The translations under genes were made by a program, and so were the position numbers. A stretch of DNA of 64,000 nucleotides, from NCBI GenBank assembly GCA_012841865.1, contig DUTX01000063.1:1-64000 (forward strand), read 5' to 3'. This document shows, piece after piece, positions 1 through 64,000 of this stretch. Numbering within the stretch: position 1 is the stretch's first letter; the number at the start of each line of letters is the position of its first letter. This DNA comes from Acholeplasmataceae bacterium. GTDB lineage: Bacteria > Bacillota_I > Bacilli_A > ML615J-28 > CAG-698. Below the pieces are notes generated by a model. The model made no database searches. It saw only the letters and a list, made by a program, of their open reading frames with translations, and was not told where the DNA came from.

Positions 1-1
1 G

Positions 2-352
2 GGTAGACTTGCATTAATTCCGGCTTTGCTCGGAACGATTCTAAGAGTAAAACCGCTCCTTCACGTTTCTCCTGAAGGGAAACTAACTGTAGAAGGTAAA
101 GCTCGGGGTAGACAAAGCGCGATTGATCGGCTCTTTGAAAGAATGGTTAATACTATTGAAAATTCTGAGGAACAAACTATTTATATTTCGCACGGAGATT
201 GTATCGAAGATGCGGAGTATTTAAAGAATAAAATAATAGCCGCGCTTCCAGTTAAAGAAATATTGATTAATTATATTGGTCCCGTTGTCGGAAGCCATTC
301 CGGTCCCGGTACTTTAGCCGTCTTTTTCTTAGGAAATGACCGTATAGAATGA
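2..352 (+). CDS. DegV family fatty-acid-binding protein, C-terminal part
   Basis: The reading frame is open from the window edge, so the N-terminus lies upstream. The visible part carries typical DegV C-terminal motifs: a KARGRQSAIDRL segment, YISHGDC, and the GPVVGSHSGPGTLAVFF block near the end. DegV proteins bind a fatty acid in a two-domain fold and act as the FakB partner of the FakA fatty-acid kinase, or have an unknown lipid-binding role. A strong terminator follows, so this ends its transcription unit. The family is clear; the specific lipid and partner are not visible. Confidence 0.9.
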   Translation, partial: GRLALIPALLGTILRVKPLLHVSPEGKLTVEGKARGRQSAIDRLFERMVNTIENSEEQTIYISHGDCIEDAEYLKNKIIAALPVKEILINYIGPVVGSHSGPGTLAVFFLGNDRIE

Positions 353-432
353 AAGTGGCTTTAAACAAAATTTCTAACATTAGAACTACAAAAATCCAGA
401 ATTGATTAGGTTTAGTTTTTTAAAAAAACAAA

Positions 433-479
433 AAAAGGTGAAGCAAAGAAGAATTCTCTTAAATGCTTCACCTTTTATT
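433..479. terminator. Bidirectional Rho-independent terminator
   Basis: A 13-bp perfect stem (433-445 with 464-476) closes on an inner AGAATTCT palindrome. A-runs and T-runs flank it on both sides. It serves the DegV gene on the plus strand and the lipoprotein gene on the minus strand. Confidence 0.9.
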
Positions 480-508
480 ATGGCAATTTTATTTATTATT
501 TTTTAAAA

Positions 509-1321
509 TTATTTACTTTTATAAATTAAGATATAATTTCCGTCTACAAAACCGTATTTATTCGCAAATTTCAATATGAAAAATTCTGAATTATATATAT
601 CTCTAACATCGTAAAGAGACCGATAATTATAAGTTGTACCGTCCTTTTTTTGAAAATGCTCTTTTATAATATAATATTCTGTATCTTTATTCAAAGTCAT
701 TTCTTGTATCTTATCCTCAGTAATAAATGTTTCCTTAATTAATGTCTTATTTGAATCGTATTCTTCGATACTAAACTTAATTAATTTATCAATCGGAATT
801 AAATTTATCTCAATACTATTAATGGTTTCCTTGTTGTTAATTTTGAGTTTATCTTCATAACTTAGCTTTATATATGGTACGGTTGCTTGGATATTATAGC
901 TTCTTTGATCAAGTAACTCTTGTTTTATATTATGGTCCTTATCTTCATATAAACCGTAAATTTTTAGTTTGATGTCAGAATCAATAAAATAGATTTTAGT
1001 TTCTATTGAATAAGTATTAATCTCTTGATCTCCATCGCGGTGTGTACCTAATTCGTTTTTATTGTTTATAAACCCTTTTTTACTGTGAATTATTGTATAA
1101 CTCGAACTATTTTCAGTCTTAGTTTCTTTAAGCAAAACCAAATAATCAGAACTTTCATAATCAGAAAAATTATTATTGTAGTCTATAAATAGTCCTACTA
1201 GCAGATTAGGATTTTTAATAATATTACCGTTATCGTCACTATCACTGTTTTCAATTGCTAAAGTACAACCGGTTAAAGCAAGTGAAAATAGTAAAACTAT
1301 AAAACTTAGAAATTTTTTCAT
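509..1321 (-). CDS. Putative lipoprotein, paralog of the upstream gene
   Basis: 270 residues. A signal peptide (MKKFLSFIVLLFSLALTGC) ends in an LTGC lipobox, so the mature protein should be anchored outside the membrane by Cys19. The rest is hydrophilic, rich in Asn, Asp, Lys and Tyr, with predicted beta-type segments and no enzyme motif that I recognise. The start overlaps the stop of the preceding lipoprotein gene by 4 bp, which implies translational coupling. Both lipoproteins share the layout LxGCxLA, then a NLLVG/SLIGV block, then a terminal KFxNxxGFVxGN motif, so they arose by tandem duplication. Function unknown. Confidence 0.8.
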   Translation of the reverse strand: MKKFLSFIVLLFSLALTGCTLAIENSDSDDNGNIIKNPNLLVGLFIDYNNNFSDYESSDYLVLLKETKTENSSSYTIIHSKKGFINNKNELGTHRDGDQEINTYSIETKIYFIDSDIKLKIYGLYEDKDHNIKQELLDQRSYNIQATVPYIKLSYEDKLKINNKETINSIEINLIPIDKLIKFSIEEYDSNKTLIKETFITEDKIQEMTLNKDTEYYIIKEHFQKKDGTTYNYRSLYDVRDIYNSEFFILKFANKYGFVDGNYILIYKSK

Positions 1322-2109
1322 AGACTATCCAACCTTTTAAAATTTAACGTATTCCCATTTACAAACCCTTTATCATTAGTAAACTTTAATAAAAATGGTT
1401 TTTCGAATTCATTATGATTTATTATACTTCTTTTTATATAATCTCCATTTTTATCTGTAAAATATTCACTGATAATGATATATTCAACCTCGTTATTTAT
1501 CTCTATTGTTTTATCTTCATCAGTAGTGATTGTTTCGCTGGCAATTAAATTAGAATCTTGATCATATTTATCAATACTTAAAAACTTAAGGGTATCAACA
1601 TAATTTACATTTACAGTCACAGATCTTTCTTCAGAATTTCCATTAACTGTTCTTTTCTGACTAAATTTATAAATTAAATCCAATCCATCTATTGTTGTTA
1701 TCTGCTCAAGATTATAATAGATTTCCTCATCTTTTTCATAAATACCATGGATAAGGATGATTTTCTTAAAGCTTCTGTTGAAAATAATATCTACTTCATA
1801 GGTTGTGGAAGTTATCTTTTTCCCGTCATCATCAATTGTGCTATTGTTAATATTTACATTGCAGAAACCTGGTAAACCATGTATTTCAGAAACTAGATGG
1901 TCGTAAATAAAGTACCTTTTTTCAAATAGTTTTAAACTTGTGGCGGTTTCAAATGTGCTACCATCATCCATTAAATTGACCCAGACACCAATGAGGCTTT
2001 GATGCTCGTCATCATAATTATTTTCGTTTGGATTAGTCATGGCAAGACTGCATCCGGATATCAAAATTAGTAAATAAAATAAAATATACATTCTAATCAT
2101 TTTTTTCAA
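1318..2109 (-). CDS. Putative lipoprotein, first of a tandem pair
   Basis: About 263 residues with an N-terminal hydrophobic segment ending in a LISGC lipobox. I chose a TTG start at 2109 because AAGGTG lies about six bases upstream. An in-frame ATG at 2133 would lack a site, and the ATG at 2100 lies too far from it. The gene overlaps the 3' end of the XRE regulator gene, so the two are one transcript. The C-terminal KFTNDKGFVNGN motif matches the KFANKYGFVDGN of its downstream neighbour. It is a surface-exposed protein of unknown role, specific to this small cassette. Confidence 0.75.
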   Translation of the reverse strand: MKKMIRMYILFYLLILISGCSLAMTNPNENNYDDEHQSLIGVWVNLMDDGSTFETATSLKLFEKRYFIYDHLVSEIHGLPGFCNVNINNSTIDDDGKKITSTTYEVDIIFNRSFKKIILIHGIYEKDEEIYYNLEQITTIDGLDLIYKFSQKRTVNGNSEERSVTVNVNYVDTLKFLSIDKYDQDSNLIASETITTDEDKTIEINNEVEYIIISEYFTDKNGDYIKRSIINHNEFEKPFLLKFTNDKGFVNGNTLNFKRLDSL

Positions 2110-2326
2110 TTGAATCACCTTCGTCCCTTTCATATTTTAACAAATCCCCCGGTTCACAATTTAAGTAATAGCAAATTTTAGCTAGCGTTTCAAAACGAAT
2201 CGCCCTTGCTTTGCCGCTTCTAAGAATCGACATATTAGCTTCTGTTATCCCGACCAATTCGCATAATTCTTTCGATGTCATACCCATTTCCCTTAATAAT
2301 TCATCTAAAGCAACTTTTACAGGCAT
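2093..2326 (-). CDS. XRE-family transcriptional regulator (YozG-like)
   Basis: 77 residues that are almost entirely one Cro/C1-type helix-turn-helix: MGMTSKELCELVGITEANMSIL, then a FETLAKICYYLNCEPGDLL tail. This compact form is known from regulators encoded next to integral membrane proteins of the DUF2975 type. Its start lies one base after the stop of the membrane-protein gene, so the two are translationally coupled. It probably represses its own operon through the twin palindromes at 3279-3327 (inference). No ligand-binding domain is present, so any signal must come from the membrane partner. Confidence 0.88.
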   Translation of the reverse strand: MPVKVALDELLREMGMTSKELCELVGITEANMSILRSGKARAIRFETLAKICYYLNCEPGDLLKYERDEGDSIEKND

Positions 2327-2327
2327 G

Positions 2328-3266
2328 TTAAATTGTTAATCTATTTTCTTCTTGTAGTTTATTTGATTTTATAAATGAATTTGTTAGGAAAATGGTTAAG
2401 AAAAATATCAATATTTCAGTTAAAGGAAACGATAAGGCAAACCTCAAATTTTGGATGTGTTTTCCAAAGACAATTTGGTAAATATTAAAGAACAATAACG
2501 ATGATATTAAATAAATAATGATTACCTTTGATAAATGATTTAACTTTTTGGTTTCATTAATTAATTCAATTTCAAAACCACTACTACGAATACAAATATT
2601 CTTAAAGATATGAAGTGAATAAATATATAAACCAATAGTAATAAAAGAGTTTAATGAACTTAAAACAATTTTTAAATTCTCTAAAGATGAATACTCACTC
2701 TTAATTTCTTGAAATAATTTAGACGGAACAAGATAAAATGCTCCGAATAATAAGAGCCAAGTAATAAAATCAATAAATCTTAGAAAAGATTTATTATTGA
2801 GTAGGGTTTTGGAAGTGATTAATTTTATTCCTATATACAAGAATAAGATCAGGTAAAAGGAACTGCTAATACCGCTTAAGAGGATGAAGTCGATCGTTTC
2901 ATCGGTTATTTCCTTAAAATTTATAAAGATATCCTTTAGAAGAAATGGATTAATGTAATAGTAGATTGTAAGAAATAAAGATGCAGATAACAGTGCTAAA
3001 AAAAACAAATCAATATTTTTGGCTTTTTTCTTTAATAGTAAAACAAGCAAAAAATAAATTGGAATTAATGAAATAATTATGTATAAAATTATCGATAAAC
3101 AATTTAAAGCACTAGATTTTAAAGATAAATATCTTAATAAATTTCCAATTGCACTAAAAGGCGAACCAACAATAGAAAATAAAGGTTCATAACCTTTCTT
3201 CCCATAAATAATAGCAAGTGCAAGCAGGGCAATAATATAAATAAATAAAATAATTCTTTTTTTCAT
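2328..3266 (-). CDS. Multi-pass membrane protein paired with the XRE regulator
   Basis: 312 residues with about eight hydrophobic segments and short polar loops. The start at 3266 is set by GGAGG seven bases upstream. Position and pairing recall DUF2975-type membrane proteins, which are encoded with small XRE regulators. Those are usually near 160-200 residues, so this one is about double length and could be an internal duplication or another family. It heads a four-gene minus-strand operon (membrane protein, regulator, two lipoproteins). It may sense an envelope signal and control the regulator (inference). No transporter signature was recognised. Confidence 0.7.
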   Translation of the reverse strand: MKKRIILFIYIIALLALAIIYGKKGYEPLFSIVGSPFSAIGNLLRYLSLKSSALNCLSIILYIIISLIPIYFLLVLLLKKKAKNIDLFFLALLSASLFLTIYYYINPFLLKDIFINFKEITDETIDFILLSGISSSFYLILFLYIGIKLITSKTLLNNKSFLRFIDFITWLLLFGAFYLVPSKLFQEIKSEYSSLENLKIVLSSLNSFITIGLYIYSLHIFKNICIRSSGFEIELINETKKLNHLSKVIIIYLISSLLFFNIYQIVFGKHIQNLRFALSFPLTEILIFFLTIFLTNSFIKSNKLQEENRLTI

Positions 3267-3278
3267 GTTTTCCTCCAA

Positions 3279-3327
3279 TTATCGTTTGTCGATAATATAT
3301 ATGCTATTAATTATCGAAAATCAATAA
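3279..3327 (-). promoter_or_regulatory. Promoter with twin 17-bp palindromic operators
   Basis: Two copies of an inverted repeat lie 32 bp apart, about three helical turns. One is perfect at 3279-3295 (TTATCG, 5 bp, CGATAA). The other is imperfect at 3311-3327 (TTATCG, 5 bp, CAATAA). A minus-strand promoter fits between and within them: -35 TTGATT at 3319-3324 and -10 TATATA at 3296-3301 with a 17-bp spacer. One operator covers the -35 box and the other the start site, the classic arrangement for autorepression by the XRE protein. Confidence 0.65.
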
Positions 3328-3637
3328 TTTTTTTAAAAAAGTTTAAATAATTTATTTGAAACCCTAATAACAAAAAAGAAATATTAATATTAAGTTAGAC
3401 AAAACAGGAAAATCCTTAGATTTTTGTATCGAACTGTTAAACTCTTTTTTGTATAAAAAGCAAAAAAGATAATAAGATAATAGTATGGTTTTTTCTGGTT
3501 AAAGCAAAATTGACCATGAAAAAAATAAATTATGATAAAATAATTATTTAGTTGAGGAAATTTTCTAAATTCCGAATGATGAATCAAGGATTTAATGTCA
3601 TAAAATTAAAAAAAAATAAAAAATTAGCAATCATCAC
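3328..3637. other. AT-rich gap with no gene seen
   Basis: About 310 bases between the divergent XRE cassette and the hsp20 promoter. An open frame of about 65 codons exists on the minus strand, but it has no ribosome-binding site and low-complexity composition. I see no conserved element here. Confidence 0.5.
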
Positions 3638-3696
3638 TTGACATTGCTAATTCTTATGATATAATAGTATTAGCACTTAGGTATTAAAAGTGCTAA
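3638..3696 (+). promoter_or_regulatory. SigA-type promoter with CIRCE operator
   Basis: The -35 box TTGACA is at 3638-3643 and the -10 box TATAAT at 3660-3665. A CIRCE element follows at 3670-3696: TTAGCACTT, 9-bp spacer, AAGTGCTAA, with perfect 9-bp arms. HrcA binds CIRCE and represses heat-shock operons; hrcA is present at 60251. A hairpin (ACCGGA/TCCGGT, 3725-3742) lies in the leader. Confidence 0.95.
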
Positions 3697-3775
3697 TAAC
3701 GCATATAATAAAATGAAATTTTAAACCGGAAATGAATCCGGTAAAAAAAACAACAAAAAAGGAGGATTAGATTAT

Positions 3776-4180
3776 ATGAAAATTATCAGAAGGAGAAAAA
3801 ATTTCTTTGATAGTATTTTTGATGATTTCTTTGATTTTCCGACTAAAACACGTAAAGATCTGATGAGAACAGAGATAAAAAAGGTCGGAGATAATTATCA
3901 AATCGATGTAGAACTTCCCGGTTTTAATAAGGAAGATCTTAAAATTAATCTTGAGGACGGATATCTAACCATTTCCGCAAAACGCGAGCATGCGCATGAG
4001 GAAAAAGAAGCAGATGAAATCATCCGTTCTGAGCGTTATTACGGTGAATTTGCCCGTTCTTACTATGTCGGCAATATTTCCGAAAGCGAGATTACAGCAA
4101 AATACAATAACGGGATTCTGACAGTCTTGCTTCCTTGTGAAAGCAATACTGAGAATAAAAAATATATCACTATCGAATAA
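3776..4180 (+). CDS. Hsp20/alpha-crystallin small heat-shock protein
   Basis: 134 residues: a short Phe-rich N-terminal arm, then an alpha-crystallin domain from about residue 28. The VELPGFNKEDLKI and NGILTVLLP motifs mark its two ends. The GxLTVxLP sequence and the short C-terminal extension are typical. It is an ATP-independent holdase that keeps unfolding proteins soluble for DnaK and GroEL. A strong AAGGAGG precedes the ATG. It is first in an operon with groES and groEL and shares their CIRCE promoter. A second hsp20 lies at 26956 under apparently different control. Confidence 0.95.
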   Translation: MKIIRRRKNFFDSIFDDFFDFPTKTRKDLMRTEIKKVGDNYQIDVELPGFNKEDLKINLEDGYLTISAKREHAHEEKEADEIIRSERYYGEFARSYYVGNISESEITAKYNNGILTVLLPCESNTENKKYITIE

Positions 4181-4198
4181 TAGGAGGAATTGGAAGCT

Positions 4199-6111
<1,913 letters not shown>

Positions 6112-6117
6112 AACTTT

Positions 6118-6138
6118 GCCACCATTAGGTGGCTTTTT
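6118..6138 (+). terminator. Terminator of the hsp20-groES-groEL operon
   Basis: Stem GCCACC/GGTGGC (6118-6123 with 6128-6133) with an ATTA loop, followed by a T-run. Confidence 0.9.
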
Positions 6139-6171
6139 AGTTTCATTTAAGATTAGTATTATAATATTACA

Positions 6172-6490
6172 GTGATGCTATGAGTGAAAATCATAGTTGT
6201 GAATAAAAATGCATCTTTGTAACCTCCAAAGGTGCCGGTAGTGACGTCATCATCTATAATGATTATTACGATACTATCATTTTCTCACGAACCACCATGT
6301 TATTAACGGTTATTCCAATATTTTCATAGAACTCGTGAACGGAAGCTACATTAATTGGTGGCGACACTACCGGCGATATTGCATAATTAAACAAAAACAT
6401 AATCTTTAGGGAACCGAATTCGAAATTACGGTCACAACTTAGCAATTACTTTATACATTATTAATGGAGACTCCTCTCTCCTTTTTTTTT
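6172..6490 (+). ncRNA. Candidate structured noncoding RNA, about 320 nt
   Basis: This stretch has no credible ORF. It is bracketed by a -10 box (TATAAT 6160-6165, weak -35) and a terminator (6466-6490). Several perfect pairings nest: a CTATGA/TCATAG hairpin (6178-6183/6191-6196), AGTTGTGA with TCACAACT (6195-6202/6432-6439), and a 10-bp GC-rich helix GCCGGTAGTG/CACTACCGGC (6234-6243/6365-6374). A CTTTG/CAAAG hairpin (6215-6219/6227-6231) presents a 7-nt loop containing AACCTC. TCACGA/TCGTGA and CCACC/GGTGG pairings inside would cross, like a pseudoknot. It does not match RNase P RNA, tmRNA or SRP RNA signatures that I know. The next gene has its own promoter, so a riboswitch role is less likely. 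Confidence 0.55.
6466..6490 (+). terminator. Terminator of the candidate ncRNA
   Basis: Stem GGAGA/TCTCC (6466-6470/6477-6481) with a 6-nt loop and a run of nine T. Confidence 0.8.
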
Positions 6491-6493
6491 ACC

Positions 6494-6522
6494 TTTACAC
6501 GTTTAAATAAAAGTGATATAAT
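6494..6522 (+). promoter_or_regulatory. SigA-type promoter of the YwaF-like gene
   Basis: TTTACA at 6494-6499, a 17-bp spacer and TATAAT at 6517-6522. It lies directly after the preceding terminator. Confidence 0.75.
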
Positions 6523-6558
6523 TATTTGTAGTTTAATGTAAAACAAGGAAGAATAAAA

Positions 6559-7317
6559 ATGAAATCTTTTTTTAGAAAATTCTTTTTTGAAGGTTTTGAA
6601 TCCGGAGAATTTATGTTTGGATTTACTCATATCCTTTCAATTGTTTTCGTGATACTCTCAATTGTTTTATTTACTTTTTTCTTGCGGAACAAAGATGAAA
6701 AGTATATTCTTGGAAAAATGAAAATCATTTCTGCAATTTCTTTGCTTATTTATTTTGGCAGAAGACTTCTATATTATGATGGAAACACGAGTTTAATCGA
6801 AGCTCTATGGCCGTTCTATTTATGTAATATTAATACAATTTTTCTGTCTCTTTCTATTATCTTTAATATCAAGAAAGGTCGCGATTTCTTTTTAGTAACA
6901 GGCCTAATTGGCGGCATTTTTACCTTTTTAATGCCCGAAGGCATCTTTGTAGATCGCTATCTGACCTTTTCTATTCTTGACAGCATTATGTCCCATTATG
7001 TGATCATTGTCATTCCGATGGTGCTTTTACTAACCGGGTGTCATGTGCTTCATTTAAAAAATATTTATCAAGTCTTTGTTGGGCTTTTAATTTGTGTTTT
7101 TAATTCGGAAATATTGCAAAAGGCGTTATTTGATAAATCTTTTGATTATCTTTTCTTCAGATCAACACTGCCCTTTACAATCCCGGGCGTTCCCCAATTC
7201 CTGATATTATCTTCGCTTTCAATAATTTTGGTTTTACTTGTTTACTTTCTGGATCACCGCTATATTGAGCGCCATCCGGAGAAAATAAAAGAAGAATTAG
7301 CATACAGGCAAGGTTAA
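6559..7317 (+). CDS. YwaF/TIGR02206-type integral membrane protein
   Basis: 252 residues with about seven transmembrane segments. The pattern resembles the TIGR02206 (YwaF) family: a W-P-F-Y-L-C-N-I-N motif around residue 85, SHYVIIVIPMV in the middle and a final helix rich in Leu and Val. The molecular function of the family is not established. The gene is monocistronic, with its own promoter and a terminator whose stem begins inside the last codons. The AAGGAAG site lies upstream of the ATG. Confidence 0.7.
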   Translation: MKSFFRKFFFEGFESGEFMFGFTHILSIVFVILSIVLFTFFLRNKDEKYILGKMKIISAISLLIYFGRRLLYYDGNTSLIEALWPFYLCNINTIFLSLSIIFNIKKGRDFFLVTGLIGGIFTFLMPEGIFVDRYLTFSILDSIMSHYVIIVIPMVLLLTGCHVLHLKNIYQVFVGLLICVFNSEILQKALFDKSFDYLFFRSTLPFTIPGVPQFLILSSLSIILVLLVYFLDHRYIERHPEKIKEELAYRQG

Positions 7318-7333
7318 TTACCTTGCCTCTTTT
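7307..7333 (+). terminator. Terminator after the YwaF-like gene
   Basis: A 7-bp stem GGCAAGG/CCTTGCC (7307-7313/7321-7327) with a TTAATTA loop that contains the stop codon, then TCTTTT. Confidence 0.85.
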
Positions 7334-7334
7334 G

Positions 7335-8246
7335 TTAGTTTAGTAAATCTTCCGCAAACTTATCGTCTCTTACCCCCATAAAAACCGGTTGTCTTAGTCC
7401 GCCTTCTTTTGTTTTCATCATATACCGCACCCTTCCGACCAACTTTGGAACCATCCAGATAACATTTTCTTTTTCTGGAAATAGAGGAATTGAAGGATTG
7501 TTTTTTGCATAATTGATAATCTGTTGTTTAAATTTTCCGGTGACGACAGATCCTGCTCGAATGATTTTTCCGTCTAGGTAACGCCCTAAAATTAAGTCAA
7601 TGACATTTTCTTTTGGGATATAACCGCAGATAATCAAGTCATCTTCTTCATAGATTTTGATTTTTAGCCAAACGGAACTCCTTTTTCCGGGATAATAATG
7701 GCTGTCTTTTTTTTTAGCAACGATACCTTCTAATTTCATTTCTTTGACAACTTGAAAAAGTTTTTGACCATTTTCTTTGATATATTTAGAGATTATTAAG
7801 TCCTTGCTTTCTTGAACATTTTCTTGGAGTAGCTTTTTCCTTTCTAGTAGGGGAGTATCAATTAAGAATTTGTCCTTTAAATAAAGCAAATCAAAAGCAA
7901 CATAGATGACCGGGTTGATATTAGTTTGGATTTTTATCTTAAAAGGATCGGTCATTAAAGATCTTCTTTGGAGTGCATAAAAGTCCGGTTTTCCGTTTTT
8001 TATTAAAAGAAGTTCGCCGTCTAAAAGCATTTTCACCTTTACATTTTGATGTAAATTCTTTAATTCTGGATAGGTTTGATTTAAGATTTTCCCACGTTTA
8101 TTTATTAGTTCGGTAGCTTCATCCAGATAAGCAAGACACCTGATGCCGTCAAATTTTAATTCATAGAGATAGTCGGGACTGTTGAAAACATCTTTTGCTT
8201 CCTCAAAGAGCATCGGCGAAAGATTTCTTTTTTCAAAGCTGTACAT
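7335..8246 (-). CDS. ligD: ATP-dependent DNA ligase (LigD ligase domain) for NHEJ
   Basis: 303 residues covering only the ligase: an adenylation domain with the catalytic lysine motif ELKFDGIR (Lys about 31), the LDGEL motif III, LEGIVAKKKDS motif IV, and SVWLKIK motif V. An OB-fold domain follows. It seals double-strand breaks after recruitment by Ku. The polymerase and phosphoesterase domains of classical LigD are absent, as in several minimal NHEJ loci. Its ATG directly follows the ku stop codon (TAAATG), so the two are co-translated. Confidence 0.93.
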   Translation of the reverse strand: MYSFEKRNLSPMLFEEAKDVFNSPDYLYELKFDGIRCLAYLDEATELINKRGKILNQTYPELKNLHQNVKVKMLLDGELLLIKNGKPDFYALQRRSLMTDPFKIKIQTNINPVIYVAFDLLYLKDKFLIDTPLLERKKLLQENVQESKDLIISKYIKENGQKLFQVVKEMKLEGIVAKKKDSHYYPGKRSSVWLKIKIYEEDDLIICGYIPKENVIDLILGRYLDGKIIRAGSVVTGKFKQQIINYAKNNPSIPLFPEKENVIWMVPKLVGRVRYMMKTKEGGLRQPVFMGVRDDKFAEDLLN

Positions 8247-9023
8247 TTAAGCTCTGGCTTCCGATTCAATATTTTTTAAGCTTTCCTCTAAAGCCGTCAT
8301 TAAATCAAGAGCTGGATGATAATCACCTTCCTCTTTGACATAGACGGTTTTTCCGGCAATTTTTGCTTGAATCGCCTGTTCGATCTTTTCTCGATATTCG
8401 TCTCTAAAAGCACTGATTTCAAAAGGTTTGGTGAGTGTATTTAAAAGAGTAATCGCGAGATTTAGTTCTTGTTTATCAAGTTTGGTTTTTACATCCGGAT
8501 AAGGATAAGCAAGCATATCTTCATGAAAGTGGAGCGTGTTTAAGTACATGATTCCGGATTTTACTCTTAAGGCGATTAATTTCTCCTTGGTTCCTAATAC
8601 TGTTTTCGCAACCCCGCATTTCTTTTCTTTTTCCATTGCTGCTTTAAGAAGCGAAAAAGCGCGTTCGGCACCTTTTTCCGGAACAACATAATAAGCCTTA
8701 TCAAAATATAAAGAATCAATTGCGCTTAAGTTGACAAATTGTTTGATAACAATGGTTTTGTCGCGCTTTGATTTCAATTTTTCAAAATCAGCGGGAGTAA
8801 AGATTACATATTTTCCCTTTTCATACTCATATCCTTTTACAATATCCTCCTGCGGAACTTCTTGATTATCGCAATCGACGCAGGTTTTTTTATATTTAAC
8901 TCGGCTCATCGTTTTTTTATCGACAAGATGAAAACTAACCCCACCACCTTTTACAACATTATACAAAGCAACCGGTATATAAATAAGCCCGAAACTGATT
9001 GCTCCTTTAAAACTAATAGCCAT
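8247..9023 (-). CDS. ku: Non-homologous end-joining protein Ku
   Basis: 258 residues, normal for bacterial Ku. The N-terminus MAISFKGAISFGLIYIPV and the DIVKGYEYEKGKYV block are family signatures. A KTCVDC motif near residue 46 is a small cysteine pair seen in some Firmicute Ku proteins. The homodimer encircles broken DNA ends and recruits the ligase encoded immediately downstream. The gene is divergent from a small helical protein gene at 9152, and about 128 bp of shared upstream DNA separates them. Confidence 0.95.
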   Translation of the reverse strand: MAISFKGAISFGLIYIPVALYNVVKGGGVSFHLVDKKTMSRVKYKKTCVDCDNQEVPQEDIVKGYEYEKGKYVIFTPADFEKLKSKRDKTIVIKQFVNLSAIDSLYFDKAYYVVPEKGAERAFSLLKAAMEKEKKCGVAKTVLGTKEKLIALRVKSGIMYLNTLHFHEDMLAYPYPDVKTKLDKQELNLAITLLNTLTKPFEISAFRDEYREKIEQAIQAKIAGKTVYVKEEGDYHPALDLMTALEESLKNIESEARA

Positions 9024-9151
9024 TTTTCTGCCTCCAGATTTTGATTTAATAATATTATTTCTATTTTGGAAAAAAATATAAAAAATCTCAAAAAATTACA
9101 ATAGTTATTTGTTATATTAGTGAGAAAAGGATAATAAGAAAGGAGCGGCGT

Positions 9152-9328
9152 ATGAATAATAATACACAAGCAAAAATCAAAGATTTGAACAAAAAGATTA
9201 AGATCTCGAAATTGAAACGTGATGCATATTCTTTGCTTGGCCACTCTAAAAAAGTCCAAGAGAACAAAAAAACTATTTTTGAACTGGAAACTAAATTAAT
9301 GAAAATTAAATTGGATTCCACAAAATAA
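9152..9328 (+). CDS. Small helical (coiled-coil) protein, 58 residues
   Basis: A 58-codon frame (start MNNNTQAKIKDL, end KLDSTK) with a strong AAGGAG site nine bases before the ATG and a terminator 11 bases after the stop. The sequence is Lys-rich, with heptad-like Ile/Leu spacing and no membrane segment, so a short coiled coil is likely. It has no family that I recognise. It is divergent from ku and could be linked to NHEJ or simply be an unrelated neighbour. Confidence 0.65.
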   Translation: MNNNTQAKIKDLNKKIKISKLKRDAYSLLGHSKKVQENKKTIFELETKLMKIKLDSTK

Positions 9329-9339
9329 TGTGTAAAGCA

Positions 9340-9364
9340 AAAAGCCATTTTAACAATGGCTTTT
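9340..9364. terminator. Bidirectional terminator
   Basis: A 10-bp stem AAAAGCCATT/AATGGCTTTT (9340-9349/9355-9364) with a 5-nt loop. It serves the small ORF on plus and the GH3-AraC gene on minus. Confidence 0.9.
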
Positions 9365-11225
9365 AATCATAATATTCGGAATTATTTCTAAAATAGGAAG
9401 GAGTCATTCCGGTTGCCTTTTTGAAAACTTTTGTAAAGTAATTCAAATCTGCAAATCCACAAAGATTTCCGACTTCATAGATTCTAAGATTTGTGGTCAA
9501 CAATAAATGTTTGGCTTTAGCAACCCTTACCATATTCAGGTAATTTACAAAATTGATTCCGATTTTTTGTTTGAATAGCCGGCAAAGATAACCCGAAGAA
9601 ATTAAAAATTCATCCGCAACGCTTTCAAGCGTTAACAGTTTTGCATAATTTCCTTCAATATATCTGATGATTCTGTCAATCAGATAATTTTTTAATTCAC
9701 TTTGACTTTGGCTTCGTCCGAGTTTAACGGGTAGTTTGCCTTCAGCTTTTTCACCTTTTAAGACAGCAAGTAAAGATTTAACCGAAAGGCGTGTGTATTC
9801 GTAAATGCAGATATGGCATTCCGGTAAACCTTGGCCGAGGACGTCATAAGGAGTTCTTAGTGAAATCAGCATCACTTTTGCTTTGGTTTGAATAAGATTG
9901 GTATAAAGTACTTTTTGAACTAAGGTTAAATGCGAATCCGATAAAGCAAGAACAACTTTTTTTCCTTTGACAAACTCTTGAACTTCATTGACATTGAAGT
10001 TTTTATTATCTATCGAAAGATAAGGAATCTTGAATTCTTTGCCTAAGATTTTCGCAATATCCAAATCTTCTACATTTTTGTCTTCCGCTATTGAACTAAC
10101 ATAATTGGTGACACCGACTATGACTGTTTCATCGTCAATCGGAAACGGAGTTCCGGAAGCAATGGTAATGCTTGCTAAGCTTGCCGCTTCCGCAAGCTCC
10201 CGATTCTTTTCAAAGTCAATTTCGGCAGTTGCTTCCATGCAATATTTTTCTTTGTATTTTAAGATTCTTGCGACTGCTTCATCGACATGTTTTAAGAATC
10301 CCGGATCGGATTTTGCGGCTTCGAGGAGAGAATTCCGAACGATGAGTTGGCGGCCGAAAGAATGACTGATTGTCAAGATGTCACAACTTGCTTGAACAGC
10401 AAAAATTACTGCCCCACCCAAGGAGTAAGCTCGGGTTAAGGCATCCATTTCCAAACAATCAGAAATAACTAAGCCCTTAAACCCAATTTCTTTTCTAAGG
10501 AGATCAAAGATTATTTTTTTAGAAATTGAAGCCGGAAAACGGTCGTCAAGTTTGCGATAAAGAATATGAGCGGTCATAATCGCATCCGGTAAATATGAGC
10601 CTGTGTAAGGCAAGAGTTCGAGCGTTCTTAGATCTTTTAGCGATGCATCGATACAGGGAAGGTCGAGGTGCGAGTCGATATGGACATCTCCGTGCCCGAT
10701 GAAGTGTTTATAACAGGATAGAACGCCTTCCTCCTGAATCGCTTTGCTCATTTGGCCGGCAAGTTGTCCTACCAAATGGGGGTCATCGCTAAATGAGCGA
10801 ATCCCGATAATCGGGTTCATCGGATTGGTATTAACATCCGCTACCGGAGCAAGGACACAATTGACACCAAGGTTTTTCAGTTCTCTTCCGATAATTTTCC
10901 CGATTTCGGAAGCGACTTTCGGACGGGAGAATGAGGCAGCTCCGATTGCCATATGACCGGGAACGCTTGTAACGCCATTATAAACGCGTCTGATGCTACC
11001 CCCCTCCTGGTCAACGGAAATTATTGCCGGCACCCCGTTATATTTTAAAGCCGCTTCCTGAATATCCGCAGTTAGTTTTTTGAGGTGTTCTGCGGATTTT
11101 ATATTACGAGAAAAGAGAATGATGTTACCGTAATGGTATTTTTTTATAAGCTCAATGATATCCTTTGTTTGTGTGCTTTGCCATCCGACCATCAGCAACT
11201 GGCCGATTTTTTGTTCTAGTGTCAT
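9363..11225 (-). CDS. GH3 beta-N-acetylhexosaminidase fused to an AraC-type DNA-binding domain
   Basis: 620 residues in one uninterrupted frame. Residues 1-330 are a GH3 domain of NagZ type: SVDQEGGSIRR (70-80), KHFIGHGDV with D184-S-H186 (NagZ acid/base loop), and the nucleophile Asp256 in ISDCLEM. Residues 340-500 look like a GH3 C-terminal alpha/beta sandwich. Residues 515-615 are a two-HTH AraC/XylS domain (LTLESVADEF, GYLCRLFKQ, GFADLNYFTKVFKKATGMTPSYF). No signal peptide, so cytoplasmic. It is the last gene of the importer operon. The protein probably cleaves, or only senses, imported N-acetylhexosamine sugars and controls the operon (inference). Confidence 0.9.
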   Translation of the reverse strand: MTLEQKIGQLLMVGWQSTQTKDIIELIKKYHYGNIILFSRNIKSAEHLKKLTADIQEAALKYNGVPAIISVDQEGGSIRRVYNGVTSVPGHMAIGAASFSRPKVASEIGKIIGRELKNLGVNCVLAPVADVNTNPMNPIIGIRSFSDDPHLVGQLAGQMSKAIQEEGVLSCYKHFIGHGDVHIDSHLDLPCIDASLKDLRTLELLPYTGSYLPDAIMTAHILYRKLDDRFPASISKKIIFDLLRKEIGFKGLVISDCLEMDALTRAYSLGGAVIFAVQASCDILTISHSFGRQLIVRNSLLEAAKSDPGFLKHVDEAVARILKYKEKYCMEATAEIDFEKNRELAEAASLASITIASGTPFPIDDETVIVGVTNYVSSIAEDKNVEDLDIAKILGKEFKIPYLSIDNKNFNVNEVQEFVKGKKVVLALSDSHLTLVQKVLYTNLIQTKAKVMLISLRTPYDVLGQGLPECHICIYEYTRLSVKSLLAVLKGEKAEGKLPVKLGRSQSQSELKNYLIDRIIRYIEGNYAKLLTLESVADEFLISSGYLCRLFKQKIGINFVNYLNMVRVAKAKHLLLTTNLRIYEVGNLCGFADLNYFTKVFKKATGMTPSYFRNNSEYYD

Positions 11226-11229
11226 AAGA

Positions 11230-12072
11230 TCATCCTTTCACAGCACCAGCGGTTAAGCCTTTGATTATATTCTTCTGGAGGAAAAAGTAAACAATGATAA
11301 CAGGAATTGCGATTACGGCAACGGAAGCAACCATCAGTCCGTAATCGGTCCCACCTTCTTTGGAGCTGATTTCCTTCAGCAGCGCGCTGACTGGCATCTT
11401 TTCTTCATCGGTAAGAATCAACATTTGTAAGAACAGGTCATTATAAGACCAAAGGAATACAAAGATTGCTGCGGAAGAGAAAGCAGATTTCGACATCGGC
11501 AGAATCAGATGCCAGAGAATCTGAAAAACATTGGCGCCGTCCAGATAGGCTGACTCTTCCACCTCAACGGGAATATTTTGGATAAATCCGGTAATCAGAA
11601 TTGTTGCAAAAGCAAGATTTCCTGCAACTTGCGGTAATATTACGCCAAAATGTTTTCCGTTTAGCCCCAGATTATAAAGCAGTTTTTGCAAGGGAAAAAT
11701 TATTGAAAAGATTGGAAACATCATGCAGGCAACAATCATACCGTAAATAATTTTTTTAGCTTTAAATTCATAACGCGCCAAGGCAAAGGAACTAAAAGCT
11801 GTTATGAAGATTACTAAGATAACTACCGAACCGGAAATTAAGAAACTGTTCAGATAAGCACGAAGGATATTATAACGCCCATAGAGAGCGGCTTTGTAAT
11901 TATCAAACGTGAAGGTCGTAAGCGGAATACTGAAGGAATCGACAAGGATTATGTTTTTTTCTTTAAAACTATTCAACAATACCCAAATGAAAGGATAGAG
12001 TGTAAATAAAGACCAAAAACTTAAGACAAAATATATTAAGACTTTTCCAAAAGTAATTCTTTTTTTGTTCAT
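11230..12072 (-). CDS. Carbohydrate ABC transporter permease, MalG type
   Basis: 280 residues with six transmembrane segments. The EAA loop near residue 185 (EESAYLDGANVFQILWHLILPMSK) contacts the ATPase. It forms the channel with the MalF-type subunit encoded 9 bp upstream. The family imports oligosaccharides. The next gene, 4 bp downstream, is the GH3-AraC fusion, which suggests an amino-sugar substrate. No ATP-binding subunit is in this operon, so a shared MsmK-type ATPase elsewhere is likely. Confidence 0.93.
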   Translation of the reverse strand: MNKKRITFGKVLIYFVLSFWSLFTLYPFIWVLLNSFKEKNIILVDSFSIPLTTFTFDNYKAALYGRYNILRAYLNSFLISGSVVILVIFITAFSSFALARYEFKAKKIIYGMIVACMMFPIFSIIFPLQKLLYNLGLNGKHFGVILPQVAGNLAFATILITGFIQNIPVEVEESAYLDGANVFQILWHLILPMSKSAFSSAAIFVFLWSYNDLFLQMLILTDEEKMPVSALLKEISSKEGGTDYGLMVASVAVIAIPVIIVYFFLQKNIIKGLTAGAVKG

Positions 12073-12081
12073 ACACCCTCC

Positions 12082-12960
12082 TTATAAATCCTTGTTTTGT
12101 TTAAAAATGGAGTTTGAGATGAAACTTAAAATGACACCCGCTAGCGCGATAAAAACCGCAAAAGCTGCAGCATACCCGCCCGCATTGCTTTGGAAGGCAA
12201 CCTCGTACATATAAGTCCCGAGAAAATGCATTTTTCCGCTTGGATATCCCATCGGATCAATGATATGTGGTAAGTCGAACACTTTCAAAGTTCCGGTGAT
12301 GGCTAGAACAACTACGCTTCTTGTGACGTTCTGTAGCATTGGCAGTTGAATATAGAAAACCTTTTGGAAAGCATTCCCGCCATCGATTTCCGCAGCTTCC
12401 AGTAAGTCTTCTGGAATACTGGCTAGTCCCGTCAGAAAGATTACAAAATAAAAACCGATGTATTGCCAGATTACTGGCATAACAATTAATGAATAAAGTC
12501 GTGGCAGAATACTTGGATCCTTCCAAAAGACTTTTTCGCCTCCAAATATTTCGAGAATCTGATTAAACATTCCGTACTGATAATCATAGAAAAGATTGAA
12601 CATTAAACCGAGTGCGGTTGCGGAAACGACAATCGGCATAAAGAAAGTAACTTTATAAAATCCAGCTAGTTTTCGAATCGAGTTTACCAATAGGGCAAGA
12701 ATTAGAGCAACTCCGACCTGAAAGATTAAAACAAGACCGATTAATATTAAAGTATTAATTAACGATCTTTGAAATTTCACATCGGTAAACATTGTCAGAT
12801 AATTATCAAAACCGACATAGCGAGGATTCTTATCCAAAATGCTTTCATAATCAAAGAAACTATTATAGATATTAACTATAAAAGGATAAAAAAGAAATAT
12901 AATAAAAAATGCAAGCATCGGGGTTATGAAGAGATAGGCAATCCATTTTTTCTTGTACAT
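12082..12960 (-). CDS. Carbohydrate ABC transporter permease, MalF type
   Basis: 292 residues with six transmembrane helices. The N-terminus MYKKKWIAYLFITPMLAFF and an EAA loop (LLEAAEIDGGNAFQKVFYIQLPML) mark a sugar-importer permease of the UgpA/MalF family. It pairs with the MalG-type permease downstream. It is separated from the solute-binding protein gene by a perfect 12-bp hairpin that may lower its expression relative to that gene. Confidence 0.93.
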   Translation of the reverse strand: MYKKKWIAYLFITPMLAFFIIFLFYPFIVNIYNSFFDYESILDKNPRYVGFDNYLTMFTDVKFQRSLINTLILIGLVLIFQVGVALILALLVNSIRKLAGFYKVTFFMPIVVSATALGLMFNLFYDYQYGMFNQILEIFGGEKVFWKDPSILPRLYSLIVMPVIWQYIGFYFVIFLTGLASIPEDLLEAAEIDGGNAFQKVFYIQLPMLQNVTRSVVVLAITGTLKVFDLPHIIDPMGYPSGKMHFLGTYMYEVAFQSNAGGYAAAFAVFIALAGVILSFISNSIFKQNKDL

Positions 12961-12980
12961 AGTCCCTCCCTTAAAAAGAA

Positions 12981-13007
12981 GAGGTATTGCAGCACCTGCA
13001 ATACCTC
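12981..13007 (-). terminator. Intercistronic 12-bp hairpin (partial terminator or mRNA stabiliser)
   Basis: Perfect arms (12981-12992/12996-13007) with a 3-nt loop, followed on the minus strand by TTCTTTTT. Such hairpins between binding-protein and permease genes usually raise the binding-protein to permease ratio. Confidence 0.75.
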
Positions 13008-13012
13008 AATCT

Positions 13013-14266
13013 TTATTGTGCATCCGCAAAAATTTTTAGAGCAGCTTTGATGGCTGTTTCATTAGCAGTTAGATAGTCATTAGCAGCAGATACTAAGTGA
13101 ATGAAAGTTCCGGCTTTTGCGGCGTCGGATAAAGGCAAGGTGGCTTCTGCAGTTCTTGCCGGCATTGAGTTCATCGAAATTTGCAGATTGGTCTGATTAG
13201 CGAGTACAACTGCAGGATCGGCAGGAATACCACCGCCGGCACAGAATTTTGCTATTGATTCGGTTTTTGTCATCATTTCTACTAATTTAACGCAAAGTTC
13301 GCGTTTATTCGGATCGTTCCAAGCCTTTTTCGAGATATAGAAGCCGGAAGTAAATCCGCTTTGCATGTAGACTTTGTTCTTGCCGCCTTCATTTGTCGGA
13401 ATAGCCGGGAAAGGAACCATCTTTAATTTGCTGGCTTTTACTTTGGTTGTTTCATCAAAGTTGACAGCAAACCAAGAGCCGTCAAGAATCATTGCTGCTT
13501 TTGCATCTTTAAAGGTAGCTTCGGCCATCTGATGTTCTTGATTCCCATTTGTCGGGCCGAACCAGCCTAAATCGGCGAAATGTTTGAATTTCTTTAAAGC
13601 ATTGACCCAAGCATCTTCATGGTCTTCAATTGAATCCTTGATATTTGTAAAGGCATCAGGACCCAATGTACCTAGGACAAGATGTTCAATCCAGTAATGA
13701 GGAACATCGGTTGCGCCGAGTGCAAAAGGAATAATGTCCTTAGCAATCAGTTTTTCCGCAATATCATGGTAATCTTGCCATGTCCAAACATCTTTTTCCA
13801 GATAGCTTGCTAAATCGCCCGTAAAGAGCTCCGTATTCACAAATACCCCTTCAACAAATCCTTTTAGAGTCACAGCGTAAGGATCAATGACACTATCGGA
13901 AATGTTCTTTGCATAATCGGGATATTCTTTTCTGATATCCGCGATAGAAACGACTAACTTATTATCCACCAGGGGTTTTGCTGTAGCCCCGGTAAAGTAG
14001 AAGAGGACGTCGGGATCGTTTCCGGCATAAAAGGCTGAAATTACAGAAGTTTTCCAAAGTTCATCGGAAGTGGCGGAACTGTCGTTGATTTTCACATTAT
14101 ATTCTTCTTCAAACTCTGCAATTAAAGCTTCATAAATTTCCGCATGCGGGTCGGTTCCGCCGAACATGCTGATAGTTTTCAACTCAACACGATCATCCTT
14201 TTCACAACTGACTAATAAAAATCCCAAGAGAACAAAAAACAAAACAGAAAAGATTCTCTTATACAT
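13013..14266 (-). CDS. ABC transporter sugar-binding lipoprotein
   Basis: 417 residues. I placed the start at 14266, eight bases after GGGAGG. A signal peptide ends in a LLVSC lipobox (Cys about 21). The mature part has the extracellular solute-binding protein family 1 pattern (LFTGDLASYLEKDVWTWQDY, AMILDGSWFAV, SGFTSGFYISKKA). It captures the sugar outside and delivers it to the two permeases. It is the first gene of the operon, directly behind the promoter at 14298-14326. Confidence 0.93.
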   Translation of the reverse strand: MYKRIFSVLFFVLLGFLLVSCEKDDRVELKTISMFGGTDPHAEIYEALIAEFEEEYNVKINDSSATSDELWKTSVISAFYAGNDPDVLFYFTGATAKPLVDNKLVVSIADIRKEYPDYAKNISDSVIDPYAVTLKGFVEGVFVNTELFTGDLASYLEKDVWTWQDYHDIAEKLIAKDIIPFALGATDVPHYWIEHLVLGTLGPDAFTNIKDSIEDHEDAWVNALKKFKHFADLGWFGPTNGNQEHQMAEATFKDAKAAMILDGSWFAVNFDETTKVKASKLKMVPFPAIPTNEGGKNKVYMQSGFTSGFYISKKAWNDPNKRELCVKLVEMMTKTESIAKFCAGGGIPADPAVVLANQTNLQISMNSMPARTAEATLPLSDAAKAGTFIHLVSAANDYLTANETAIKAALKIFADAQ

Positions 14267-14297
14267 ATGTACCTCCCTCTGGATATTATCCAACCTA

Positions 14298-14404
14298 AGT
14301 ATAGCACGGAAAAATAGCCAGAACAACGTACTAAATTTGATATTTATAGTAAAAAATTAACCAATGTAAGCGTTTTTGTGGTAATAAACAAGATTTTTGC
14401 TTAC
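14298..14404 (-). promoter_or_regulatory. Promoter of the sugar importer operon with upstream inverted repeat
   Basis: -35 TTGTTC at 14321-14326, 17-bp spacer, -10 TATACT at 14298-14303 (minus strand). Upstream lies an inverted pair GTAAGC/GCTTAC (14366-14371/14399-14404) with A/T-rich inner flanks. Its nearer arm is about 40 bp before the -35 box, a reasonable place for an AraC-family activator site. Binding by the GH3-AraC protein is inference. Confidence 0.55.
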
Positions 14405-14453
14405 TTATATTATATCAATTAAGGAATATTAAAACAATATTTTCCAAGTTAAA

Positions 14454-14477
14454 TAAAAAATATCGCGAGAGCGATAT
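14454..14477 (-). terminator. Terminator of the SRPBCC gene
   Basis: Stem ATATCGC/GCGATAT (14460-14466/14471-14477) with a 4-nt loop. The minus-strand transcript then has six U. Confidence 0.8.
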
Positions 14478-14496
14478 ATAATTTTTTAGTAAAAAA

Positions 14497-14934
14497 TCAA
14501 TCTTTTAAACAACTTTTTACAAGATTATCTAATACATAGTCCCAGGCCTTATTAAAATATTCATAGACATCATCCCAATCATCGGGATAACCTAGGTTAG
14601 TGAGTCTGACTAATGTATTATTATCTTCAGGGATAAATTCTAAGACTACCCAAGTCTGATAACCGGATTCTCTTTTATCTTTAAATTTCGGGGGTGTATA
14701 CCAAGTAAAAGAAAACATTTAGTTCGGAAGAAAAGAAAGAACAACACAACCTTCGCTGCCACGAGCTTTAATACTTTTGTCGGTACTAAAATAGATTTCA
14801 TACTTTCCCTTTGGAGTAATTTCAATCTCATTATCAGCACTGAAAAATGAATTCAGCCCTTCCTTGGTTGTCCACTTTTTATAGAGATATTCCCTAGTTT
14901 TATTAATTAATCTTTCTTTGATAATTGCTTTCAT
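14497..14934 (-). pseudogene. SRPBCC/AHSA1-domain protein, interrupted by an in-frame TAA
   Basis: The two halves, 71 and 73 residues, are in the same frame. They are separated only by one TAA at 14719-14721, directly followed by ATG. Together they make one full-length AHSA1-like START/Bet v 1 domain: KKWTTKEGLNSFFSADNEIEI at the N-side, then LSFLPN-stop-MFSFTWYTPP, then NTLVRLTNLGYPDDWD at the C-side. In homologs the junction usually reads LSFLPNEMLSFTW, so a GAA to TAA change fits. It could be a recent pseudogene, a sequencing error, or two chains made by UAAAUG re-initiation. Confidence 0.75.
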
Positions 14935-15062
14935 ATTCCACCTTTGAATAAGTAATAACTAAAAAATTAACCGGAAAATATTGTAACAGATTTGTCGTAA
15001 TTGAAACACACAGGCTAACAATCTTTTTAACAAAAACCCAATCGAGTTATTTTCAATCAGAA

Positions 15063-15473
15063 TTAATTCTTTTGAATAAGCGATTTGTTATAAATTCTAT
15101 TGACATCGTTTTGTTGATGGATATATTTTACATAAGCTATGATAACACAAATACCTAGGGTCAGGGCACCTAAAATAAAATAACTTAAGAGGAAAAACAA
15201 AAGTGTTAAACGGTTCGGAACACCATGTTTTTCACAAAAATTCCCGCGTCTGTCAACAAGCAGTGCCTGCCAAATGACAGAATATATTCCCAAGGTAATA
15301 ATTGACAATAGGATATATCCAATTAAACCTCTGGTACGTCTTCCATCTTCTCTACAAGCTATATTTGTTTCTTTTGCGAAAGCGTGAATTAAATAAAGTT
15401 GGTAGATTCCAAGAGTAATAATTGTAAAGAGTAATACTTTCCAAAAGCCCCTATTGACTGGTAAAGTTTGCAT
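15063..15473 (-). CDS. DUF4234-type membrane protein
   Basis: 136 residues. The start at 15473 lies after a GGGGGAG site. It has about four hydrophobic segments, including a LLFTIITLGIYQLYLIHAF repeat that recurs as ILLSIITLGIYSVIWQALL. This duplicated TLGIYxxYW motif is the hallmark of DUF4234. The function is unknown. It is monocistronic. Confidence 0.75.
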   Translation of the reverse strand: MQTLPVNRGFWKVLLFTIITLGIYQLYLIHAFAKETNIACREDGRRTRGLIGYILLSIITLGIYSVIWQALLVDRRGNFCEKHGVPNRLTLLFFLLSYFILGALTLGICVIIAYVKYIHQQNDVNRIYNKSLIQKN

Positions 15474-15972
15474 AAACTCTCCCCCTTCATTATTTTTTAA
15501 AAATATTTTCCGGTTATTTACAGGTATTAATCTAAAATCCATCTCTTAATTAGCCTGTTAATAAAAGTTATTATTTACATAAATTCATTATATATTTTTA
15601 CAATCTCAAAATCAATAATTTTATTAAATTTTATCAATTACAATATCGGAAAAACCTACTGTCTTTCTTTTTGTATTTAAAAAAACATTTCATCATCGTT
15701 TAGATCATGAAATGTTTTTAGTTTAGCATTTGACTGATAGAAATTCTATCACATTAAAATGATATTTTCAGCATCAAGTGCGCCTTCTTCATAACAAACA
15801 ACGGCTTCATCAATTAACCCATTTCCGGATTAAAAATTAATTATTTACATTCTCCCCTTAGTAAAATTAGCTTTATTATACCACCTATTAAAAATAGTCA
15901 AGGGATATCTTATTCTTAATTATTTTAATGTTATTCAAACTTGTAAGGCATCATAAATCAAACTTTTATAGT
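15474..15972. other. Intergenic stretch with terminator hairpin and a possible gene remnant
   Basis: Holds a 13-bp hairpin (15681-15693/15707-15719) ending in a T-run on either strand, and a perfect palindrome GATAGAA/TTCTATC at 15736-15750. On the minus strand at 15749-15829 there is a 26-residue coding-like fragment (GLIDEAVVCYEEGALDAEN) that begins after a stop and has no start. It may be the tail of a lost gene. Nothing else recognised. Confidence 0.5.
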
Positions 15973-16872
15973 TCATAATATTTTTGATAAGAACTCCTTT
16001 GTCCTTTCATTTTTCGGATGATTAAAAACTTCGTTTGGATTACCTTCTTCTAAAATTTTACCATCATCCATAAAAATGATGCGATTAGCAAATTCCCTTG
16101 CAAAGCCCATTTCATGAGTCACAACGACCATCGTCATACCAAAGGTTGCTAATTCCTTCATTAATTCTAAAACTTCCCCAACCATCTCCGGATCTAAAGC
16201 ACTTGTTGGTTCATCAAATAACATGACATCAGGATTCATACATAAGCTGCGAATAATCGCGATTCTTTGTTTCTCGCCACCGGATAGCTTATTTGGATAT
16301 TCATCTTTCTTTTCAAATAAGCCGATTCTCATTAATAATTCACTAGCTTTGCTTAGGGCTTGTTCTTTAGTCATTAACTTTAATTCTGTTGGTGCCAGGA
16401 TCAAATTTTCCATCACCGTTAAATTATTAAAAAGATTGAAATGTTGAAAACACATACCTATTTTTTGGCGTGCCTGATCAATACTTAAACTATATTTTTG
16501 ACGGTAAGTATGTATTGTTTTTTTAAATTCTTTGCCTTCTCTTCTAGGATTTAATAATTTTTCCTTTTTTATTAACTCGATTAAATCCTCTTTGTTTAAA
16601 TTGCTGTTTAATAGCATCTTCTTAAAAGTGTTTGAACTTTTTATCAGTTCGTTATGCAGATAGGGATCAATTTCCGTTAATAAGGAATTACCAAACCAGA
16701 CCTCACCAGAAGAAGGAATTTCTAATTGGTTAATACAACGAAGTAAGGTCGATTTTCCTGATCCTGAGGAACCAATGATTACTACTTTTTCACCTTGATT
16801 TATCTTTAAATTAATCCCATTTAATATATCTTTATTGCCAAATTTCTTATATAAGTTATTAATTTTTATCAC
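15973..16872 (-). CDS. Polar amino-acid ABC transporter ATP-binding protein with an insertion
   Basis: 299 residues, about 55-60 longer than the usual 240. Walker A GSSGSGKS is at 34-41, Q-loop Gln143, signature LSGGEKQR 196-203, Walker B VMLFDEP 216-222, H-loop His253. The extra Lys-rich helical segment lies at about 66-134, between Walker A and the Q-loop. It powers import with the permease (overlap 14 bp) and binding protein upstream. The T-box before the operon points to arginine or another polar amino acid. Confidence 0.93.
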
Positions 16873-17563
16873 TTACACGCAACCTGCTTTCGGTAATTTT
16901 AATAATTAAGGTAATCGTATAAACAATTGTTAAATATAACAAGGCTGCTAAAATCGCAGGAGCTAAATAATTAGCAATTGTTTTATTGATTGTAGAAGTA
17001 GCTTGATTTAAATCAAAAGTTAAAGTTCCAACTGTAGAACCAACCATTGAAACAATAGCAGTTTCCTTAACTAAAGCAATCAATTCATTACCAATCGCCG
17101 GAATCACATTTTTTATCGCCTGTGGTAAAACAATTTTAAACATTGTCTTAACCTTAGATAGACCTAAACTTCTACCAGCTTCCATTTGTCCTTTATCTAC
17201 CGATAAAATTCCCGCTCGGATATTTTCTGAAACATAAGCTCCCGAATTAATTCCAAAAGTTAAAATTACTGCTGTAATTTTTAAACCTGGGATAGCTAAG
17301 ATTGCAAATACCATAATAAATAATTGTAGGGTAATTGGTGTACCGCGAATCACTGTAGTATAAAGATTACAGATAAGCGCTAGGGGCTTTAATTTAGGAT
17401 TATCAATTGCAAAGATTTTAATAATAGCTACTACAGAACCTATTACTAGTCCTATTAAAGCAGCAATAAAAGCGGTTGTTAGAGTATTTTTAAAACCTTC
17501 AAAAAGATAATTCCTTAATTCGCTGGTTGTGATTATTTCAATAATATCGTTTAAAAGCTTCAT
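16859..17563 (-). CDS. Polar amino-acid ABC transporter permease
   Basis: 234 residues of the HisM/GlnP type with five to six helices. The family motif [30 protein letters not shown] is seen around residues 140-170 (begins [18 protein letters not shown]). It forms a homodimeric channel for the substrate delivered by the binding protein encoded 13 bp upstream. It overlaps the ATPase gene by 14 bp, which indicates coupled translation. Confidence 0.95.
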
Positions 17564-17576
17564 TCAAACGCCTCAA

Positions 17577-18395
17577 TTATAAACCTAAGTGTTTATTAAT
17601 TAATGCTTGGATACCGTTAATACCATTTTCTTCTTCATTTAATAATTCATCTAAAACTTCATTTATCGCATTTAATAAAGCAGTATGACCTTTGGTTACA
17701 CAGATAGCATATTCATCAAAAGCCAATTGGTCTTCCTCGCCTTTATAATATAAAGGCAAGCAATTTAAATTCGCCTTTCCTTGAACTAATTTTTTTGCCG
17801 GCAATTCATCGATAATTACATAATCGCTATTTAGACCAATGTCGCTAACTGCAGTATCAAGCGAAGAAAAGTAATTAACTTTATTCCCTTCAAGGATTCC
17901 GCCTTCTTTAACTTCATCGCTCAAAAATAAATCGGCAGTTGTTCCTGTTTGAACACCAATTCCTTTATCAGATTTTAAACTTGACCAATAAATGCCAAAA
18001 TTACCATCACTCATCAAATGTTTTAAATTGCTTTCATTTTTAACTTCATAAATTACATATAAGTTAGCTTGATAGTAAACTTTAGAAAAATCTACTTTAC
18101 TCAATCTTTCTGGCGTAACAGATAATCCTGCAGCACCGATATTGGCAAGTTTACCTGCGGCTACTGTATCTACAATTACATCAAAGTTTACATTTTCAAA
18201 TTTAATTTTTTTACCTAATTTTACGCCAACTTTATTCATAATATCTATATCAACCCCAACAATCTTACCATCAGAAATATATTCAAATGGAGCGAATCCG
18301 GCTTCAGTATAAACAATAAGCGTATCGCTTGTCTTACATGAAGTCGTTCCTAATAAACAGAAAACTGCAACTATTAATTTAATTAATTTTTTCAT
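17577..18395 (-). CDS. Amino-acid ABC transporter substrate-binding lipoprotein
   Basis: 272 residues. The signal peptide ends at a GTTSC lipobox-like site (Cys20). The mature part is a family 3 solute-binding protein: YTEAGFAPFEYISDGKIVGVDIDI, then LSVTPERLSKVDFSKVYY, then VQTGTTADL. This family binds polar amino acids. It is first in the operon, 36 bases after the T-box terminator. The specifier codon of that T-box looks like CGC (Arg), so arginine is the best guess. Confidence 0.93.
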   Translation of the reverse strand: MKKLIKLIVAVFCLLGTTSCKTSDTLIVYTEAGFAPFEYISDGKIVGVDIDIMNKVGVKLGKKIKFENVNFDVIVDTVAAGKLANIGAAGLSVTPERLSKVDFSKVYYQANLYVIYEVKNESNLKHLMSDGNFGIYWSSLKSDKGIGVQTGTTADLFLSDEVKEGGILEGNKVNYFSSLDTAVSDIGLNSDYVIIDELPAKKLVQGKANLNCLPLYYKGEEDQLAFDEYAICVTKGHTALLNAINEVLDELLNEEENGINGIQALINKHLGL

Positions 18396-18431
18396 AACAA
18401 ATAACCTCTTTCTTTCTGCCTAGGAAGCAAT

Positions 18432-18722
18432 AAAAAAAGTCCCTAGGCAAATATATTTTTGCCTAAGGACGTATATCTTCATACGTGGTGCCACCTTAAT
18501 TTATTATTATTTCACAATAATAACCTCTATAAGTACAATAATACTCTATCTTGCTAACGGGAGAACCCGGTAACCCCTATGATTTCAGGATTACTACTCC
18601 TAGATGCGTTCACATTTGCTTGAAGGTACTGTCTTCCACCAATCACAGCTCGCTGAACCGAAGCAATATGTTACTATTTCTATTCATCGTCATTCATATA
18701 TAGTTGTAACTCGTATATTTTA
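18432..18722 (-). promoter_or_regulatory. T-box leader of the amino-acid ABC operon with promoter (-35 at 18740-18745)
   Basis: Promoter TTGACA (18740-18745), 17-bp spacer, TAAAAT (18717-18722). The leader has the T-box bulge AAGGTGGCACCACG at 18484-18497 and a terminator with a long GTCC..GGAC stem and T-run at 18432-18470. In Stem I the sequence GTGAACGCATC places CGC (Arg, 18606-18608) at the usual specifier position after GAA. Uncharged tRNA would pair here and allow read-through. The Arg reading is likely but ACG (Thr) is the alternative register. Confidence 0.88.
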
Positions 18723-18844
18723 ATCCTAAATCTTATATTTGTCAATAAATAAAATGTTTTCATTTTAAAAAATTATCTAATAACTATTTTTCCCTATTGA
18801 AATAAAAAAAGTTTGATATTAGTATCAAACCTGTTTTTCTAATC

Positions 18845-18932
18845 TGGTGCGGCTAGTGAGATTTGAACTCACACATCAGTACTGATACTACCCCCTCAAA
18901 GTAGCGCGTCTACCAATTCCGCCATAGCCGCA
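18845..18932 (-). tRNA. tRNA-Leu (anticodon GAG), CCA encoded
   Basis: The acceptor stem TGCGGCT/AGCCGCA pairs perfectly over 7 bp and is followed by a genomic CCA (18845-18847). The TpsiC arm has GTTCAAATC. The anticodon loop TTGAGGG gives GAG. A long variable arm (TATCAGTACTGATG) fits a class II leucine tRNA. Confidence 0.96.
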
Positions 18933-19095
18933 ATTTGGACATTATATATTATATCACAAAATCAAAAAAATGCAATACTTTTATTAACAAAGAAGATAAA
19001 ACTTGACAAAAATAAAACAAGATTTTTACTAAAATGCTTTTTTTAGTAACCTCTCAATTTATTCTAAGCGGTAAGTTATTTTAGCCTTAATTAAT

Positions 19096-19120
19096 AAAAA
19101 AATGCAAACCGAAGTTTGCA
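19096..19120 (-). terminator. Terminator with UUCG tetraloop
   Basis: Minus-strand stem GCAAAC-TTCG-GTTTGC (19103-19120) followed by seven T. It ends the zinc-ribbon gene. Confidence 0.9.
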
Positions 19121-19137
19121 ATAAAATTTAGATTTGC

Positions 19138-19428
19138 TTAATTTTTCTTTTTGTTGGACTCTTTAACGAGTAAGTAAATAATTGCTGCCGGCCAGAAGGC
19201 AATCAAAAGGACGATGAAGATTACCCAATTGATTTCTTCATCTTTTTTATTTTTGGTTTGATAGGAAGCATAGGAGGTTCCATCTTGGTGTTTATTTCTG
19301 GTTTGAGAAGAAGAATAGGTTGTTTTTTCTTGTTGCCTCGGTCGCTTGACGGAACCACAATAAGGACATTTTTTATCAGTTACGTATATTATATTTCCAC
19401 AGGAACGACATTCACATGATTCTCTCAT
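19138..19428 (-). CDS. Zinc-ribbon membrane protein
   Basis: 96 residues. An N-terminal zinc ribbon has four cysteines in two CxxC pairs (CRSCG at about 7-10, CPYCG at about 21-24). A Ser/Gln-rich linker and one C-terminal transmembrane helix (WVIFIVLLIAFWPAAIIYLL) follow. The layout suggests a small membrane adaptor that faces the cytoplasm. The two genes upstream also include a zinc-ribbon protein. Function unknown. Confidence 0.75.
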   Translation of the reverse strand: MRESCECRSCGNIIYVTDKKCPYCGSVKRPRQQEKTTYSSSQTRNKHQDGTSYASYQTKNKKDEEINWVIFIVLLIAFWPAAIIYLLVKESNKKKN

Positions 19429-19496
19429 CTTTTCACCCTCTCACAAAAATAATATTCTTTGGGTTTTTCCAGAATTATTAAAGTCCACAACTTCAT

Positions 19497-19991
19497 TTAT
19501 TTCTCCTTGGCTTTTCCGACAGCGGAAACAAAGCGTCCATTTTCGTCGTAGTAATCATCTTCGTTTACAACGGGAATATTGTTTCCTTCTAATAATGTTT
19601 CTACTTGTTTTATTCTTGCGGTAAGGAGATCCAGGGCCAAGACTAAAGCAAGATAAATAATGGTCGTAAGGAAGATAATTGTTACCGAAAAGATTAAAAA
19701 AGGCTCTTTTCTGGTCATTAGATATCTGATTAATAAAGGCAAGAACTGATAAATTAGGGTTGCCGTTAATTGAATCGCTAGATTAGCGGGCTCTTTTTTA
19801 AAGAAAACTGCATAAATCAACATCGCAAGTAAAGCAAATGTTGCAAGTCCTTTTGAAATATAATAAAGGAGGCGGGCATTTTCTAATTCTAAAGGAAGAT
19901 AACTTTCCAGAAGCAATCCCATTACAATTGAAAAAGCAAGAGTTAATAAGCCGATAATCAAAAAGTATAAACCAAAACGGATTTTACTCAT
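19497..19991 (-). CDS. Hypothetical four-helix membrane protein
   Basis: 164 residues with four hydrophobic segments and a charged C-terminal tail (NEDDYYDENGRF). I prefer the ATG at 19991 because GGGGTG lies six bases upstream; a GTG at 20000 overlaps the previous gene. It directly follows the SPFH/zinc-ribbon gene and is probably co-transcribed. No family recognised. Confidence 0.65.
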   Translation of the reverse strand: MSKIRFGLYFLIIGLLTLAFSIVMGLLLESYLPLELENARLLYYISKGLATFALLAMLIYAVFFKKEPANLAIQLTATLIYQFLPLLIRYLMTRKEPFLIFSVTIIFLTTIIYLALVLALDLLTARIKQVETLLEGNNIPVVNEDDYYDENGRFVSAVGKAKEK

Positions 19992-19992
19992 A

Positions 19993-21048
19993 TTATTCAC
20001 CCCGCTTTATATTTGTTCCGCATTCGGGACAGAATTTTACATTTCCCGGGAGTTCTTTATTGCATGAGGGACAATTTTGTTTTACTCTTGCGCCGCATTG
20101 GGGGCAGAAATTAACGTTTCCGACAACATTTCCGCAATTCCCGCAAGTTTTTGTTGCAGGTGGGATAATCGGATTTTCGCGATTCAACATATCACCGACC
20201 GCTTGACCGGCTCCAACTCCAAGGCCAAGTCCGATTCCTGCTCCGGCAATCGCTCCGCCTGTGCCTTCGTTTTCAGCTGCCTTTTCCAGAACATCAAAAC
20301 CGCGGGCGGTCCGATAACGATAATCACCCATGATATCAAATTCGGCTTTTTTATTAAGAATTTCATTAATCTTATCTAAATCTTCATCGGGTACGTTAAT
20401 TGATTCAAAATAGAAATTTATTAATTCAATACCAAATCTTTCAAACTCTGGTGCGAGTCTTTCTTTACATACACTTGAAATCTCTTCGAGATAAACCGAC
20501 ATATCCAAGAGGCCAATATCTTTATGAATGATGTATTCGCCGAGGACGGTTTTTACTTTGGTATTGATTAAACCTCTGAAAAAATCACTGAGGATCTCAA
20601 ATTCCAAAAGATTATTTGTATTGATTGCTCCGAGTAAAGTCGTGATTAAAAATTGGTAGTTGGCGATGCGGACCCCGAATTGCCCCCGCGCTCTCGCCCT
20701 TACTTTTACATTAAAATTGGGATCAATTACTTGCAGCGGATCCTTCGTTCCCCATAGCATATCTAATTTGATTGTTTTATTTACAAAATAAAATTCCATT
20801 GGAAAAGGAACTTTTCCGCCGTAGACACTTTTAATTAAATCTTCGATAAAAGGGAAATTTTCGGTAGTGACTGTAAAGATGCCGCTTTCAAAGATGTTTT
20901 CTACTTTACCGGCATGAACGGCGACTGCGACCTGTCCCGGTCCGACAATCAATTTTGACTTGGTAGTAATTTCAGTACAAGGATGTTTATAGACAATCCA
21001 TTTTCGGTCGCTAAAGCCATCAAATTTTATAACATCAAAAAGTGCCAT
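19993..21048 (-). CDS. SPFH-domain protein with C-terminal double zinc ribbon (YdjI-like)
   Basis: 351 residues. The first 260 match the SPFH/'virion core' type: MALFDVIKFDG, YKHPCTEITTKSKLIVGPGQVAV and SVYGGKVPFPMEFYFVN. A Gly-rich linker near 265-290 leads to two zinc ribbons (CGNCG..CPQCG and CPSCNK..CPECG). B. subtilis YdjI is a known relative that recruits factors to membranes with YdjG/YdjH. It probably forms a membrane-associated scaffold. It heads a cluster with two small membrane proteins. Confidence 0.85.
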   Translation of the reverse strand: MALFDVIKFDGFSDRKWIVYKHPCTEITTKSKLIVGPGQVAVAVHAGKVENIFESGIFTVTTENFPFIEDLIKSVYGGKVPFPMEFYFVNKTIKLDMLWGTKDPLQVIDPNFNVKVRARARGQFGVRIANYQFLITTLLGAINTNNLLEFEILSDFFRGLINTKVKTVLGEYIIHKDIGLLDMSVYLEEISSVCKERLAPEFERFGIELINFYFESINVPDEDLDKINEILNKKAEFDIMGDYRYRTARGFDVLEKAAENEGTGGAIAGAGIGLGLGVGAGQAVGDMLNRENPIIPPATKTCGNCGNVVGNVNFCPQCGARVKQNCPSCNKELPGNVKFCPECGTNIKRGE

Positions 21049-21228
21049 TTACTTTCCTTCCTTTCATTTTCTTCAATAGCATTGTATCATTATTTTACTA
21101 AAATGTAAATTATAAATTAAGGCTATCTGTTTCTTTAATATACATATGCATGTCTTGGTTAAAAATATCCATGTTTTTGAATTCGTATATTTTTATGTTG
21201 TTGAGAGAAAATAAAGCCGAGGTGTCTT

Positions 21229-22098
21229 ATGAATTGTACGATTTTGTTGGGAGAAGTAAATTCAGAAAAGATTGATAAAGAATGGGTTTTAGAATTTAAT
21301 AATTTTTTACAGAATGTGATTACTTATCTGAATCGAGTTTTCCAAAAATCCCTAAAAGTAAAAGTCGCTTTACGAAAAGAAGAATTTCAGGGCGTTTTTA
21401 ATAATGCCTTAACAGCTTACTTATATTATAGGCAAATGAAAATGCTTCTTTATCCGCTTGAAATCAAAGCTGGCCTTGGTGAAGGGAAGTACTATCAGAA
21501 TACGGAAACCGATGTTGTTGAAGGGCCAGCGCATTTTAATGCGCACAAGGCCTTAAGCTTAACCCAAGATTTTAAAATCAGCATTGCCTATATCTCCTTC
21601 AATAAATTCGACAAATACCTAAACTCTATCTTTCAGGCCATCGAATTCTTGGAGAAAAAGAATACGATCAGCAGTAATCTAATCAAGCTGATGGCGGAGT
21701 TTTATTTTCCGCTTTACAAAAAAAATGCAATGGATTTTTATGAGTTTACAAAAGAGAAGAACCTTCTTAAGGCTTTGAAATCCAAAGAAAACTTCTATAA
21801 CCTCTTGGCTGAAGAAGACCATTCAATCAGGGGAATCTATCCGGATTCAGATAAGTTTCAGCTTCCGAAACTGGAAGACTGTGAACTAATTGATTTAGAA
21901 ACTTTATTTGGAAAAGAGAAAGCCGATGTAGTAACTTGTTTTTGGAAACGCGGTTTTTATAGTCGGATTGCGAAAAGTTTGAATAATACAACCAGACAAA
22001 ATGTCAATAAACATTTGGAAAGCGGAATTATTCTCCAAAGAAATCTTGAAGGAAGTGTCTGTCTTTTTTTAGCGGAAAAGAGAAATCAAGTTAATTAA
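21229..22098 (+). CDS. SatD-family protein
   Basis: 289 residues. The pattern matches SatD: an FQGVFNNALTAYLYYR block near residue 65, IKAGLGEGKYY near 85, EGPAHFNAHKAL near 105, and a C-terminal helix-turn-helix-like segment (IAKSLNNTTRQNVNKHLESG). SatD was named in streptococcal acid-tolerance loci and is often encoded next to a membrane protein. Here the partner is absent and the neighbour is the pyrophosphatase. Its mechanism is unknown; the HTH hints at DNA binding. The site GAGGTG precedes the ATG. Confidence 0.75.
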   Translation: MNCTILLGEVNSEKIDKEWVLEFNNFLQNVITYLNRVFQKSLKVKVALRKEEFQGVFNNALTAYLYYRQMKMLLYPLEIKAGLGEGKYYQNTETDVVEGPAHFNAHKALSLTQDFKISIAYISFNKFDKYLNSIFQAIEFLEKKNTISSNLIKLMAEFYFPLYKKNAMDFYEFTKEKNLLKALKSKENFYNLLAEEDHSIRGIYPDSDKFQLPKLEDCELIDLETLFGKEKADVVTCFWKRGFYSRIAKSLNNTTRQNVNKHLESGIILQRNLEGSVCLFLAEKRNQVN

Positions 22099-22109
22099 TC
22101 AGAATTGGA

Positions 22110-22137
22110 TTGTAAAAAGAAAAAATTGTGCTAAAAT
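22110..22137 (+). promoter_or_regulatory. Promoter of hppA
   Basis: TTGTAA (22110-22115), 16-bp spacer, extended -10 TGCTAAAAT ending at 22137. Confidence 0.55.
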
Positions 22138-22174
22138 GTAAAAGGTTACATAAATTTTGAAGGAGATGAGTTAG

Positions 22175-24289
22175 ATGGATCTGAAAACGCTTATAATTAT
22201 CCTCGCTACAATTTTTGTAGCTGTTCTGTCGTTTGTTTTTGCTTATTGGCTTTACCGTTGGGTAAAAAAACAACCTTCTGAAAACAAAAAAATTGCTCAT
22301 ATCGGGACATTGATTAAGAAAGGAGCAAATGCCTTTTTAAAAAAGGAATATCTTTCTTTACTTAAATTTGCCGGCGTTGCAGCGGTCTTAATTTTTGTCT
22401 TTTTACCAAAACCAGTTTGGATCGAAGGCGAAAAAATTCTCAACCATGTAGTAATGACGGTTTCCTTTATTGCCGGTACAGTCTTCAGTGCTTTAGCCGG
22501 TAAAATCGGAATTATGGTTGCAACCATCGCCAATCAAAAAACAGCCGAAGCTGCTCAAAAAGGTATCAGCAAAAGTTTCTTGAGCGGATTTAGAGGCGGA
22601 GCAGTCATGGGTATGGCTGTTGTCGGTTCAAGTCTTTTTGGAGTTGCTATTGTCACTCTCGTAATTGGCAAACTCACCGGTGATTTTTCAGCCCTTATTG
22701 GCTTTAGTTTCGGAGCATCCGGTTGGGCTTTGTTTGCGAAAGCGGGAGGCGGTATTTTTACAAAAACTGCGGATATCAGTGCTGACTTAGTCGGAAAAGT
22801 TGAACTCGGAATACCCGAAGATGACCCGCGGAACCCCGCCGTTATCGCCGATAATGTCGGTGACAATGTCGGTGACGTTGCCGGAATGGGAGCAGACCTT
22901 TTCGACTCCAATGTCGCATCAATCGCTGCCGCGTTAGTAATGGCCGCTTTTCTCGGTGATAAAGTAAATTCTAGCGCTTATATAGAAATGGTTTTTGTAT
23001 ATGTTGCACTGGGGCTTCTTTCTTCAATGCTTGGAGTTATGTTCTCCCGCATGGGTAAAGATGAAAACCCGACTCGGGCTTTAAATATCGGAACTTACCT
23101 AACCACCGGACTTTTTGCAGTCTTAACTGGAGTTGCAACTTTCTTGCTCGAATTTGAATGGAGAATTTGGGGAGCAGCGATTGTTGGTTTATTGGTTGGT
23201 GTCATTATCGGTCTAACTACCGACTACTTTACAAATGACGCTCATAAACCGGTACAGCTGGTTTCAAAGGCCAGTAAATCCGGACCGGCCTTTACAATTC
23301 TTTCCGGTGTCAGCTATGGCTTTTTAAGCGTTCTTCCGGCAATGGTCGGAATTGCGATTTCAGCATTGGCAGCATTTATGCTTACTAAGTCTCTTGGAAC
23401 ATCTACCGGCCTTGAAGTCGAATTCGGAATGTTCGGAGTTTCAATGGCAGCTGTCGGTATGCTTTCGATTGTCGGGATGATTGTCAGTAACGATGCTTAT
23501 GGTCCGATTGTCGATAATGCAAGGGGACTGGCGGAAATGGGCGGACTCGGCGAAGAAGTTATCGAAGCGACCGATAAACTTGACTCTGCCGGAAATACCG
23601 TTAAAGCTGTTACCAAAGGCTTCTCAATCGGAGCTGCAGGCTTAACCGTTATTGCGCTACTTTTTGCATTTGTAATTGAGGTTAACTCTGCTGCTGGAGA
23701 AACAGTAATCAAAAACTTCGATATTATGGATCCGGTAGTATTCTTCGGAATGATTGTCGGTGCAGCTGTTCCTGCCGTTTTCAGTGCACTCTTGATGCTT
23801 GGTGTTGATAAAAACGCCCAAAGAATGGTTGAAGAAATTCACCGTCAATTTGACGAAATTCCTGGCTTGAAAGAAGGAAAAGAAGGCGTTGAGCCTGAAT
23901 ATGATAAATGTATAACAATTGCTACAACCGGTGCTTTGCGTGAACTTGTACCTGCCGGCCTTTTCGCAATCATCCTTACGGTGATAGTCGGCTTTATCGG
24001 CGGCGTTAAAGCTATCGGCGGCTTCCTTGCCGGTAATATTGTCAGCGGCTTACTTATTTCACTATTTATGAGTAATAGTGGCGGACTTTGGGATAACGCA
24101 AAGAAATTTATCGAAGCCGGAAATTGTGGCGGAAAAGGCAGCGAAGCTCATAGAGCCGGAGTTGTCGGCGATACCGTTGGCGATCCTTTCAAGGATACAG
24201 CCGGACCGAGTATCAATACGCAAATTACGGTCGTCAGCTTAGTTGCGACCTTGCTTGCGGAAATCTTCCTGCTTATTTCCTTATTCTAA
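22175..24289 (+). CDS. hppA: Membrane-bound proton-translocating pyrophosphatase
   Basis: 704 residues with about 16 helices. The catalytic loop EDDPRNPAVIADNVGDNVGD and the C-terminal GDTVGDPFKDTAGPS motif are intact. Hydrolysis of pyrophosphate drives ion pumping. At the K+-sensitivity site the sequence reads GNTVKAVTKG; Lys and Thr here are typical of K+-independent, proton-pumping enzymes, whereas K+-dependent ones carry Ala and Gly. Monocistronic, with a strong AAGGAG site. In an anaerobe it would recover energy from biosynthetic pyrophosphate. Confidence 0.96.
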   Translation: MDLKTLIIILATIFVAVLSFVFAYWLYRWVKKQPSENKKIAHIGTLIKKGANAFLKKEYLSLLKFAGVAAVLIFVFLPKPVWIEGEKILNHVVMTVSFIAGTVFSALAGKIGIMVATIANQKTAEAAQKGISKSFLSGFRGGAVMGMAVVGSSLFGVAIVTLVIGKLTGDFSALIGFSFGASGWALFAKAGGGIFTKTADISADLVGKVELGIPEDDPRNPAVIADNVGDNVGDVAGMGADLFDSNVASIAAALVMAAFLGDKVNSSAYIEMVFVYVALGLLSSMLGVMFSRMGKDENPTRALNIGTYLTTGLFAVLTGVATFLLEFEWRIWGAAIVGLLVGVIIGLTTDYFTNDAHKPVQLVSKASKSGPAFTILSGVSYGFLSVLPAMVGIAISALAAFMLTKSLGTSTGLEVEFGMFGVSMAAVGMLSIVGMIVSNDAYGPIVDNARGLAEMGGLGEEVIEATDKLDSAGNTVKAVTKGFSIGAAGLTVIALLFAFVIEVNSAAGETVIKNFDIMDPVVFFGMIVGAAVPAVFSALLMLGVDKNAQRMVEEIHRQFDEIPGLKEGKEGVEPEYDKCITIATTGALRELVPAGLFAIILTVIVGFIGGVKAIGGFLAGNIVSGLLISLFMSNSGGLWDNAKKFIEAGNCGGKGSEAHRAGVVGDTVGDPFKDTAGPSINTQITVVSLVATLLAEIFLLISLF

Positions 24290-24306
24290 AGATAAAACCA
24301 GATGAT

Positions 24307-24346
24307 AAAAAAGGTGGGGCATTTAGGATTCTAAACTCACCTTTTT
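24307..24346 (+). terminator. Terminator of hppA
   Basis: A 9-bp stem AAAAAGGTG/CACCTTTTT (24308-24316/24338-24346). Confidence 0.85.
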
Positions 24347-24391
24347 CCTATAATTTACTTCTTTTTTGAAGTTTAAAAAAGGGATAAAGAA

Positions 24392-24427
24392 AAGCTCAAA
24401 TCATTGCGATTTGAGCTTATTTTTTCT
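24392..24427. terminator. Bidirectional terminator between hppA and the decarboxylase genes
   Basis: An 11-bp stem AAGCTCAAATC/GATTTGAGCTT (24392-24402/24408-24418), T-run after it on plus and U-rich on minus. It overlaps the stop codon of the OadG-like gene. Confidence 0.88.
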
Positions 24428-24545
24428 TTTTCTGAAAAGATATTAAGATTAAGATAGTGAGATAGATGATGCCAATGCCGATAAAGACCGCAAGAATGCC
24501 TTGCCAAGCAATATTTAAACTTTCTTTTAGATTTAATAATAACAT
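24417..24545 (-). CDS. OadG-like small membrane subunit of a Na+-pumping decarboxylase
   Basis: 42 codons (MLLLNLKESLNIAWQGILAV..., ending in FQKKKK). A perfect AGGAGG lies six bases before the ATG and 12 bases separate it from the oadB stop. One transmembrane helix with a short N-terminal amphipathic part and a Lys-rich tail matches the gamma/delta-type subunits that hold the beta subunit to the alpha subunit. The C-terminal extension of classical OadG is missing. Its stop codon lies inside the terminator stem. Confidence 0.75.
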   Translation of the reverse strand: MLLLNLKESLNIAWQGILAVFIGIGIIYLTILILISFQKKKK

Positions 24546-24557
24546 TTGCGTCCTCCT

Positions 24558-25700
24558 TTATAATAAACCGCTAAAAAGCGAGAGAATTACTCCTCCGGCT
24601 AAAACCGAGGCGATTTGACCGGAGACGTTTGCGGAAACGGCATGCATCAACAGATGGTTTTCCGGATCTGCTTCGAGACCCATTTTTTGAACAACTCTTG
24701 CGGACATCGGGAAAGCGGATATTCCTGCGGCCCCGACCATCGGATTGATTTTATTTTTCGTAAAGAGATTAATCACTTTCGCAAACAACACACCACCAAT
24801 CGTATCAAAGACGAAAGCAGCGAGACCAAGGCCCATAATCATTACTGTTTGCCAGGTCAGGAAGTCTTTAGCTTGCATTGTAAAGGCAATTGAGAGTCCC
24901 AATAAAAGAGTAATCAGATTTACCAAAGATGTTCTTGCGGTTTCCGCAAGTCCATCAAGGACACCACATTCACGGAGCAGGTTTCCAAACATCAGGAATC
25001 CGACTAAAGCGAGTGATTCCGGAGCAATCAAACCGGCAATTAAAGTAACTGCTATCGGAAAGATAACCTTTGCGGTTTTGGAGACTGTTTTCGGATTATA
25101 CGGCATCCGGATTTTTCTTTCCTTCTTGGTTGTAACCATTTTGATTGCTAATGGTTGGATAATCGGTACCAAAGCCATATAGGAATAAGCTACGACTGTA
25201 ATCGGACCGACATATTGTGATTTTAAGACATTCGCAACCAAAATTGTGGTGGGACCGTCAGCGGCTCCGATAATACCGATGGAAGCGGCATCTTTTAGAT
25301 CAAAACCGATTGCGGTAGCGATAATGATGGTAACAAAAATTCCCACTTGGGCTGCAGCTCCGAAAAAGATTAATTTCGGATTTGAAAGGAGCGGTCCGAA
25401 GTCAATCATCGCTCCGATTCCGATAAAAAGAAGGAGCGGGAAGAGTTCACCCATGGAAATCCCGAAATTGTAGAGGATCTGGATTGCTCCATGCGCTTCT
25501 TCACCACCGATCATTTGGGTGAGAACGCCAGATAAGGGGATATTTACCAAAATTGCTCCAAAGCCGATCGGCAATAATAATGAAGGCTCAACCTTAAAGC
25601 GGATTGCAAGAAAAATCAATAAGAATCCGATTGCGAACATCACAAGATTTTGCCAAGTAATTTCTTTAAATGATTGCAATAGAAAATCAAAAAAATCCAT
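24558..25700 (-). CDS. oadB: Sodium-ion-translocating decarboxylase, beta subunit
   Basis: 380 residues with about ten helices. The family motif IGIIGAADGPTTILVANVLKS carries the Asp that takes part in decarboxylation and Na+ transport. The GGVLFAKVINLFTKNKINPMVGAAGISAFPMSAR block is also typical. It pumps Na+ out by decarboxylating a carboxybiotin carrier. Neither the alpha subunit nor a biotin carrier is in this window, so the substrate (oxaloacetate, methylmalonyl-CoA or glutaconyl-CoA) cannot be told. Confidence 0.95.
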   Translation of the reverse strand: MDFFDFLLQSFKEITWQNLVMFAIGFLLIFLAIRFKVEPSLLLPIGFGAILVNIPLSGVLTQMIGGEEAHGAIQILYNFGISMGELFPLLLFIGIGAMIDFGPLLSNPKLIFFGAAAQVGIFVTIIIATAIGFDLKDAASIGIIGAADGPTTILVANVLKSQYVGPITVVAYSYMALVPIIQPLAIKMVTTKKERKIRMPYNPKTVSKTAKVIFPIAVTLIAGLIAPESLALVGFLMFGNLLRECGVLDGLAETARTSLVNLITLLLGLSIAFTMQAKDFLTWQTVMIMGLGLAAFVFDTIGGVLFAKVINLFTKNKINPMVGAAGISAFPMSARVVQKMGLEADPENHLLMHAVSANVSGQIASVLAGGVILSLFSGLL

Positions 25701-25905
25701 TTCTTCTCCTTATATTACAACTAGATTTCTTTCCTATTTTACAATTTTCCTAGTTCTTTGTCAAGGAAAGCACAAAGTGACTATTCTTTCATATTTTCCC
25801 AAGTTTTTTTCGAATTATGCTAAGAGATAAGAAAAACTTTTCGAATTAGCGAAAATTGTGTATAATAGAAGCGGAATGGATATTCTGGAAAGAGAGGTCA
25901 GCGGC

Positions 25906-26460
25906 TTGAAATTCAGTTTCGAACCCTTTCCTGAAATCAGAACTGAAAACCTGATTTTAAGAGAGTTAAGAATAAATGATTTGCAGGATTTATATGAAAT
26001 GCGGAAAGATCCGCGAATGAATTTATATGTCGATAATACAATCGATCAAAATATTAATGAAACCCTTGAATATTTGGAAAGAATGAATCGAGGGGTTGCT
26101 CTCGGGAAATGGATTATTTGGGGCTTGGAACTGAAAAGCGAAGTTCGTCTTATCGGAACAATCAGCATTTGGAATTTTAAGAAAGCTGAAGTTAGCGGCG
26201 AACTTGGTTATGGTCTCGATTTCCGTTATCATAAAAAAGGTTACATGACCGAAGCTTTAAAAGCGATTATTGATTATAGTTTTAAGACCCTGGAATTAAA
26301 GAGGCTGCTTGCTTATACTGAAATTAGAAACCGATCTTCAATTGCTTTGCTGGAACGATGCGGTTTCAAAAAAACTGGAGAGCTTGAAGAAAAAGGCATC
26401 ATCACAAATCTAAATTATGTGATGGCAATTTATCAACTCAAGAATAAAGGAGAAATATGA
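25906..26460 (+). CDS. GNAT acetyltransferase, RimJ/RimL type
   Basis: About 184 residues. I chose the TTG start at 25906 because AGAGAGG lies eight bases upstream. A -10 box (TATAAT, 25861-25866) rules out earlier starts. The RTENLILRELRINDLQDLYEMR N-terminus and the ELGYGLDFRYHKKGYMTEALKAI coenzyme A site mark it as a RimJ/RimL N-acetyltransferase. The substrate may be a ribosomal protein N-terminus or an antibiotic-like amine. Overlaps the ogt gene by 4 bp. Confidence 0.88.
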   Translation: MKFSFEPFPEIRTENLILRELRINDLQDLYEMRKDPRMNLYVDNTIDQNINETLEYLERMNRGVALGKWIIWGLELKSEVRLIGTISIWNFKKAEVSGELGYGLDFRYHKKGYMTEALKAIIDYSFKTLELKRLLAYTEIRNRSSIALLERCGFKKTGELEEKGIITNLNYVMAIYQLKNKGEI

Positions 26461-26906
26461 AAAAAATAATAACTGATTCTCCGCTTGGAAAACTGGTGAT
26501 TGTAGAAGAAGAGGGAATGATTACGGAAATCTATGCAACTGCTAAAGAGCACTTTATTTCGGAAACACCGCTCTTGTTGGATGCGAAAAGACAACTTGAG
26601 GAATATTTTCAAAAGCAAAGAAAAACTTTTGATTTACCGTTATTTCCTAAAGGAACTCCTTATCAAAAGCAAGTTTGGCAGGAATTATTGAAAATACCTT
26701 ATGGAAAAGTTGCTACTTATGGTGAGATTGCAAAAAGAATCGGAAATCCTCTTGGTGCGAGAAGTGTCGGCGGCGCCTGCAACAAAAATCCGATTATGGT
26801 TGTCATCCCTTGTCACCGTGTGATCGGTAAAACAGGCAACTTAACCGGTTATGCGGAAGGACTTGATAAAAAAGAGTTGCTTTTGAAACTGGAAAGTGAT
26901 TTATGA
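26457..26906 (+). CDS. ogt: Methylated-DNA--protein-cysteine methyltransferase
   Basis: 149 residues. The active-site PCHRVIG (Cys about 123) and the GARSVGGACNKNP helix-turn-helix are present. The enzyme removes methyl groups from O6-methylguanine by transferring them to its own cysteine. It is co-translated with the GNAT gene upstream. The stop is followed after 2-6 bases by a hairpin that acts as a terminator or covers the hsp20 start. Confidence 0.95.
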   Translation: MKKIITDSPLGKLVIVEEEGMITEIYATAKEHFISETPLLLDAKRQLEEYFQKQRKTFDLPLFPKGTPYQKQVWQELLKIPYGKVATYGEIAKRIGNPLGARSVGGACNKNPIMVVIPCHRVIGKTGNLTGYAEGLDKKELLLKLESDL

Positions 26907-26908
26907 AT

Positions 26909-26955
26909 AAAAACCTCCGAGAAGTAAAATAATACTTTTAAAGGAGGTATTTTTT
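26909..26955 (+). promoter_or_regulatory. Candidate RNA thermometer / terminator hairpin before hsp20
   Basis: ACCTCC (26913-26918) is the perfect complement of GGAGGT (26943-26948), which is the ribosome-binding site of the next hsp20, eight bases before its ATG. An inner helix AAGTA/TACTT (26922-26926/26933-26937) and an outer A/T helix (26909-26912 with 26950-26953) extend the hairpin with an internal loop. A six-T run follows, so it could also terminate ogt transcription. No CIRCE is present here. Confidence 0.6.
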
Positions 26956-27393
26956 ATGAAACTGACACCGATTAAACATAATCATAGTTTTGATTTATTT
27001 AAGGATGAATTTTTTGAAGATTTTTTTGAATTTCCTTTTTCGCGTTTTGGTCGTAACATGCAAAAGATGAAGACCGATATTATCGAAACCAAAGACAAAT
27101 ACATTATTAATATCGATATTCCCGGTTATGATAAAAAGGATATCAAGGTTCATGTCGGTGACAATTACCTGACGGTTTATGTAAAGAAAGAAGAAGAAGC
27201 AACTGATGAAGCTCCGAAAGGCGGAAAATATGTATACCGTGAACGTTATGTCGGTACGGCATCCCGAAGTTTTTATATCGGAAATGTAAAAGAAAGCGAT
27301 ATAAAAGCCAAATATGAAAACGGAACTTTAACGCTTTCAATGCCGAAACTTAACAAAGAAGAAAAAGATTTGCGTTGGATAGATGTCCAATGA
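26956..27393 (+). CDS. Hsp20/alpha-crystallin small heat-shock protein, second copy
   Basis: 145 residues. The alpha-crystallin domain runs from about 38 to 135, with NIDIPGYDKKDIKVHV and ENGTLTLSMPK. It resembles the CIRCE-controlled hsp20 at 3776 in layout, including the Phe-rich arm (FFEDFFEFPF). It is a holdase chaperone. Its ribosome-binding site sits in a hairpin and it lacks CIRCE, so it may be controlled at translation. It follows the GNAT-ogt pair. Confidence 0.95.
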   Translation: MKLTPIKHNHSFDLFKDEFFEDFFEFPFSRFGRNMQKMKTDIIETKDKYIINIDIPGYDKKDIKVHVGDNYLTVYVKKEEEATDEAPKGGKYVYRERYVGTASRSFYIGNVKESDIKAKYENGTLTLSMPKLNKEEKDLRWIDVQ

Positions 27394-27395
27394 CG

Positions 27396-27426
27396 AAAAG
27401 CCAAGCGAAATATTCACTTGGCTTTT
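27396..27426. terminator. Bidirectional terminator
   Basis: A 10-bp stem AAAAGCCAAG/CTTGGCTTTT (27396-27405/27417-27426). It serves hsp20 on plus and the deaminase on minus. Confidence 0.85.
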
Positions 27427-27905
27427 GTTTTATTTAAATGGAATTGCTGCTGGAGTTTTCGTATTTCTTCCGCAACTTCCGGTACGGGACCCTTTACTTC
27501 AACGTCACGGATAACTTCTTCAATAGCTAAACTACGGACCCTGGGCGGATGAACCCCTAATTCATTAAGCCATTCTGCCAGTTGTTTCGAAGAACTTCCA
27601 TAAACAATTCTTCCTAAACCGACCCAACCATGAGCAGCTGCACACATCGGGCAATGTTCACCAGAGGTATAGACCGTTGCTTTGCTTCTTTCTTCAGGCT
27701 TCATATTAGCCGCAGCCCATCTAGCGATTGCAAATTCCGGGTGCCTTGTTTGATCACCTTGAGCGACACGGTTATGATCTTCAAAAAGGACTTTGCCCTC
27801 CCCCGAGACAAGAATAGAACCAAAGGGTTCATCTCCTTTTTTAAGAGCAATTTTTGCTAGTTCCACACAACGTTTCAGGTGTTTAAGATCAAGATCAGAA
27901 ATCAT
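27414..27905 (-). CDS. Nucleoside (guanine-type) deaminase
   Basis: 163 residues. I chose the start at 27905, five bases after AAGGAGA. The zinc site is RHPEFA (His/Glu) and EHCPMCAA (two Cys). The HPE in place of the usual HAE occurs in one guanine/nucleoside deaminase group. It deaminates a free base or nucleoside in purine or pyrimidine salvage; the substrate cannot be fixed from sequence. A tRNA adenosine deaminase is less likely because of the HPE motif. Confidence 0.85.
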   Translation of the reverse strand: MISDLDLKHLKRCVELAKIALKKGDEPFGSILVSGEGKVLFEDHNRVAQGDQTRHPEFAIARWAAANMKPEERSKATVYTSGEHCPMCAAAHGWVGLGRIVYGSSSKQLAEWLNELGVHPPRVRSLAIEEVIRDVEVKGPVPEVAEEIRKLQQQFHLNKTKAK

Positions 27906-27960
27906 GGCATTCTCCTTTTTTTGATTATAGTATAGGATTATCTTCTTAGCAAGCAATATA

Positions 27961-27990
27961 CAAAAAAACAGTCAAAAAAACTTGACTGTT
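27961..27990 (-). terminator. Terminator of the dioxygenase gene
   Basis: A 9-bp stem AACAGTCAA/TTGACTGTT (27967-27975/27982-27990), then T-run on the minus strand. Confidence 0.85.
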
Positions 27991-28001
27991 AATTATTCAA
28001 A

Positions 28002-28760
28002 TCAATCTTTAGCAGCGAAAAGGTATGAGGTCATTGATACGCTACCGAAGGTGCAGGCATTATTGAAGACCTGTATTTCGTCTTTAGCGCTTACGGCCCC
28101 CAAAACATAAAGTAAGGGCGAAAAATGTTCACTACTTGCAAAGGCAAGCTGAGACTCCGGAATTTTGCCATAATTGATGATGCTTTCAAAGTCTCTTTCG
28201 AAAATTTTGGCACGGATTAAATCATCATATTTTTCTGCCCAATTATAACCGTCCGCTTTACAAAAATCAGCTTTGCGGAGATTGTGGACGATATTTCCGC
28301 TTCCGACAATCATTGCATCGGAACGCAATTCACGTAATGCTTTTCCTATTTGAAAAAGTTCTTCCGGTTTTTTATAATAATCAACGCTTAATTGGAGGAC
28401 TTTTACATCCTGCTCAGGATACATTTGGTAAAGAACACTCCAAGCTCCGTGATCGAGTCCCCAGGCATTATCCGTTTTTGCTTTTGTAAGTTGAATTACT
28501 TTTTCCGCAATTCTGGGATCACCCGCCACTTCATAATTTATCTCATAAAGTTCTTTTGGAAAATAATAGAAATCATGAATTGTTCGTGGTTTTTTTGATA
28601 CATGGACTCTTAATTTTCTTGTAACCCAATGGGCGGAGATGACAAGAATGGTTCTTGGTTTCGGAATCCTTTCCGCAACCTCTTTCCACCCTTTTGTAAA
28701 CTCATTATCTTCGATCGCATTAAGGGGTGTTCCGTGACCGATAAATAATACTGGATACAT
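28002..28760 (-). CDS. ygiD: Class III extradiol ring-cleavage dioxygenase, YgiD type
   Basis: 252 residues. Metal ligands are visible in LFIGHGTPLNAI (His about 8), VISAHWVTR (His about 43) and the SGNIVHNLR segment. YgiD-type enzymes cleave 4,5-DOPA and related catechols, but their natural substrate in bacteria is not settled. Such a gene in a probable anaerobe is unexpected, so another activity is possible. It stands alone on the minus strand. Confidence 0.85.
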   Translation of the reverse strand: MYPVLFIGHGTPLNAIEDNEFTKGWKEVAERIPKPRTILVISAHWVTRKLRVHVSKKPRTIHDFYYFPKELYEINYEVAGDPRIAEKVIQLTKAKTDNAWGLDHGAWSVLYQMYPEQDVKVLQLSVDYYKKPEELFQIGKALRELRSDAMIVGSGNIVHNLRKADFCKADGYNWAEKYDDLIRAKIFERDFESIINYGKIPESQLAFASSEHFSPLLYVLGAVSAKDEIQVFNNACTFGSVSMTSYLFAAKD

Positions 28761-28888
28761 AGACTCCTCCTTCCTAAATTAAACAAATTATACCAAAAAT
28801 TACTCTCTTTTTCAAGGGAAAATTTTATTGGAAAATTTAAGACGATATTTCCATTTTTTTTGCTAATAATAAGTTACAGGTGTTTCGA

Positions 28889-30361
28889 ATGAAATTTTCC
28901 ATCAGATTAAATGCGGTCTTAAAAATCTTTTTAAGCATCTGTAATATCTTAATTCCGTTACTCGTCGGTCCCTATATTATCCGAATGTTAAGCCGCACTT
29001 CCTATGACATCTATACTAAAACTTCTGTCGAGCTACAATTGTTTTTGGCTCTTGCGACGGGGGCGGTTTATGCCTATGGAGTTCGCTCCATCAGCAAAAT
29101 TCGCAAAGACAAAGAAAAAGTCTCTAAGTTTTTTTCCGAATTATTTCTAATCGGCGTTTGTATAAATGTAATCTTTGCTTTGCTTTACCTCTTTTACATC
29201 AAATATTTAAGCAATGGCGAGCTGAAACTGATTTATTACATTCTAATGATTCAGTTTTTAGGAAGCACTCTTCTAGTTGAATGGTTGAATGAAGCCGAAG
29301 AGAATTATCTTTTTATAACTGTAAAATCATTGTTTGTAAAAGGGGGATATATTGGTGCAATCTTTTTGTTTATTAAAGGAGATTATCTCTTTCGTTATGG
29401 TTTGATTGTATCACTTACCTTTGTTATTGATAATTTAACCAGTTTTATCTATCTGTTTCGAAAAAATAAAATGAGTTTTCGAAAGCTAAATCTCTTCCGC
29501 CATTTTCGCGGTGTTTTCCTTGCTTTTCTGATTACTAATATTTCGCTTTTATATGTGCAAACAGACAAAATTATGCTCGGTCTCTTAATCAGTGATGCTG
29601 CCGTTACTGCTTACACGATTCCAAATCACATCGTAACTTCTATTTATAATGTTGTGATTTCTATTTTTGTGGTTGCAATTCCAAGGTTAACAAATCTCCT
29701 CCACGAAAAAAAGAGCGAAGATTACCGCAAACTTTATAATGAACTTTTGCAGGCTTTCTTGATGATCTTTATTCCGATTCTCTTTTATATTTTTATCACG
29801 GCGGAAGAATTTATCGTGCTTTATGCTGCCGGGAAATATAATGACAGTATTCTTCCTTTAAAACTTTCTTCAATTTACATTTTTTTTAATGCGCTTGTGT
29901 ATATTCAAAGAGAAGGGGTTTTGTATCTTGCGGAAAGAGAAAAACCGATTATCATCTGTAATTTAATCGGTGGTCTTTTTAATCTTGGTTCAAATTTTGT
30001 TTTATATTTTTTAAACCGGCTCACTCCCGTTACCGCAATCATTACTTTAATTCTTTCATATTTATTAGTTACTTTAATTTTAAGAATCTATATCAGCAGA
30101 AAAGTCACTTCATCCCTGAAATTAATTAACCTGAGAATTCTTTCTTATTTTCTTTTTTCGCTCCCAATCATTGTAATCGACGGTATTCTTTCTCGTTTTC
30201 ACTTAAAAAGATTTGTTTATCTAATGCTCTCTTTCGGAATTTTTATCCTAGTTTATTTATTACTATTGGTAATTTTTAAAGATCGGATTTTCTTAAACAA
30301 CCTAAAAACGAGCTATTTGAAAATCAAAAAACATCTGCTGCGGGAAAAGAATAAGAGTTAA
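28889..30361 (+). CDS. Polysaccharide/oligosaccharide flippase-like membrane protein
   Basis: About 490 residues with 12-14 helices in the MATE/MVF fold. The N-terminus (NILIPLLVGPYIIRMLSRTSYDIY) and QTDKIMLGLLISDAAVTAYTIPN fit the Wzx/RfbX group. Such proteins flip lipid-linked sugar units across the membrane. No glycosyltransferase neighbours are visible. I prefer the ATG at 28889 after AGGTG; a GTG at 28880 is also possible. Confidence 0.85.
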   Translation: MKFSIRLNAVLKIFLSICNILIPLLVGPYIIRMLSRTSYDIYTKTSVELQLFLALATGAVYAYGVRSISKIRKDKEKVSKFFSELFLIGVCINVIFALLYLFYIKYLSNGELKLIYYILMIQFLGSTLLVEWLNEAEENYLFITVKSLFVKGGYIGAIFLFIKGDYLFRYGLIVSLTFVIDNLTSFIYLFRKNKMSFRKLNLFRHFRGVFLAFLITNISLLYVQTDKIMLGLLISDAAVTAYTIPNHIVTSIYNVVISIFVVAIPRLTNLLHEKKSEDYRKLYNELLQAFLMIFIPILFYIFITAEEFIVLYAAGKYNDSILPLKLSSIYIFFNALVYIQREGVLYLAEREKPIIICNLIGGLFNLGSNFVLYFLNRLTPVTAIITLILSYLLVTLILRIYISRKVTSSLKLINLRILSYFLFSLPIIVIDGILSRFHLKRFVYLMLSFGIFILVYLLLLVIFKDRIFLNNLKTSYLKIKKHLLREKNKS

Positions 30362-30394
30362 AGAAAAACATATAATGAATTAAGGAGGGATAGG

Positions 30395-30868
30395 ATGGAA
30401 AAGCGAATCAAAAGCCTTGCGTTTCATATATTAGTACCAATTATGCTTTCGTTTATCATCTGGATGTTGATTCCCGATTATACGGTCTTTTATGCCGGTT
30501 TAAACAAACCCGCCCCCCAACTTCCCCAAGAAACTTTTGTAATCGTTTGGTGCATTATTTATTTTATAATGGGGATTGCTGCAACCTGTGCGGAACTAGC
30601 GGATTATGATCACGCTTATAAACAGAAGGCATTTAACCTTTATTACTTGCATCTTTTGGTTAATCTTTTATGGATGCCAATCTTTTTCGGGTTTCAAAAC
30701 CTTTTCAGCGCTTTAGTTTGGTCGGTTTTGCTGTTGGTAATGGTTGCACTCACTTTCCGAAAGTTTTTAAAAATCAAACCTAAATGCGGTTATCTTTTGC
30801 TACCATATCTTCTATGGGCTTTATTTCTGGTATATTTTACGATTTCGGTTTATCTCCTCAATAAATGA
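30395..30868 (+). CDS. tspO: TspO/MBR family membrane protein
   Basis: 157 residues with five helices. The motifs YAGLNKPAPQLPQETFVIVW, NLLWMPIFFGF and LLPYLLWALFLVYF are typical. TspO binds porphyrins and other hydrophobic ligands and has been linked to stress responses. A strong GGAGGG precedes the ATG. The terminator stem begins at its stop codon. Confidence 0.92.
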   Translation: MEKRIKSLAFHILVPIMLSFIIWMLIPDYTVFYAGLNKPAPQLPQETFVIVWCIIYFIMGIAATCAELADYDHAYKQKAFNLYYLHLLVNLLWMPIFFGFQNLFSALVWSVLLLVMVALTFRKFLKIKPKCGYLLLPYLLWALFLVYFTISVYLLNK

Positions 30869-30890
30869 CACTGCCCGGCAGTGTTTTTTT
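30868..30890 (+). terminator. Terminator of tspO
   Basis: Stem ACACTG/CAGTGT (30868-30873/30879-30884) followed by seven T. Confidence 0.88.
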
Positions 30891-30901
30891 ATTCCCTTAT
30901 C

Positions 30902-30930
30902 TTGAAAACGCTCTCAAAATATGTTAAAAT
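30902..30930 (+). promoter_or_regulatory. Promoter of gdhA
   Basis: TTGAAA at 30902-30907, 17-bp spacer and TAAAAT at 30925-30930. The gdhA ATG follows 23 bases later. Confidence 0.75.
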
Positions 30931-30952
30931 TGAAAACATAAAGGAGACAAAA

Positions 30953-32293
30953 ATGTTTAAGAGTAAATATTTAGAACGTGTATTTACTGAGTGTTTGCGG
31001 AAGAATGCAGGCGAAATTGAATTCATTCAGGCCGTGCGAGAATTTTTTGAAGCTATCGATTTGATTGTCGATGCGGATCCTGAGATTGAAAGACTCGGTA
31101 TTATTGAACGGATGGTTGAACCGGAAAGATTGATTTCATTTCGAGTTCCTTGGGTTGATGATGCCGGTTTCGTTCGGGTTAATCGGGGCTACCGGGTACA
31201 ATTCAATTCCGCAATCGGCCCTTATAAAGGCGGAACTAGATTCGATGTTTCCGTAAATCAGTCGATTATTAAATTTCTCGCCTTTGAACAAACCTTCAAA
31301 AATGCTTTAACCGGACTTCCGCTCGGTGGCGGTAAAGGCGGAGCAGATTTTGATCCAGTTAATAAAAGCGAAGGCGAAATAATGCGTTTCTGCCAAAGCT
31401 ATATGGCCGAATTATATCGTCATCTTGGCGCTAATATCGATATTCCTGCCGGTGATTTAGGGGTCGGTGCCCGCGAAGTCGGATTTCTCTTCGGCTATTA
31501 TCGGAAACTCACCAATGAATTTACCGGAACTTTTACCGGCAAAGGTTTAAGTTACGGCGGCAGTATGCTCCGGCCGGAAGCTACTGGTTACGGACTTTGT
31601 TATTTTGCTGCGGAAATGCTTTCGAATTTAAAAGGTGAAGATTTAAAAGGAAAAAGAATCATTATCTCCGGAAGTGGAAATGTCGGCTCCAATGCGGCGG
31701 TAAAAGCCAAAAAACTCGGAGCAACTATTGTCGGTATGAGTGATATCAGCGGAATGATTGCCTCTGACAAAGGTTTGGATGTCGATTTTGTTAAAAAATT
31801 GAAGAATGAAAGGAAAATGCTTTCCGAATATTCGCTTTTAAATGATTGTGATTTTTCAGCGGATTATCGCGATTTATGGAAGGTTCAGGCCGATATCGCT
31901 TTTCCATGTGCTACCCAAAATGAAATCAATTTAGAGGATGCGAGAAACATTGTAAAAAGTGGTGTAACGATGGTCTGTGAAGGAGCTAATATGCCTTGTA
32001 CGGAAGAAGCGATTGATTATTTTAGAGCAAGAAAAATCCTTTTTGCTCCGGGAAAAGCTGCCAATGCAGGCGGAGTTTCGACTTCAGGCTTAGAAATGTC
32101 CCAAAACTCGCAACATTTGCGGTGGTCGGAAGTAGAGGTTGATGCGAAGCTAAAAGAAATTATGAAAGGAATTTATCATAATTGTTATCGAACATCAGTC
32201 CGTGTCGGCCAACCGGGGGATTTGGTCATCGGCGCCAATATTGCCGGATTTATCCGTGTTTATGAAGCCATGAAGGCTCAGGGAATCATATAG
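30953..32293 (+). CDS. gdhA: NADP-specific glutamate dehydrogenase
   Basis: 446 residues, typical of the hexameric bacterial NADP form. The catalytic lysine motif PLGGGKGGADFDP and the LRPEATGYGLCYFAAEML signature are intact. GSGNVGSNAA is the dinucleotide fold. It makes glutamate from 2-oxoglutarate and ammonia and so is the main ammonia-assimilation step. The start at 30953 follows AAGGAG; a promoter at 30902-30930 excludes a longer reading. Fhs follows 19 bases later. Confidence 0.96.
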   Translation: MFKSKYLERVFTECLRKNAGEIEFIQAVREFFEAIDLIVDADPEIERLGIIERMVEPERLISFRVPWVDDAGFVRVNRGYRVQFNSAIGPYKGGTRFDVSVNQSIIKFLAFEQTFKNALTGLPLGGGKGGADFDPVNKSEGEIMRFCQSYMAELYRHLGANIDIPAGDLGVGAREVGFLFGYYRKLTNEFTGTFTGKGLSYGGSMLRPEATGYGLCYFAAEMLSNLKGEDLKGKRIIISGSGNVGSNAAVKAKKLGATIVGMSDISGMIASDKGLDVDFVKKLKNERKMLSEYSLLNDCDFSADYRDLWKVQADIAFPCATQNEINLEDARNIVKSGVTMVCEGANMPCTEEAIDYFRARKILFAPGKAANAGGVSTSGLEMSQNSQHLRWSEVEVDAKLKEIMKGIYHNCYRTSVRVGQPGDLVIGANIAGFIRVYEAMKAQGII

Positions 32294-32312
32294 AATAAGG
32301 AAAGGAGACTTT

Positions 32313-33977
32313 ATGTTATCTGATATCGAAATCATCAATTCCTCCACAATGAAGGAAATCCGCGAACTGACCGGAAGATACGGAATCAATGATGACGAAC
32401 TCTATGCTTACGGAAAGTATATTGCAAAAGCGGAATTTGAACTCTTAAAAAGGGTGGAAAATCGCCCCGACGGAAAATTAATTTTGGTCACGGCGATTAC
32501 GCCGACACCTGCCGGCGAAGGCAAATCAACGATTACAATTGGTTTGGTCGATGTCTTAAATCGGCTCGGCAAAAAAGTACTTGGGTGCATCCGCGAACCT
32601 TCTTTAGGACCCGTTTTTGGTGTCAAAGGCGGAGCTGCGGGTGGCGGTTATGCCCAGGTAAATCCGATGGTCGACCTCAATTTGCATTTTACCGGCGACA
32701 TTCATGCAATCACAACCGCAAACAACTTAGTGAGCGCCTGCATTGACAACCATCTTTACCAAGGAAATGAACTGGGAATCGATCCCAAACGCATTACCTG
32801 GAAAAGATGTCTTGATTTAAATGACCGGGCTCTTAGGAAGGTTACCGTCGGACTTGATTCGAAAAAGGAAGTTCCGCGCCCAGATTATTTTAACATCTCA
32901 GTTGCATCTGAAATTATGGCAATACTCTGCCTTGCTCATGACTATGCGGATTTAAGAGAGCGCCTCGATCGCACTTTAATTGCTTATGATTTTTCCGGAA
33001 AACCGATTGCGATTAAAGATTTAGGAATTACCGGCTCATTAATGGTTTTATTAAAACAAGCCTTGAAACCTAATTTTATTCAAACTTTAGAAAATAATCT
33101 AATGCTTGTGCACGGCGGCCCCTTCGCTAACATTGCTCATGGCTGCAATTCGGTCATTGCATCTAGGCTTGCTTTAAAACTTGCTGATTATGTTGTTACC
33201 GAAGCCGGATTCGGTGCCGATCTCGGAGCAGAAAAGTTCCTTGATATTAAATGCCAAGAAGAAGGCTTAAATCCGAATCTGGTTGTCGTTGTTGCTACCA
33301 TCAGAGCATTGAAATACCATGGCGGCGTTTCCGTTAAGAATTTAAATCAGGAAAATCTGGAAGCTTTAAAAGTAGGCGTTAAAAACTTAGAAAGACATTT
33401 ACAAACCGTTCGCACTTTTGAACTGCCTGCGGTGGTCGCATTAAATAGATTTGCTTCCGACAGCGAAGCCGAAATAGAATTTATGAAAGAATGGGCGAAA
33501 GCTAATAATGTTCTTTTAAGTCTTGCTGATGTTTTCTCGCAAGGATCACAAGGCGGTCTGGAACTTGGAAAAGCAGTTCTTTCAAATTTAAAGGATCTAA
33601 AATACAAACCTATCTATAAAACGGAAGAAGATCTCTTTCAAAAAATTGAAAAGATATGTTATAAAGTCTACGGCGCAAGTGCGGTTGAATATGCTCCCGA
33701 AGCTCTCTCGGAATTAAAACGTATCAATCAAGATGAAGCATACCGCAATTTCTATATCTGTATGGCGAAAACTCCTAATTCGATTACCGATAATCCGAAA
33801 ATTTACGGCGTGCCAGATAACCACACGATTAGTATTAAAGAGGTTCGACTATCGACCGGTCCGAAGTTTGTGATTTGCCTTACGGGTACGATTATGACGA
33901 TGCCCGGGCTTTCAAAAAAACCGATGGCAACTAAGATTACTATGACCGATGACGGAACGATTTCCGGAATCATGTAA
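32313..33977 (+). CDS. fhs: Formate--tetrahydrofolate ligase
   Basis: 554 residues. TPTPAGEGKSTITIGL is the ATP-binding P-loop, and EPSLGPVFGVKGGAAGGGYAQV and HGGPFANIAHGCNS are family signatures. It makes 10-formyl-tetrahydrofolate from formate and ATP for purine and N-formylmethionine synthesis, or works in reverse to gain ATP. It is co-transcribed with gdhA and ends at a terminator. Confidence 0.97.
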   Translation: MLSDIEIINSSTMKEIRELTGRYGINDDELYAYGKYIAKAEFELLKRVENRPDGKLILVTAITPTPAGEGKSTITIGLVDVLNRLGKKVLGCIREPSLGPVFGVKGGAAGGGYAQVNPMVDLNLHFTGDIHAITTANNLVSACIDNHLYQGNELGIDPKRITWKRCLDLNDRALRKVTVGLDSKKEVPRPDYFNISVASEIMAILCLAHDYADLRERLDRTLIAYDFSGKPIAIKDLGITGSLMVLLKQALKPNFIQTLENNLMLVHGGPFANIAHGCNSVIASRLALKLADYVVTEAGFGADLGAEKFLDIKCQEEGLNPNLVVVVATIRALKYHGGVSVKNLNQENLEALKVGVKNLERHLQTVRTFELPAVVALNRFASDSEAEIEFMKEWAKANNVLLSLADVFSQGSQGGLELGKAVLSNLKDLKYKPIYKTEEDLFQKIEKICYKVYGASAVEYAPEALSELKRINQDEAYRNFYICMAKTPNSITDNPKIYGVPDNHTISIKEVRLSTGPKFVICLTGTIMTMPGLSKKPMATKITMTDDGTISGIM

Positions 33978-33999
33978 AGAGGATTTATTCCTCTTTTTT
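33976..33999 (+). terminator. Terminator of the gdhA-fhs operon
   Basis: Stem AGAGGA/TCCTCT with a 5-nt loop, followed by eight T. Confidence 0.88.
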
Positions 34000-34083
34000 T
34001 TGAGCATATTTTTGGATATTATTTTCTGATATTGGTAAAATATCTAAGGTAGAGGGGAGGCAATAATTAAAGGAGGCAAGAAA

Positions 34084-34272
34084 GTGCATTATTTATTGAT
34101 GGATAGTTATATACTTCTAAGTATTGTGAATACGAAACTTCGCGATTATTATTCCTCGCTTGGGATATTATGTGAAGAAATGGGAATTAATCGGCAGAAA
34201 TTAGAAAATAAATTGGCTTTGGTCGGATACCAATATCACGAAGAAAGCAACCAATTTATCAGCACCATCTAA
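34084..34272 (+). CDS. DUF4250 small protein
   Basis: 62 residues with a GTG start seven bases after AAAGGAGG. The pattern LLSIVNTKLRDYYSSLGILCEE and the NQF end match DUF4250. The family is of unknown function and common in anaerobic Firmicutes. It is a soluble, probably helical protein. It stands alone before the valS T-box. Confidence 0.85.
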   Translation: MHYLLMDSYILLSIVNTKLRDYYSSLGILCEEMGINRQKLENKLALVGYQYHEESNQFISTI

Positions 34273-34343
34273 TTGATTTTTGATGAATTACATTCCCCTT
34301 TTTAAACAATAATAATATTTGTCGAGAAAAAGGAAGATTATAT

Positions 34344-34616
34344 TTGACTTTCTAAAGTTTCTAGAATATAATATAGCAAAGCAAAGACTGAGAAGAGGAA
34401 GAGTAGCAGCCCCCCTTTTTCCCAGAGAGAGACGGTAGGTGCAAAGTCTTAAGAAGCGGTTGCGAAGGTCGCCTCGGAGTCGACAGCTTGAACTATGAGT
34501 AGAGTTGTCCGTCTGATCAGCGTTATTTGATTTCAAGCGTCAAAACTTTTTTTGTTTTGAAAATAAGGTGGTACCGCGGAAATTTTCGTCCTTAAGATTC
34601 TTCTTAAGGCTTTTTA
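34344..34616 (+). promoter_or_regulatory. valS T-box riboswitch with promoter
   Basis: Promoter TTGACT (34344-34349), 17-bp spacer, TATAAT (34367-34372). The T-box bulge AAGGTGGTACCGCG is at 34565-34578. A terminator (CCTTAAG/CTTAAGG, 34590-34609, T-run) precedes valS. In Stem I, GCGAAGGTCGCC offers GTC (Val) at 34468-34470 as specifier, which agrees with the gene controlled. Confidence 0.93.
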
Positions 34617-34636
34617 TTTATCTGGAGGTGTGTATA

Positions 34637-37249
34637 ATGAAACTAAAAGATTTACCGACAAAATATGATTTTAATGCGGTTGAAAAGGGTAAGTATCAAA
34701 CCTGGGTGGAAAAAGGTTATTTTACCGCCGGCGATATTTCGAAAAAACCCTTTACAATCGTGATTCCACCGCCGAACATTACCGGAAAACTCCATCTCGG
34801 GCATGTTCTTGATACAACTTTGCAAGATATCGTTGCCCGGAGAAAAAGAATGGAAGGTTTCGATGTTCTATATCTTCCCGGAATGGACCATGCCAGTATT
34901 GCAACTCAAACTAAGGTTGAAGCTGAACTTAGAAAAGAAGGCATTTCTCGTTATGATTTAGGAAGAGAAAAATTTATCGAAAAGGTTTGGGATTGGAAAG
35001 AATATTATTCCAAGTTGATTCGCGAACAATGGGCAGTAATCGGCTTAAGCCTTGATTATACACGCGAGCGGTTTACGCTTGACGAAGGCTTAAACAGGGC
35101 CGTTAATGAAGTATTTATCCGGATGTATAATGACGGTCTTATTTATCGCGGGGATAGAATCATTAACTGGGATGTTCAAAGTAAAACTGCACTTTCCAAT
35201 GTTGAAGTTATTTATGAAGATATCGAAGGAGCATTTTATTCGATTCTCTATCCCTTTGTTGAGGGAAAGGGCGGACTCGTGATTGCGACCACAAGACCGG
35301 AAACCATGTTCGGAGATGTTGCTTTGATGGTTCACCCCGAAGATAAGCGCTATCAAAAATATATTGGGAAATCTGTCTATATCCCTGGAACAAAACGGGC
35401 GCTTCCGGTTATTGCTGATCTATATGTTGATCAAGAATTCGGCACCGGCGTTGTTAAGGTTACGCCTGCGCATGATCCGAACGACTTTGAAGTCGGATTG
35501 CGGCATAATTTAGGCCGACCTTTATGTATGCATGAAGACGGAATTATGAATGAGCTTGCGGGTATTTATGAAGGTCTCGAGCGTTTTGAGTGCCGGAGAC
35601 GTCTTGTTGAAGACTTGAGGCGGGAAGGCTATTTGAAAAAGGTTGAACCGATGGTTCATTCGGTCGGACATAGCGAACGAACCGGTGTCATCGTTGAACC
35701 CAGGCTTTCACGGCAATGGTTTGTTGCGATGGATAAGTTAGCAAAAGAATTGCTTAAGATGCAAAAAGGTGCCGGAAGAATCAGTTTTATTCCGGAACGT
35801 TTTGAAAAGATCTTTAACAACTGGCTCAATAATATCCAAGATTGGTGCATCTCTAGGCAACTATGGTGGGGCCACCGGATTCCTGCCTATTATAAAGGCG
35901 ATGAAATTTATGTTGGCTTGGAAGCTCCCGGGCCGGACTGGGTTCAAGACGAGGATTCGCTCGACACTTGGTTTTCAAGCGCGCTTTGGCCGTTTTCAAC
36001 TTTGGGTTGGCCAAAGAAGACAAATGATTTGGAAAGATACTTCCCGAACGATGTTATGGTTACGGGTTCTGACCTAATCTTCTTCTGGGTTGCCAGAATG
36101 GCTTTCCAATCTAAATATCTCTTGGGTACCCGGCCCTTTAAAGATGTTGTTTTCCACGGCATGATTCGGGATGAAATCGGCCGCAAAGTCAGCAAATCCT
36201 TAAATAACGGCGCCGATTTAATGGAAGTTCGCGATAAATACGGAATCGACAGTCTCCGTTATTTCATCACCACTTCAACGGCGATGGGCCAAGATGTGAG
36301 ATTTTCCGAAGAAAAGGTTGAAGCAGCTTGGAATTACATCAACAAGATTTGGAATATCAGCCGCTATCTCGGTTTGAAATTTGCTGAAAACAATTATCAA
36401 AACAGCAAAATTAACCCTAAACTTTTAAATGCGGTTGATAAGTGGATTTTAAAGCGCTTAAATGATGTAATCAGATTGGCCGATGAGTTTTACGATAAAT
36501 ATGAATTTAGCGAAGTTGCGAGAGTAATCTATAAATTTGCTTGGGATGAATTTGCTTCTTGGTATCTGGAAATGACCAAAGTAGTTTTTGGGGAAGGAAA
36601 CGAAGAAGAGAAAATCAATACTTGCGCCGTTTTAAATTATGTTTTAATAGCTGTATTAAAACTCTTGCATCCATTCATGCCCTTTGTTACCGAAGAAATT
36701 TATGGTATGCTTGAGGAAGGAAGCATAACAATCAGCGCTTGGCCAAAAGCAAACCCGGATTATGATTTCAATGACGCTAACAATATTGAAATTATTTATG
36801 AAATTATTACCAACATCCGAAACTTACGGGCAGAGAAAAATGTTTCCTTTAAAAAGGAAATCAACCTCGAATTACAAATTAGAAATCCGGAAATCTCCAA
36901 GTTTATTCAAGAAAATTTACATTTCTTAAAAAGGTTTACCAACTTCCACAAGATAAAAATTTCCGCAAAAGAAATCGACACCGCCCAAAAAAGTGTTAGT
37001 GTTCTTTCAGATGTTGTGGTTGCTGTGCCCTTGCATGAACTGGTTAATTTAAAAGAAGAACTGGAAAAACTTTATGAAAACCAGAAGAAGATGCAATCGG
37101 AAATCGAAAGATGTGAAAAACTCTTAAGTAATCCCGGCTTTGTAAATAAAGCGCCGGCGGAAAAGGTCGAAGCGGAAAAGACAAAACTGAAAGATTATCA
37201 GCGTCAACTTGAGGAAATCAAGAAGTTGATTGCTGATTACGAAGAGTGA
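34637..37249 (+). CDS. valS: Valine--tRNA ligase
   Basis: 870 residues. The class I signatures are HLGH at 53-56 and KVSKS at 517-521. The editing domain contains TTRPETMFGDVAL, and a C-terminal coiled-coil tail (rich in Glu/Lys) is present. It charges tRNA-Val. The ATG at 34637 follows GGAGGTG and the T-box terminator. The next gene follows after only 2 bases. Confidence 0.98.
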   Translation: MKLKDLPTKYDFNAVEKGKYQTWVEKGYFTAGDISKKPFTIVIPPPNITGKLHLGHVLDTTLQDIVARRKRMEGFDVLYLPGMDHASIATQTKVEAELRKEGISRYDLGREKFIEKVWDWKEYYSKLIREQWAVIGLSLDYTRERFTLDEGLNRAVNEVFIRMYNDGLIYRGDRIINWDVQSKTALSNVEVIYEDIEGAFYSILYPFVEGKGGLVIATTRPETMFGDVALMVHPEDKRYQKYIGKSVYIPGTKRALPVIADLYVDQEFGTGVVKVTPAHDPNDFEVGLRHNLGRPLCMHEDGIMNELAGIYEGLERFECRRRLVEDLRREGYLKKVEPMVHSVGHSERTGVIVEPRLSRQWFVAMDKLAKELLKMQKGAGRISFIPERFEKIFNNWLNNIQDWCISRQLWWGHRIPAYYKGDEIYVGLEAPGPDWVQDEDSLDTWFSSALWPFSTLGWPKKTNDLERYFPNDVMVTGSDLIFFWVARMAFQSKYLLGTRPFKDVVFHGMIRDEIGRKVSKSLNNGADLMEVRDKYGIDSLRYFITTSTAMGQDVRFSEEKVEAAWNYINKIWNISRYLGLKFAENNYQNSKINPKLLNAVDKWILKRLNDVIRLADEFYDKYEFSEVARVIYKFAWDEFASWYLEMTKVVFGEGNEEEKINTCAVLNYVLIAVLKLLHPFMPFVTEEIYGMLEEGSITISAWPKANPDYDFNDANNIEIIYEIITNIRNLRAEKNVSFKKEINLELQIRNPEISKFIQENLHFLKRFTNFHKIKISAKEIDTAQKSVSVLSDVVVAVPLHELVNLKEELEKLYENQKKMQSEIERCEKLLSNPGFVNKAPAEKVEAEKTKLKDYQRQLEEIKKLIADYEE

Positions 37250-37251
37250 TT

Positions 37252-37794
37252 ATGGCTTACCGAGTACTTATCATCGGTAAGCCGGTCACTTTACCGGAAA
37301 GGGATGAATTTGAAGTTGATTTTCAAACTGTGGAGGGAGAATATTCAGCTTATGATTTGGTTGTTAAACTTGATTCCGGTAAACTTGTTCTTGTTTTAAC
37401 CGAAGAAGAAATTGAGTTTAGGGAAGAAAAACTGCAAGAATTAATTTTAAAGGGAATTGAGAAACTACGAAAAAATGAGTTAGATAAGAATCTCGCTTTA
37501 GAGATGCTTGGCGGAAGCGAAAGATTATATTTTCGTTCCTTAAAATTATATTTTGAAGAATATCATGATTTAAAAGCCAAATTAGAAAAATATCTTGCTA
37601 AGCAAGAATATCAAGCAATGCGAGATTTAGTTCATAAAGTTCGGGGGTTTACTCTTTATACCGGAGCCAAACTCTTATACAAAATCGCAGGAATTTTAGA
37701 AACGGAACTTCTGGAAGGAGAAGTAAAGAATTTAAATCATTTCCTGAGATTACACGAAAGATTATTAGCATATTGTCAGGTGGAAAATGTTTAA
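37252..37794 (+). CDS. HPt-domain-like protein, orphan
   Basis: 180 residues. Residues 1-60 form a beta-rich part of unknown type. Residues 80-180 look like a histidine phosphotransfer helical bundle: MLGGSERLYFRSLKLYFEEY, then LVHKVRGFTLYTGAKLL with His128 as the likely phospho-acceptor, then a LETELLEG helix. No histidine kinase or response regulator is in the window. It lies between valS and folC with 2-bp and 8-bp overlaps, so it is part of a housekeeping operon. The HPt call rests on pattern only. Confidence 0.6.
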   Translation: MAYRVLIIGKPVTLPERDEFEVDFQTVEGEYSAYDLVVKLDSGKLVLVLTEEEIEFREEKLQELILKGIEKLRKNELDKNLALEMLGGSERLYFRSLKLYFEEYHDLKAKLEKYLAKQEYQAMRDLVHKVRGFTLYTGAKLLYKIAGILETELLEGEVKNLNHFLRLHERLLAYCQVENV

Positions 37795-39055
37795 TAATGC
37801 TCAAGATTTGATTACTTGGATTGAAGCGCAAAAGCGTTTAACGCCAAAAGTTTCTTTGGAAAGATTTAATAGGATATGTGAGCTTTACGGGAGACCGGAA
37901 AAGGATTTAAAATACGTCCATATCGGCGGCACTAACGGCAAAGGTTCAACCGTAGCTTTTGTTAAGAACATTCTTCAGGAAGCGGGATATAATGTCGCAA
38001 CCTATATTTCGCCCTATGTACTTAAATTTAATGAAAGAATTTCTTATAACTGTGAGTTTATCTCTGATGAAAAATTGCTTGAAATCGGAAATTATATTAT
38101 TTCTAAATATCCGCTTTTGGAAGCGAATAATCTTGACCCACTTTCTTTTTTTGAATTTGTAACTTTAGCTGCTTTTGTTTATTTTTCAAGATTAGAAAAA
38201 CTTGATTTTGTGGTGCTCGAGGTCGGTTTAGGTGGTTTGCTTGATGCGACGAATATAGTTAAACCTTTGGTAACTGTAATTACGAATGTCTCTTATGACC
38301 ACATGAATGTCTTGGGAGATAGTTTGGAAGAGATTGCGGAAAATAAGCTCGGGATTGTAAAAGAGGGAGTACCTTTAATTACATGCGATAATCCTGAGTT
38401 AAGAGAGCTTTTTAAAGCAACATGTCGGAAAAAGCAAAGCCCCTTGGTTTTAATAAAAAAAGAGGACCTTAGGAATGTCCGAGTCAGTCTTTCAGAAACT
38501 CTCTTTGATTATGAGGATTTTAAGGATCTGAAACTGAGTTTACTTGGTCGTCATCAAGCTTTAAATGCCGTGCTGGCTCTTGAAGTGATCCGAGAGTTAA
38601 GAAAGACTTATCTTGTTAGGCGCGAAGATATTTATCGAGGACTCTTAAAAACTTTTTGGCCCGGAAGGCTCCAACTTTTGATGCAGGAGCCGGTAATACT
38701 GGTTGACGGAGCCCATAATTTGGGCGGGATAATCAGTCTTGCAGAGTTTTTAAGAACGGTTAAAGGCGAAAACTTCTTAAGAATTATTTTTGCTGTTTCC
38801 CACGACAAAGCCAAAGAAAAAATGCTTCCGATAATCGAAGCAGTGGCGGATGAAATAGTCTTTTCTCGTTATTCCTATCACAGGAGCGATGATGCGAAAC
38901 TGCTTTATGCAATTTCAAACCATCCCCGGAAGCGAATTGAAGAGAATTTGGATAGTTTATTATTAGAAGCAAAAACAACTAAAGGAATAACGGTGTTTTG
39001 CGGAAGCTTATATTTAGTGAGCGATGTCCTCCATAAGTTTCCCTCATTCTCTTGA
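37787..39055 (+). CDS. folC: Folylpolyglutamate synthase / dihydrofolate synthase
   Basis: 422 residues, normal for the bifunctional enzyme. HIGGTNGKGSTVAF is the P-loop, YISPYVLKFNERI the folate loop, and GLGGLLDATN and DGAHNLGG are family signatures. It adds glutamate to folates, needed to retain them and to make tetrahydrofolate for Fhs. The order valS-folC is conserved in Firmicutes. Confidence 0.96.
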   Translation: MFNNAQDLITWIEAQKRLTPKVSLERFNRICELYGRPEKDLKYVHIGGTNGKGSTVAFVKNILQEAGYNVATYISPYVLKFNERISYNCEFISDEKLLEIGNYIISKYPLLEANNLDPLSFFEFVTLAAFVYFSRLEKLDFVVLEVGLGGLLDATNIVKPLVTVITNVSYDHMNVLGDSLEEIAENKLGIVKEGVPLITCDNPELRELFKATCRKKQSPLVLIKKEDLRNVRVSLSETLFDYEDFKDLKLSLLGRHQALNAVLALEVIRELRKTYLVRREDIYRGLLKTFWPGRLQLLMQEPVILVDGAHNLGGIISLAEFLRTVKGENFLRIIFAVSHDKAKEKMLPIIEAVADEIVFSRYSYHRSDDAKLLYAISNHPRKRIEENLDSLLLEAKTTKGITVFCGSLYLVSDVLHKFPSFS

Positions 39056-39090
39056 CAAAAACAAAAAAGATATTGTATTTTAACCGTAAC

Positions 39091-39118
39091 AAAAAGATAG
39101 ATTCGTCTATCTTTTTTT
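39091..39118 (+). terminator. Terminator of the valS-folC operon
   Basis: An 11-bp stem (39091-39101/39106-39116) with a TTCG tetraloop and T-run. Confidence 0.92.
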
Positions 39119-39172
39119 GACATTTTTCCTTTGCCAATTTCAATATACTTGTCCATAAGGGGGAGTATATGT

Positions 39173-39775
39173 ATGAAAAAAAGGGAAATTGATATCTTTG
39201 GAATGCTACTTGGTTTGGTCATCGGTTGCATCCTCGGCTTCTTCCTATCTTCGCGAATCAATCTTAATGAGAAGCCCGAAGACAAACCGGCAATTACAGA
39301 AAAGGGGTATGTCCATCTCCTGCAGGTAGCAAAAGTGGAAGAACCTTCTGAAGCCTTTAAAATTTTGGAAGACCTTAATAAAAAAGGCCTGAAGGCTGTG
39401 GCAGTCAAAAAAGGGAACAATTCCCATTATATCTATGGCGGCATTGCTTTAGAAGAAGAGAACCTTGCTAGTTTGGCAGCAAGATATCTGGATCATGGCA
39501 TTCATACGATTGTCGTTAAAGAATACTTATTGGATAAACTAAATTCTGTGATTGAAAATGATGAAGAATGTGAATTTTGGAGCGAATGCATTAACAATCT
39601 TTTGAACAGTTTGGAAGATAAAGAAGTTGAAGTGAGTCCGAAATATGCTTTAAATCGCAAATATCCGGAAGTCTTAGTCGTCATATCCTTTCTAAAGGAA
39701 GATTATGATTCGGAGTCAACTCTCCTACTCTTACAACTGGATGCATATCGACTTATTGTAGAAACACTTGCTTAA
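39173..39775 (+). CDS. Membrane-anchored SPOR-like protein
   Basis: 200 residues; start at 39173 after GGGGGAG. One N-terminal transmembrane helix (IFGMLLGLVIGCILGFFL) is followed by a charged linker and a YVHLLQVAKV...AFKILEDLNKKGLKAVAVKK segment that resembles a SPOR fold, which binds peptidoglycan. The remainder is acidic. The SPOR call is by pattern only. The gene leads into radC, whose start lies 49 bases after this stop. Confidence 0.6.
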   Translation: MKKREIDIFGMLLGLVIGCILGFFLSSRINLNEKPEDKPAITEKGYVHLLQVAKVEEPSEAFKILEDLNKKGLKAVAVKKGNNSHYIYGGIALEEENLASLAARYLDHGIHTIVVKEYLLDKLNSVIENDEECEFWSECINNLLNSLEDKEVEVSPKYALNRKYPEVLVVISFLKEDYDSESTLLLLQLDAYRLIVETLA

Positions 39776-39824
39776 AAACGAAATCATCATCCCTGCCTCT
39801 AATATAATAATGAAGGAGGTAGGG

Positions 39825-40502
39825 ATGAGTTTTTTAGTAAAGGAGATTCCCGCAAGCGACCGGCCGAGGGAAAGACTGATTAAATATGGTGTGCGTTCGC
39901 TTTCCGACCATGAGTTGCTCGCAATTATTCTTCGGACCGGAACTAAGAATCTCTCGGTATTGGATCTTGCGAAAAGGGTATTGATAGAATTTCAGAATCT
40001 TAATCGCTTAAACGAAGCAACGGTTACGGAACTAAAGAAAATAAAAGGCATCGGTGAAGCCAAAGCGATTGAAATACTTGCTGCGATTGAATTGGGAAGA
40101 AGAATAAATCTGCCCGTAACTCCGAAATTAGTGCTATCCAATCCGTATCAATCCTATGCTTATTTAAAAGAGATTATCCAAAATGAAAGTCAGGAGCATT
40201 TGGTTTGCGTTTATCTGAATACTCAAAGTGAAGCAATCGCCACCAAAACCATCAGTATCGGTACTGTCAATCAAACCATTATTAATCCGAAAGATGTTTT
40301 AAAATGGGGTTTAAAATATTCCGCAACCGGTATCATCATCGCTCATAACCATCCTTCCGGAAATCCGCTTCCAAGCAAGGAGGATTTTCAAGTCACAAGG
40401 AGGATAGTGGAAGCTGCGAAACTCATGGATATCATCGTTGTTGATCATATCATTGTCGGCAAGAACAAGTATTATAGTTTCCTTGAAAACAAGAAAATAT
40501 AA
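39825..40502 (+). CDS. radC: RadC/JAB-domain protein
   Basis: 225 residues. A helix-hairpin-helix (ELKKIKGIGEAKAI) at about 65-80 is followed by a JAMM metalloprotease-like domain with HNHPSGNPLPSKEDF (ligands His, His, Asp). The start at 39825 is set by GGAGG. The role in DNA repair is disputed. In Bacillus radC lies upstream of the mreBCD-minCD-spoIVFAB region. Here the mre and min genes are missing and the spoIVFAB-like pair follows directly. Confidence 0.94.
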   Translation: MSFLVKEIPASDRPRERLIKYGVRSLSDHELLAIILRTGTKNLSVLDLAKRVLIEFQNLNRLNEATVTELKKIKGIGEAKAIEILAAIELGRRINLPVTPKLVLSNPYQSYAYLKEIIQNESQEHLVCVYLNTQSEAIATKTISIGTVNQTIINPKDVLKWGLKYSATGIIIAHNHPSGNPLPSKEDFQVTRRIVEAAKLMDIIVVDHIIVGKNKYYSFLENKKI

Positions 40503-40546
40503 TAAAATGGACTGGGCCTTCATATAATGCTAGTAATCGAGGTGAT

Positions 40547-41095
40547 ATGTTCATGGAAAAAGATGATTTCAACCTTATCGACCGTTTTTTATACAAGCTG
40601 TTGATTTGTTCTGCTTTCTTGTTTGCAATCGTGTTTTTAGACCAAGTAAAGGTTGTAAAACTGGAGAAAGTGAGACAGCCGTTTGCGGAACATATAAATA
40701 TTCTCCCCTTTATTCAAAAGCTTAACGGTAAGGAAAGCTTTCTTCTTCCCGTTGATATTACCGATCAAGTTTCCGCTCCGACCTATCAAGTTTACCAAAA
40801 CTCGCAGGTGATTAAAAACGGAAGATTGATTGTCTTGGATGATTATCAAGGGGTCGAGAATTATAAAGCGGGAGTAGTCGTTAAGATTCATAAGGTTAAC
40901 GGATTATATGAAGTAACCGTAAAAGGCATTGACGGTTATGAATATGTCTATAATAATTTAGAAAGCATTGATGTTAATATTTACAAATATTTAAAAAGCG
41001 GGGATATTATCGGTCTTCCGGGACGGAAGAATGATAAGAATTTCTTTAGATTCTATGTTTATTCCAAAGGAGAACCGGTTGATCTTTTTGCCTGA
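40547..41095 (+). CDS. SpoIVFA-like membrane protein with M23-type domain
   Basis: 182 residues. One N-terminal membrane segment (LLICSAFLFAIVFLD), then a region ending in an LytM/M23-like fold (GVVVKIHKVNGLYEVTVKGIDGYEYVYNNLESIDVNIYKYLKSGDIIGLPG). The zinc ligands of active M23 peptidases are not evident, as in SpoIVFA. It overlaps the SpoIVFB-like gene by one base. In Bacillus SpoIVFA holds and inhibits SpoIVFB. The call is supported mainly by gene order. Confidence 0.7.
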   Translation: MFMEKDDFNLIDRFLYKLLICSAFLFAIVFLDQVKVVKLEKVRQPFAEHINILPFIQKLNGKESFLLPVDITDQVSAPTYQVYQNSQVIKNGRLIVLDDYQGVENYKAGVVVKIHKVNGLYEVTVKGIDGYEYVYNNLESIDVNIYKYLKSGDIIGLPGRKNDKNFFRFYVYSKGEPVDLFA

Positions 41096-41715
41096 TGAAG
41101 ATTAAAATTCATTATTCGCTTTCGCTTTTGTTTTTCATTTTTATTTTTACCGGTTTTTATTTGGAATTCTTTATCTTCTTTCTTGTTATCTTCGCTCATG
41201 AATTAGGTCATTACTTGGTTGCGAGAATCTATGGGGTAAAGATTGAACATTTAACCTTTACTGTTCTCGGGGGGGTTTTAAAAATAGAAACAGTAAATAT
41301 TTCTTGGATCAAACAAATCTTTCTTTACGGTGCCGGTATCATTGTAAATCTCTTGTTGTTTTTTGGTTCAAGATATTTACCAAATCCCTATTTTAAAAAA
41401 CTGTTTTTAAACTATAACCTCTTGTTAATAGTTTTCAATCTGCTTCCCATTTATCCCTTGGATGGCTTTTTGATTCTTCAAGCCTTTCTCGGTTTCTTTA
41501 AATCACCTTTCAGAGAATTTCGCCTCGCCTCAACAACTTCCTATTTATTTTTAGGCGCTTTATTTGTAATAGTTCTTGTTAATCGTTTTGGGTTAGCTGC
41601 TTGGATTATCCTCGTTTATCTTCTTTACCAAAACATCAATTTCAGTATTAATAAAAATAATTATGTATTAAAGAAAATCATCAATAATTATCGTTATGAA
41701 GCAGCAAAAAGTTAA
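41095..41715 (+). CDS. SpoIVFB-like site-2 intramembrane metalloprotease (M50)
   Basis: 206 residues with about six helices. The zinc motif HELGH is at about residues 42-46 (FAHELGHYLVARI) and the third ligand motif is NLLPIYPLDG near residue 120. In sporulating Bacillus this protease removes the pro-sequence of sigma-K. The CBS domain found in B. subtilis SpoIVFB is absent. A SigK-like sigma factor with a hydrophobic N-terminus lies at 51671-52342, so a similar function is possible (inference). Confidence 0.85.
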   Translation: MKIKIHYSLSLLFFIFIFTGFYLEFFIFFLVIFAHELGHYLVARIYGVKIEHLTFTVLGGVLKIETVNISWIKQIFLYGAGIIVNLLLFFGSRYLPNPYFKKLFLNYNLLLIVFNLLPIYPLDGFLILQAFLGFFKSPFREFRLASTTSYLFLGALFVIVLVNRFGLAAWIILVYLLYQNINFSINKNNYVLKKIINNYRYEAAKS

Positions 41716-42439
41716 AATTTATGATATAATTTATGATATGAAATCCGGAATTAGTTTTAGAATTAATGAAAAAAAATATCCAGTCACAATCACCAGAAAA
41801 AAGATGAAGCGGATAGTTATCAAAATGAATCGAACCGGGGGAATCTTGGTCAGTTGTCCTCACTTTTGTTCCGACAAGGTTGTGTTAGGTTTTTTAGAAA
41901 AGAACCGCCCCTGGTTGGAAAAGACCGCATCCGAGTTAGATGCTAATGATCAAGAACTAGGAATATCTGCATGTCTAGAATTTAAGAGAACATATTTTAA
42001 AGGTATACTTTATTCGTTAAAACAAAATGCGGATTTAAAGACACCTTATTTAATCAGTAATGACACAATTTATTATCAAAATGACCCCAAGAGTGCGGTT
42101 GAAAAACTTCTCCGGGACAATTATTCATATATTGAAGGAGAATTTGAAAGAGTTAAAACACTCTTTAAAGACTCAATTACCCAAAGCACTTATCTTACCA
42201 TCCGCAAAATGAAAAGTAGATGGGGAAGCTGCAATTATAAAACCGGAAGAATAACCATCAATCGTGCTTTAGTTCATTTGCCTGCGAAATTACTTCATTA
42301 CGTAATGTTTCATGAATTTACGCATCTTTTATATCCAAATCATGGCAAACTTTTTCGAGCCTTCCTAAAAAAACATCTTCCTGATTTTCGTGAATCAGAA
42401 AGAGAACTTAAAAAATATTCATTTTTATTAAATATCTAA
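41696..42439 (+). CDS. YgjP/WLM-type zinc metallopeptidase
   Basis: Up to 247 residues. The zinc motif HEFTH (FHEFTHLLYPNHGKLF) and the KSRWGSCNYKTGRITIN block are typical of YgjP (DUF45). The start is uncertain: 41696 overlaps the previous gene by 20 bases, and an ATG at 41738 follows a TATAAT-like sequence. Neither has a clear ribosome-binding site. The family may be a protease linked to type I restriction or to unknown processing. Confidence 0.88.
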   Translation: MKQQKVKIYDIIYDMKSGISFRINEKKYPVTITRKKMKRIVIKMNRTGGILVSCPHFCSDKVVLGFLEKNRPWLEKTASELDANDQELGISACLEFKRTYFKGILYSLKQNADLKTPYLISNDTIYYQNDPKSAVEKLLRDNYSYIEGEFERVKTLFKDSITQSTYLTIRKMKSRWGSCNYKTGRITINRALVHLPAKLLHYVMFHEFTHLLYPNHGKLFRAFLKKHLPDFRESERELKKYSFLLNI

Positions 42440-42462
42440 CCGAGATTGTTCTCGGTTTTTTT
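42438..42462 (+). terminator. Terminator after the YgjP-type gene
   Basis: An 8-bp stem AACCGAGA/TCTCGGTT (42438-42445/42450-42457) with a TTGT loop and T-run. Confidence 0.9.
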
Positions 42463-42569
42463 GATATTGTAATCCAGTAAAGCATTAAAAGCTATTAAAA
42501 TTAATAAAATTCTTCTTATGGAAAACAAAATATGATAATATATCAGTATAATTATATAAAGGTAATAAC

Positions 42570-43009
42570 ATGGATAAAGTTATTTATTTACAAACTAATG
42601 AAACGATTAAATCTTATCTCAGTAATTCGGACCAAAAACTAAGAAAGTTAATAGAACATATTGGAGATATAAAAATAACAATTTCTGATAATTACTTTGA
42701 ATCATTAGTGTAAACAATTATAAAGTCTCTACTTTACAAAATGATGATATAATAAGCGAATTAACAAAGATGAAAGGGATAGGTATTTGGACTGCGGAAA
42801 TGTTTTTAATCTTTTCGCTTGGAAGAACTGATGTTTTTTCATTAAATGATGTTGGGTTACAACGCGCAACACAATGGTTGTATAATTCTAGTAATTTAAA
42901 TAAAAACGAATTAAGAGCAATTAGCAATAAGTGGAAACCGTATCGAACCTTTGCTTCATTATATTTATGGGAATCTATTAATAATGACATTATAAATACA
43001 AATATTTGA
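42570..43009 (+). pseudogene. AlkA-like DNA-3-methyladenine glycosylase, internally deleted
   Basis: The start ATG at 42570 has an AAAGG site and gives 47 residues (LRKLIEHIGDIKITISDNYFESLV) that end at TAA 42711. A second frame from about 42713 continues with NYKVSTLQNDDIISELTKMKGIGIWTAEMFLIFSLG...: the HhH region of AlkA and its C-terminus. Roughly 60-70 residues, including the first HhH and substrate-binding part, are missing between them. A deletion with frame loss fits. It is not likely to be functional. Confidence 0.75.
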
Positions 43010-43109
43010 AATTCTCAAGGATTAATCATAGTAAAACTACTTCCTTAAATAATTAAAATAGACGTGGAATGTCCGTGATAAACATTGAGAGTAATTAGGA
43101 GGTGCGGAG

Positions 43110-44579
43110 ATGAAAAAAACAGTATTATTCCGGCGTTACAAAATATGGGTTTGGTTTATCCTTTTATCTATTTTGTTTAGTCTGTTTACCGCTTTTCTTT
43201 CTGGTAGTATGCAAATCAAGCAAAATATGCGTTATGATGCTCCGCTTGATGAATATAAAGCACATTTGGATAAGCGCATCCCTGCTCTGATGAAACAGTA
43301 TAAGATTCCTGGTTGCAGCATCGCGCTTGTGCAGGATGGCGAAATTTCATGGACTGAGGCGTATGGTTATGCGGACTTAGAAAGTGAAAGGAAGTTGACA
43401 GTCGATACGCCAATGAGTGTGCAATCAATTGCAAAGTCGATTACAGCCTGGGGAGTTATGCGACTTGTAGAAAAGGATTTGATTGACTTGGATGCTCCGG
43501 TATCCGAATATCTAAAAAGTTGGGAATTTCCTGATTCCGACTAAGCGACAGAAAAGATTTCGACTCGGCAACTATTAAGCCATACCGCTGGGATGCCATT
43601 GGGCGATTTCAACAAAATTTATGCCCCCGGCGAAACAATGCCCTCTAACCGAGTAGTGATGACAGAGGAAGCGGTGTTGATGAGAGAACCAGGGACGGGA
43701 TTTTCCTATTCAAACGTAGGCTATAACCTTTTGGAAATTCTGATTGAAGAAGTTACGGGACAAAGCTTTTCAGAATATATACGCGCGGAGATTTTATTAC
43801 CGCTGGGGATGGAAAGCGCAACTTTTGAGATAGACAAAACGATGAAGCCATATCCTCCTACAGGATATAGCCTTAGCGAAAAGCCAGTTCCGGTCTATCT
43901 TTACCCTTCAAAAGCTTCGGGTGGGCTTTTTGCTACAGCAGAGGACATAGCGAGTTTTGTGGCTGCTGGTTTGAAAGAAAACCCAGTATTAAGTAGAGAA
44001 AGTATAGAGCAGATGTATCAATCCGAAAGTAATAAAATTGGAGTTTACGGTTTGGTATTTGAAGGGTATGGATTTGGTCATTATCTTGAAAAACTGCCGA
44101 ATGGTTTACGAAGCGTTTCCCATGGTGGTCAGGGCAAAGGCATCATGACGCATTTTCAAGCTGTCCCGGAAACAGGTGATGCTATTGTGATTCTTACAAA
44201 CAGTCAGCGGAGCTGGCCGTTTATCGCCTATGTGCTCAATGATTGGGCGCAGTGGCGAGGTTTCACCTCAGTCGGTATGGGAAGGATTATCTGGGGGCAT
44301 TATCTACTCTCTGTGGTAATCGGTTTGCTAATCTCTGCAAGTTTGCTCTTGGCATTGAGGATGATTTTGACCTTTTATCGGGAGAAACGAATTCCCTTGA
44401 GACTGGTTCGAGTTGGCATTGCGATTATACTGCTCGGGATTTTAATCTGGTGCGGTTTTCAAGATTATTTATTTATTACTTCAGTTTTCCCGGTTTTGTC
44501 AATCTGGCTAGGGAGCGCAATATTTGTGTTCTCGAGCGTCTTACTGTTGTCCGCGTTGTTACCCGCACGTAGAAAGTAG
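43110..44579 (+). pseudogene. Serine hydrolase (class C beta-lactamase-like), stopped by in-frame TAA
   Basis: Two parts in the same frame join at 43542-43544 (PDSD-TAA-ATEKISTRQLLSHTAG). Together they make a 489-codon protein. It has an N-terminal membrane anchor, SIAK (Ser-x-x-Lys), YSNVGYN (Tyr-x-Asn), HGGQGKG, and three C-terminal helices. The catalytic residues are intact apart from the stop. The codon use is GC-richer than nearby genes, which hints at transfer. A GAA to TAA change, sequencing error or read-through could explain the stop. Confidence 0.8.
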
Positions 44580-44672
44580 AATAAACTTTTAAGAAGATTT
44601 ATTTACATTGATTATTATAATTTAATAAGATATCAATTAATAAGGATTATAATTTGTCCAGCAAATAGATTG

Positions 44673-44713
44673 TAAAAAAGTCATTACCTTATCAGTTAAG
44701 GAATGACTTTTTT
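44673..44713 (+). terminator. Terminator after the serine hydrolase remnant
   Basis: Long stem with AAAAAAGTCATT on the 5' side and AATGACTTTTTT on the 3' side, and an inner CTTA/TAAG helix. Confidence 0.9.
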
Positions 44714-44814
44714 ATTGGAAAATCAATTTCCTTTTTGATTTTCTAATCACATTTATTTACGAGATTGTGTTTTCCTGAGTGTTGGTTTAAAACGGTTAGT
44801 TAGAAAAAGAAAAA

Positions 44815-45130
44815 ATGAATCATGCTCCTATTATTGAGGGTGTTATTTTTAATTCATTGGAAGACAAATTACATTCTCTTTTCGAAACATTAGTGGGTTT
44901 TTCGTTCACTTTTTATACAATTTCATCAGCTTTTATTGAAAAAACAATAAAGCCTCGGACAATAGATTTAGCTATTGGGTAATAGCAACGATTCTTTCAA
45001 TATTAATGTTTACCTTTTGGATTACTCTGGTATATGGCAGAGGTTAATCTTTATTATTTCATTTACCTGGTTGGTTTTTATGCTTGAAAGATTTAGGTCT
45101 TTTCACCCAAACGAATCTAGCACAACATAA
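44815..45130 (+). pseudogene. DUF998-like membrane protein remnant
   Basis: Begins as MNHAPIIEGV with LEDKLHSLFETLVGFSFTF, which ends at TAA 44980. The coding sense then continues in other frames: ILSILMFTFWIT, then DYSGIWQRLIFIISFTW and FMLERFRSFHP, ending at 45130. The D-K-L-H-S and SGIWQR motifs are typical of DUF998-like multi-pass proteins. At least two frameshifts or small deletions are needed, so it is a decayed gene. Confidence 0.6.
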
Positions 45131-45263
45131 ATCGAGACAAGATTATATTGTAGGAGAATAATAAATATTTGTTAATTAGCACTGATTATTCTCCTTTTTT
45201 CGAAATATTTTTTTCCTATTTAGGATACTTATAAATCTCTTCTAAATATCTCTAAATTTCTCA

Positions 45264-45303
45264 AACTGAAAAGGTTGAGTTTTCTCAGTTGTTGGTTTAT
45301 AAT
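45264..45303 (+). promoter_or_regulatory. Promoter of the XRE-TPR gene with flanking palindrome
   Basis: -35 TTGAGT (45275-45280), 17-bp spacer, -10 TATAAT (45298-45303). An inverted pair AACTGA/TCAGTT (45264-45269/45285-45290) straddles the -35 box and could be an operator. Confidence 0.6.
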
Positions 45304-45323
45304 ACCTAATTAGGAGGGGTGAA

Positions 45324-46559
45324 ATGATAACTAAACCAGAAAAGCTCAAAGCACTGTTACGCAGAAAAACAAAAAGTAACAAAACTTACTTGTACAGCCA
45401 GATTATTAAAAACGAAAGGCTAAAACGGCATATGACTTTAGAGGAAATGGCAAAGGGGATATGTTCGGTCAGTTACCTCTGTAAAGTCGAGAAGAACGCT
45501 ATTGAACCAGATGAATCTTATATTAAGGCAATCTTTGAAAAGGTTAATCTTGATTACGATAAGGTTGGAAAGAACATATTAGAAGATGGGATCAGGAAGC
45601 TCTTACAATATTATCTCAACAGAAATTATGAAGGTATAAAAGTTCTTTACGAAGAAATCGAAGATTCAATTTTTAATGCTAATAATTATTTAATCAAAGG
45701 TTTATATTTTTTAAACAAAAAAGATTACCGCGAGTTTCGAAAAGTCATTCGGACCTTAGATAAGATTAAGGACACCTTGCTTCGTGATGATGTCGGCGTA
45801 ATGTTATTTTTGGTTGTAGAATATTATATCGAGACTTATCAATTCAACGAAGCCTATGATCATCTCCGTTATTTACATGATAATTTTGAATATCCGGAAT
45901 TGAATTGGCTTATTCATGAACAACATTTTCGGGTCGGTTTACATCTGGGAAGATATCCGATGGCGATGAAACATTATTTAAAATTAATGAAAAACATCAA
46001 TATCGGTTATCCTACCAAGAAACAAACCATCATGAAATTAATGTTACTTTCCTTAAAAGCTGAGGAATATTATGAAGAGGTAGAAAAGGAGATAATGAAT
46101 TTCCAAGAAGAAACAGATGATTATGATTATTACCAAGAAGTTTTTTATTGGAAATTAGTGATTTTAATCAAAGGAAGAAACTATCTTGAAGTTTTTGATA
46201 AGATTATTAAAGAAGATTTGTTTCAAGATGTTCGCTTTATCGGGCTCTTGGTTTATGCCGCCGATAACATCAATGACGAAAATTATTGGAGGCAGGCGGT
46301 CGATATTGCAGAAAAACATTCTTATCAAGAAACCGATGCTTTTTTATACAAATTGATCAGGTTTTTCGTTTTAAAAATGACAAGTGATAAGAAACATTTG
46401 GTAATTGAATATTTGAAGTATAATTTGCTTCCGGTAAGAAATACTTATTATCACCATCTTTTATCACGGGCTTATGAGGATTATTATGTTAATTATTTAT
46501 GTAATAGTTCGAAATATAAGGAAGCAGTTAAATTTCTTTCGAAACAAAGAAGCGGATGA
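45324..46559 (+). CDS. XRE-family regulator with helical repeat (TPR-like) domain
   Basis: 411 residues. An HTH_3 domain at about 25-80 (RLKRHMTLEEMAKGICSVSYLCKVEKN) is followed by a long helical region with TPR-like pairs (AYDHLRYLHDNF, GLHLGRYPMAMKHYLKLM). This is the layout of Rgg/PlcR-type (RNPP-like) sensors, which often bind peptides. No small peptide gene is evident beside it. A good AGGAGG site precedes the start. It ends at a terminator and is separate from trmR. Confidence 0.82.
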   Translation: MITKPEKLKALLRRKTKSNKTYLYSQIIKNERLKRHMTLEEMAKGICSVSYLCKVEKNAIEPDESYIKAIFEKVNLDYDKVGKNILEDGIRKLLQYYLNRNYEGIKVLYEEIEDSIFNANNYLIKGLYFLNKKDYREFRKVIRTLDKIKDTLLRDDVGVMLFLVVEYYIETYQFNEAYDHLRYLHDNFEYPELNWLIHEQHFRVGLHLGRYPMAMKHYLKLMKNINIGYPTKKQTIMKLMLLSLKAEEYYEEVEKEIMNFQEETDDYDYYQEVFYWKLVILIKGRNYLEVFDKIIKEDLFQDVRFIGLLVYAADNINDENYWRQAVDIAEKHSYQETDAFLYKLIRFFVLKMTSDKKHLVIEYLKYNLLPVRNTYYHHLLSRAYEDYYVNYLCNSSKYKEAVKFLSKQRSG

Positions 46560-46576
46560 TAAATATCCGCTTTTAT
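46550..46576 (+). terminator. Terminator of the XRE-TPR gene
   Basis: An 8-bp stem AAGCGGAT/ATCCGCTT (46550-46557/46565-46572), T-rich tail. Confidence 0.78.
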
Positions 46577-46583
46577 AAAATAC

Positions 46584-46612
46584 TTGTATAAAAGGTTGTT
46601 TTAGTGTATAAT
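46584..46612 (+). promoter_or_regulatory. Promoter of the trmR operon
   Basis: TTGTAT (46584-46589), 17-bp spacer, TATAAT (46607-46612). The ATG of trmR follows 23 bases later. Confidence 0.75.
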
Positions 46613-46634
46613 AGTTCATATTCAAGGTGATAAC

Positions 46635-47261
46635 ATGAACGAATATTTTGGAAACCTTAATGTTTTGCCGACTAGCAAAGTAATTAAGGATATGAGAAAA
46701 TATGTGGAAACAAACAAAATACCGGTAATTAACGATGAAGCTTTGCTTTTTTTCCTGCATTTGCTTGATGTTTTAAAACCAAAAAGAATTTTAGAAATCG
46801 GAACAGCGATCGGTTTTTGGGCGATAAATATTGCAACTTACGACGAAGAAGTTCTGATTGATACGATTGAAAAAAGCGAATTTATGTTTTCGGAAGCAAG
46901 CAAAAACATTCGGAAAGCAAAATTAATCGAAAGAATCAATGTCTTTTTAGGAGATGCTTTAGAATTTGAATTGGACAAGCTCTCTTCGGAATATGACATT
47001 ATTTTTATTGACGCTTCCAAAGCTCAATATATTAAATTCTTTGAGAAATACGAACACTTGTTGACTCCGGATGGGGTCATCATTTCTGATAATTTATTGT
47101 TTCATGGTTTTGTAAATAATTCTAAAATGATTGAAAGCAAGAATCTTCGTCATTTAGTCGAAAAGGTTGAAGCATATAATAATTTTTTAGCCAGAAATAG
47201 GAATTATGATACCAAATTTTTTGCTATCGGGGACGGAATTGCTGTTTCCAGAAAGGTGTAA
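46635..47261 (+). CDS. trmR: tRNA 5-hydroxyuridine methyltransferase
   Basis: 208 residues. An SAM-binding motif ILEIGTAIGFWAIN and a metal-dependent O-methyltransferase pattern (IIFIDASKAQYIKFFE, IISDNLLFHG) are seen. In B. subtilis TrmR (YrrM) converts ho5U34 to mo5U34 in wobble positions. The next two genes (U32 peptidase-like) make ho5U34, so this set forms one pathway. It begins the operon that runs to greA and asnA. Confidence 0.9.
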   Translation: MNEYFGNLNVLPTSKVIKDMRKYVETNKIPVINDEALLFFLHLLDVLKPKRILEIGTAIGFWAINIATYDEEVLIDTIEKSEFMFSEASKNIRKAKLIERINVFLGDALEFELDKLSSEYDIIFIDASKAQYIKFFEKYEHLLTPDGVIISDNLLFHGFVNNSKMIESKNLRHLVEKVEAYNNFLARNRNYDTKFFAIGDGIAVSRKV

Positions 47262-47266
47262 AGACG

Positions 47267-48139
47267 ATGAAACTGCTTGCTGATTTGAAATCTATAACAA
47301 ACATCTCCAAATACCAAGCAGACGGACTTATTTTTTCCGATTCAGAATTTTCTTGTGCCGTGGAATCACTATTTGCTTTTGAGGAAATTGAAGAAATAGT
47401 AAGGTATTGTCAGAAAAATAAGCTAATAAGCGTTCTTAACATCGACAGGATCATCGCCGAAGATGAACTGTCTTTCTTATTCTCAAAGCTGGAAAAGTTT
47501 TTAGAACTGGGAATTGATTATTATATCTTTGGCGACTTTTCGATTCTTTCTTATTTTCGAAAACGAGGTGAGGAAGGGCGCTTAATTTATAATCCGAAAA
47601 CTCTGATTACAAATTCCGCCGATGCGTATCTTTACAAAGAAATGGGAATTAAGGTTGCCATCAGCAACGAACTTAATTTTAATGATATCCTTGCAATCAG
47701 TAAGGTCGGAAATGGTATTTTTGAAATCTACGGCCACCATCAAATCTTTTATTCGAAAAGGCCGCTTTTAAGTAGTTTTTCCAAACACTATAACTTAAAC
47801 AAAAATCTAGATAATACTTTGTTGCACCTGCAAGAAGAAAAAAGAGAAGCGCTTTACCCGGTTTATGAGTCTAAACATGGGACCTTTATTTATACTTCTT
47901 ATCGTTATGCGCTTTTTTTAGAGCTTCCTTACTTAAAAGATGAGCTTTTATTCGGCCGAATCAATCCGACTTTTATAGAGGAAGAAGAAGTAATAGAAAT
48001 TATTTCTTTGTATAAAAAAGCGCTAGCAAGCACTGAAACTGAAGTTAAATCATTGTATGAAGAATTAATTAAAATAAATGCAAATATTGAAAGAGGCTTT
48101 TTGGAAAAGAAAAGCGTTCTTTTAAAGGAGGAAGAATGA
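47267..48139 (+). CDS. trhP1: U32 family tRNA uridine hydroxylase subunit, TrhP1 type
   Basis: 290 residues. A U32 fold with weak motifs: DYYIFGDFSILSYFRKRG, YNPKTLITNSADAYLYKEMGIK, and GIFEIYGHHQIFYSKRPLL. No Fe-S cysteine cluster is evident. It corresponds by position and length to B. subtilis YrrN (TrhP1). With TrhP2 it makes prephenate-dependent 5-hydroxyuridine in tRNA. It overlaps the next gene by 4 bp. Confidence 0.82.
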   Translation: MKLLADLKSITNISKYQADGLIFSDSEFSCAVESLFAFEEIEEIVRYCQKNKLISVLNIDRIIAEDELSFLFSKLEKFLELGIDYYIFGDFSILSYFRKRGEEGRLIYNPKTLITNSADAYLYKEMGIKVAISNELNFNDILAISKVGNGIFEIYGHHQIFYSKRPLLSSFSKHYNLNKNLDNTLLHLQEEKREALYPVYESKHGTFIYTSYRYALFLELPYLKDELLFGRINPTFIEEEEVIEIISLYKKALASTETEVKSLYEELIKINANIERGFLEKKSVLLKEEE

Positions 48140-49329
48140 TCGAACTGCTAGCTCCGGCGGGAAATTTAGAAAAACTTAAAATTGCGGTTCATTACGGAGC
48201 CGATGCCGTTTATATCGGCGGTAAACAATTCAGCTTAAGAGCCCGGGCCAGCAATTTTTCGCTTGCGGATATTGAGGAAGGTGTAAAGTTTGCTCATAAA
48301 CATAATGCGAAAGTATATGTGACGATGAATATCGTTCCTCATGGCGAAGATTTAGAGGGCTTGTCGGAATATCTAGAAGAACTTGAAAGAGCCGAAGTAG
48401 ACGGAATCATTCTCACAAGTCCGTATTATGCAAAAAAGGCTAAACGCCACGCTCCGAAATTAGAACTTCATCTCAGCACTCAGTTTTCCGCCTCTAATTC
48501 GTCTACCCTTAATTTCTTTAAAGAATACGGCTTTAAAAGAGCGGTTCTCGCCCGGGAAGTCGGTTTGCATGAAATTGCTTTAATCAGAGAAAACACTGAC
48601 CTTGATTTAGAAGTCTTCATTCATGGCGGAATGTGTGTCTCTTATTCCGGGCGCTGCATGTTAAGCAATCACTTAACAAATCGAGATGCGAACCGGGGCG
48701 GTTGCGCGCATTCATGTCGGTGGAATTATTTACTCTACCAAGCAGGAGAAGAAGTGTTTCCGGGATATTTTAAAATGGGTTCCAAAGATTTGCAGGGATT
48801 AAGGGCGGTTCCGGAGTTAATTGATTTGGGTGTAAAATCACTAAAAATTGAAGGTCGGATGAAATCGGTCTATTATATAGCGACTGTTGTTCGGGTTTAC
48901 CGGATGTTAATCGATGAATACATTAAGACCGGTAAAATTAAGGACTTTAAATTTTATGAAGAAGAGATCAACAAAGCTGAAAATCGTGCGACCGCAACCG
49001 GCTTTTTATATCAAACAGCCGGAGAGGATGCTCAACTTTATGAAAGTTCCACTCAACCAACAAATGAATTCCTCGGTATTGTCCTTGATTATGATGAGGA
49101 AATGGGAATAGTAACAGTTGAGGAAAGGAATTATTTCGAGGTCGGAACCGAAGTCGAATTCTTCGGACCGAATCTTTCCAATACTGCGTTTTTTATTACA
49201 GAAATGTATGATGAAAATATGGAGCCAATCGCTGTTGCTCGGCATGCGAAACAGATCGTAAAGTTTCGGGTGCCCTTCCGTTTAAAGCCCTATGATATGT
49301 TTCGAAAAACGCTATTATCAAATGTCTAA
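48136..49329 (+). CDS. trhP2: U32 family tRNA uridine hydroxylase subunit, TrhP2 type
   Basis: 397 residues. The N-terminus MIELLAPAGNLEKLKIAVHYGADAVYIGG and the cysteine set in HGGMCVSYSGRCMLSNH and GGCAHSCRW (Fe-S ligands) define U32 proteins. A C-terminal beta-barrel domain follows. It is the YrrO/TrhP2 counterpart, which hydroxylates uridine-34 of tRNA with prephenate. Because it hydroxylates independently of O2, it suits an anaerobe. Confidence 0.9.
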   Translation: MIELLAPAGNLEKLKIAVHYGADAVYIGGKQFSLRARASNFSLADIEEGVKFAHKHNAKVYVTMNIVPHGEDLEGLSEYLEELERAEVDGIILTSPYYAKKAKRHAPKLELHLSTQFSASNSSTLNFFKEYGFKRAVLAREVGLHEIALIRENTDLDLEVFIHGGMCVSYSGRCMLSNHLTNRDANRGGCAHSCRWNYLLYQAGEEVFPGYFKMGSKDLQGLRAVPELIDLGVKSLKIEGRMKSVYYIATVVRVYRMLIDEYIKTGKIKDFKFYEEEINKAENRATATGFLYQTAGEDAQLYESSTQPTNEFLGIVLDYDEEMGIVTVEERNYFEVGTEVEFFGPNLSNTAFFITEMYDENMEPIAVARHAKQIVKFRVPFRLKPYDMFRKTLLSNV

Positions 49330-49436
49330 ATTAACATGATGTGAATATAATGTGTATATAAATAATAAAAAATAAAACGCTTGCTTTCTGTTAAGCATTT
49401 TGATATAATAATTTTAAAATTTATGGAGGGAACAAA

Positions 49437-49898
49437 ATGGTTGAAAAACATCACTTGACTACAGCAGGATTAGATAAATTAAAAATGGAGCTGGATGATT
49501 TAAAAAACATTGAAAGAAGCCGCATCATTGAATCATTAAAAGAAGCGCGGGCTCAAGGGGATCTTTCGGAAAACGCTGATTATGATGCAGCGCGTGACGA
49601 ACAAGCCCGAATCGAAGCAAGAATTAAAGAACTGGAAAAGATTATAAAAAATTCAGTTATTATTGAAAATAATTCTTCTGCCTCAAATTTAGGTAAGACA
49701 ATCACTTTAGAATTTGATGACGGCTCCGTCGATGAATTCGTACTTGTTGGCAGTCTTGAAGCCGATCCCTTAAACGGTAAAATTTCCAATGAATCACCCT
49801 TAGGTGGAGCGATTTTACATCATAAAGTCGGAGATAAAGTGCTTGTAAAACCGGATAACGGCGAAAAATTTTACGTAACGATTAAAAAGATAAAGTAA
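49437..49898 (+). CDS. greA: Transcription elongation factor GreA
   Basis: 153 residues. An N-terminal coiled coil (LTTAGLDKLKMELDDLKNIERSRIIESLKEARAQGDLSENADYDAA, whose GDLSEN tip acts at the RNAP active site) and a C-terminal FKBP-like domain. It rescues backtracked RNA polymerase by stimulating transcript cleavage. Its order after the U32 genes matches B. subtilis. A GGAGGG site precedes the ATG. Confidence 0.97.
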   Translation: MVEKHHLTTAGLDKLKMELDDLKNIERSRIIESLKEARAQGDLSENADYDAARDEQARIEARIKELEKIIKNSVIIENNSSASNLGKTITLEFDDGSVDEFVLVGSLEADPLNGKISNESPLGGAILHHKVGDKVLVKPDNGEKFYVTIKKIK

Positions 49899-49909
49899 CG
49901 GTTAACCCT

Positions 49910-50914
49910 ATGCTTTATGATTATACAAAAAACTATGTTCCTTTACTTGACTTGATGGAGACCCAAAAGGCAATCAAGCTGGTAAAGGACAATTTTGAAA
50001 AGAAACTAGCGGAAAGACTCGATTTAACCAGAGTTACAGCGCCCTTGGTCGTTTATGAAAAATCTGGTCTTAATGACCATTTAAGCGGGGTTGAACGCCC
50101 CGTTAGTTTTGAACTAAAAGCAACCGGAGAAATTGTGGAAATCGTCCAATCTCTTGCGAAGTGGAAAAGAATGGCTTTAGGAAAATATGATTTTCGGCCC
50201 CGCTATGGTTTATATACCGATATGAATGCAATCAGAAAAGATGAAGAACTCGATAATTTGCATTCTCTTTATGTTGATCAGTGGGACTGGGAACAATGCA
50301 TTTTTGAAAGCGACCGTAATCTCGATTATTTACAAAAAATCGTTAGAAAAATCGTGAGTGCAATTGCGGAAACGAAGGATATGGTTAATCAAGCTTTTCC
50401 GAAACTGAAACTTAATTTCTCCAAAGATGTTTTCTTTATCACAGCGCAAGAACTTCAAAGACTCTATCCGGATTTATCTCCCAAAGAAAGAGAAAACGCG
50501 ATTGCGCGAGTCCATAAAACGGTTTTTATCATCGGAATCGGTTGGCCTTTAGGGGACGGAAAACCCCATGATTTAAGAGCACCCGACTATGATGACTGGA
50601 ATTTAAACGGCGATATACTCATCTGGTATGAACCCTTAAACACAGCGATAGAGTTATCCTCTATGGGTATCAGGGTTGATGCCACTTCCTTAACAAAGCA
50701 ACTGGAAGCAACAAATACTACCTCTAGGCTTAAGTTTTCCTTCCATCAGAATATCAGCAACAATAAACTGCCTTTTTCCATCGGTGGCGGTATCGGGCAA
50801 AGCCGGCTTTGTCTCGTGATGTTAGAAAAGTGTCACATCGGCGAAGTACAGGCTTCGCTTTGGGAAGATGAAGATTTAAAGGAACTTGAACGCCTAGGCA
50901 TTCCGATTCTTTAA
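49910..50914 (+). CDS. asnA: Aspartate--ammonia ligase (asparagine synthetase A)
   Basis: 334 residues, the AsnA length. DLMETQKAIKLVKDNFEKKLAERLDLTRVTAPL and GIGQSRLCLVMLEKCHIGEVQ are class II-synthetase-like motifs. It makes asparagine from aspartate and free ammonia, which fits with ammonia assimilation by GdhA. It follows greA by 11 bases. Confidence 0.96.
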   Translation: MLYDYTKNYVPLLDLMETQKAIKLVKDNFEKKLAERLDLTRVTAPLVVYEKSGLNDHLSGVERPVSFELKATGEIVEIVQSLAKWKRMALGKYDFRPRYGLYTDMNAIRKDEELDNLHSLYVDQWDWEQCIFESDRNLDYLQKIVRKIVSAIAETKDMVNQAFPKLKLNFSKDVFFITAQELQRLYPDLSPKERENAIARVHKTVFIIGIGWPLGDGKPHDLRAPDYDDWNLNGDILIWYEPLNTAIELSSMGIRVDATSLTKQLEATNTTSRLKFSFHQNISNNKLPFSIGGGIGQSRLCLVMLEKCHIGEVQASLWEDEDLKELERLGIPIL

Positions 50915-50961
50915 AATGCCCAAATATCACCTTTCATCATATAATATAATGAGGTGATCTG

Positions 50962-51081
50962 ATGCGACGCAGTGGTGTAATCCTGGTGGCTGTGGTATTG
51001 TTTTTATTGGTCGTTTTGAAATTCATAGGAGGATTCTCTTGGAATGATTTGATCTTTCCAAAAAAGGAATCATATGAGTAA
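50962..51081 (+). CDS. Small membrane protein, 39 residues
   Basis: Starts after GAGGTGATCTG. MRRSGVILVA then a hydrophobic helix and a short C-terminal tail (WNDLIFPKKESYE). A single transmembrane segment with an Arg-rich cytoplasmic end. The terminator begins at its stop codon, which supports an expressed unit. No family recognised. Confidence 0.6.
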   Translation: MRRSGVILVAVVLFLLVVLKFIGGFSWNDLIFPKKESYE

Positions 51082-51108
51082 AAATCTGGTCTCTTGCCAG
51101 ATTTTTTA
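51081..51108 (+). terminator. Terminator after the small membrane protein
   Basis: A 9-bp stem AAAATCTGG/CCAGATTTT (51081-51089/51097-51105) with T-run. Confidence 0.9.
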
Positions 51109-51177
51109 TTTTAAAAGCATATTCATAATATTAAAAATTATTCTGGTTTATAATAAAGAAAAGAAAGGAGGAGTCAG

Positions 51178-51630
51178 ATGCTTAAAGTAGGTCAAATTGC
51201 TCCGGAATTCACCTTAAATGATCAGTTTGGAAATCAAATTAGCCTTTCTTCGTTTAAAGGCAAGAAAGTAGTAATCTATTTTTATCCGAAAGACCATACC
51301 CCCGGCTGTACTAGACAAGCCTGTGCATTCCGGGACGCATTTACAGGTTTTAAGGAAAAAGATATTGTTGTAATCGGAATCAGTAAAGATTCAATAGATT
51401 CGCATCGGAAGTTTGTTGATGATTATGAGTTGCCCTTTATTTTGCTTTCCGACCCCGATTTAGAAGTAATCAAGGCTTATGAAGTTTGGGTTGAAAAGAC
51501 TAATTTTGGAAAAAAATCCTTCGGTGTCAGTCGTTCAACTTATGTTCTTGATGAGGAAGGAAGAATTATTAAAGTTTTTAAAAAGGCTAATCCGGATACA
51601 AATGCTGAAGAAATTTTAAAATTACTTTGA
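51178..51630 (+). CDS. bcp: Peroxiredoxin of the Bcp/PrxQ type
   Basis: 150 residues. The peroxidatic Cys is in KDHTPGCTRQACAFRD, with a second Cys five residues later as typical for Bcp. It reduces peroxides with thioredoxin. An AAAGGAGGAG site precedes the ATG. It ends at a bidirectional terminator shared with the sigma factor gene. Confidence 0.96.
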   Translation: MLKVGQIAPEFTLNDQFGNQISLSSFKGKKVVIYFYPKDHTPGCTRQACAFRDAFTGFKEKDIVVIGISKDSIDSHRKFVDDYELPFILLSDPDLEVIKAYEVWVEKTNFGKKSFGVSRSTYVLDEEGRIIKVFKKANPDTNAEEILKLL

Positions 51631-51636
51631 TGAATA

Positions 51637-51672
51637 AAACCGTCTGTCCAGGGAAAACTGAACAGACGGTTT
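51637..51672. terminator. Bidirectional terminator
   Basis: An 11-bp stem AAACCGTCTGT/ACAGACGGTTT (51637-51647/51662-51672). Serves bcp on plus and the sigma factor on minus. Confidence 0.9.
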
Positions 51673-52342
51673 ATTTTTTGATTTTTAGATAAAGTTTTGT
51701 TAAGGCTCTTTTTTCGATTCGCGAGACATAACTTCTGGAAATATTTAAACTTTTCGCAATCTCTCTTTGCGTTTCAACTTTTCTGCCGTTTAAACCGAAT
51801 CTCCGCGAAATAATATCTAGTTCGCGCGAATTTAAGATTTTTAAAGCTTCGTTGATGGTCGCAACTTTCTCTTCAAACTCCAGTTTTTCTAGTGCTGATT
51901 TCGCGGGGTCTTCAATGACATCGCTTAATTTAATTTCGTTTCCTTCCTTATCGGAACCGATTGAAGAATCAAGCCAAGTGATCTGTCTTTTTCGGCGTGA
52001 ACTTCTCAGATACATTAAAATCTCGTTTTCAATGCAACGAGCGGCATAGGTTGCCAGTTTCGTATTGGATGTAAAATTATAGGTATCGACAGCTTTGATT
52101 AAACCAAAAGCGCCGATAGAAAGCAAATCTTCCCTGTCTTCTTTGGTATTTTCAAACTTTTTTACAATATGCGCAACCAAACGGAGATTATGTTCAATCA
52201 GCTTGGTGCGCGCATCATCATCGCCCTCCTGCCAGAGTTTTAAATATTTTTCTTCCTCTTCGGAACTTAAGACTTCCGGAAAGCTTTGGGAGCTGACGGT
52301 TCCAAAAAGGGGCAGCAAGAGGAGCGCCAATAATTCAATCAT
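51671..52342 (-). CDS. SigK-like RNA polymerase sigma factor with hydrophobic N-terminus
   Basis: 223 residues with start at 52342 after AAGGAGA. Sigma regions 2 to 4 are complete: LIEHNLRLVAHIVKKFENT, LATYAARCIENEILMYLR, and the C-terminal QREIAKSLNISRSYVSRIEKRAL. These are closest in pattern to sporulation sigma-K/sigma-E. Residues 1-16 (MIELLALLLLPLFGTV) form a hydrophobic stretch in the place of the cleaved pro-sequence of sigma-K. A SpoIVFB-like protease is encoded 10 kb away. Whether this organism sporulates is not shown. Confidence 0.85.
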   Translation of the reverse strand: MIELLALLLLPLFGTVSSQSFPEVLSSEEEEKYLKLWQEGDDDARTKLIEHNLRLVAHIVKKFENTKEDREDLLSIGAFGLIKAVDTYNFTSNTKLATYAARCIENEILMYLRSSRRKRQITWLDSSIGSDKEGNEIKLSDVIEDPAKSALEKLEFEEKVATINEALKILNSRELDIISRRFGLNGRKVETQREIAKSLNISRSYVSRIEKRALTKLYLKIKK

Positions 52343-52407
52343 ATATTTTCTCCTTTTCTTTAGACTTTTAGCAGAAGTTTTGGTATAATATTTTAACGGA
52401 GGATTAT

Positions 52408-52965
52408 ATGTTACAGTTGTTTTACCCATTATCGAAATTTATTCCCTACGATTGCTACCAAGATGTTTTTTCCATCAATTACAATAAATTATATGAAGAC
52501 GGAAAAAGAATAATACTACTTGACATCGATAACACCTTAATACCTTACGATGTCATCCTGCCGACACCGGAAATAAAAGCTTTGGTTTCGGAGCTTGAAA
52601 ATATTGGTTTTAAAATTATTTTGATTTCTAATAATAATTATAAACGGGTTAGTGTGTTTGCGGAAGCTTTGGGCTTACCATTTGTCTCTAATGCCTTAAA
52701 ACCTTTTGGCCGCGGTTATCGCAAGATTATAAAAATGGTTAAACCTAAGAGCAACCAAGAGATTATTGCAGTGGGCGATCAACTGATGACCGATGTCTTA
52801 GGCGGCAATCGCTTTGGAATCGATGTGATTTTAGTCCGGCCGGTGAAGAAGAAAAGCGAAATTTGGTATACCAAACTTAACCGCCTTAACGAAAGGCAGG
52901 TATTAAATGGTTTTAAACGTCGTTACCCGGATGTATATCAAAAGATTGAAGGGATTACGAAATGA
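52408..52965 (+). CDS. yqeG: YqeG family HAD phosphatase
   Basis: 185 residues. The catalytic LLDIDNTLIPYD (DxDxT) is at about 37-42 and the later VGDQLMTDVLGGN motif binds Mg. It is an HAD IIIA-type phosphatase of unknown substrate, conserved next to yqeH in Firmicutes. It overlaps yqeH by 4 bp. A -10 box (TATAAT, 52384-52389) precedes it and is divergent from the sigma factor. Confidence 0.93.
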   Translation: MLQLFYPLSKFIPYDCYQDVFSINYNKLYEDGKRIILLDIDNTLIPYDVILPTPEIKALVSELENIGFKIILISNNNYKRVSVFAEALGLPFVSNALKPFGRGYRKIIKMVKPKSNQEIIAVGDQLMTDVLGGNRFGIDVILVRPVKKKSEIWYTKLNRLNERQVLNGFKRRYPDVYQKIEGITK

Positions 52966-54062
52966 AAAATAAATGCGTAGGTTGCGGCGCTCTTGTTCAG
53001 ACGAGTGATCCGCATCGGCCCGGTTTTGTCCGTGCCGATGTTTTGGGTAAGCACGGAAATGAATTTTATTGTGAGCGCTGCTATAAGCTGATTCATTACA
53101 ATCAAAAGACAGATGTTGATATCGACGAAGCAGAATTTCAAAAAAACATCATTGAACTTGGAAAAAAAGAGCTTTTGGTTGTGAATATCGTTGATATTTT
53201 TGACCTTGAAGGAACCTTTATTGATAATCTTCAAGAACTCTTTCCAAAAAGTAAAATCATCATTGTCGCAAATAAATTTGATTTGTTTTTAAATTCTGTA
53301 ATAAGTGGAAAAGTCCATGATTATTTTCGTAAATTTTTAGCAGAAAAGAATATCACACCGGAAGCTACATTGTTGATTTCTTCTTTGAAGAAAAAAGATA
53401 TTGAAACATTACTTCTGGAGATATTTCGCTTAAAAGGAAAAAAAGATGTCTGTTTTATCGGGACAACCAATGTCGGTAAAAGCACAATCATTAATGCAAT
53501 CATTAAAAAACTCGGCTTAAAGGCACGGTTTCTAACTACAAGCACCGCAATCTCCACAACTCTTGGAATCTTAAAAATTCCGCTTCCGGACGGGAGTTTT
53601 TTGCTTGATACGCCGGGAATTTTAAATCATAACCAGGCAACCTATTATTTAGGCCATCAACATCAGAAATTATTACTTTCGAAAAAATATATTCGCCCGC
53701 GAGTTTACCAACTTCTTCCGGGTCAAACCCTTTTTATCGGCGGCTTTTGCCGTTTGGATTTTGTCTCTGGAATGTCTTCGTCTTTTGTCATTAATGTTCC
53801 GAATCCCGTTTTCGTTCACCGCACAAAAATTACGGCTGCATCTCACTTTTATGAGAAACATAAAGACGATATTTTAATTATTCCCGATCCGACCGAAAGA
53901 AAAAAACTTGGCGGAATCCAAAAATATCATTTTACTTTTGAAGAGAAAAAGCAAGATATTGCTATATCCGGATTAGGTTTTATTACTTTAATCGGTAAAG
54001 GCGAAGTGGATTTTTATTGTTTTGAGAAAATTAAAATAAGTTTTAGAGAGGCGATAGTTTGA
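52962..54062 (+). CDS. yqeH: Ribosome biogenesis GTPase YqeH
   Basis: 366 residues. An N-terminal zinc finger (CVGCGALVQ and CERCYKLIH) precedes a circularly permuted GTPase: G4 NKFD appears before G1 GTTNVGKST and the G3 DTPG motif. YqeH supports assembly of the 30S subunit. It overlaps yqeG by 4 bp and yqeK by 4 bp. Confidence 0.96.
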   Translation: MKNKCVGCGALVQTSDPHRPGFVRADVLGKHGNEFYCERCYKLIHYNQKTDVDIDEAEFQKNIIELGKKELLVVNIVDIFDLEGTFIDNLQELFPKSKIIIVANKFDLFLNSVISGKVHDYFRKFLAEKNITPEATLLISSLKKKDIETLLLEIFRLKGKKDVCFIGTTNVGKSTIINAIIKKLGLKARFLTTSTAISTTLGILKIPLPDGSFLLDTPGILNHNQATYYLGHQHQKLLLSKKYIRPRVYQLLPGQTLFIGGFCRLDFVSGMSSSFVINVPNPVFVHRTKITAASHFYEKHKDDILIIPDPTERKKLGGIQKYHFTFEEKKQDIAISGLGFITLIGKGEVDFYCFEKIKISFREAIV

Positions 54063-54640
54063 AAACAAGCGCAGAATTTGATGTAATCCTTTGGAATAAA
54101 TATCTAAGTTCGGGAAGTAAGGATATTAAGCTTCGTTACGAGCACTCGCTTGCGGTAAAAAAGAAAGCTTTAGAGTTGATCGATACCTTTAATTTCAAAC
54201 TTGATAAAGAAAAAACAGCGATAGCGGCGGTGCTCCATGATTATGCGAAATATGAAACAAAAGAGCGCTACCGGGAGATAGTAAAAAGGTATGAGCTTGA
54301 TATTGCGCTATTAGATGAAAATCCTAAAGTGCATCATTCATTACTCGGACCTTTTGTCATCAAAGAAGAATTGGGATTAGAAGATGAAGAGATTCTTGCT
54401 GCGATTGCGACTCATACGCTTGGTTCGCTTAAGATGAGTTTGCTTGGTGAAGTGATTTTTCTTGCAGATTTTACAGAAGATGGCCGCATAGGCCCTGAGT
54501 TTGAAGCAGCAAAAAGACTATCGCGGATTGATTTTTACGGGGCGATCTTAGAGAAAATTAAAAGTAAGTTAAGGATTTATCCTGACGAATTAAGTTTAAA
54601 ATTATATCAGAAATACCAGGAGGTAAAATGGAAATCTTAA
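54059..54640 (+). CDS. yqeK: YqeK HD-domain hydrolase
   Basis: 193 residues with a TTG start after GAGAGGCG. The HD motif is AAVLHDYAKYE, and other ligands are in HHSLLGP and ATHTLGSLKM. YqeK cleaves diadenosine tetraphosphate. In most Firmicutes nadD lies directly upstream; here yqeH precedes it, so nadD is elsewhere. It overlaps rsfS by 13 bp. Confidence 0.93.
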   Translation: MKTSAEFDVILWNKYLSSGSKDIKLRYEHSLAVKKKALELIDTFNFKLDKEKTAIAAVLHDYAKYETKERYREIVKRYELDIALLDENPKVHHSLLGPFVIKEELGLEDEEILAAIATHTLGSLKMSLLGEVIFLADFTEDGRIGPEFEAAKRLSRIDFYGAILEKIKSKLRIYPDELSLKLYQKYQEVKWKS

Positions 54641-54969
54641 AAGATGTGATTAAATCCCTTTATGATGCAAAAGTTGAAGATATCAAGATTTATGATACTG
54701 CTAAAATTACGCCTTTTTATGATTTGGTAGTAAATGCTACCGCCAATAACTCGCGTCAGCTTTCCGCAACCGTTCAGAAACTAAGGAAACTAAGCGAAGA
54801 AAAAGGATATTATTTGAAAGGAATCGAAGGTTTAAGCGGAGGTTATTGGGCGCTTATTGATATGCGTGAGGTTTTAGTTAATATCTTTTTAACGGAAGAA
54901 CGAGAAAAATATAATCTCGACAAACTTTGGAAAGATCTCCCGCAAATAAATCCGGAAACTTACTTATAA
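54628..54969 (+). CDS. rsfS: Ribosomal silencing factor RsfS
   Basis: 113 residues. The DAKVEDIKIYD N-terminus and the FYDLVVNATANNSRQLSA core are family signatures. It binds L14 and blocks subunit joining when nutrients are short. It overlaps yqeK and ends the ribosome-assembly set. Confidence 0.95.
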   Translation: MEILKDVIKSLYDAKVEDIKIYDTAKITPFYDLVVNATANNSRQLSATVQKLRKLSEEKGYYLKGIEGLSGGYWALIDMREVLVNIFLTEEREKYNLDKLWKDLPQINPETYL

Positions 54970-55008
54970 AACAAGTCTTTATCGGAAAAACTATTTCCGG
55001 TGAAGAAA

Positions 55009-55158
55009 ATGAAAAATTATTATATTACGAAAACTGATAAAGGCTATCAGTTTTATATTCTTGCGAAAGAAGAAAAAGGAAAGAAGAAAAAGAAGAAAAA
55101 CTTCCAGGAAGAAATCGGACTTGAACTTCTTTACAAAGATTCAAACCGCGAAAAATGA
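55009..55158 (+). CDS. Small basic protein, 49 residues
   Basis: Starts MKNYYITKTDKGYQFYIL, with a KKKKKK patch and an acidic end (EEIGLELLYKDSNREK). The ribosome-binding site GGTGAAG lies beside a CGGAAA/TTTCCG hairpin (54983-54999). No known domain. It follows rsfS by 39 bases, so it may belong to that operon. It is short and only moderately supported. Confidence 0.5.
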   Translation: MKNYYITKTDKGYQFYILAKEEKGKKKKKKNFQEEIGLELLYKDSNREK

Positions 55159-55203
55159 TGTATATTATCAATTAGATTCTTATATAATGATATTGGTGAG
55201 ATC

Positions 55204-55440
55204 ATGCTTTATGGCGACCTGCAAACTAAAGATGTTATCAATGTCGTTGACGGAAGCAAATTGGGAAGAATCTCGAATCTCGAGATTGACCCGACCAGCG
55301 GCCGCATCATCTCGATTACTGTTCAACCCAATACCAGACTTGCCAATTTCTTTTCTTCAAGCAATAATGCGATCATTCCCTGGAACCAGATTGTTAAAAT
55401 TGGTGGGGAAGTAATCATCGTAAATTATTCCAATTATTAA
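55204..55440 (+). CDS. YlmC/YmxH family PRC-barrel protein
   Basis: 78 residues. A PRC-barrel pattern: LYGDLQTKDVINVVDGSKLGRISNLEID, then IPWNQIVKIGGEVIIV. YlmC/YmxH proteins are associated with sporulation in Bacilli but occur in non-spore-formers too. A -10 box (TATAAT) near 55182 and a GGTGAG site precede it. Confidence 0.88.
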   Translation: MLYGDLQTKDVINVVDGSKLGRISNLEIDPTSGRIISITVQPNTRLANFFSSSNNAIIPWNQIVKIGGEVIIVNYSNY

Positions 55441-55523
55441 TAAAGAACGTAACCCGGAAATTGTTAGTTTCTGCTTAACAATTTCTTTTTTATATGTTAT
55501 AATTCATCAAGATGGAGGAAATT

Positions 55524-56432
55524 ATGAATTGTATTTTTGGAATTGATATCGGCGGAACCGAAATAAAAATCGGAAAATTTCACTATGATAAATTGTTGTT
55601 AAAGACAAGTATTAAGACCGATGTAAGTGATCAAGGGAAGAGGATTCTTGCTGATGTTTTTAATAAAATAGATGAATTAAGCCAAGGGGATAACATTGTA
55701 GGCATCGGTGTCGGTGTTCCCGGTCCGGTGGTGAAAGGTGTTGTAAACGGTTGTCAGAATCTGGGTTGGGGCATTGTAGAAGCAGAAGCGATTATCAAAG
55801 AAAGATACCCTGATGCTCGGGTTCGGGTTTTAAATGATGCCAATGTTGCCGCTATCGGCGAGATGGCAGCAGGCAGCGCCCAAAAATACCGCGATTTTGT
55901 AATGGTAACGCTTGGAACCGGAATCGGCGGTGGTATTGTCATTAACGGCGAAGTTTATGAAGGAGCGACTGGTGCCGGAGGCGAAATCGGTCATATCCAA
56001 ATTTTAAACGCTAAACAAAGAAGATGTAACTGTGGCAAATTTGATTGTTTTGAAAAATATGCGAGTGCGACAGGCCTTGTTACTACGGCTTTAGAGCTGA
56101 TGCAAGGCAGGGAGACCAAATTACATGATCTGGAAGTAAGCTCAAAGAATATCTTTGATTTGGCGAAGACAGGAGATGAAGTTGCGCTTGCTGCAGTGAA
56201 TCAGATGGTGGATGTTCTCGCAGGAACGCTTGGGAATATTGCTGCCGCACTTAATCCCGAAGCATTTGTCATCGGCGGCGGTGTTTCAAAAGCCGGGAGT
56301 TTCTTGTTGGACAAGTTGGTTGCTAAATTCCGGGAGGTTGCATTTTATCCGGTCGCAGATACAGAGTTTGTGCTTGCATCCTTAGGTAATGATGCCGGAA
56401 TCTACGGAGCCGCTTATGTCGCGAGAAAATAA
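55524..56432 (+). CDS. glcK: ROK family glucokinase
   Basis: 302 residues with start at 55524 after GGAGG. GIDIGGTEIKIG is the phosphate-binding loop. The GHIQILNAKQRRCNCGKFDCFEKYASATG region carries the ROK zinc cysteines. It phosphorylates glucose or a related hexose with ATP. The next gene begins 17 bases inside its 3' end. Confidence 0.93.
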   Translation: MNCIFGIDIGGTEIKIGKFHYDKLLLKTSIKTDVSDQGKRILADVFNKIDELSQGDNIVGIGVGVPGPVVKGVVNGCQNLGWGIVEAEAIIKERYPDARVRVLNDANVAAIGEMAAGSAQKYRDFVMVTLGTGIGGGIVINGEVYEGATGAGGEIGHIQILNAKQRRCNCGKFDCFEKYASATGLVTTALELMQGRETKLHDLEVSSKNIFDLAKTGDEVALAAVNQMVDVLAGTLGNIAAALNPEAFVIGGGVSKAGSFLLDKLVAKFREVAFYPVADTEFVLASLGNDAGIYGAAYVARK

Positions 56433-57063
56433 CTTAAAAGTAACTCGCTTTACATCTTCGCTTATTGCATGTAATCTTTATCTTTTAGAAAATAGCGAAG
56501 GTGAAGTAATTATTGATCCTGCTGTTGAATATGAACGAGTTTTTGAAAAGCGGGAAGAGAGACTGAAAGGGATAATACTCACTCATTGTCATTTTGATCA
56601 TCTTCTTGCTTTAGAAACTTATTTAAAAAAGAGCGATTGTCCCGTATATTTGCATGAAGCCGGGCTTGAAAAACTAAACGACCCGGAGAAAAACGCAAGC
56701 AGTTTAATCAATCAAGATTGGCGCTTTCCGATTCCAAAAGAGCGAATGGTTATTATCGAATCTGATACTACCCATCATTTACTTGGGAAAACCTTTCGGT
56801 TCTTAGAAACTCCGGGGCATGCCTCCTGTGCTTTATGTATTATTGTTGATGATTATCTTTTTACCGGCGATACTTTGTTTAAAGGAGCGGTCGGACGTAC
56901 CGATTTGGTCAGCTCCGATTCGAAAGCAATGCGGAAAAGTCTCGACAAACTTTATGCTTTGGCAGACGATTATAGCGTCTATCCCGGTCATGGGGATAAA
57001 ACCAATTTGAACTATGAAAAAAACACAAATCCTTTTTTGAAATGGAGTTTGAGAAATGTATAA
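56416..57063 (+). CDS. Metallo-beta-lactamase-fold hydrolase (glyoxalase II type)
   Basis: 215 residues. The start at 56416 has GGAG upstream. The zinc motif THCHFDH (HxHxDH) and further ligands in TPGHASCAL, TGDTLF and YPGHGD are complete. The substrate may be S-lactoylglutathione-like, but no glutathione pathway is seen, so the target is open. It overlaps glcK and nfnA. Confidence 0.9.
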   Translation: MSRENNLKVTRFTSSLIACNLYLLENSEGEVIIDPAVEYERVFEKREERLKGIILTHCHFDHLLALETYLKKSDCPVYLHEAGLEKLNDPEKNASSLINQDWRFPIPKERMVIIESDTTHHLLGKTFRFLETPGHASCALCIIVDDYLFTGDTLFKGAVGRTDLVSSDSKAMRKSLDKLYALADDYSVYPGHGDKTNLNYEKNTNPFLKWSLRNV

Positions 57064-57874
57064 AATAGTTCGCAGAGAAAATCTCAACAGCACTGTTACT
57101 TTATTTGAGGTCGAAGCACCGGATATTGCGAAAAGATGCAAACCCGGTCAATTTATTATTCTAAGAGTCGATGAATTCGGAGAACGAATTCCCTTAACTA
57201 TTGCTTCTTATGATGCCGAAAAAGGCACTATCACAATCATTTTTCAGGTTGTCGGTTTATCGACTCGCAAACTAAATGCCCTCCAAACAGGGGATTATAT
57301 TCTTGATTTTGTCGGCCCTTTAGGAAAACCTTCTGATATAGAAGGTTTAAAAAAGGTATGTATCGTAGTTGGTGGGGTCGGAAGTGCAATCGGTTATCCG
57401 CTCGCCAGGGAATTAAAACGCTGCGGTGCTTACGTCGATACAGTTCTCGGCTTTCGGACCAAAGATTTGATTATTCTTGAAGATGATTTCCACAAAATCA
57501 GCAATAATTTATATCTGGTAACAGATGATGGCTCTGCGGGACAAAAAGGTTTGGTTACCGATGTCTTAAAAGAACTTTTAAAAACTGAAAAATATGATGT
57601 CGTCTATGCAATCGGTCCACTCGTGATGATGAAATATGTTGCCCTTTTAGGCAAAGAATACGAGCAAAGAACCATTGTCAGTATGAATCCAATCATGATT
57701 GACGGAACTGGAATGTGCGGAGGGTGCCGACTTACAATTAACGGTGAAATTAAATTTGCTTGTGTTGACGGTCCGGAATTTGATGCTTTTGGAATTGATT
57801 TTGACGAAGCAATCCAAAGATCCAAAATCTATCAAAAAGAAGAGCGGGAAGCGGATTGTAGGTTGGGTGTATGA
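57056..57874 (+). CDS. nfnA: NfnA-like FAD/NAD(P) reductase subunit (2Fe-2S)
   Basis: 272 residues. A flavin-binding barrel (GQFIILRVDEFGERIPLTIAS), an NAD-binding GGVGSAIGYPLARELK, and a C-terminal 2Fe-2S site with GTGMCGGCR and FACVDGPEFD. With NfnB it forms NADH-dependent ferredoxin:NADP oxidoreductase, which bifurcates electrons between NADH, ferredoxin and NADPH. It overlaps nfnB by 4 bp. Confidence 0.92.
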   Translation: MYKIVRRENLNSTVTLFEVEAPDIAKRCKPGQFIILRVDEFGERIPLTIASYDAEKGTITIIFQVVGLSTRKLNALQTGDYILDFVGPLGKPSDIEGLKKVCIVVGGVGSAIGYPLARELKRCGAYVDTVLGFRTKDLIILEDDFHKISNNLYLVTDDGSAGQKGLVTDVLKELLKTEKYDVVYAIGPLVMMKYVALLGKEYEQRTIVSMNPIMIDGTGMCGGCRLTINGEIKFACVDGPEFDAFGIDFDEAIQRSKIYQKEEREADCRLGV

Positions 57875-59241
57875 AAAAGCGAGTAGAAATGAAACAACAA
57901 GCGCCTGAAGCAAGAATCAAAAACTTTTTCGAGGTCGCTTTAGGATATACAAAGGAAGAAGCGGTCCTGGAAGCTTCGCGTTGTTTGGATTGTAAACATG
58001 CTCCCTGTGTTTCGGGTTGCCCGGTAAATATCAATATTCCGAAATTTATAAAAGAACTTCGTGATGATAATTTAGAATCTGCGGCCGAAACAATACTTGA
58101 AGCAAACTTCTTACCGGGAATTTGTGGGCGGGTGTGTCCGCAAGAAACCCAATGTGAAGCAAGATGCGTTCGCGGGATTAAAGGCGAGGCGATTGCGATT
58201 GGCAGACTCGAAAGATTTGTCGGCGATAACTATCAACCAAAAATCCAACAAGCAAAAATTGAAAAAGAAAAAGTAGCAATCATCGGCTCCGGTCCCGCAG
58301 GTTTAGCCTGTGCCTCCGTACTTGCTCAAAAAGGTTATGAGGTTCATGTCTTTGAAGCCCTCCATGCCTTAGGCGGGGTCTTAATCTATGGGATTCCGGA
58401 ATTTAGGTTGCCGAAGAAGGTTGTAAAAGCAGAGATTGAGAATTTGGAAAAGCTTGGAGTCACTTATCATCCAAATATGGTTATCGGGCGCACTAAGACG
58501 ATCAATGACTTATTTAATGAAGGATTCCAAGCCGTTTTTATCGGAACCGGTGCGGGACTGCCGAAATTTTTAGGTATCCCGGGCGAAAATTTAAACGGTG
58601 TCTACTCTGCAAACGAATTCCTGACTCGAATCAATCTGATGAAAGCATATCAAACAGAATATGACACTCCGCTTCGAAAAATGAAACGAGTCGCGGTTAT
58701 CGGCGGCGGCAATGTTGCTATGGACGCTGCTCGCTCCGCAATCCGTCTTGATGCGGAAGAAGTATATCTGATTTACAGACGCGGCCGCGAAGAAATGCCA
58801 GCACGTTTGGAAGAAATCGAACATGCGGAAGAAGAAGGAGTACAGTTAAAACTCTTAACTAACCCCGTCCGGATAATTGGTGATTCAGAAAGGAATGTCA
58901 TCGCACTTGAATGTGTAAAAATGGTATTAGGTGAAGTCGATGCGAGCGGCAGAAGACGCCCTGTTCCAGGCATCGGCACCAATTTTGAAATTAAATGCGA
59001 TACCGTCATTATGGCAATCGGCAATCACCCAAATCCTTTACTCGCTTCTACAATGCCCGAATTAGAGGTCAATAAATGGGGTTGTATTGTTGTTGATGAA
59101 AACTTAAAAACCTCCGTACCAGGTGTTTATGCCGGCGGTGATATCGTTACCGGAGCGGCGACGGTGATTCTAGCCATGGGGGCTGGAAAAAAAGCTGCTG
59201 TAGAAATTGATAAATACATTCGGAGTCGCTATGCAATTTGA
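57871..59241 (+). CDS. nfnB: NfnB-like subunit (GltD-type, 4Fe-4S, FAD)
   Basis: 456 residues. Eight N-terminal cysteines (CLDCKHAPCVSGCP and CGRVCPQETQCEARC) ligate two 4Fe-4S clusters. GSGPAGLACASVLAQKG is the FAD fold and GGGNVAMDAARSA the NADPH fold. No glutamate synthase large subunit follows, and nfnA precedes it, so it is Nfn rather than GltD. It is a main source of NADPH, matching the NADP-dependent GdhA. Confidence 0.94.
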   Translation: MKKRVEMKQQAPEARIKNFFEVALGYTKEEAVLEASRCLDCKHAPCVSGCPVNINIPKFIKELRDDNLESAAETILEANFLPGICGRVCPQETQCEARCVRGIKGEAIAIGRLERFVGDNYQPKIQQAKIEKEKVAIIGSGPAGLACASVLAQKGYEVHVFEALHALGGVLIYGIPEFRLPKKVVKAEIENLEKLGVTYHPNMVIGRTKTINDLFNEGFQAVFIGTGAGLPKFLGIPGENLNGVYSANEFLTRINLMKAYQTEYDTPLRKMKRVAVIGGGNVAMDAARSAIRLDAEEVYLIYRRGREEMPARLEEIEHAEEEGVQLKLLTNPVRIIGDSERNVIALECVKMVLGEVDASGRRRPVPGIGTNFEIKCDTVIMAIGNHPNPLLASTMPELEVNKWGCIVVDENLKTSVPGVYAGGDIVTGAATVILAMGAGKKAAVEIDKYIRSRYAI

Positions 59242-59911
59242 AGAAAACTTACGCCAAAGATTACTATCTTTAAAAGATGAAGCTTATTATGATTTTACAG
59301 CCAATCTAGTTCCGGGCTCCACTCATATCGGGATTAGGATTCCGGTTTTAAGAAAACTTGCGAAAGAATTTTTAAAGGAAGATTATGAAAAATATCTTGC
59401 AGTAAAGAGTCTATACAGCGAAGAAAAAATGATTAAAGGCTTTATCATAGCTGGTTTAAAAAAGGAATTTTCGATTATACTTCGCTATTTGGAAGCAATC
59501 CTACCGGAAATTGATAATTGGAGTATATGTGATTCCGTCGCTTCTTCACTTAAAATCTTTAAAAAGCATCTTCAAGAAGGAAAATCATTTATTGATTCTT
59601 GCTTAAAGAGTGAATCTACCTATACAATTCGTTTCGGACTGATTTTGCTTCTCTGTTATTACATAAACGATGATTATTTAGATTATATTTTTAATGTCAT
59701 CGAAACAATCAAAAGCGAAGAATACTATGTCAGAATGGCTCTCGCTTGGCTGATTTCCGTTCTTTATGTAAAATATCCAGAAGAGACACTCCGGCTTTTT
59801 GATGGAAGACTTGATAAGTTTACCCATAATAAAGCTATCAGTAAAATTTGTGATTCTATGCAAGTTCCGAAAGAAAAGAAGGATTATTTGCGAAGTTTCC
59901 GCAGAAAATAG
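59231..59911 (+). CDS. alkD: AlkD-like DNA alkylation repair protein
   Basis: 226 residues with start at 59231 after CGGAG. HEAT-like repeats with LVPGSTHIGIRIPVLRKLAKEF and NWSICDSVASSLK, where Trp and Asp line the DNA-lesion site. It removes alkylated purines. It overlaps nfnB by 11 bp. It may compensate for the AlkA-type gene lost at 42570. Confidence 0.9.
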   Translation: MQFEENLRQRLLSLKDEAYYDFTANLVPGSTHIGIRIPVLRKLAKEFLKEDYEKYLAVKSLYSEEKMIKGFIIAGLKKEFSIILRYLEAILPEIDNWSICDSVASSLKIFKKHLQEGKSFIDSCLKSESTYTIRFGLILLLCYYINDDYLDYIFNVIETIKSEEYYVRMALAWLISVLYVKYPEETLRLFDGRLDKFTHNKAISKICDSMQVPKEKKDYLRSFRRK

Positions 59912-59936
59912 AGGGTCTGTAAAGAATTTTGTTGAT

Positions 59937-59987
59937 AAAAAGGTCTATGTTGATTCTCACTTTGCTGAGAAAACAAAGACCTTTTTT
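59937..59987 (+). terminator. Terminator of the glcK-alkD operon
   Basis: A 10-bp stem AAAAAGGTCT/AGACCTTTTT (59937-59946/59977-59986) with an inner TTCTCA/TGAGAA helix. Confidence 0.88.
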
Positions 59988-60032
59988 GCTACGCTTTTTC
60001 GGCATTGTACGGAATAATTTCAGAGTATTACC

Positions 60033-60129
60033 TTGATGAAAATAAAACAACGCGTATACTTTAACCTCCAATTATTTTACATAATCAAATAAACAGGAAT
60101 TTATGGAGGATAAATTCCTATTTTTATTT
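60033..60129 (+). ncRNA. Possible short RNA with promoter and terminator
   Basis: A promoter-like pair TTGATG/TATACT (60033-60038/60055-60060, 16-bp spacer) is followed by a perfect 10-bp hairpin AGGAATTTAT/ATAAATTCCT (60095-60104/60110-60119), loop GGAGG and T-rich tail. The predicted transcript is about 65 nt with no ORF. Near the predicted start lies CCTCC (60065-60069), complementary to that loop. Weakly supported. Confidence 0.3.
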
Positions 60130-60176
60130 ATGTATAAATATTTTTATAATTCATAAAATAAATTAGCATATTACGC

Positions 60177-60236
60177 TTGACAGTGCTAATTAAAAAAGGT
60201 ATAATAGTATTAGCATTTTAAGGTTTAGAGTGCTAA
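60177..60236 (+). promoter_or_regulatory. Promoter with CIRCE operator of the hrcA-dnaK operon
   Basis: -35 TTGACA (60177-60182), 17-bp spacer, -10 TATAAT (60200-60205). CIRCE at 60210-60236: TTAGCATTT, 9 bp, GAGTGCTAA. The left arm differs from a perfect palindrome at two positions. The promoter layout is nearly the same as at 3638-3696. Confidence 0.95.
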
Positions 60237-60250
60237 TAAAGGAGGCGCCT

Positions 60251-61261
60251 ATGTTATCCGAACGCCAAAAATTAGTTTTAAAAGCAATTGTGGAAGAATA
60301 TGTCCAGTCCAATGAGCCGGTCGGTTCAAAGAGTTTGGTCAATGTTTATGGTCTAAATGTTTCTTCCGCAACCATCCGTAACGATATGGCCTTTATGGAA
60401 CAACAGGGACTAATAGAGAAAACACATAGTTCGAGCGGTCGGATACCTTCCGAAAATGGCTATCGTTACTATGTCCAAATGATACTTTCGGAAAGAGAAC
60501 AAGAAGTAAAATCTTTTCCCTTAATTGATCAGATTTTTAGAAGACATATTAGCAGTCGCGAGGAAGCGATCAAAGAATCTATGTCATTGGTCGCGGAACT
60601 GACCAATTATGCTACGATTGTTCTCGGGTCTCAAAGTCACAATTCCCGGATTAAGAAAATCCAATTGGTGGCGCTTGATGAAAGTCGCGCCGTAGTTTTA
60701 ATCGTCACCAATCATGGGTATGTGGAAAGCAAAAAAATTTTGATTCCGGAATATCTAAATATCCGCGATCTGGAAAAAGTATGTTTGATTCTGAATGATA
60801 TCTTAAAGGAATGCCTGATTACCGACATTGATAAAACAATTAAAGCTCAATTGAGCGATGGCAAGATTAGAGCATATCTTGATTATTATGACGAGTTAGT
60901 CAGCACCTTTGTCAGAATCTTTACTGAGATGGTTCAGGATAAATATTTCCTGACCGGCCAAAGCAATATATTAAGTTTGCCGGAATTCCAGGATGTGGGT
61001 AAAGTCAAAGAATTTTTAAATGCAATCGAAAACCAAGAAATATTGAAGGTTGTAGAAACAAGCACGGACAGAATCACTGTTCGGATAGGTCAAGAAAACA
61101 CCGTTCAGGCCTTAAAAGACTGTACGGTCATAACCGTTCCCTATGAGCTTGATGACGGCAAGCGGGGAGCAATTGCTGTGCTCGGGCCAACGAGGATGGA
61201 ATATCAAAAGATTATTCCCCTATTGGAATATATAGCAGAAAATATTAAGAAAGTGGTATAG
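60251..61261 (+). CDS. hrcA: Heat-inducible transcription repressor HrcA
   Basis: 336 residues. An N-terminal winged helix (LSERQKLVLKAIVEEYVQSNEPVGSKSL, SSATIRNDMAFMEQQGLIEKTHSSSGRIPSENGYRYYV) and a C-terminal GAF-like domain. It binds CIRCE and needs GroEL to stay active. The start at 60251 follows AAAGGAGG. It represses this operon and the hsp20-groESL operon. Confidence 0.97.
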   Translation: MLSERQKLVLKAIVEEYVQSNEPVGSKSLVNVYGLNVSSATIRNDMAFMEQQGLIEKTHSSSGRIPSENGYRYYVQMILSEREQEVKSFPLIDQIFRRHISSREEAIKESMSLVAELTNYATIVLGSQSHNSRIKKIQLVALDESRAVVLIVTNHGYVESKKILIPEYLNIRDLEKVCLILNDILKECLITDIDKTIKAQLSDGKIRAYLDYYDELVSTFVRIFTEMVQDKYFLTGQSNILSLPEFQDVGKVKEFLNAIENQEILKVVETSTDRITVRIGQENTVQALKDCTVITVPYELDDGKRGAIAVLGPTRMEYQKIIPLLEYIAENIKKVV

Positions 61262-63671
<2,410 letters not shown>

Positions 63672-63697
63672 AGTCTTCGGAAGAGAGTGATTGATTT

Positions 63698-64000
63698 ATG
63701 GCCAAAAGAGATTATTATGAGGTATTAGGAGTTCCGAAAACTGCGACCGAAGAAGAAATCAAAAAAGCTTACCGGACCTTAGCCAAGAAATATCATCCCG
63801 ATGTCAGTAAAGAAGAAAATGCAGCCGAAAAATTCAAAGAAGTACAGGAAGCTTATGAGGTCTTAAGCGATCCCGCCAAACGCGATCAATATAATCGTTT
63901 TGGACATGACGGTCCCCAAATGGGCGGTTTTGACGGATTCGGGTTCAGCGGTTTTGGCGGTTTTGGTGGCTTCGAAGATATTTTATCTTCGATGTTCGGA
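63698..64000 (+). CDS. dnaJ: Chaperone DnaJ, N-terminal part
   Basis: The window ends after 101 codons. The J domain is complete: [22 protein letters not shown], then the HPD motif in [10 protein letters not shown], then [14 protein letters not shown]. The Gly/Phe-rich region has begun ([14 protein letters not shown]). It stimulates the DnaK ATPase. The zinc and C-terminal domains lie beyond the window. Confidence 0.96.

Follow-up and report, generated by a model that had tools for sequence, protein, structure and literature searches.

A GH3 glycosidase joined to an AraC-type DNA-binding domain: a candidate self-regulating enzyme of a sugar-import operon in Mollicutes-like bacteria

Enzymes and AraC-type DNA-binding domains have been found in one polypeptide before. 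In Ada, an AraC-type DNA-binding domain is combined with a methyltransferase whose reaction switches the activator on, and in Rsp and AryK of Staphylococcus an AraC helix-turn-helix shares a chain with a GH39-like domain. Both differ from the protein described here: Ada serves DNA repair through a single-use self-methylation, with a domain order and fold unrelated to those of the fusion, and Rsp and AryK represent another glycoside hydrolase family in another domain order and are a lead only. No paper stating an architecture of AraC plus GH39-like domain was found, and the AryK paper makes no mention of a glycosidase domain. Likewise, by its name the NCBIfam model NF010701, a transcriptional regulator/glucokinase fusion, places a sugar enzyme and a regulator in one chain, as in the GH3-AraC fusion, although the enzyme is a kinase and the regulator is of another type.

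The closest known kind is the trigger enzyme, such as PutA or BirA: a single polypeptide that catalyses a metabolic reaction and also directly regulates transcription for the pathway in which it acts, and both of these are described as repressors (PMC6978683). By domain content and sequence the fusion resembles them in being enzyme and regulator in one protein, but neither is a glycosidase and neither has an AraC domain. The closest described enzyme is PsNagA of Paenibacillus sp. FPU-7 (6k5j), the best match in sequence and in fold to residues 1-501 of the fusion and identical to it in catalytic residues, which cleaves (GlcNAc)2 in the cytosol (PMC8233162). PsNagA lacks a DNA-binding domain; near its gene stands nagB1, adjoining genes for a separate sensor kinase and response regulator, and the binding proteins NagB1 and NagB2 take (GlcNAc)2 and (GlcNAc)3 (PMC8233162). 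The muropeptide-salvage NagZ proteins, those of the window's class and of Paenibacillus/Cohnella, have a GH3 part about 35-43% identical to that of the fusion with the same catalytic residues, but they lack a helix-turn-helix, retain KHFPGHGD, fall outside the fusion clade and lie in NamZ/MurQ/AnmK clusters. Trigger enzymes and one-component AraC regulators are already known; the new element is a GH3 glycosidase with an AraC output, of which no described regulator was found in the open-access literature searched, a result that is not proof of novelty.

Architecture and distribution of the fusion

The window, a stretch of 64,000 nucleotides from an Acholeplasmataceae bacterium, holds a single frame of 620 residues without internal stop (Table 1). 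Pfam places Glyco_hydro_3 (PF00933) at residues 1-322 (E 9.8e-77) and HTH_18 (PF12833) at residues 536-613 (E 1.6e-20; 73.6 bits against a cut-off of 33.6), positions that may be one off from M1 numbering because the query was numbered from T2. The C-terminal double helix-turn-helix scores 66.2 bits with the HTH_AraC model and belongs, above the Pfam cut-off, to the AraC/XylS type. By phmmer, the alignment of residues 1-501 with 6k5j, a GH3 beta-N-acetylglucosaminidase of two domains, spans almost the entire enzyme, and Foldseek, run on an AlphaFold2 model whose confidence is modest (pLDDT 67.8), returns the same entry as the top structure over the same residues. Since both comparisons span the whole two-domain enzyme, the middle of the fusion is no spacer, and judged by them the protein is a complete PsNagA-like GH3 enzyme that carries a DNA-binding domain at its C-terminus. 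The chain starts straight in the enzyme fold, with no signal peptide discernible by eye, and its two parts are joined by a linker of about 11 residues that is poorly conserved (mean identity 23%, versus 62% in the barrel, 63% in the C-domain and 51% in the helix-turn-helix). An earlier note on this DNA had read a GH3 and an AraC domain in one 620-residue frame, and the Pfam domains, the 6k5j match and eight other genomes bear it out.

Table 1. Features of the fusion gene, its operon and the operon promoter in the window
Feature	Position	Strand	Remarks
Stem-loop and T run, probable operon terminator	9336..9364	-	immediately follows the fusion gene
Fusion gene	9363..11225	-	GH3 barrel 1-330; GH3 C-domain 331-504; variable linker 505-515; AraC HTH ~516-616
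ABC sugar permease 2	11230..12072	-	PF00528; adjoins the fusion in other loci too
ABC sugar permease 1	12082..12960	-	MalF/UgpA-type permease models; conserved position
Stem-loop between binding-protein and permease genes	12981..13007	-	same place in 7/7 loci
Solute-binding lipoprotein	13013..14266	-	start ATG 14266; listed ORF begins further upstream at TTG
-10 box TATACT	14298..14303	-	promoter of the operon
-35 box TTGTTC	14321..14326	-	17-bp spacer to -10 box; overlaps operator repeat 2
Putative operator repeat 2, TATCAAATTTAGTACGTTGTT	14322..14342	-	direct repeat, lag 20
Putative operator repeat 1, GGTTAATTTTTTACTATAAA	14343..14362	-	direct repeat, lag 20

Given that the window's genome (G000) is a 189-contig draft, the joined frame might be an artefact of assembly or annotation that merges two genes; this is next to impossible and already refuted, as the identical architecture recurs in independent genomes, two of which (G163 and G181) are single-contig. 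The fusion is present in nine related genomes, the window's included, and the other eight copies, 57-83% identical, extend over four families of the class. Whole-genome searches give 83% in G005, where the first third is missing, and 81% in G006, both of the window's genus, then 66% in G057, 65% in G068, 61% in G630, 60% in G163 and 57% in both G181 and G048. The fusion is conserved along its length in other genomes, the single-contig G163 and G181 among them, which puts it far beyond chance. It is sporadic all the same: it occurs in 3 of the 28 genomes from the window's family, in 2 of 8 from the order to which G068 belongs and in 4 of 160 from the order that contains G163 and G181. In a tree of the GH3 part the eight near-complete fusions form one clade (support 100/100) against 23 standalone relatives, which fits a single origin, and the patchy spread suggests transfer or loss. 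All genomes matched at E <= 1e-70 in a 392-genome sample of the phylum belong to the window's class; Paenibacillales were sampled by a peptide-pattern search, which finds close relatives only. Among the best 15 of 1,583 matching plasmid records there is no fusion, because their coverage stops at residue 517 (residues 1-517 at most). In G048 (locus L073) the module is decaying as a unit, with breaks in the fusion, in one permease gene and in the gene for the binding protein, and G048 is the sole genome with the fusion in which NagA does not rise above the cut-off.

The importer operon and its promoter

Four genes make up the operon: the binding-protein gene comes first, two permease genes follow, and the fusion closes it, starting 4 bp past the second permease gene. 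The same four-gene order, with a binding lipoprotein at its head, is found in the window and in G006, G057, G068, G163, G181 and G048, so the earlier note was right to place the fusion in one operon with an ABC importer, and the conservation that it proposed to check is there in six other genomes; in G005 the upstream genes were not seen adjoining the fusion, and the contig of G630 is too short. The genes on either side of the operon differ between genera, and the four genes therefore constitute a self-contained module, which has no ATPase of its own. The stem-loop that follows the binding-protein gene keeps its place in seven loci while its stem sequences differ between genera; it probably sets the binding protein in excess over the rest of the operon, and the regulator would be made in small amounts, as in other importer operons. 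No Rfam match was obtained within 9000-15100.

In class II activation by AraC-type proteins, direct repeats end at the -35 box, lie at a near-fixed distance from the -10 box and accompany a poor -35 match. Upstream of all seven readable operons there is a direct repeat spaced by 20 bp, with a common footprint of approximately TYAA-N5-TACTAT, again 20 bp on, the second copy of which enters the -35 box. Half-site identity summed over the seven loci is 73 at lag 20, as against 55 for the next best lag, a score reached by none of 5000 controls (mean 49.9). The promoter geometry is fixed as well: the second repeat starts 38 bp upstream of the -10 box in the window and 37 bp upstream of it in the six other loci. 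An AraC/XylS target is marked by a pair of direct repeats that are separated by about two turns of the helix and stand beside the -35 box, and this candidate site (14322-14362) lies inside the stretch 14298-14404 that had been named in advance as the DNA to be tested for binding.

A sequence model of the operator, trained on five genomes without that of the window and its sister genome G006 and run over whole genomes, has its best match genome-wide at 14323-14360 in the window's genome (19.7 bits; next 13.3) and at the corresponding promoter in G006 (21.9 bits; next 11.1); the operon site ranks first in the five training genomes too, as expected of training data. There is one outstanding operator-like site per genome, at this operon, which fits a dedicated self-regulating protein of the AraC type that is predicted to bind there. 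Control of its own operon by the fusion is very probable, given the repeat upstream of seven operons and the first rank that the held-out model gives to the window's promoter. Second-ranked model sites in G057 (C32) and G068 (C22) were considered as extra targets and rejected because they lie inside genes, and a simple IUPAC pattern of the operator was discarded because at two mismatches it gave about the same match count as a reversed control.

The surroundings of the operator hold other elements. Just upstream of it, in the window and G006, stands the cre-like sequence AAAAACGCTTACA (14365-14378, minus strand); in other loci a cre-like sequence lies between the -10 box and the ribosome site, where the window and G006 have a TTGGA...TCCA palindrome instead (14280-14293, minus strand). 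Control by CcpA or a LacI-type protein is possible.

Active site and ligand

D184, H186 and D256 of the fusion align with D232, H234 and D318 of Bacillus subtilis NagZ and supply the Asp-His dyad of the DSH motif and the Asp nucleophile that mark GH3 beta-N-acetylglucosaminidases of the NagZ/PsNagA type; for this reason the Asp256 and His186 earlier called intact were correctly identified. All three residues are invariant in the eight aligned fusions, as are R143, K173 and H174, which, going by NagZ structures, are expected to contact the substrate. The ratio dN/dS is about 0.09 overall and low in every domain, as estimated from the one pair with usable dS, since dS is saturated for most pairs that involve the window. 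Because catalytic and contact residues are invariant and selection is purifying, an active enzyme, perhaps a retuned one, is more likely than a dead receptor, and the earlier suggestion of a dead active site serving as sensor loses support accordingly. A loop of the catalytic region reads KHFIGHG[DN] in 8 of 8 fusions versus KHFPGHGD in 23 of 23 standalone relatives, and this change from proline to isoleucine could mean altered or lost activity. Similarly, the cut-off of 207 bits of the beta-N-acetylhexosaminidase equivalog model NCBIfam NF003740 lies above the score of the fusion (193.5) and below that of the standalone NagZ of G163 (220.8).

Judged by its relatives, the ligand is most likely a chitooligosaccharide, with diacetylchitobiose as the best guess, because the solved proteins nearest to the operon's products either bind chitobiose or cleave it in the cytosol and because MurQ and NamZ are absent from the window's genome. 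The operon's binding protein comes nearest to NagB1 and NagB2 of FPU-7, which bind chitin oligosaccharides; the match is weak (E ~4e-15) and of partial coverage. Family searches found neither MurQ nor NamZ in G000 and G005, and in G006 no NamZ and only MurQ-like matches below the cut-off; in these genomes the fusion thus shows neither the linkage to NamZ and MurQ nor the presence of both in the genome by which muropeptide salvage would be recognised. NagA is present in G000, with an in-frame stop inside the match. Of the two kinds of ligand that the earlier note had proposed, chitobiose is favoured through NagB1/NagB2 and PsNagA; muropeptide sugars are not, recycling of muropeptides having been considered and ranked lower because separate NagZ proteins sit in NamZ/MurQ clusters and the window's genome has neither gene. 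G163, G181 and G048 each carry both the fusion and such a separate NagZ.

Proposed mechanism and competing readings

On balance the fusion is probably a trigger enzyme: inside the cell it would act as a GH3 exo-beta-N-acetylglucosaminidase and also, as an AraC-type activator, switch on the import operon to which its own gene belongs. A basal level of importer would take in a GlcNAc-containing oligosaccharide, most likely diacetylchitobiose, which would enter the GH3 active site and be cut to GlcNAc. With this site filled by substrate, by the glycosyl-enzyme intermediate or by product, domain arrangement or dimerisation would change. The AraC domain would then bind both repeats, spaced by 20 bp at the -35 box, in the manner of a class II activator, and transcription of the binding protein, the permeases and the fusion itself would rise. 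With the substrate exhausted, the enzyme would empty and the operon would fall back, so that occupancy or turnover of the GH3 site would be what drives the switch. More tentatively, a catalytically active glycoside hydrolase may be the activator's sensor in a stricter sense, the signal being the occupied or turning-over site, perhaps the covalent glycosyl-enzyme intermediate; the operon would then read flux, not sugar concentration, and would switch itself off once the substrate was consumed.

If the fusion is indeed such a trigger enzyme, it would be, to our knowledge, the first glycosidase to control its own genes directly, with sensor, enzyme and activator in one protein beside a dedicated importer. 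A small self-contained system of one protein, one operator and one promoter would also allow the question whether catalysis itself can be a transcription signal. Further, the fusion hints at a way in which Mollicutes-like bacteria with small genomes could dispense with a two-component regulator such as that found near the same type of enzyme in Paenibacillus.

Other readings of the same locus must be weighed. The GH3 part might be a receptor only, with useful turnover lost, in which case the protein would be a plain one-component AraC regulator and another enzyme would release GlcNAc. The isoleucine in the KHFPGHG loop of every fusion, where standalone relatives keep proline, would agree with this, yet we consider it unlikely given that the D184/H186 dyad and the D256 nucleophile persist in every aligned member and that the fusion is the sole NagZ/PsNagA-type protein among the four GH3 matches in the window's genome, the other three matching the query only weakly. 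The two activities might also reside in one chain without coupling: the enzyme would work and the AraC domain would bind the operator, while the signal would come from protein level, from another ligand of the C-domain or from a second regulator of CcpA or LacI type at the nearby palindromes, fusion merely keeping both together. The cre-like and palindromic sequences flanking the operator would accommodate such an arrangement, as would a short, variable linker that gives no sign of a transmission path; it is nevertheless quite improbable, since a fusion kept intact together with its promoter site across four families is more easily explained by communicating domains.

A further reading reverses the sign of control. 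With repeat 2 overlapping the -35 box, the empty enzyme could cover that box and leave on sugar binding, as a repressor in the manner of PutA or BirA. We regard this as decidedly unlikely, because two direct repeats that end at the -35 box, at a near-fixed distance from the -10 box and with a poor -35 sequence (TTGTTC), form the layout of a class II site, and activation by the fused trigger enzyme is accordingly the reading that we would prefer.

Several minor observations concern other genes of the window and of its relatives. Many GH3 enzymes in the window's family (G017, G023, G027, G020 and others) have open frames of about 875-895 residues and therefore about 350 extra residues after the GH3 part, for which 4zm6, a GH3 protein that includes an acetyltransferase region, may offer a parallel. 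Genes for standalone GH3 enzymes of the class share clusters with genes for NamZ-like proteins, sugar kinases, MurQ and permeases (L115, 7959-9524 and 14041-15540; L116, 6774-12930; L119), which are apparently clusters for muropeptide salvage in Mollicutes-like bacteria; MurQ, the sugar kinase and NamZ were assigned there by family search, and AnmK by eye from its start. Finally, genes for Ku and an ATP-dependent DNA ligase stand side by side (7335-9023, minus strand) as an end-joining pair, which the three genomes of the genus keep close to the operon.

Follow-up and report, generated by a model that had tools for sequence, protein, structure and literature searches.

A putative forespore promoter inside the ribosome-site hairpin of an hsp20 gene

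The second hsp20 gene of the window (the whole stretch of 64,000 nucleotides that was analysed, to which positions refer unless a locus is named) has its ribosome-binding site paired in a hairpin, and a promoter-like match runs through this hairpin. From sequence and folding calculations, we consider it likely that the element is a forespore promoter embedded in a ribosome-site hairpin, which would insulate hsp20 against read-through RNA. During growth, RNA reading through from the upstream gene ogt would carry both arms, the 5′ arm would pair with the ribosome site and hsp20 would stay untranslated; the stem and the six T behind it may in addition terminate RNA entering from ogt. In the forespore, polymerase carrying sigma-F or sigma-G would begin transcription at about 26940, within the downstream half of the hairpin, and the RNA born there, which would be without the 5′ arm, would leave the ribosome site free, so that hsp20 would be made. 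The switch would be the position of the transcript start and not temperature. If this is true, the choice of start site governs compartment-specific translation, and a small heat-shock protein joins the forespore programme. Features are collected in Table 1.

Table 1. Positions of the elements around the second hsp20 and of two genes discussed with it
Feature	Position	Strand	Basis
First hsp20, with two CIRCE-like sites (3624, 3670) around a SigA-like promoter, the whole arrangement spanning 3624-3696; for contrast	3624..4183	+	
ogt, O6-methylguanine-DNA methyltransferase	26457..26906	+	ORF; PF01035 E 3e-34; TIGR00589
-35-like GAATAAA, overlapping the ogt stop codon	26905..26911	+	Common to spoIIR, spoIIQ and relatives' hsp20
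5′ arm: anti-SD ACCTCC (26913-26918) and 5′ strand of inner helix (26920-26926), in promoter spacer	26913..26926	+	Fold
-10-like ATAATA in hairpin loop, last two bases extending into inner helix	26929..26934	+	Fold, pattern match
Predicted transcription start region of the putative forespore promoter	26937..26943	+	Inferred from spacing; folds of starts 26935-26943
3′ arm: inner helix (26933-26939) and ribosome site GGAGGT (26943-26948)	26933..26948	+	Fold
T6 run behind the stem, possible tail of an ogt operon terminator	26950..26955	+	Sequence; not called by strict terminator scan
Second hsp20, 145 aa, probably forespore-expressed, as judged from sequence	26956..27393	+	PF00011 E 3.5e-18
SigK-like sporulation sigma factor, marking a sporulation genome	51671..52429	-	NF004471 284.6 bits, cut-off 252

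In the fold of 26900-26970, the ACCTCC of the 5′ arm is paired with the whole GGAGGT of the hsp20 ribosome site, and the two strands of the inner helix are paired inside. The minimum free energy was -18.4 kcal/mol, compared with -6.46 ± 2.23 kcal/mol for 200 shuffles (z -5.35), none of which equalled it. The initial annotation had placed a hairpin hiding the ribosome site at this position, and the fold bears this out. Moreover, the pattern CCTCC-N8-24-ATAATA-N2-14-GGAGG has a single match in the 64-kb window and none in 100 shuffles, and in a scan of 779 kb of the genome, with 606 predicted gene starts, the hsp20 leader has the second-lowest z (-3.7) for complementarity between the ribosome site and the sequence upstream. 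Both other genomes of the genus retain the hairpin, as do two from a different genus, in which the arms have changed. The hairpin is real, and in read-through RNA the ribosome site is calculated to pair with the upstream arm and thus to be sequestered. The nearest NCBIfam family of the encoded protein is Hsp18_Clos, below its cut-off.

The promoter elements came to light by comparison of the hsp20 leaders of relatives, several of which are CIRCE-less and have GTATAAA or GAATAAA, 16-17 bases and ATAATA just 5′ of the ribosome site. At the present hsp20, GAATAAA and ATAATA stand 17 nt apart, the -35 overlapping the ogt stop codon (26904-26906), the 5′ arm lying within the spacer and the -10 in the loop. 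With 6-7 bases between the -10 and the start, transcription would begin at about 26940, and thus the placement of these elements predicts, from sequence and spacing, that RNA of the embedded promoter is without the 5′ arm. By itself, the motif GNATAAA-N15-18-ATAATA shows no enrichment, with 23 sites in the genome versus 25 in the reversed control; those of its sites that lie directly 5′ of genes include spoIIR (PF09551, E 2.6e-20) and spoIIQ (SpoIIQ being its best match in NCBIfam, though below cut-off), and a relaxed promoter scan added spoVT to the genes with a forespore-like promoter. No such hairpin was found in the spoVT leader of this genome. When a ribosome site was made part of the pattern, 43 genomes gave 147 matches versus 40 in the reversed control (summed by hand). 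T precedes ATAATA in 63 of the 146 matches used, which resemble SigA promoters, and in this unsorted set pairing at p < 0.05 was reached by 15/83 matches without the T and by 5/63 with it.

The same -35 and -10 elements precede spoIIR, spoIIQ and spoVT, and resemble the forespore (sigma-F/sigma-G) consensus, GHATR..CATNMTA. The forespore consensus of C. difficile is reported to be similar to that of B. subtilis (PMC3789822), and in B. subtilis spoIIQ is a sigma-F gene and sspB a sigma-G gene (PMC5942855). We infer that the promoter in the hsp20 hairpin is of the forespore type, sigma-F and sigma-G being indistinguishable here. The genome holds, besides the SigK-like factor of Table 1, a SigG over one NCBIfam cut-off, a SigE-like protein, SASP and Gpr, and at E 1e-40 only one protein of the SigF/SigG type was found in it. 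All 10 hsp20 leaders with a forespore-like promoter sit in spoIIR-containing genomes, and sporulation genes are known in this part of the Bacilli (PMC10868615).

The same arrangement is found at other genes of this genome. In the spoIIR leader AAAAACCGCCAAT pairs with ATTGGTGGTTTTT, in the spoIIQ leader ACCTCGC pairs with GCGAGGT, and in both the -10 lies in or at the loop; at sigG a stem of the AAAATCCACC type closes over ATAATA and part of the gene's own ribosome site, with a less clear -35. A complementarity z of -3 is reached by 7/606 gene starts, and the four lowest values belong to spoIIR (-3.8), hsp20, a further gene whose pairing is weak (-3.6), and spoIIQ (-3.5). The sigG of this genome ranks only 59th of 606 (z -1.56), one reason being that its ribosome site begins within the loop, yet it passes the shuffle test of pairing described below. 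On the sequences compared, the architecture is a mark of sporulation genes (spoIIR, spoIIQ and in similar form sigG) and not of heat-shock genes.

Three other leaders with a ribosome-site hairpin were seen. At radC (window 39770-40502), a long hairpin of CATCCCTGCCTC with GAGGTAGGGATG pairs the ribosome site and the start codon, and ATAATA is in the loop; we know of no spore role for radC. A 72-aa reading frame with no family match (L125 5090-5308, minus strand) has a large ribosome-site hairpin with ATAATAATA in the loop, and is possibly a further forespore gene. In the leader of a LysM-like small protein (L130 12624-13106, minus strand), the hairpin over the ribosome site carries ATATAATA in its loop.

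An RNA thermometer, in which the hairpin would melt on heating and hsp20 would then be translated, was the reading of the initial annotation. In ROSE and fourU thermometers, a small heat-shock gene has its ribosome site base-paired within a hairpin, and the present case shares with them the type of gene and the sequestered site. The absence of CIRCE, which the annotation had pointed out and which we confirmed, also speaks for this reading. Unlike ROSE and fourU, the hsp20 hairpin shows no calculated melting near 37-45°C: when folding at different temperatures was carried out, as the annotation had suggested, pairing of the ribosome site was 0.99 at 42°C and still 0.97 at 65°C, with no opening in the physiological range. 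An Rfam search with the E limit relaxed to 10 still gave no match to a thermometer family. Moreover, the -10 is in the loop, so that RNA from the embedded promoter would be without the 5′ arm; a transcript start of this kind, inside the hairpin, had itself been named in the annotation as an argument against a thermometer, and it is what the promoter placement predicts. The genes spoIIR and spoIIQ, and similarly sigG, bear the same architecture and have no reason for heat sensing. Hence the hsp20 hairpin is, on these calculations, probably not a thermometer, and we regard that explanation as very unlikely.

CIRCE-like sites occur in the window only at 3624, 3670 and 60210, and control of the second hsp20 by CIRCE/HrcA was rejected, as no CIRCE is present upstream. 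The two former sites belong to the first hsp20, which is followed by a groES-like reading frame; the gene behind the site at 60210 is presumably hrcA. The window also has two T-box leaders above the Rfam gathering score, at 18462-18696 (minus strand) and 34381-34596 (plus strand).

For the leaders of relatives, the pairing energy of the ribosome site was compared with 500 shuffles of the upstream stretch, and p < 0.05 was reached by 7/10 leaders of hsp20, 16/20 of spoIIR, 10/20 of spoIIQ and 9/19 of sigG. Among other sporulation genes, none of the 10 SASP and none of the 7 gpr leaders reached it. An earlier run gave 14/20 for spoIIR and 10/20 for spoIIQ, as random shuffles shift borderline rows. 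An unconserved structure, which the initial annotation had listed as speaking against its reading, is not what these counts show: the hairpin is conserved, in 7 of the 10 selected hsp20 leaders, which were picked by eye for a promoter and no CIRCE and not for a hairpin. Two hsp20 leaders with neither CIRCE nor a clear promoter were left out (G013, L018; G082, L032). The spoIIR set comprises 20 of 23 matching genomes (in G028, G037 and G039 another start or reading frame had been picked) and the spoIIQ set likewise 20 of 23 (G018 and G036 not located; a weak match of G043 and extra matches of G005, G034 and G041 omitted); for sigG 19/20 were taken (G009 is partial), for gpr 7/8 (broken frame in G012) and for SASP 10 of 15 loci, the five others being of a second type, of which four gave p 0.82-0.98 and one was masked. 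Outside the order, 22 of 29 spoIIR leaders reached p < 0.05 (6/7, 8/14, 6/6 and 2/2 in four families), this class-wide set being the 30 best loci less G012, which had already been counted. A phylum-wide search had matches solely in genomes of the same class, and the comparison is confined to leaders of this class. In family f2, most of the spoIIQ leaders L205-L211 share TGTATCA/TGATACA around the ribosome site, which is a different hairpin whose 5′ arm overlaps the -10.

An AT-rich leader could also form stems of this sort by chance, and 39/606 gene starts of this genome indeed reach p < 0.05 in the same test (300 shuffles). The z of -5.35 at hsp20, the retention of the hairpin in the genomes of four relatives, in two of them with changed arms, and its recurrence on forespore genes make this scarcely credible.

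Operators often take the form of a dyad that flanks a -10, and the hairpin could be seen as a DNA operator over the promoter, bound by a repressor. The arms, however, are gene-specific and follow the ribosome site of their own gene, and G-U pairs are kept (16/179, 14/135 and 14/117 stem pairs), which indicates an RNA rather than a DNA site; we give the operator an extremely low probability. A comparison of related leaders for compensatory changes, proposed in the initial annotation, was partly positive. In an alignment of nine spoIIR stems, pairing holds for 90.6% of cells, compared with 42-64% when the partner is slid, a count biased toward structure as the stems were chosen for a common core motif. 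The covariation score of the spoIIR stem was 0.177, compared with 0.088 for shuffled stems, and was reached by 1/500 shuffles; the number of pairs changed on both sides was reached in 52/500 shuffles and is not a strong argument taken alone.

The probable source of read-through RNA at hsp20 is ogt, its co-directional neighbour, the stop of which is 49 nt 5′ of the hsp20 start. Throughout the leaders, a hairpin was found in 40/60 with a co-directional stop within 80 nt, compared with 2/26 of the others (Fisher p 2.7e-7, which overstates the association because the rows share ancestry and context is confounded with gene identity); for hsp20 alone it was found in 7/8 with a co-directional neighbour and 0/2 without. 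Exceptions are the spoIIR of G035 and G036 and the hsp20 of G093, where the hairpin is absent despite a near co-directional gene. By eye, the spoIIQ of G041 and G032 seem to have a terminator-like hairpin 5′ of the -35 instead, and in the spoIIQ of G012 the 5′ arm seems to lie upstream of the -35.

The hairpin could instead be mainly the intrinsic terminator of a GNAT-ogt operon, its overlap with the ribosome site being an economy of space. T6 follows the stem, and at least five T among the eight bases after the site are present in 5/7 hsp20 and 12/14 spoIIR hairpin leaders. Against this, a T run is present in only 1/10 spoIIQ hairpin leaders, all 10 of which hide the ribosome site, and thus hiding of the ribosome site is the common property; in addition, the strict terminator scan makes no call at the hsp20 leader. 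We think a mainly terminating role unlikely, although termination and sequestration are mutually compatible. Of the dual role that the initial annotation had offered, termination is plausible, and the thermometer half is unsupported.

To return to the embedded forespore promoter, we modelled the promoter-born RNA from seven bases past the -10 and compared it with the whole leader, using only leaders that passed the pairing test in its earlier run. The mean pairing of the ribosome site in read-through and promoter-born RNA was 0.93 and 0.08 for spoIIR (n = 14), 0.98 and 0.14 for spoIIQ (n = 10), and 0.86 and 0.15 for hsp20 (n = 7). By this prediction, the ribosome site is shut in read-through RNA and for the most part accessible in promoter-born RNA. 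In the promoter-born RNA of the present hsp20, a little weak pairing is left in the calculation: ∼0.5 when the RNA is longer (a weak fold, -4 to -5.4 kcal/mol) and 0.23 when it is short.

We lean toward the view that the early forespore genes of this class of spore-formers (spoIIR, spoIIQ, sigG and hsp20) commonly have their promoter placed within a hairpin that masks the ribosome site, a design kept or lost with a co-directional upstream gene. Proteins of the forespore such as SpoIIR and SigG are harmful or wasteful in growth, yet their genes here often stand directly behind a co-directional neighbour; with the promoter inside the hairpin, insulation would need no separate terminator, and the choice of start site would be the switch. 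If general, the design would help to predict the early forespore set from sequence and would account for leaders that look like thermometers. It further suggests that a small heat-shock protein may be produced in the developing spores of an uncultured lineage.

A literature search, with most subscription papers outside its scope, returned no report of the mechanism for spoIIR, spoIIQ or an hsp20 and no paper on hsp20 in the forespore, and for ribosome-site hairpin design in sporulation PMC5942855 was the sole relevant paper among those listed. B. subtilis sigG is described there as having a large leader hairpin, which cannot form in RNA from PsigG and is proposed to block translation of read-through RNA from the spoIIG promoter (PMC5942855). 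The two cases are alike in the forespore promoter, which here is putative, the co-directional neighbour and a hairpin directed, here by prediction, against read-through RNA. They differ in that the B. subtilis case, as far as that source goes, is one gene, sigG, whereas here spoIIR, spoIIQ and an hsp20 are concerned besides sigG. The same text describes a small RBS hairpin of B. subtilis sigG that does form in promoter-born RNA and dampens translation 2-4-fold (PMC5942855), a likeness to the present leaders insofar as a forespore gene has a partly hidden ribosome site. In phage T4 gene e, I-TevI and segB and in Aeh1 mobE, the DNA that encodes the 5′ strand of an inhibitory structure also contains a late promoter, and the long early RNA is blocked while the late RNA is translated (PMC3014915, PMC2988022). 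Those are late promoters timed by phage infection, whereas the present ones would belong to a cellular spore programme. The mechanism is already known; what is new is that it recurs at several forespore genes and that an hsp20 carries it.
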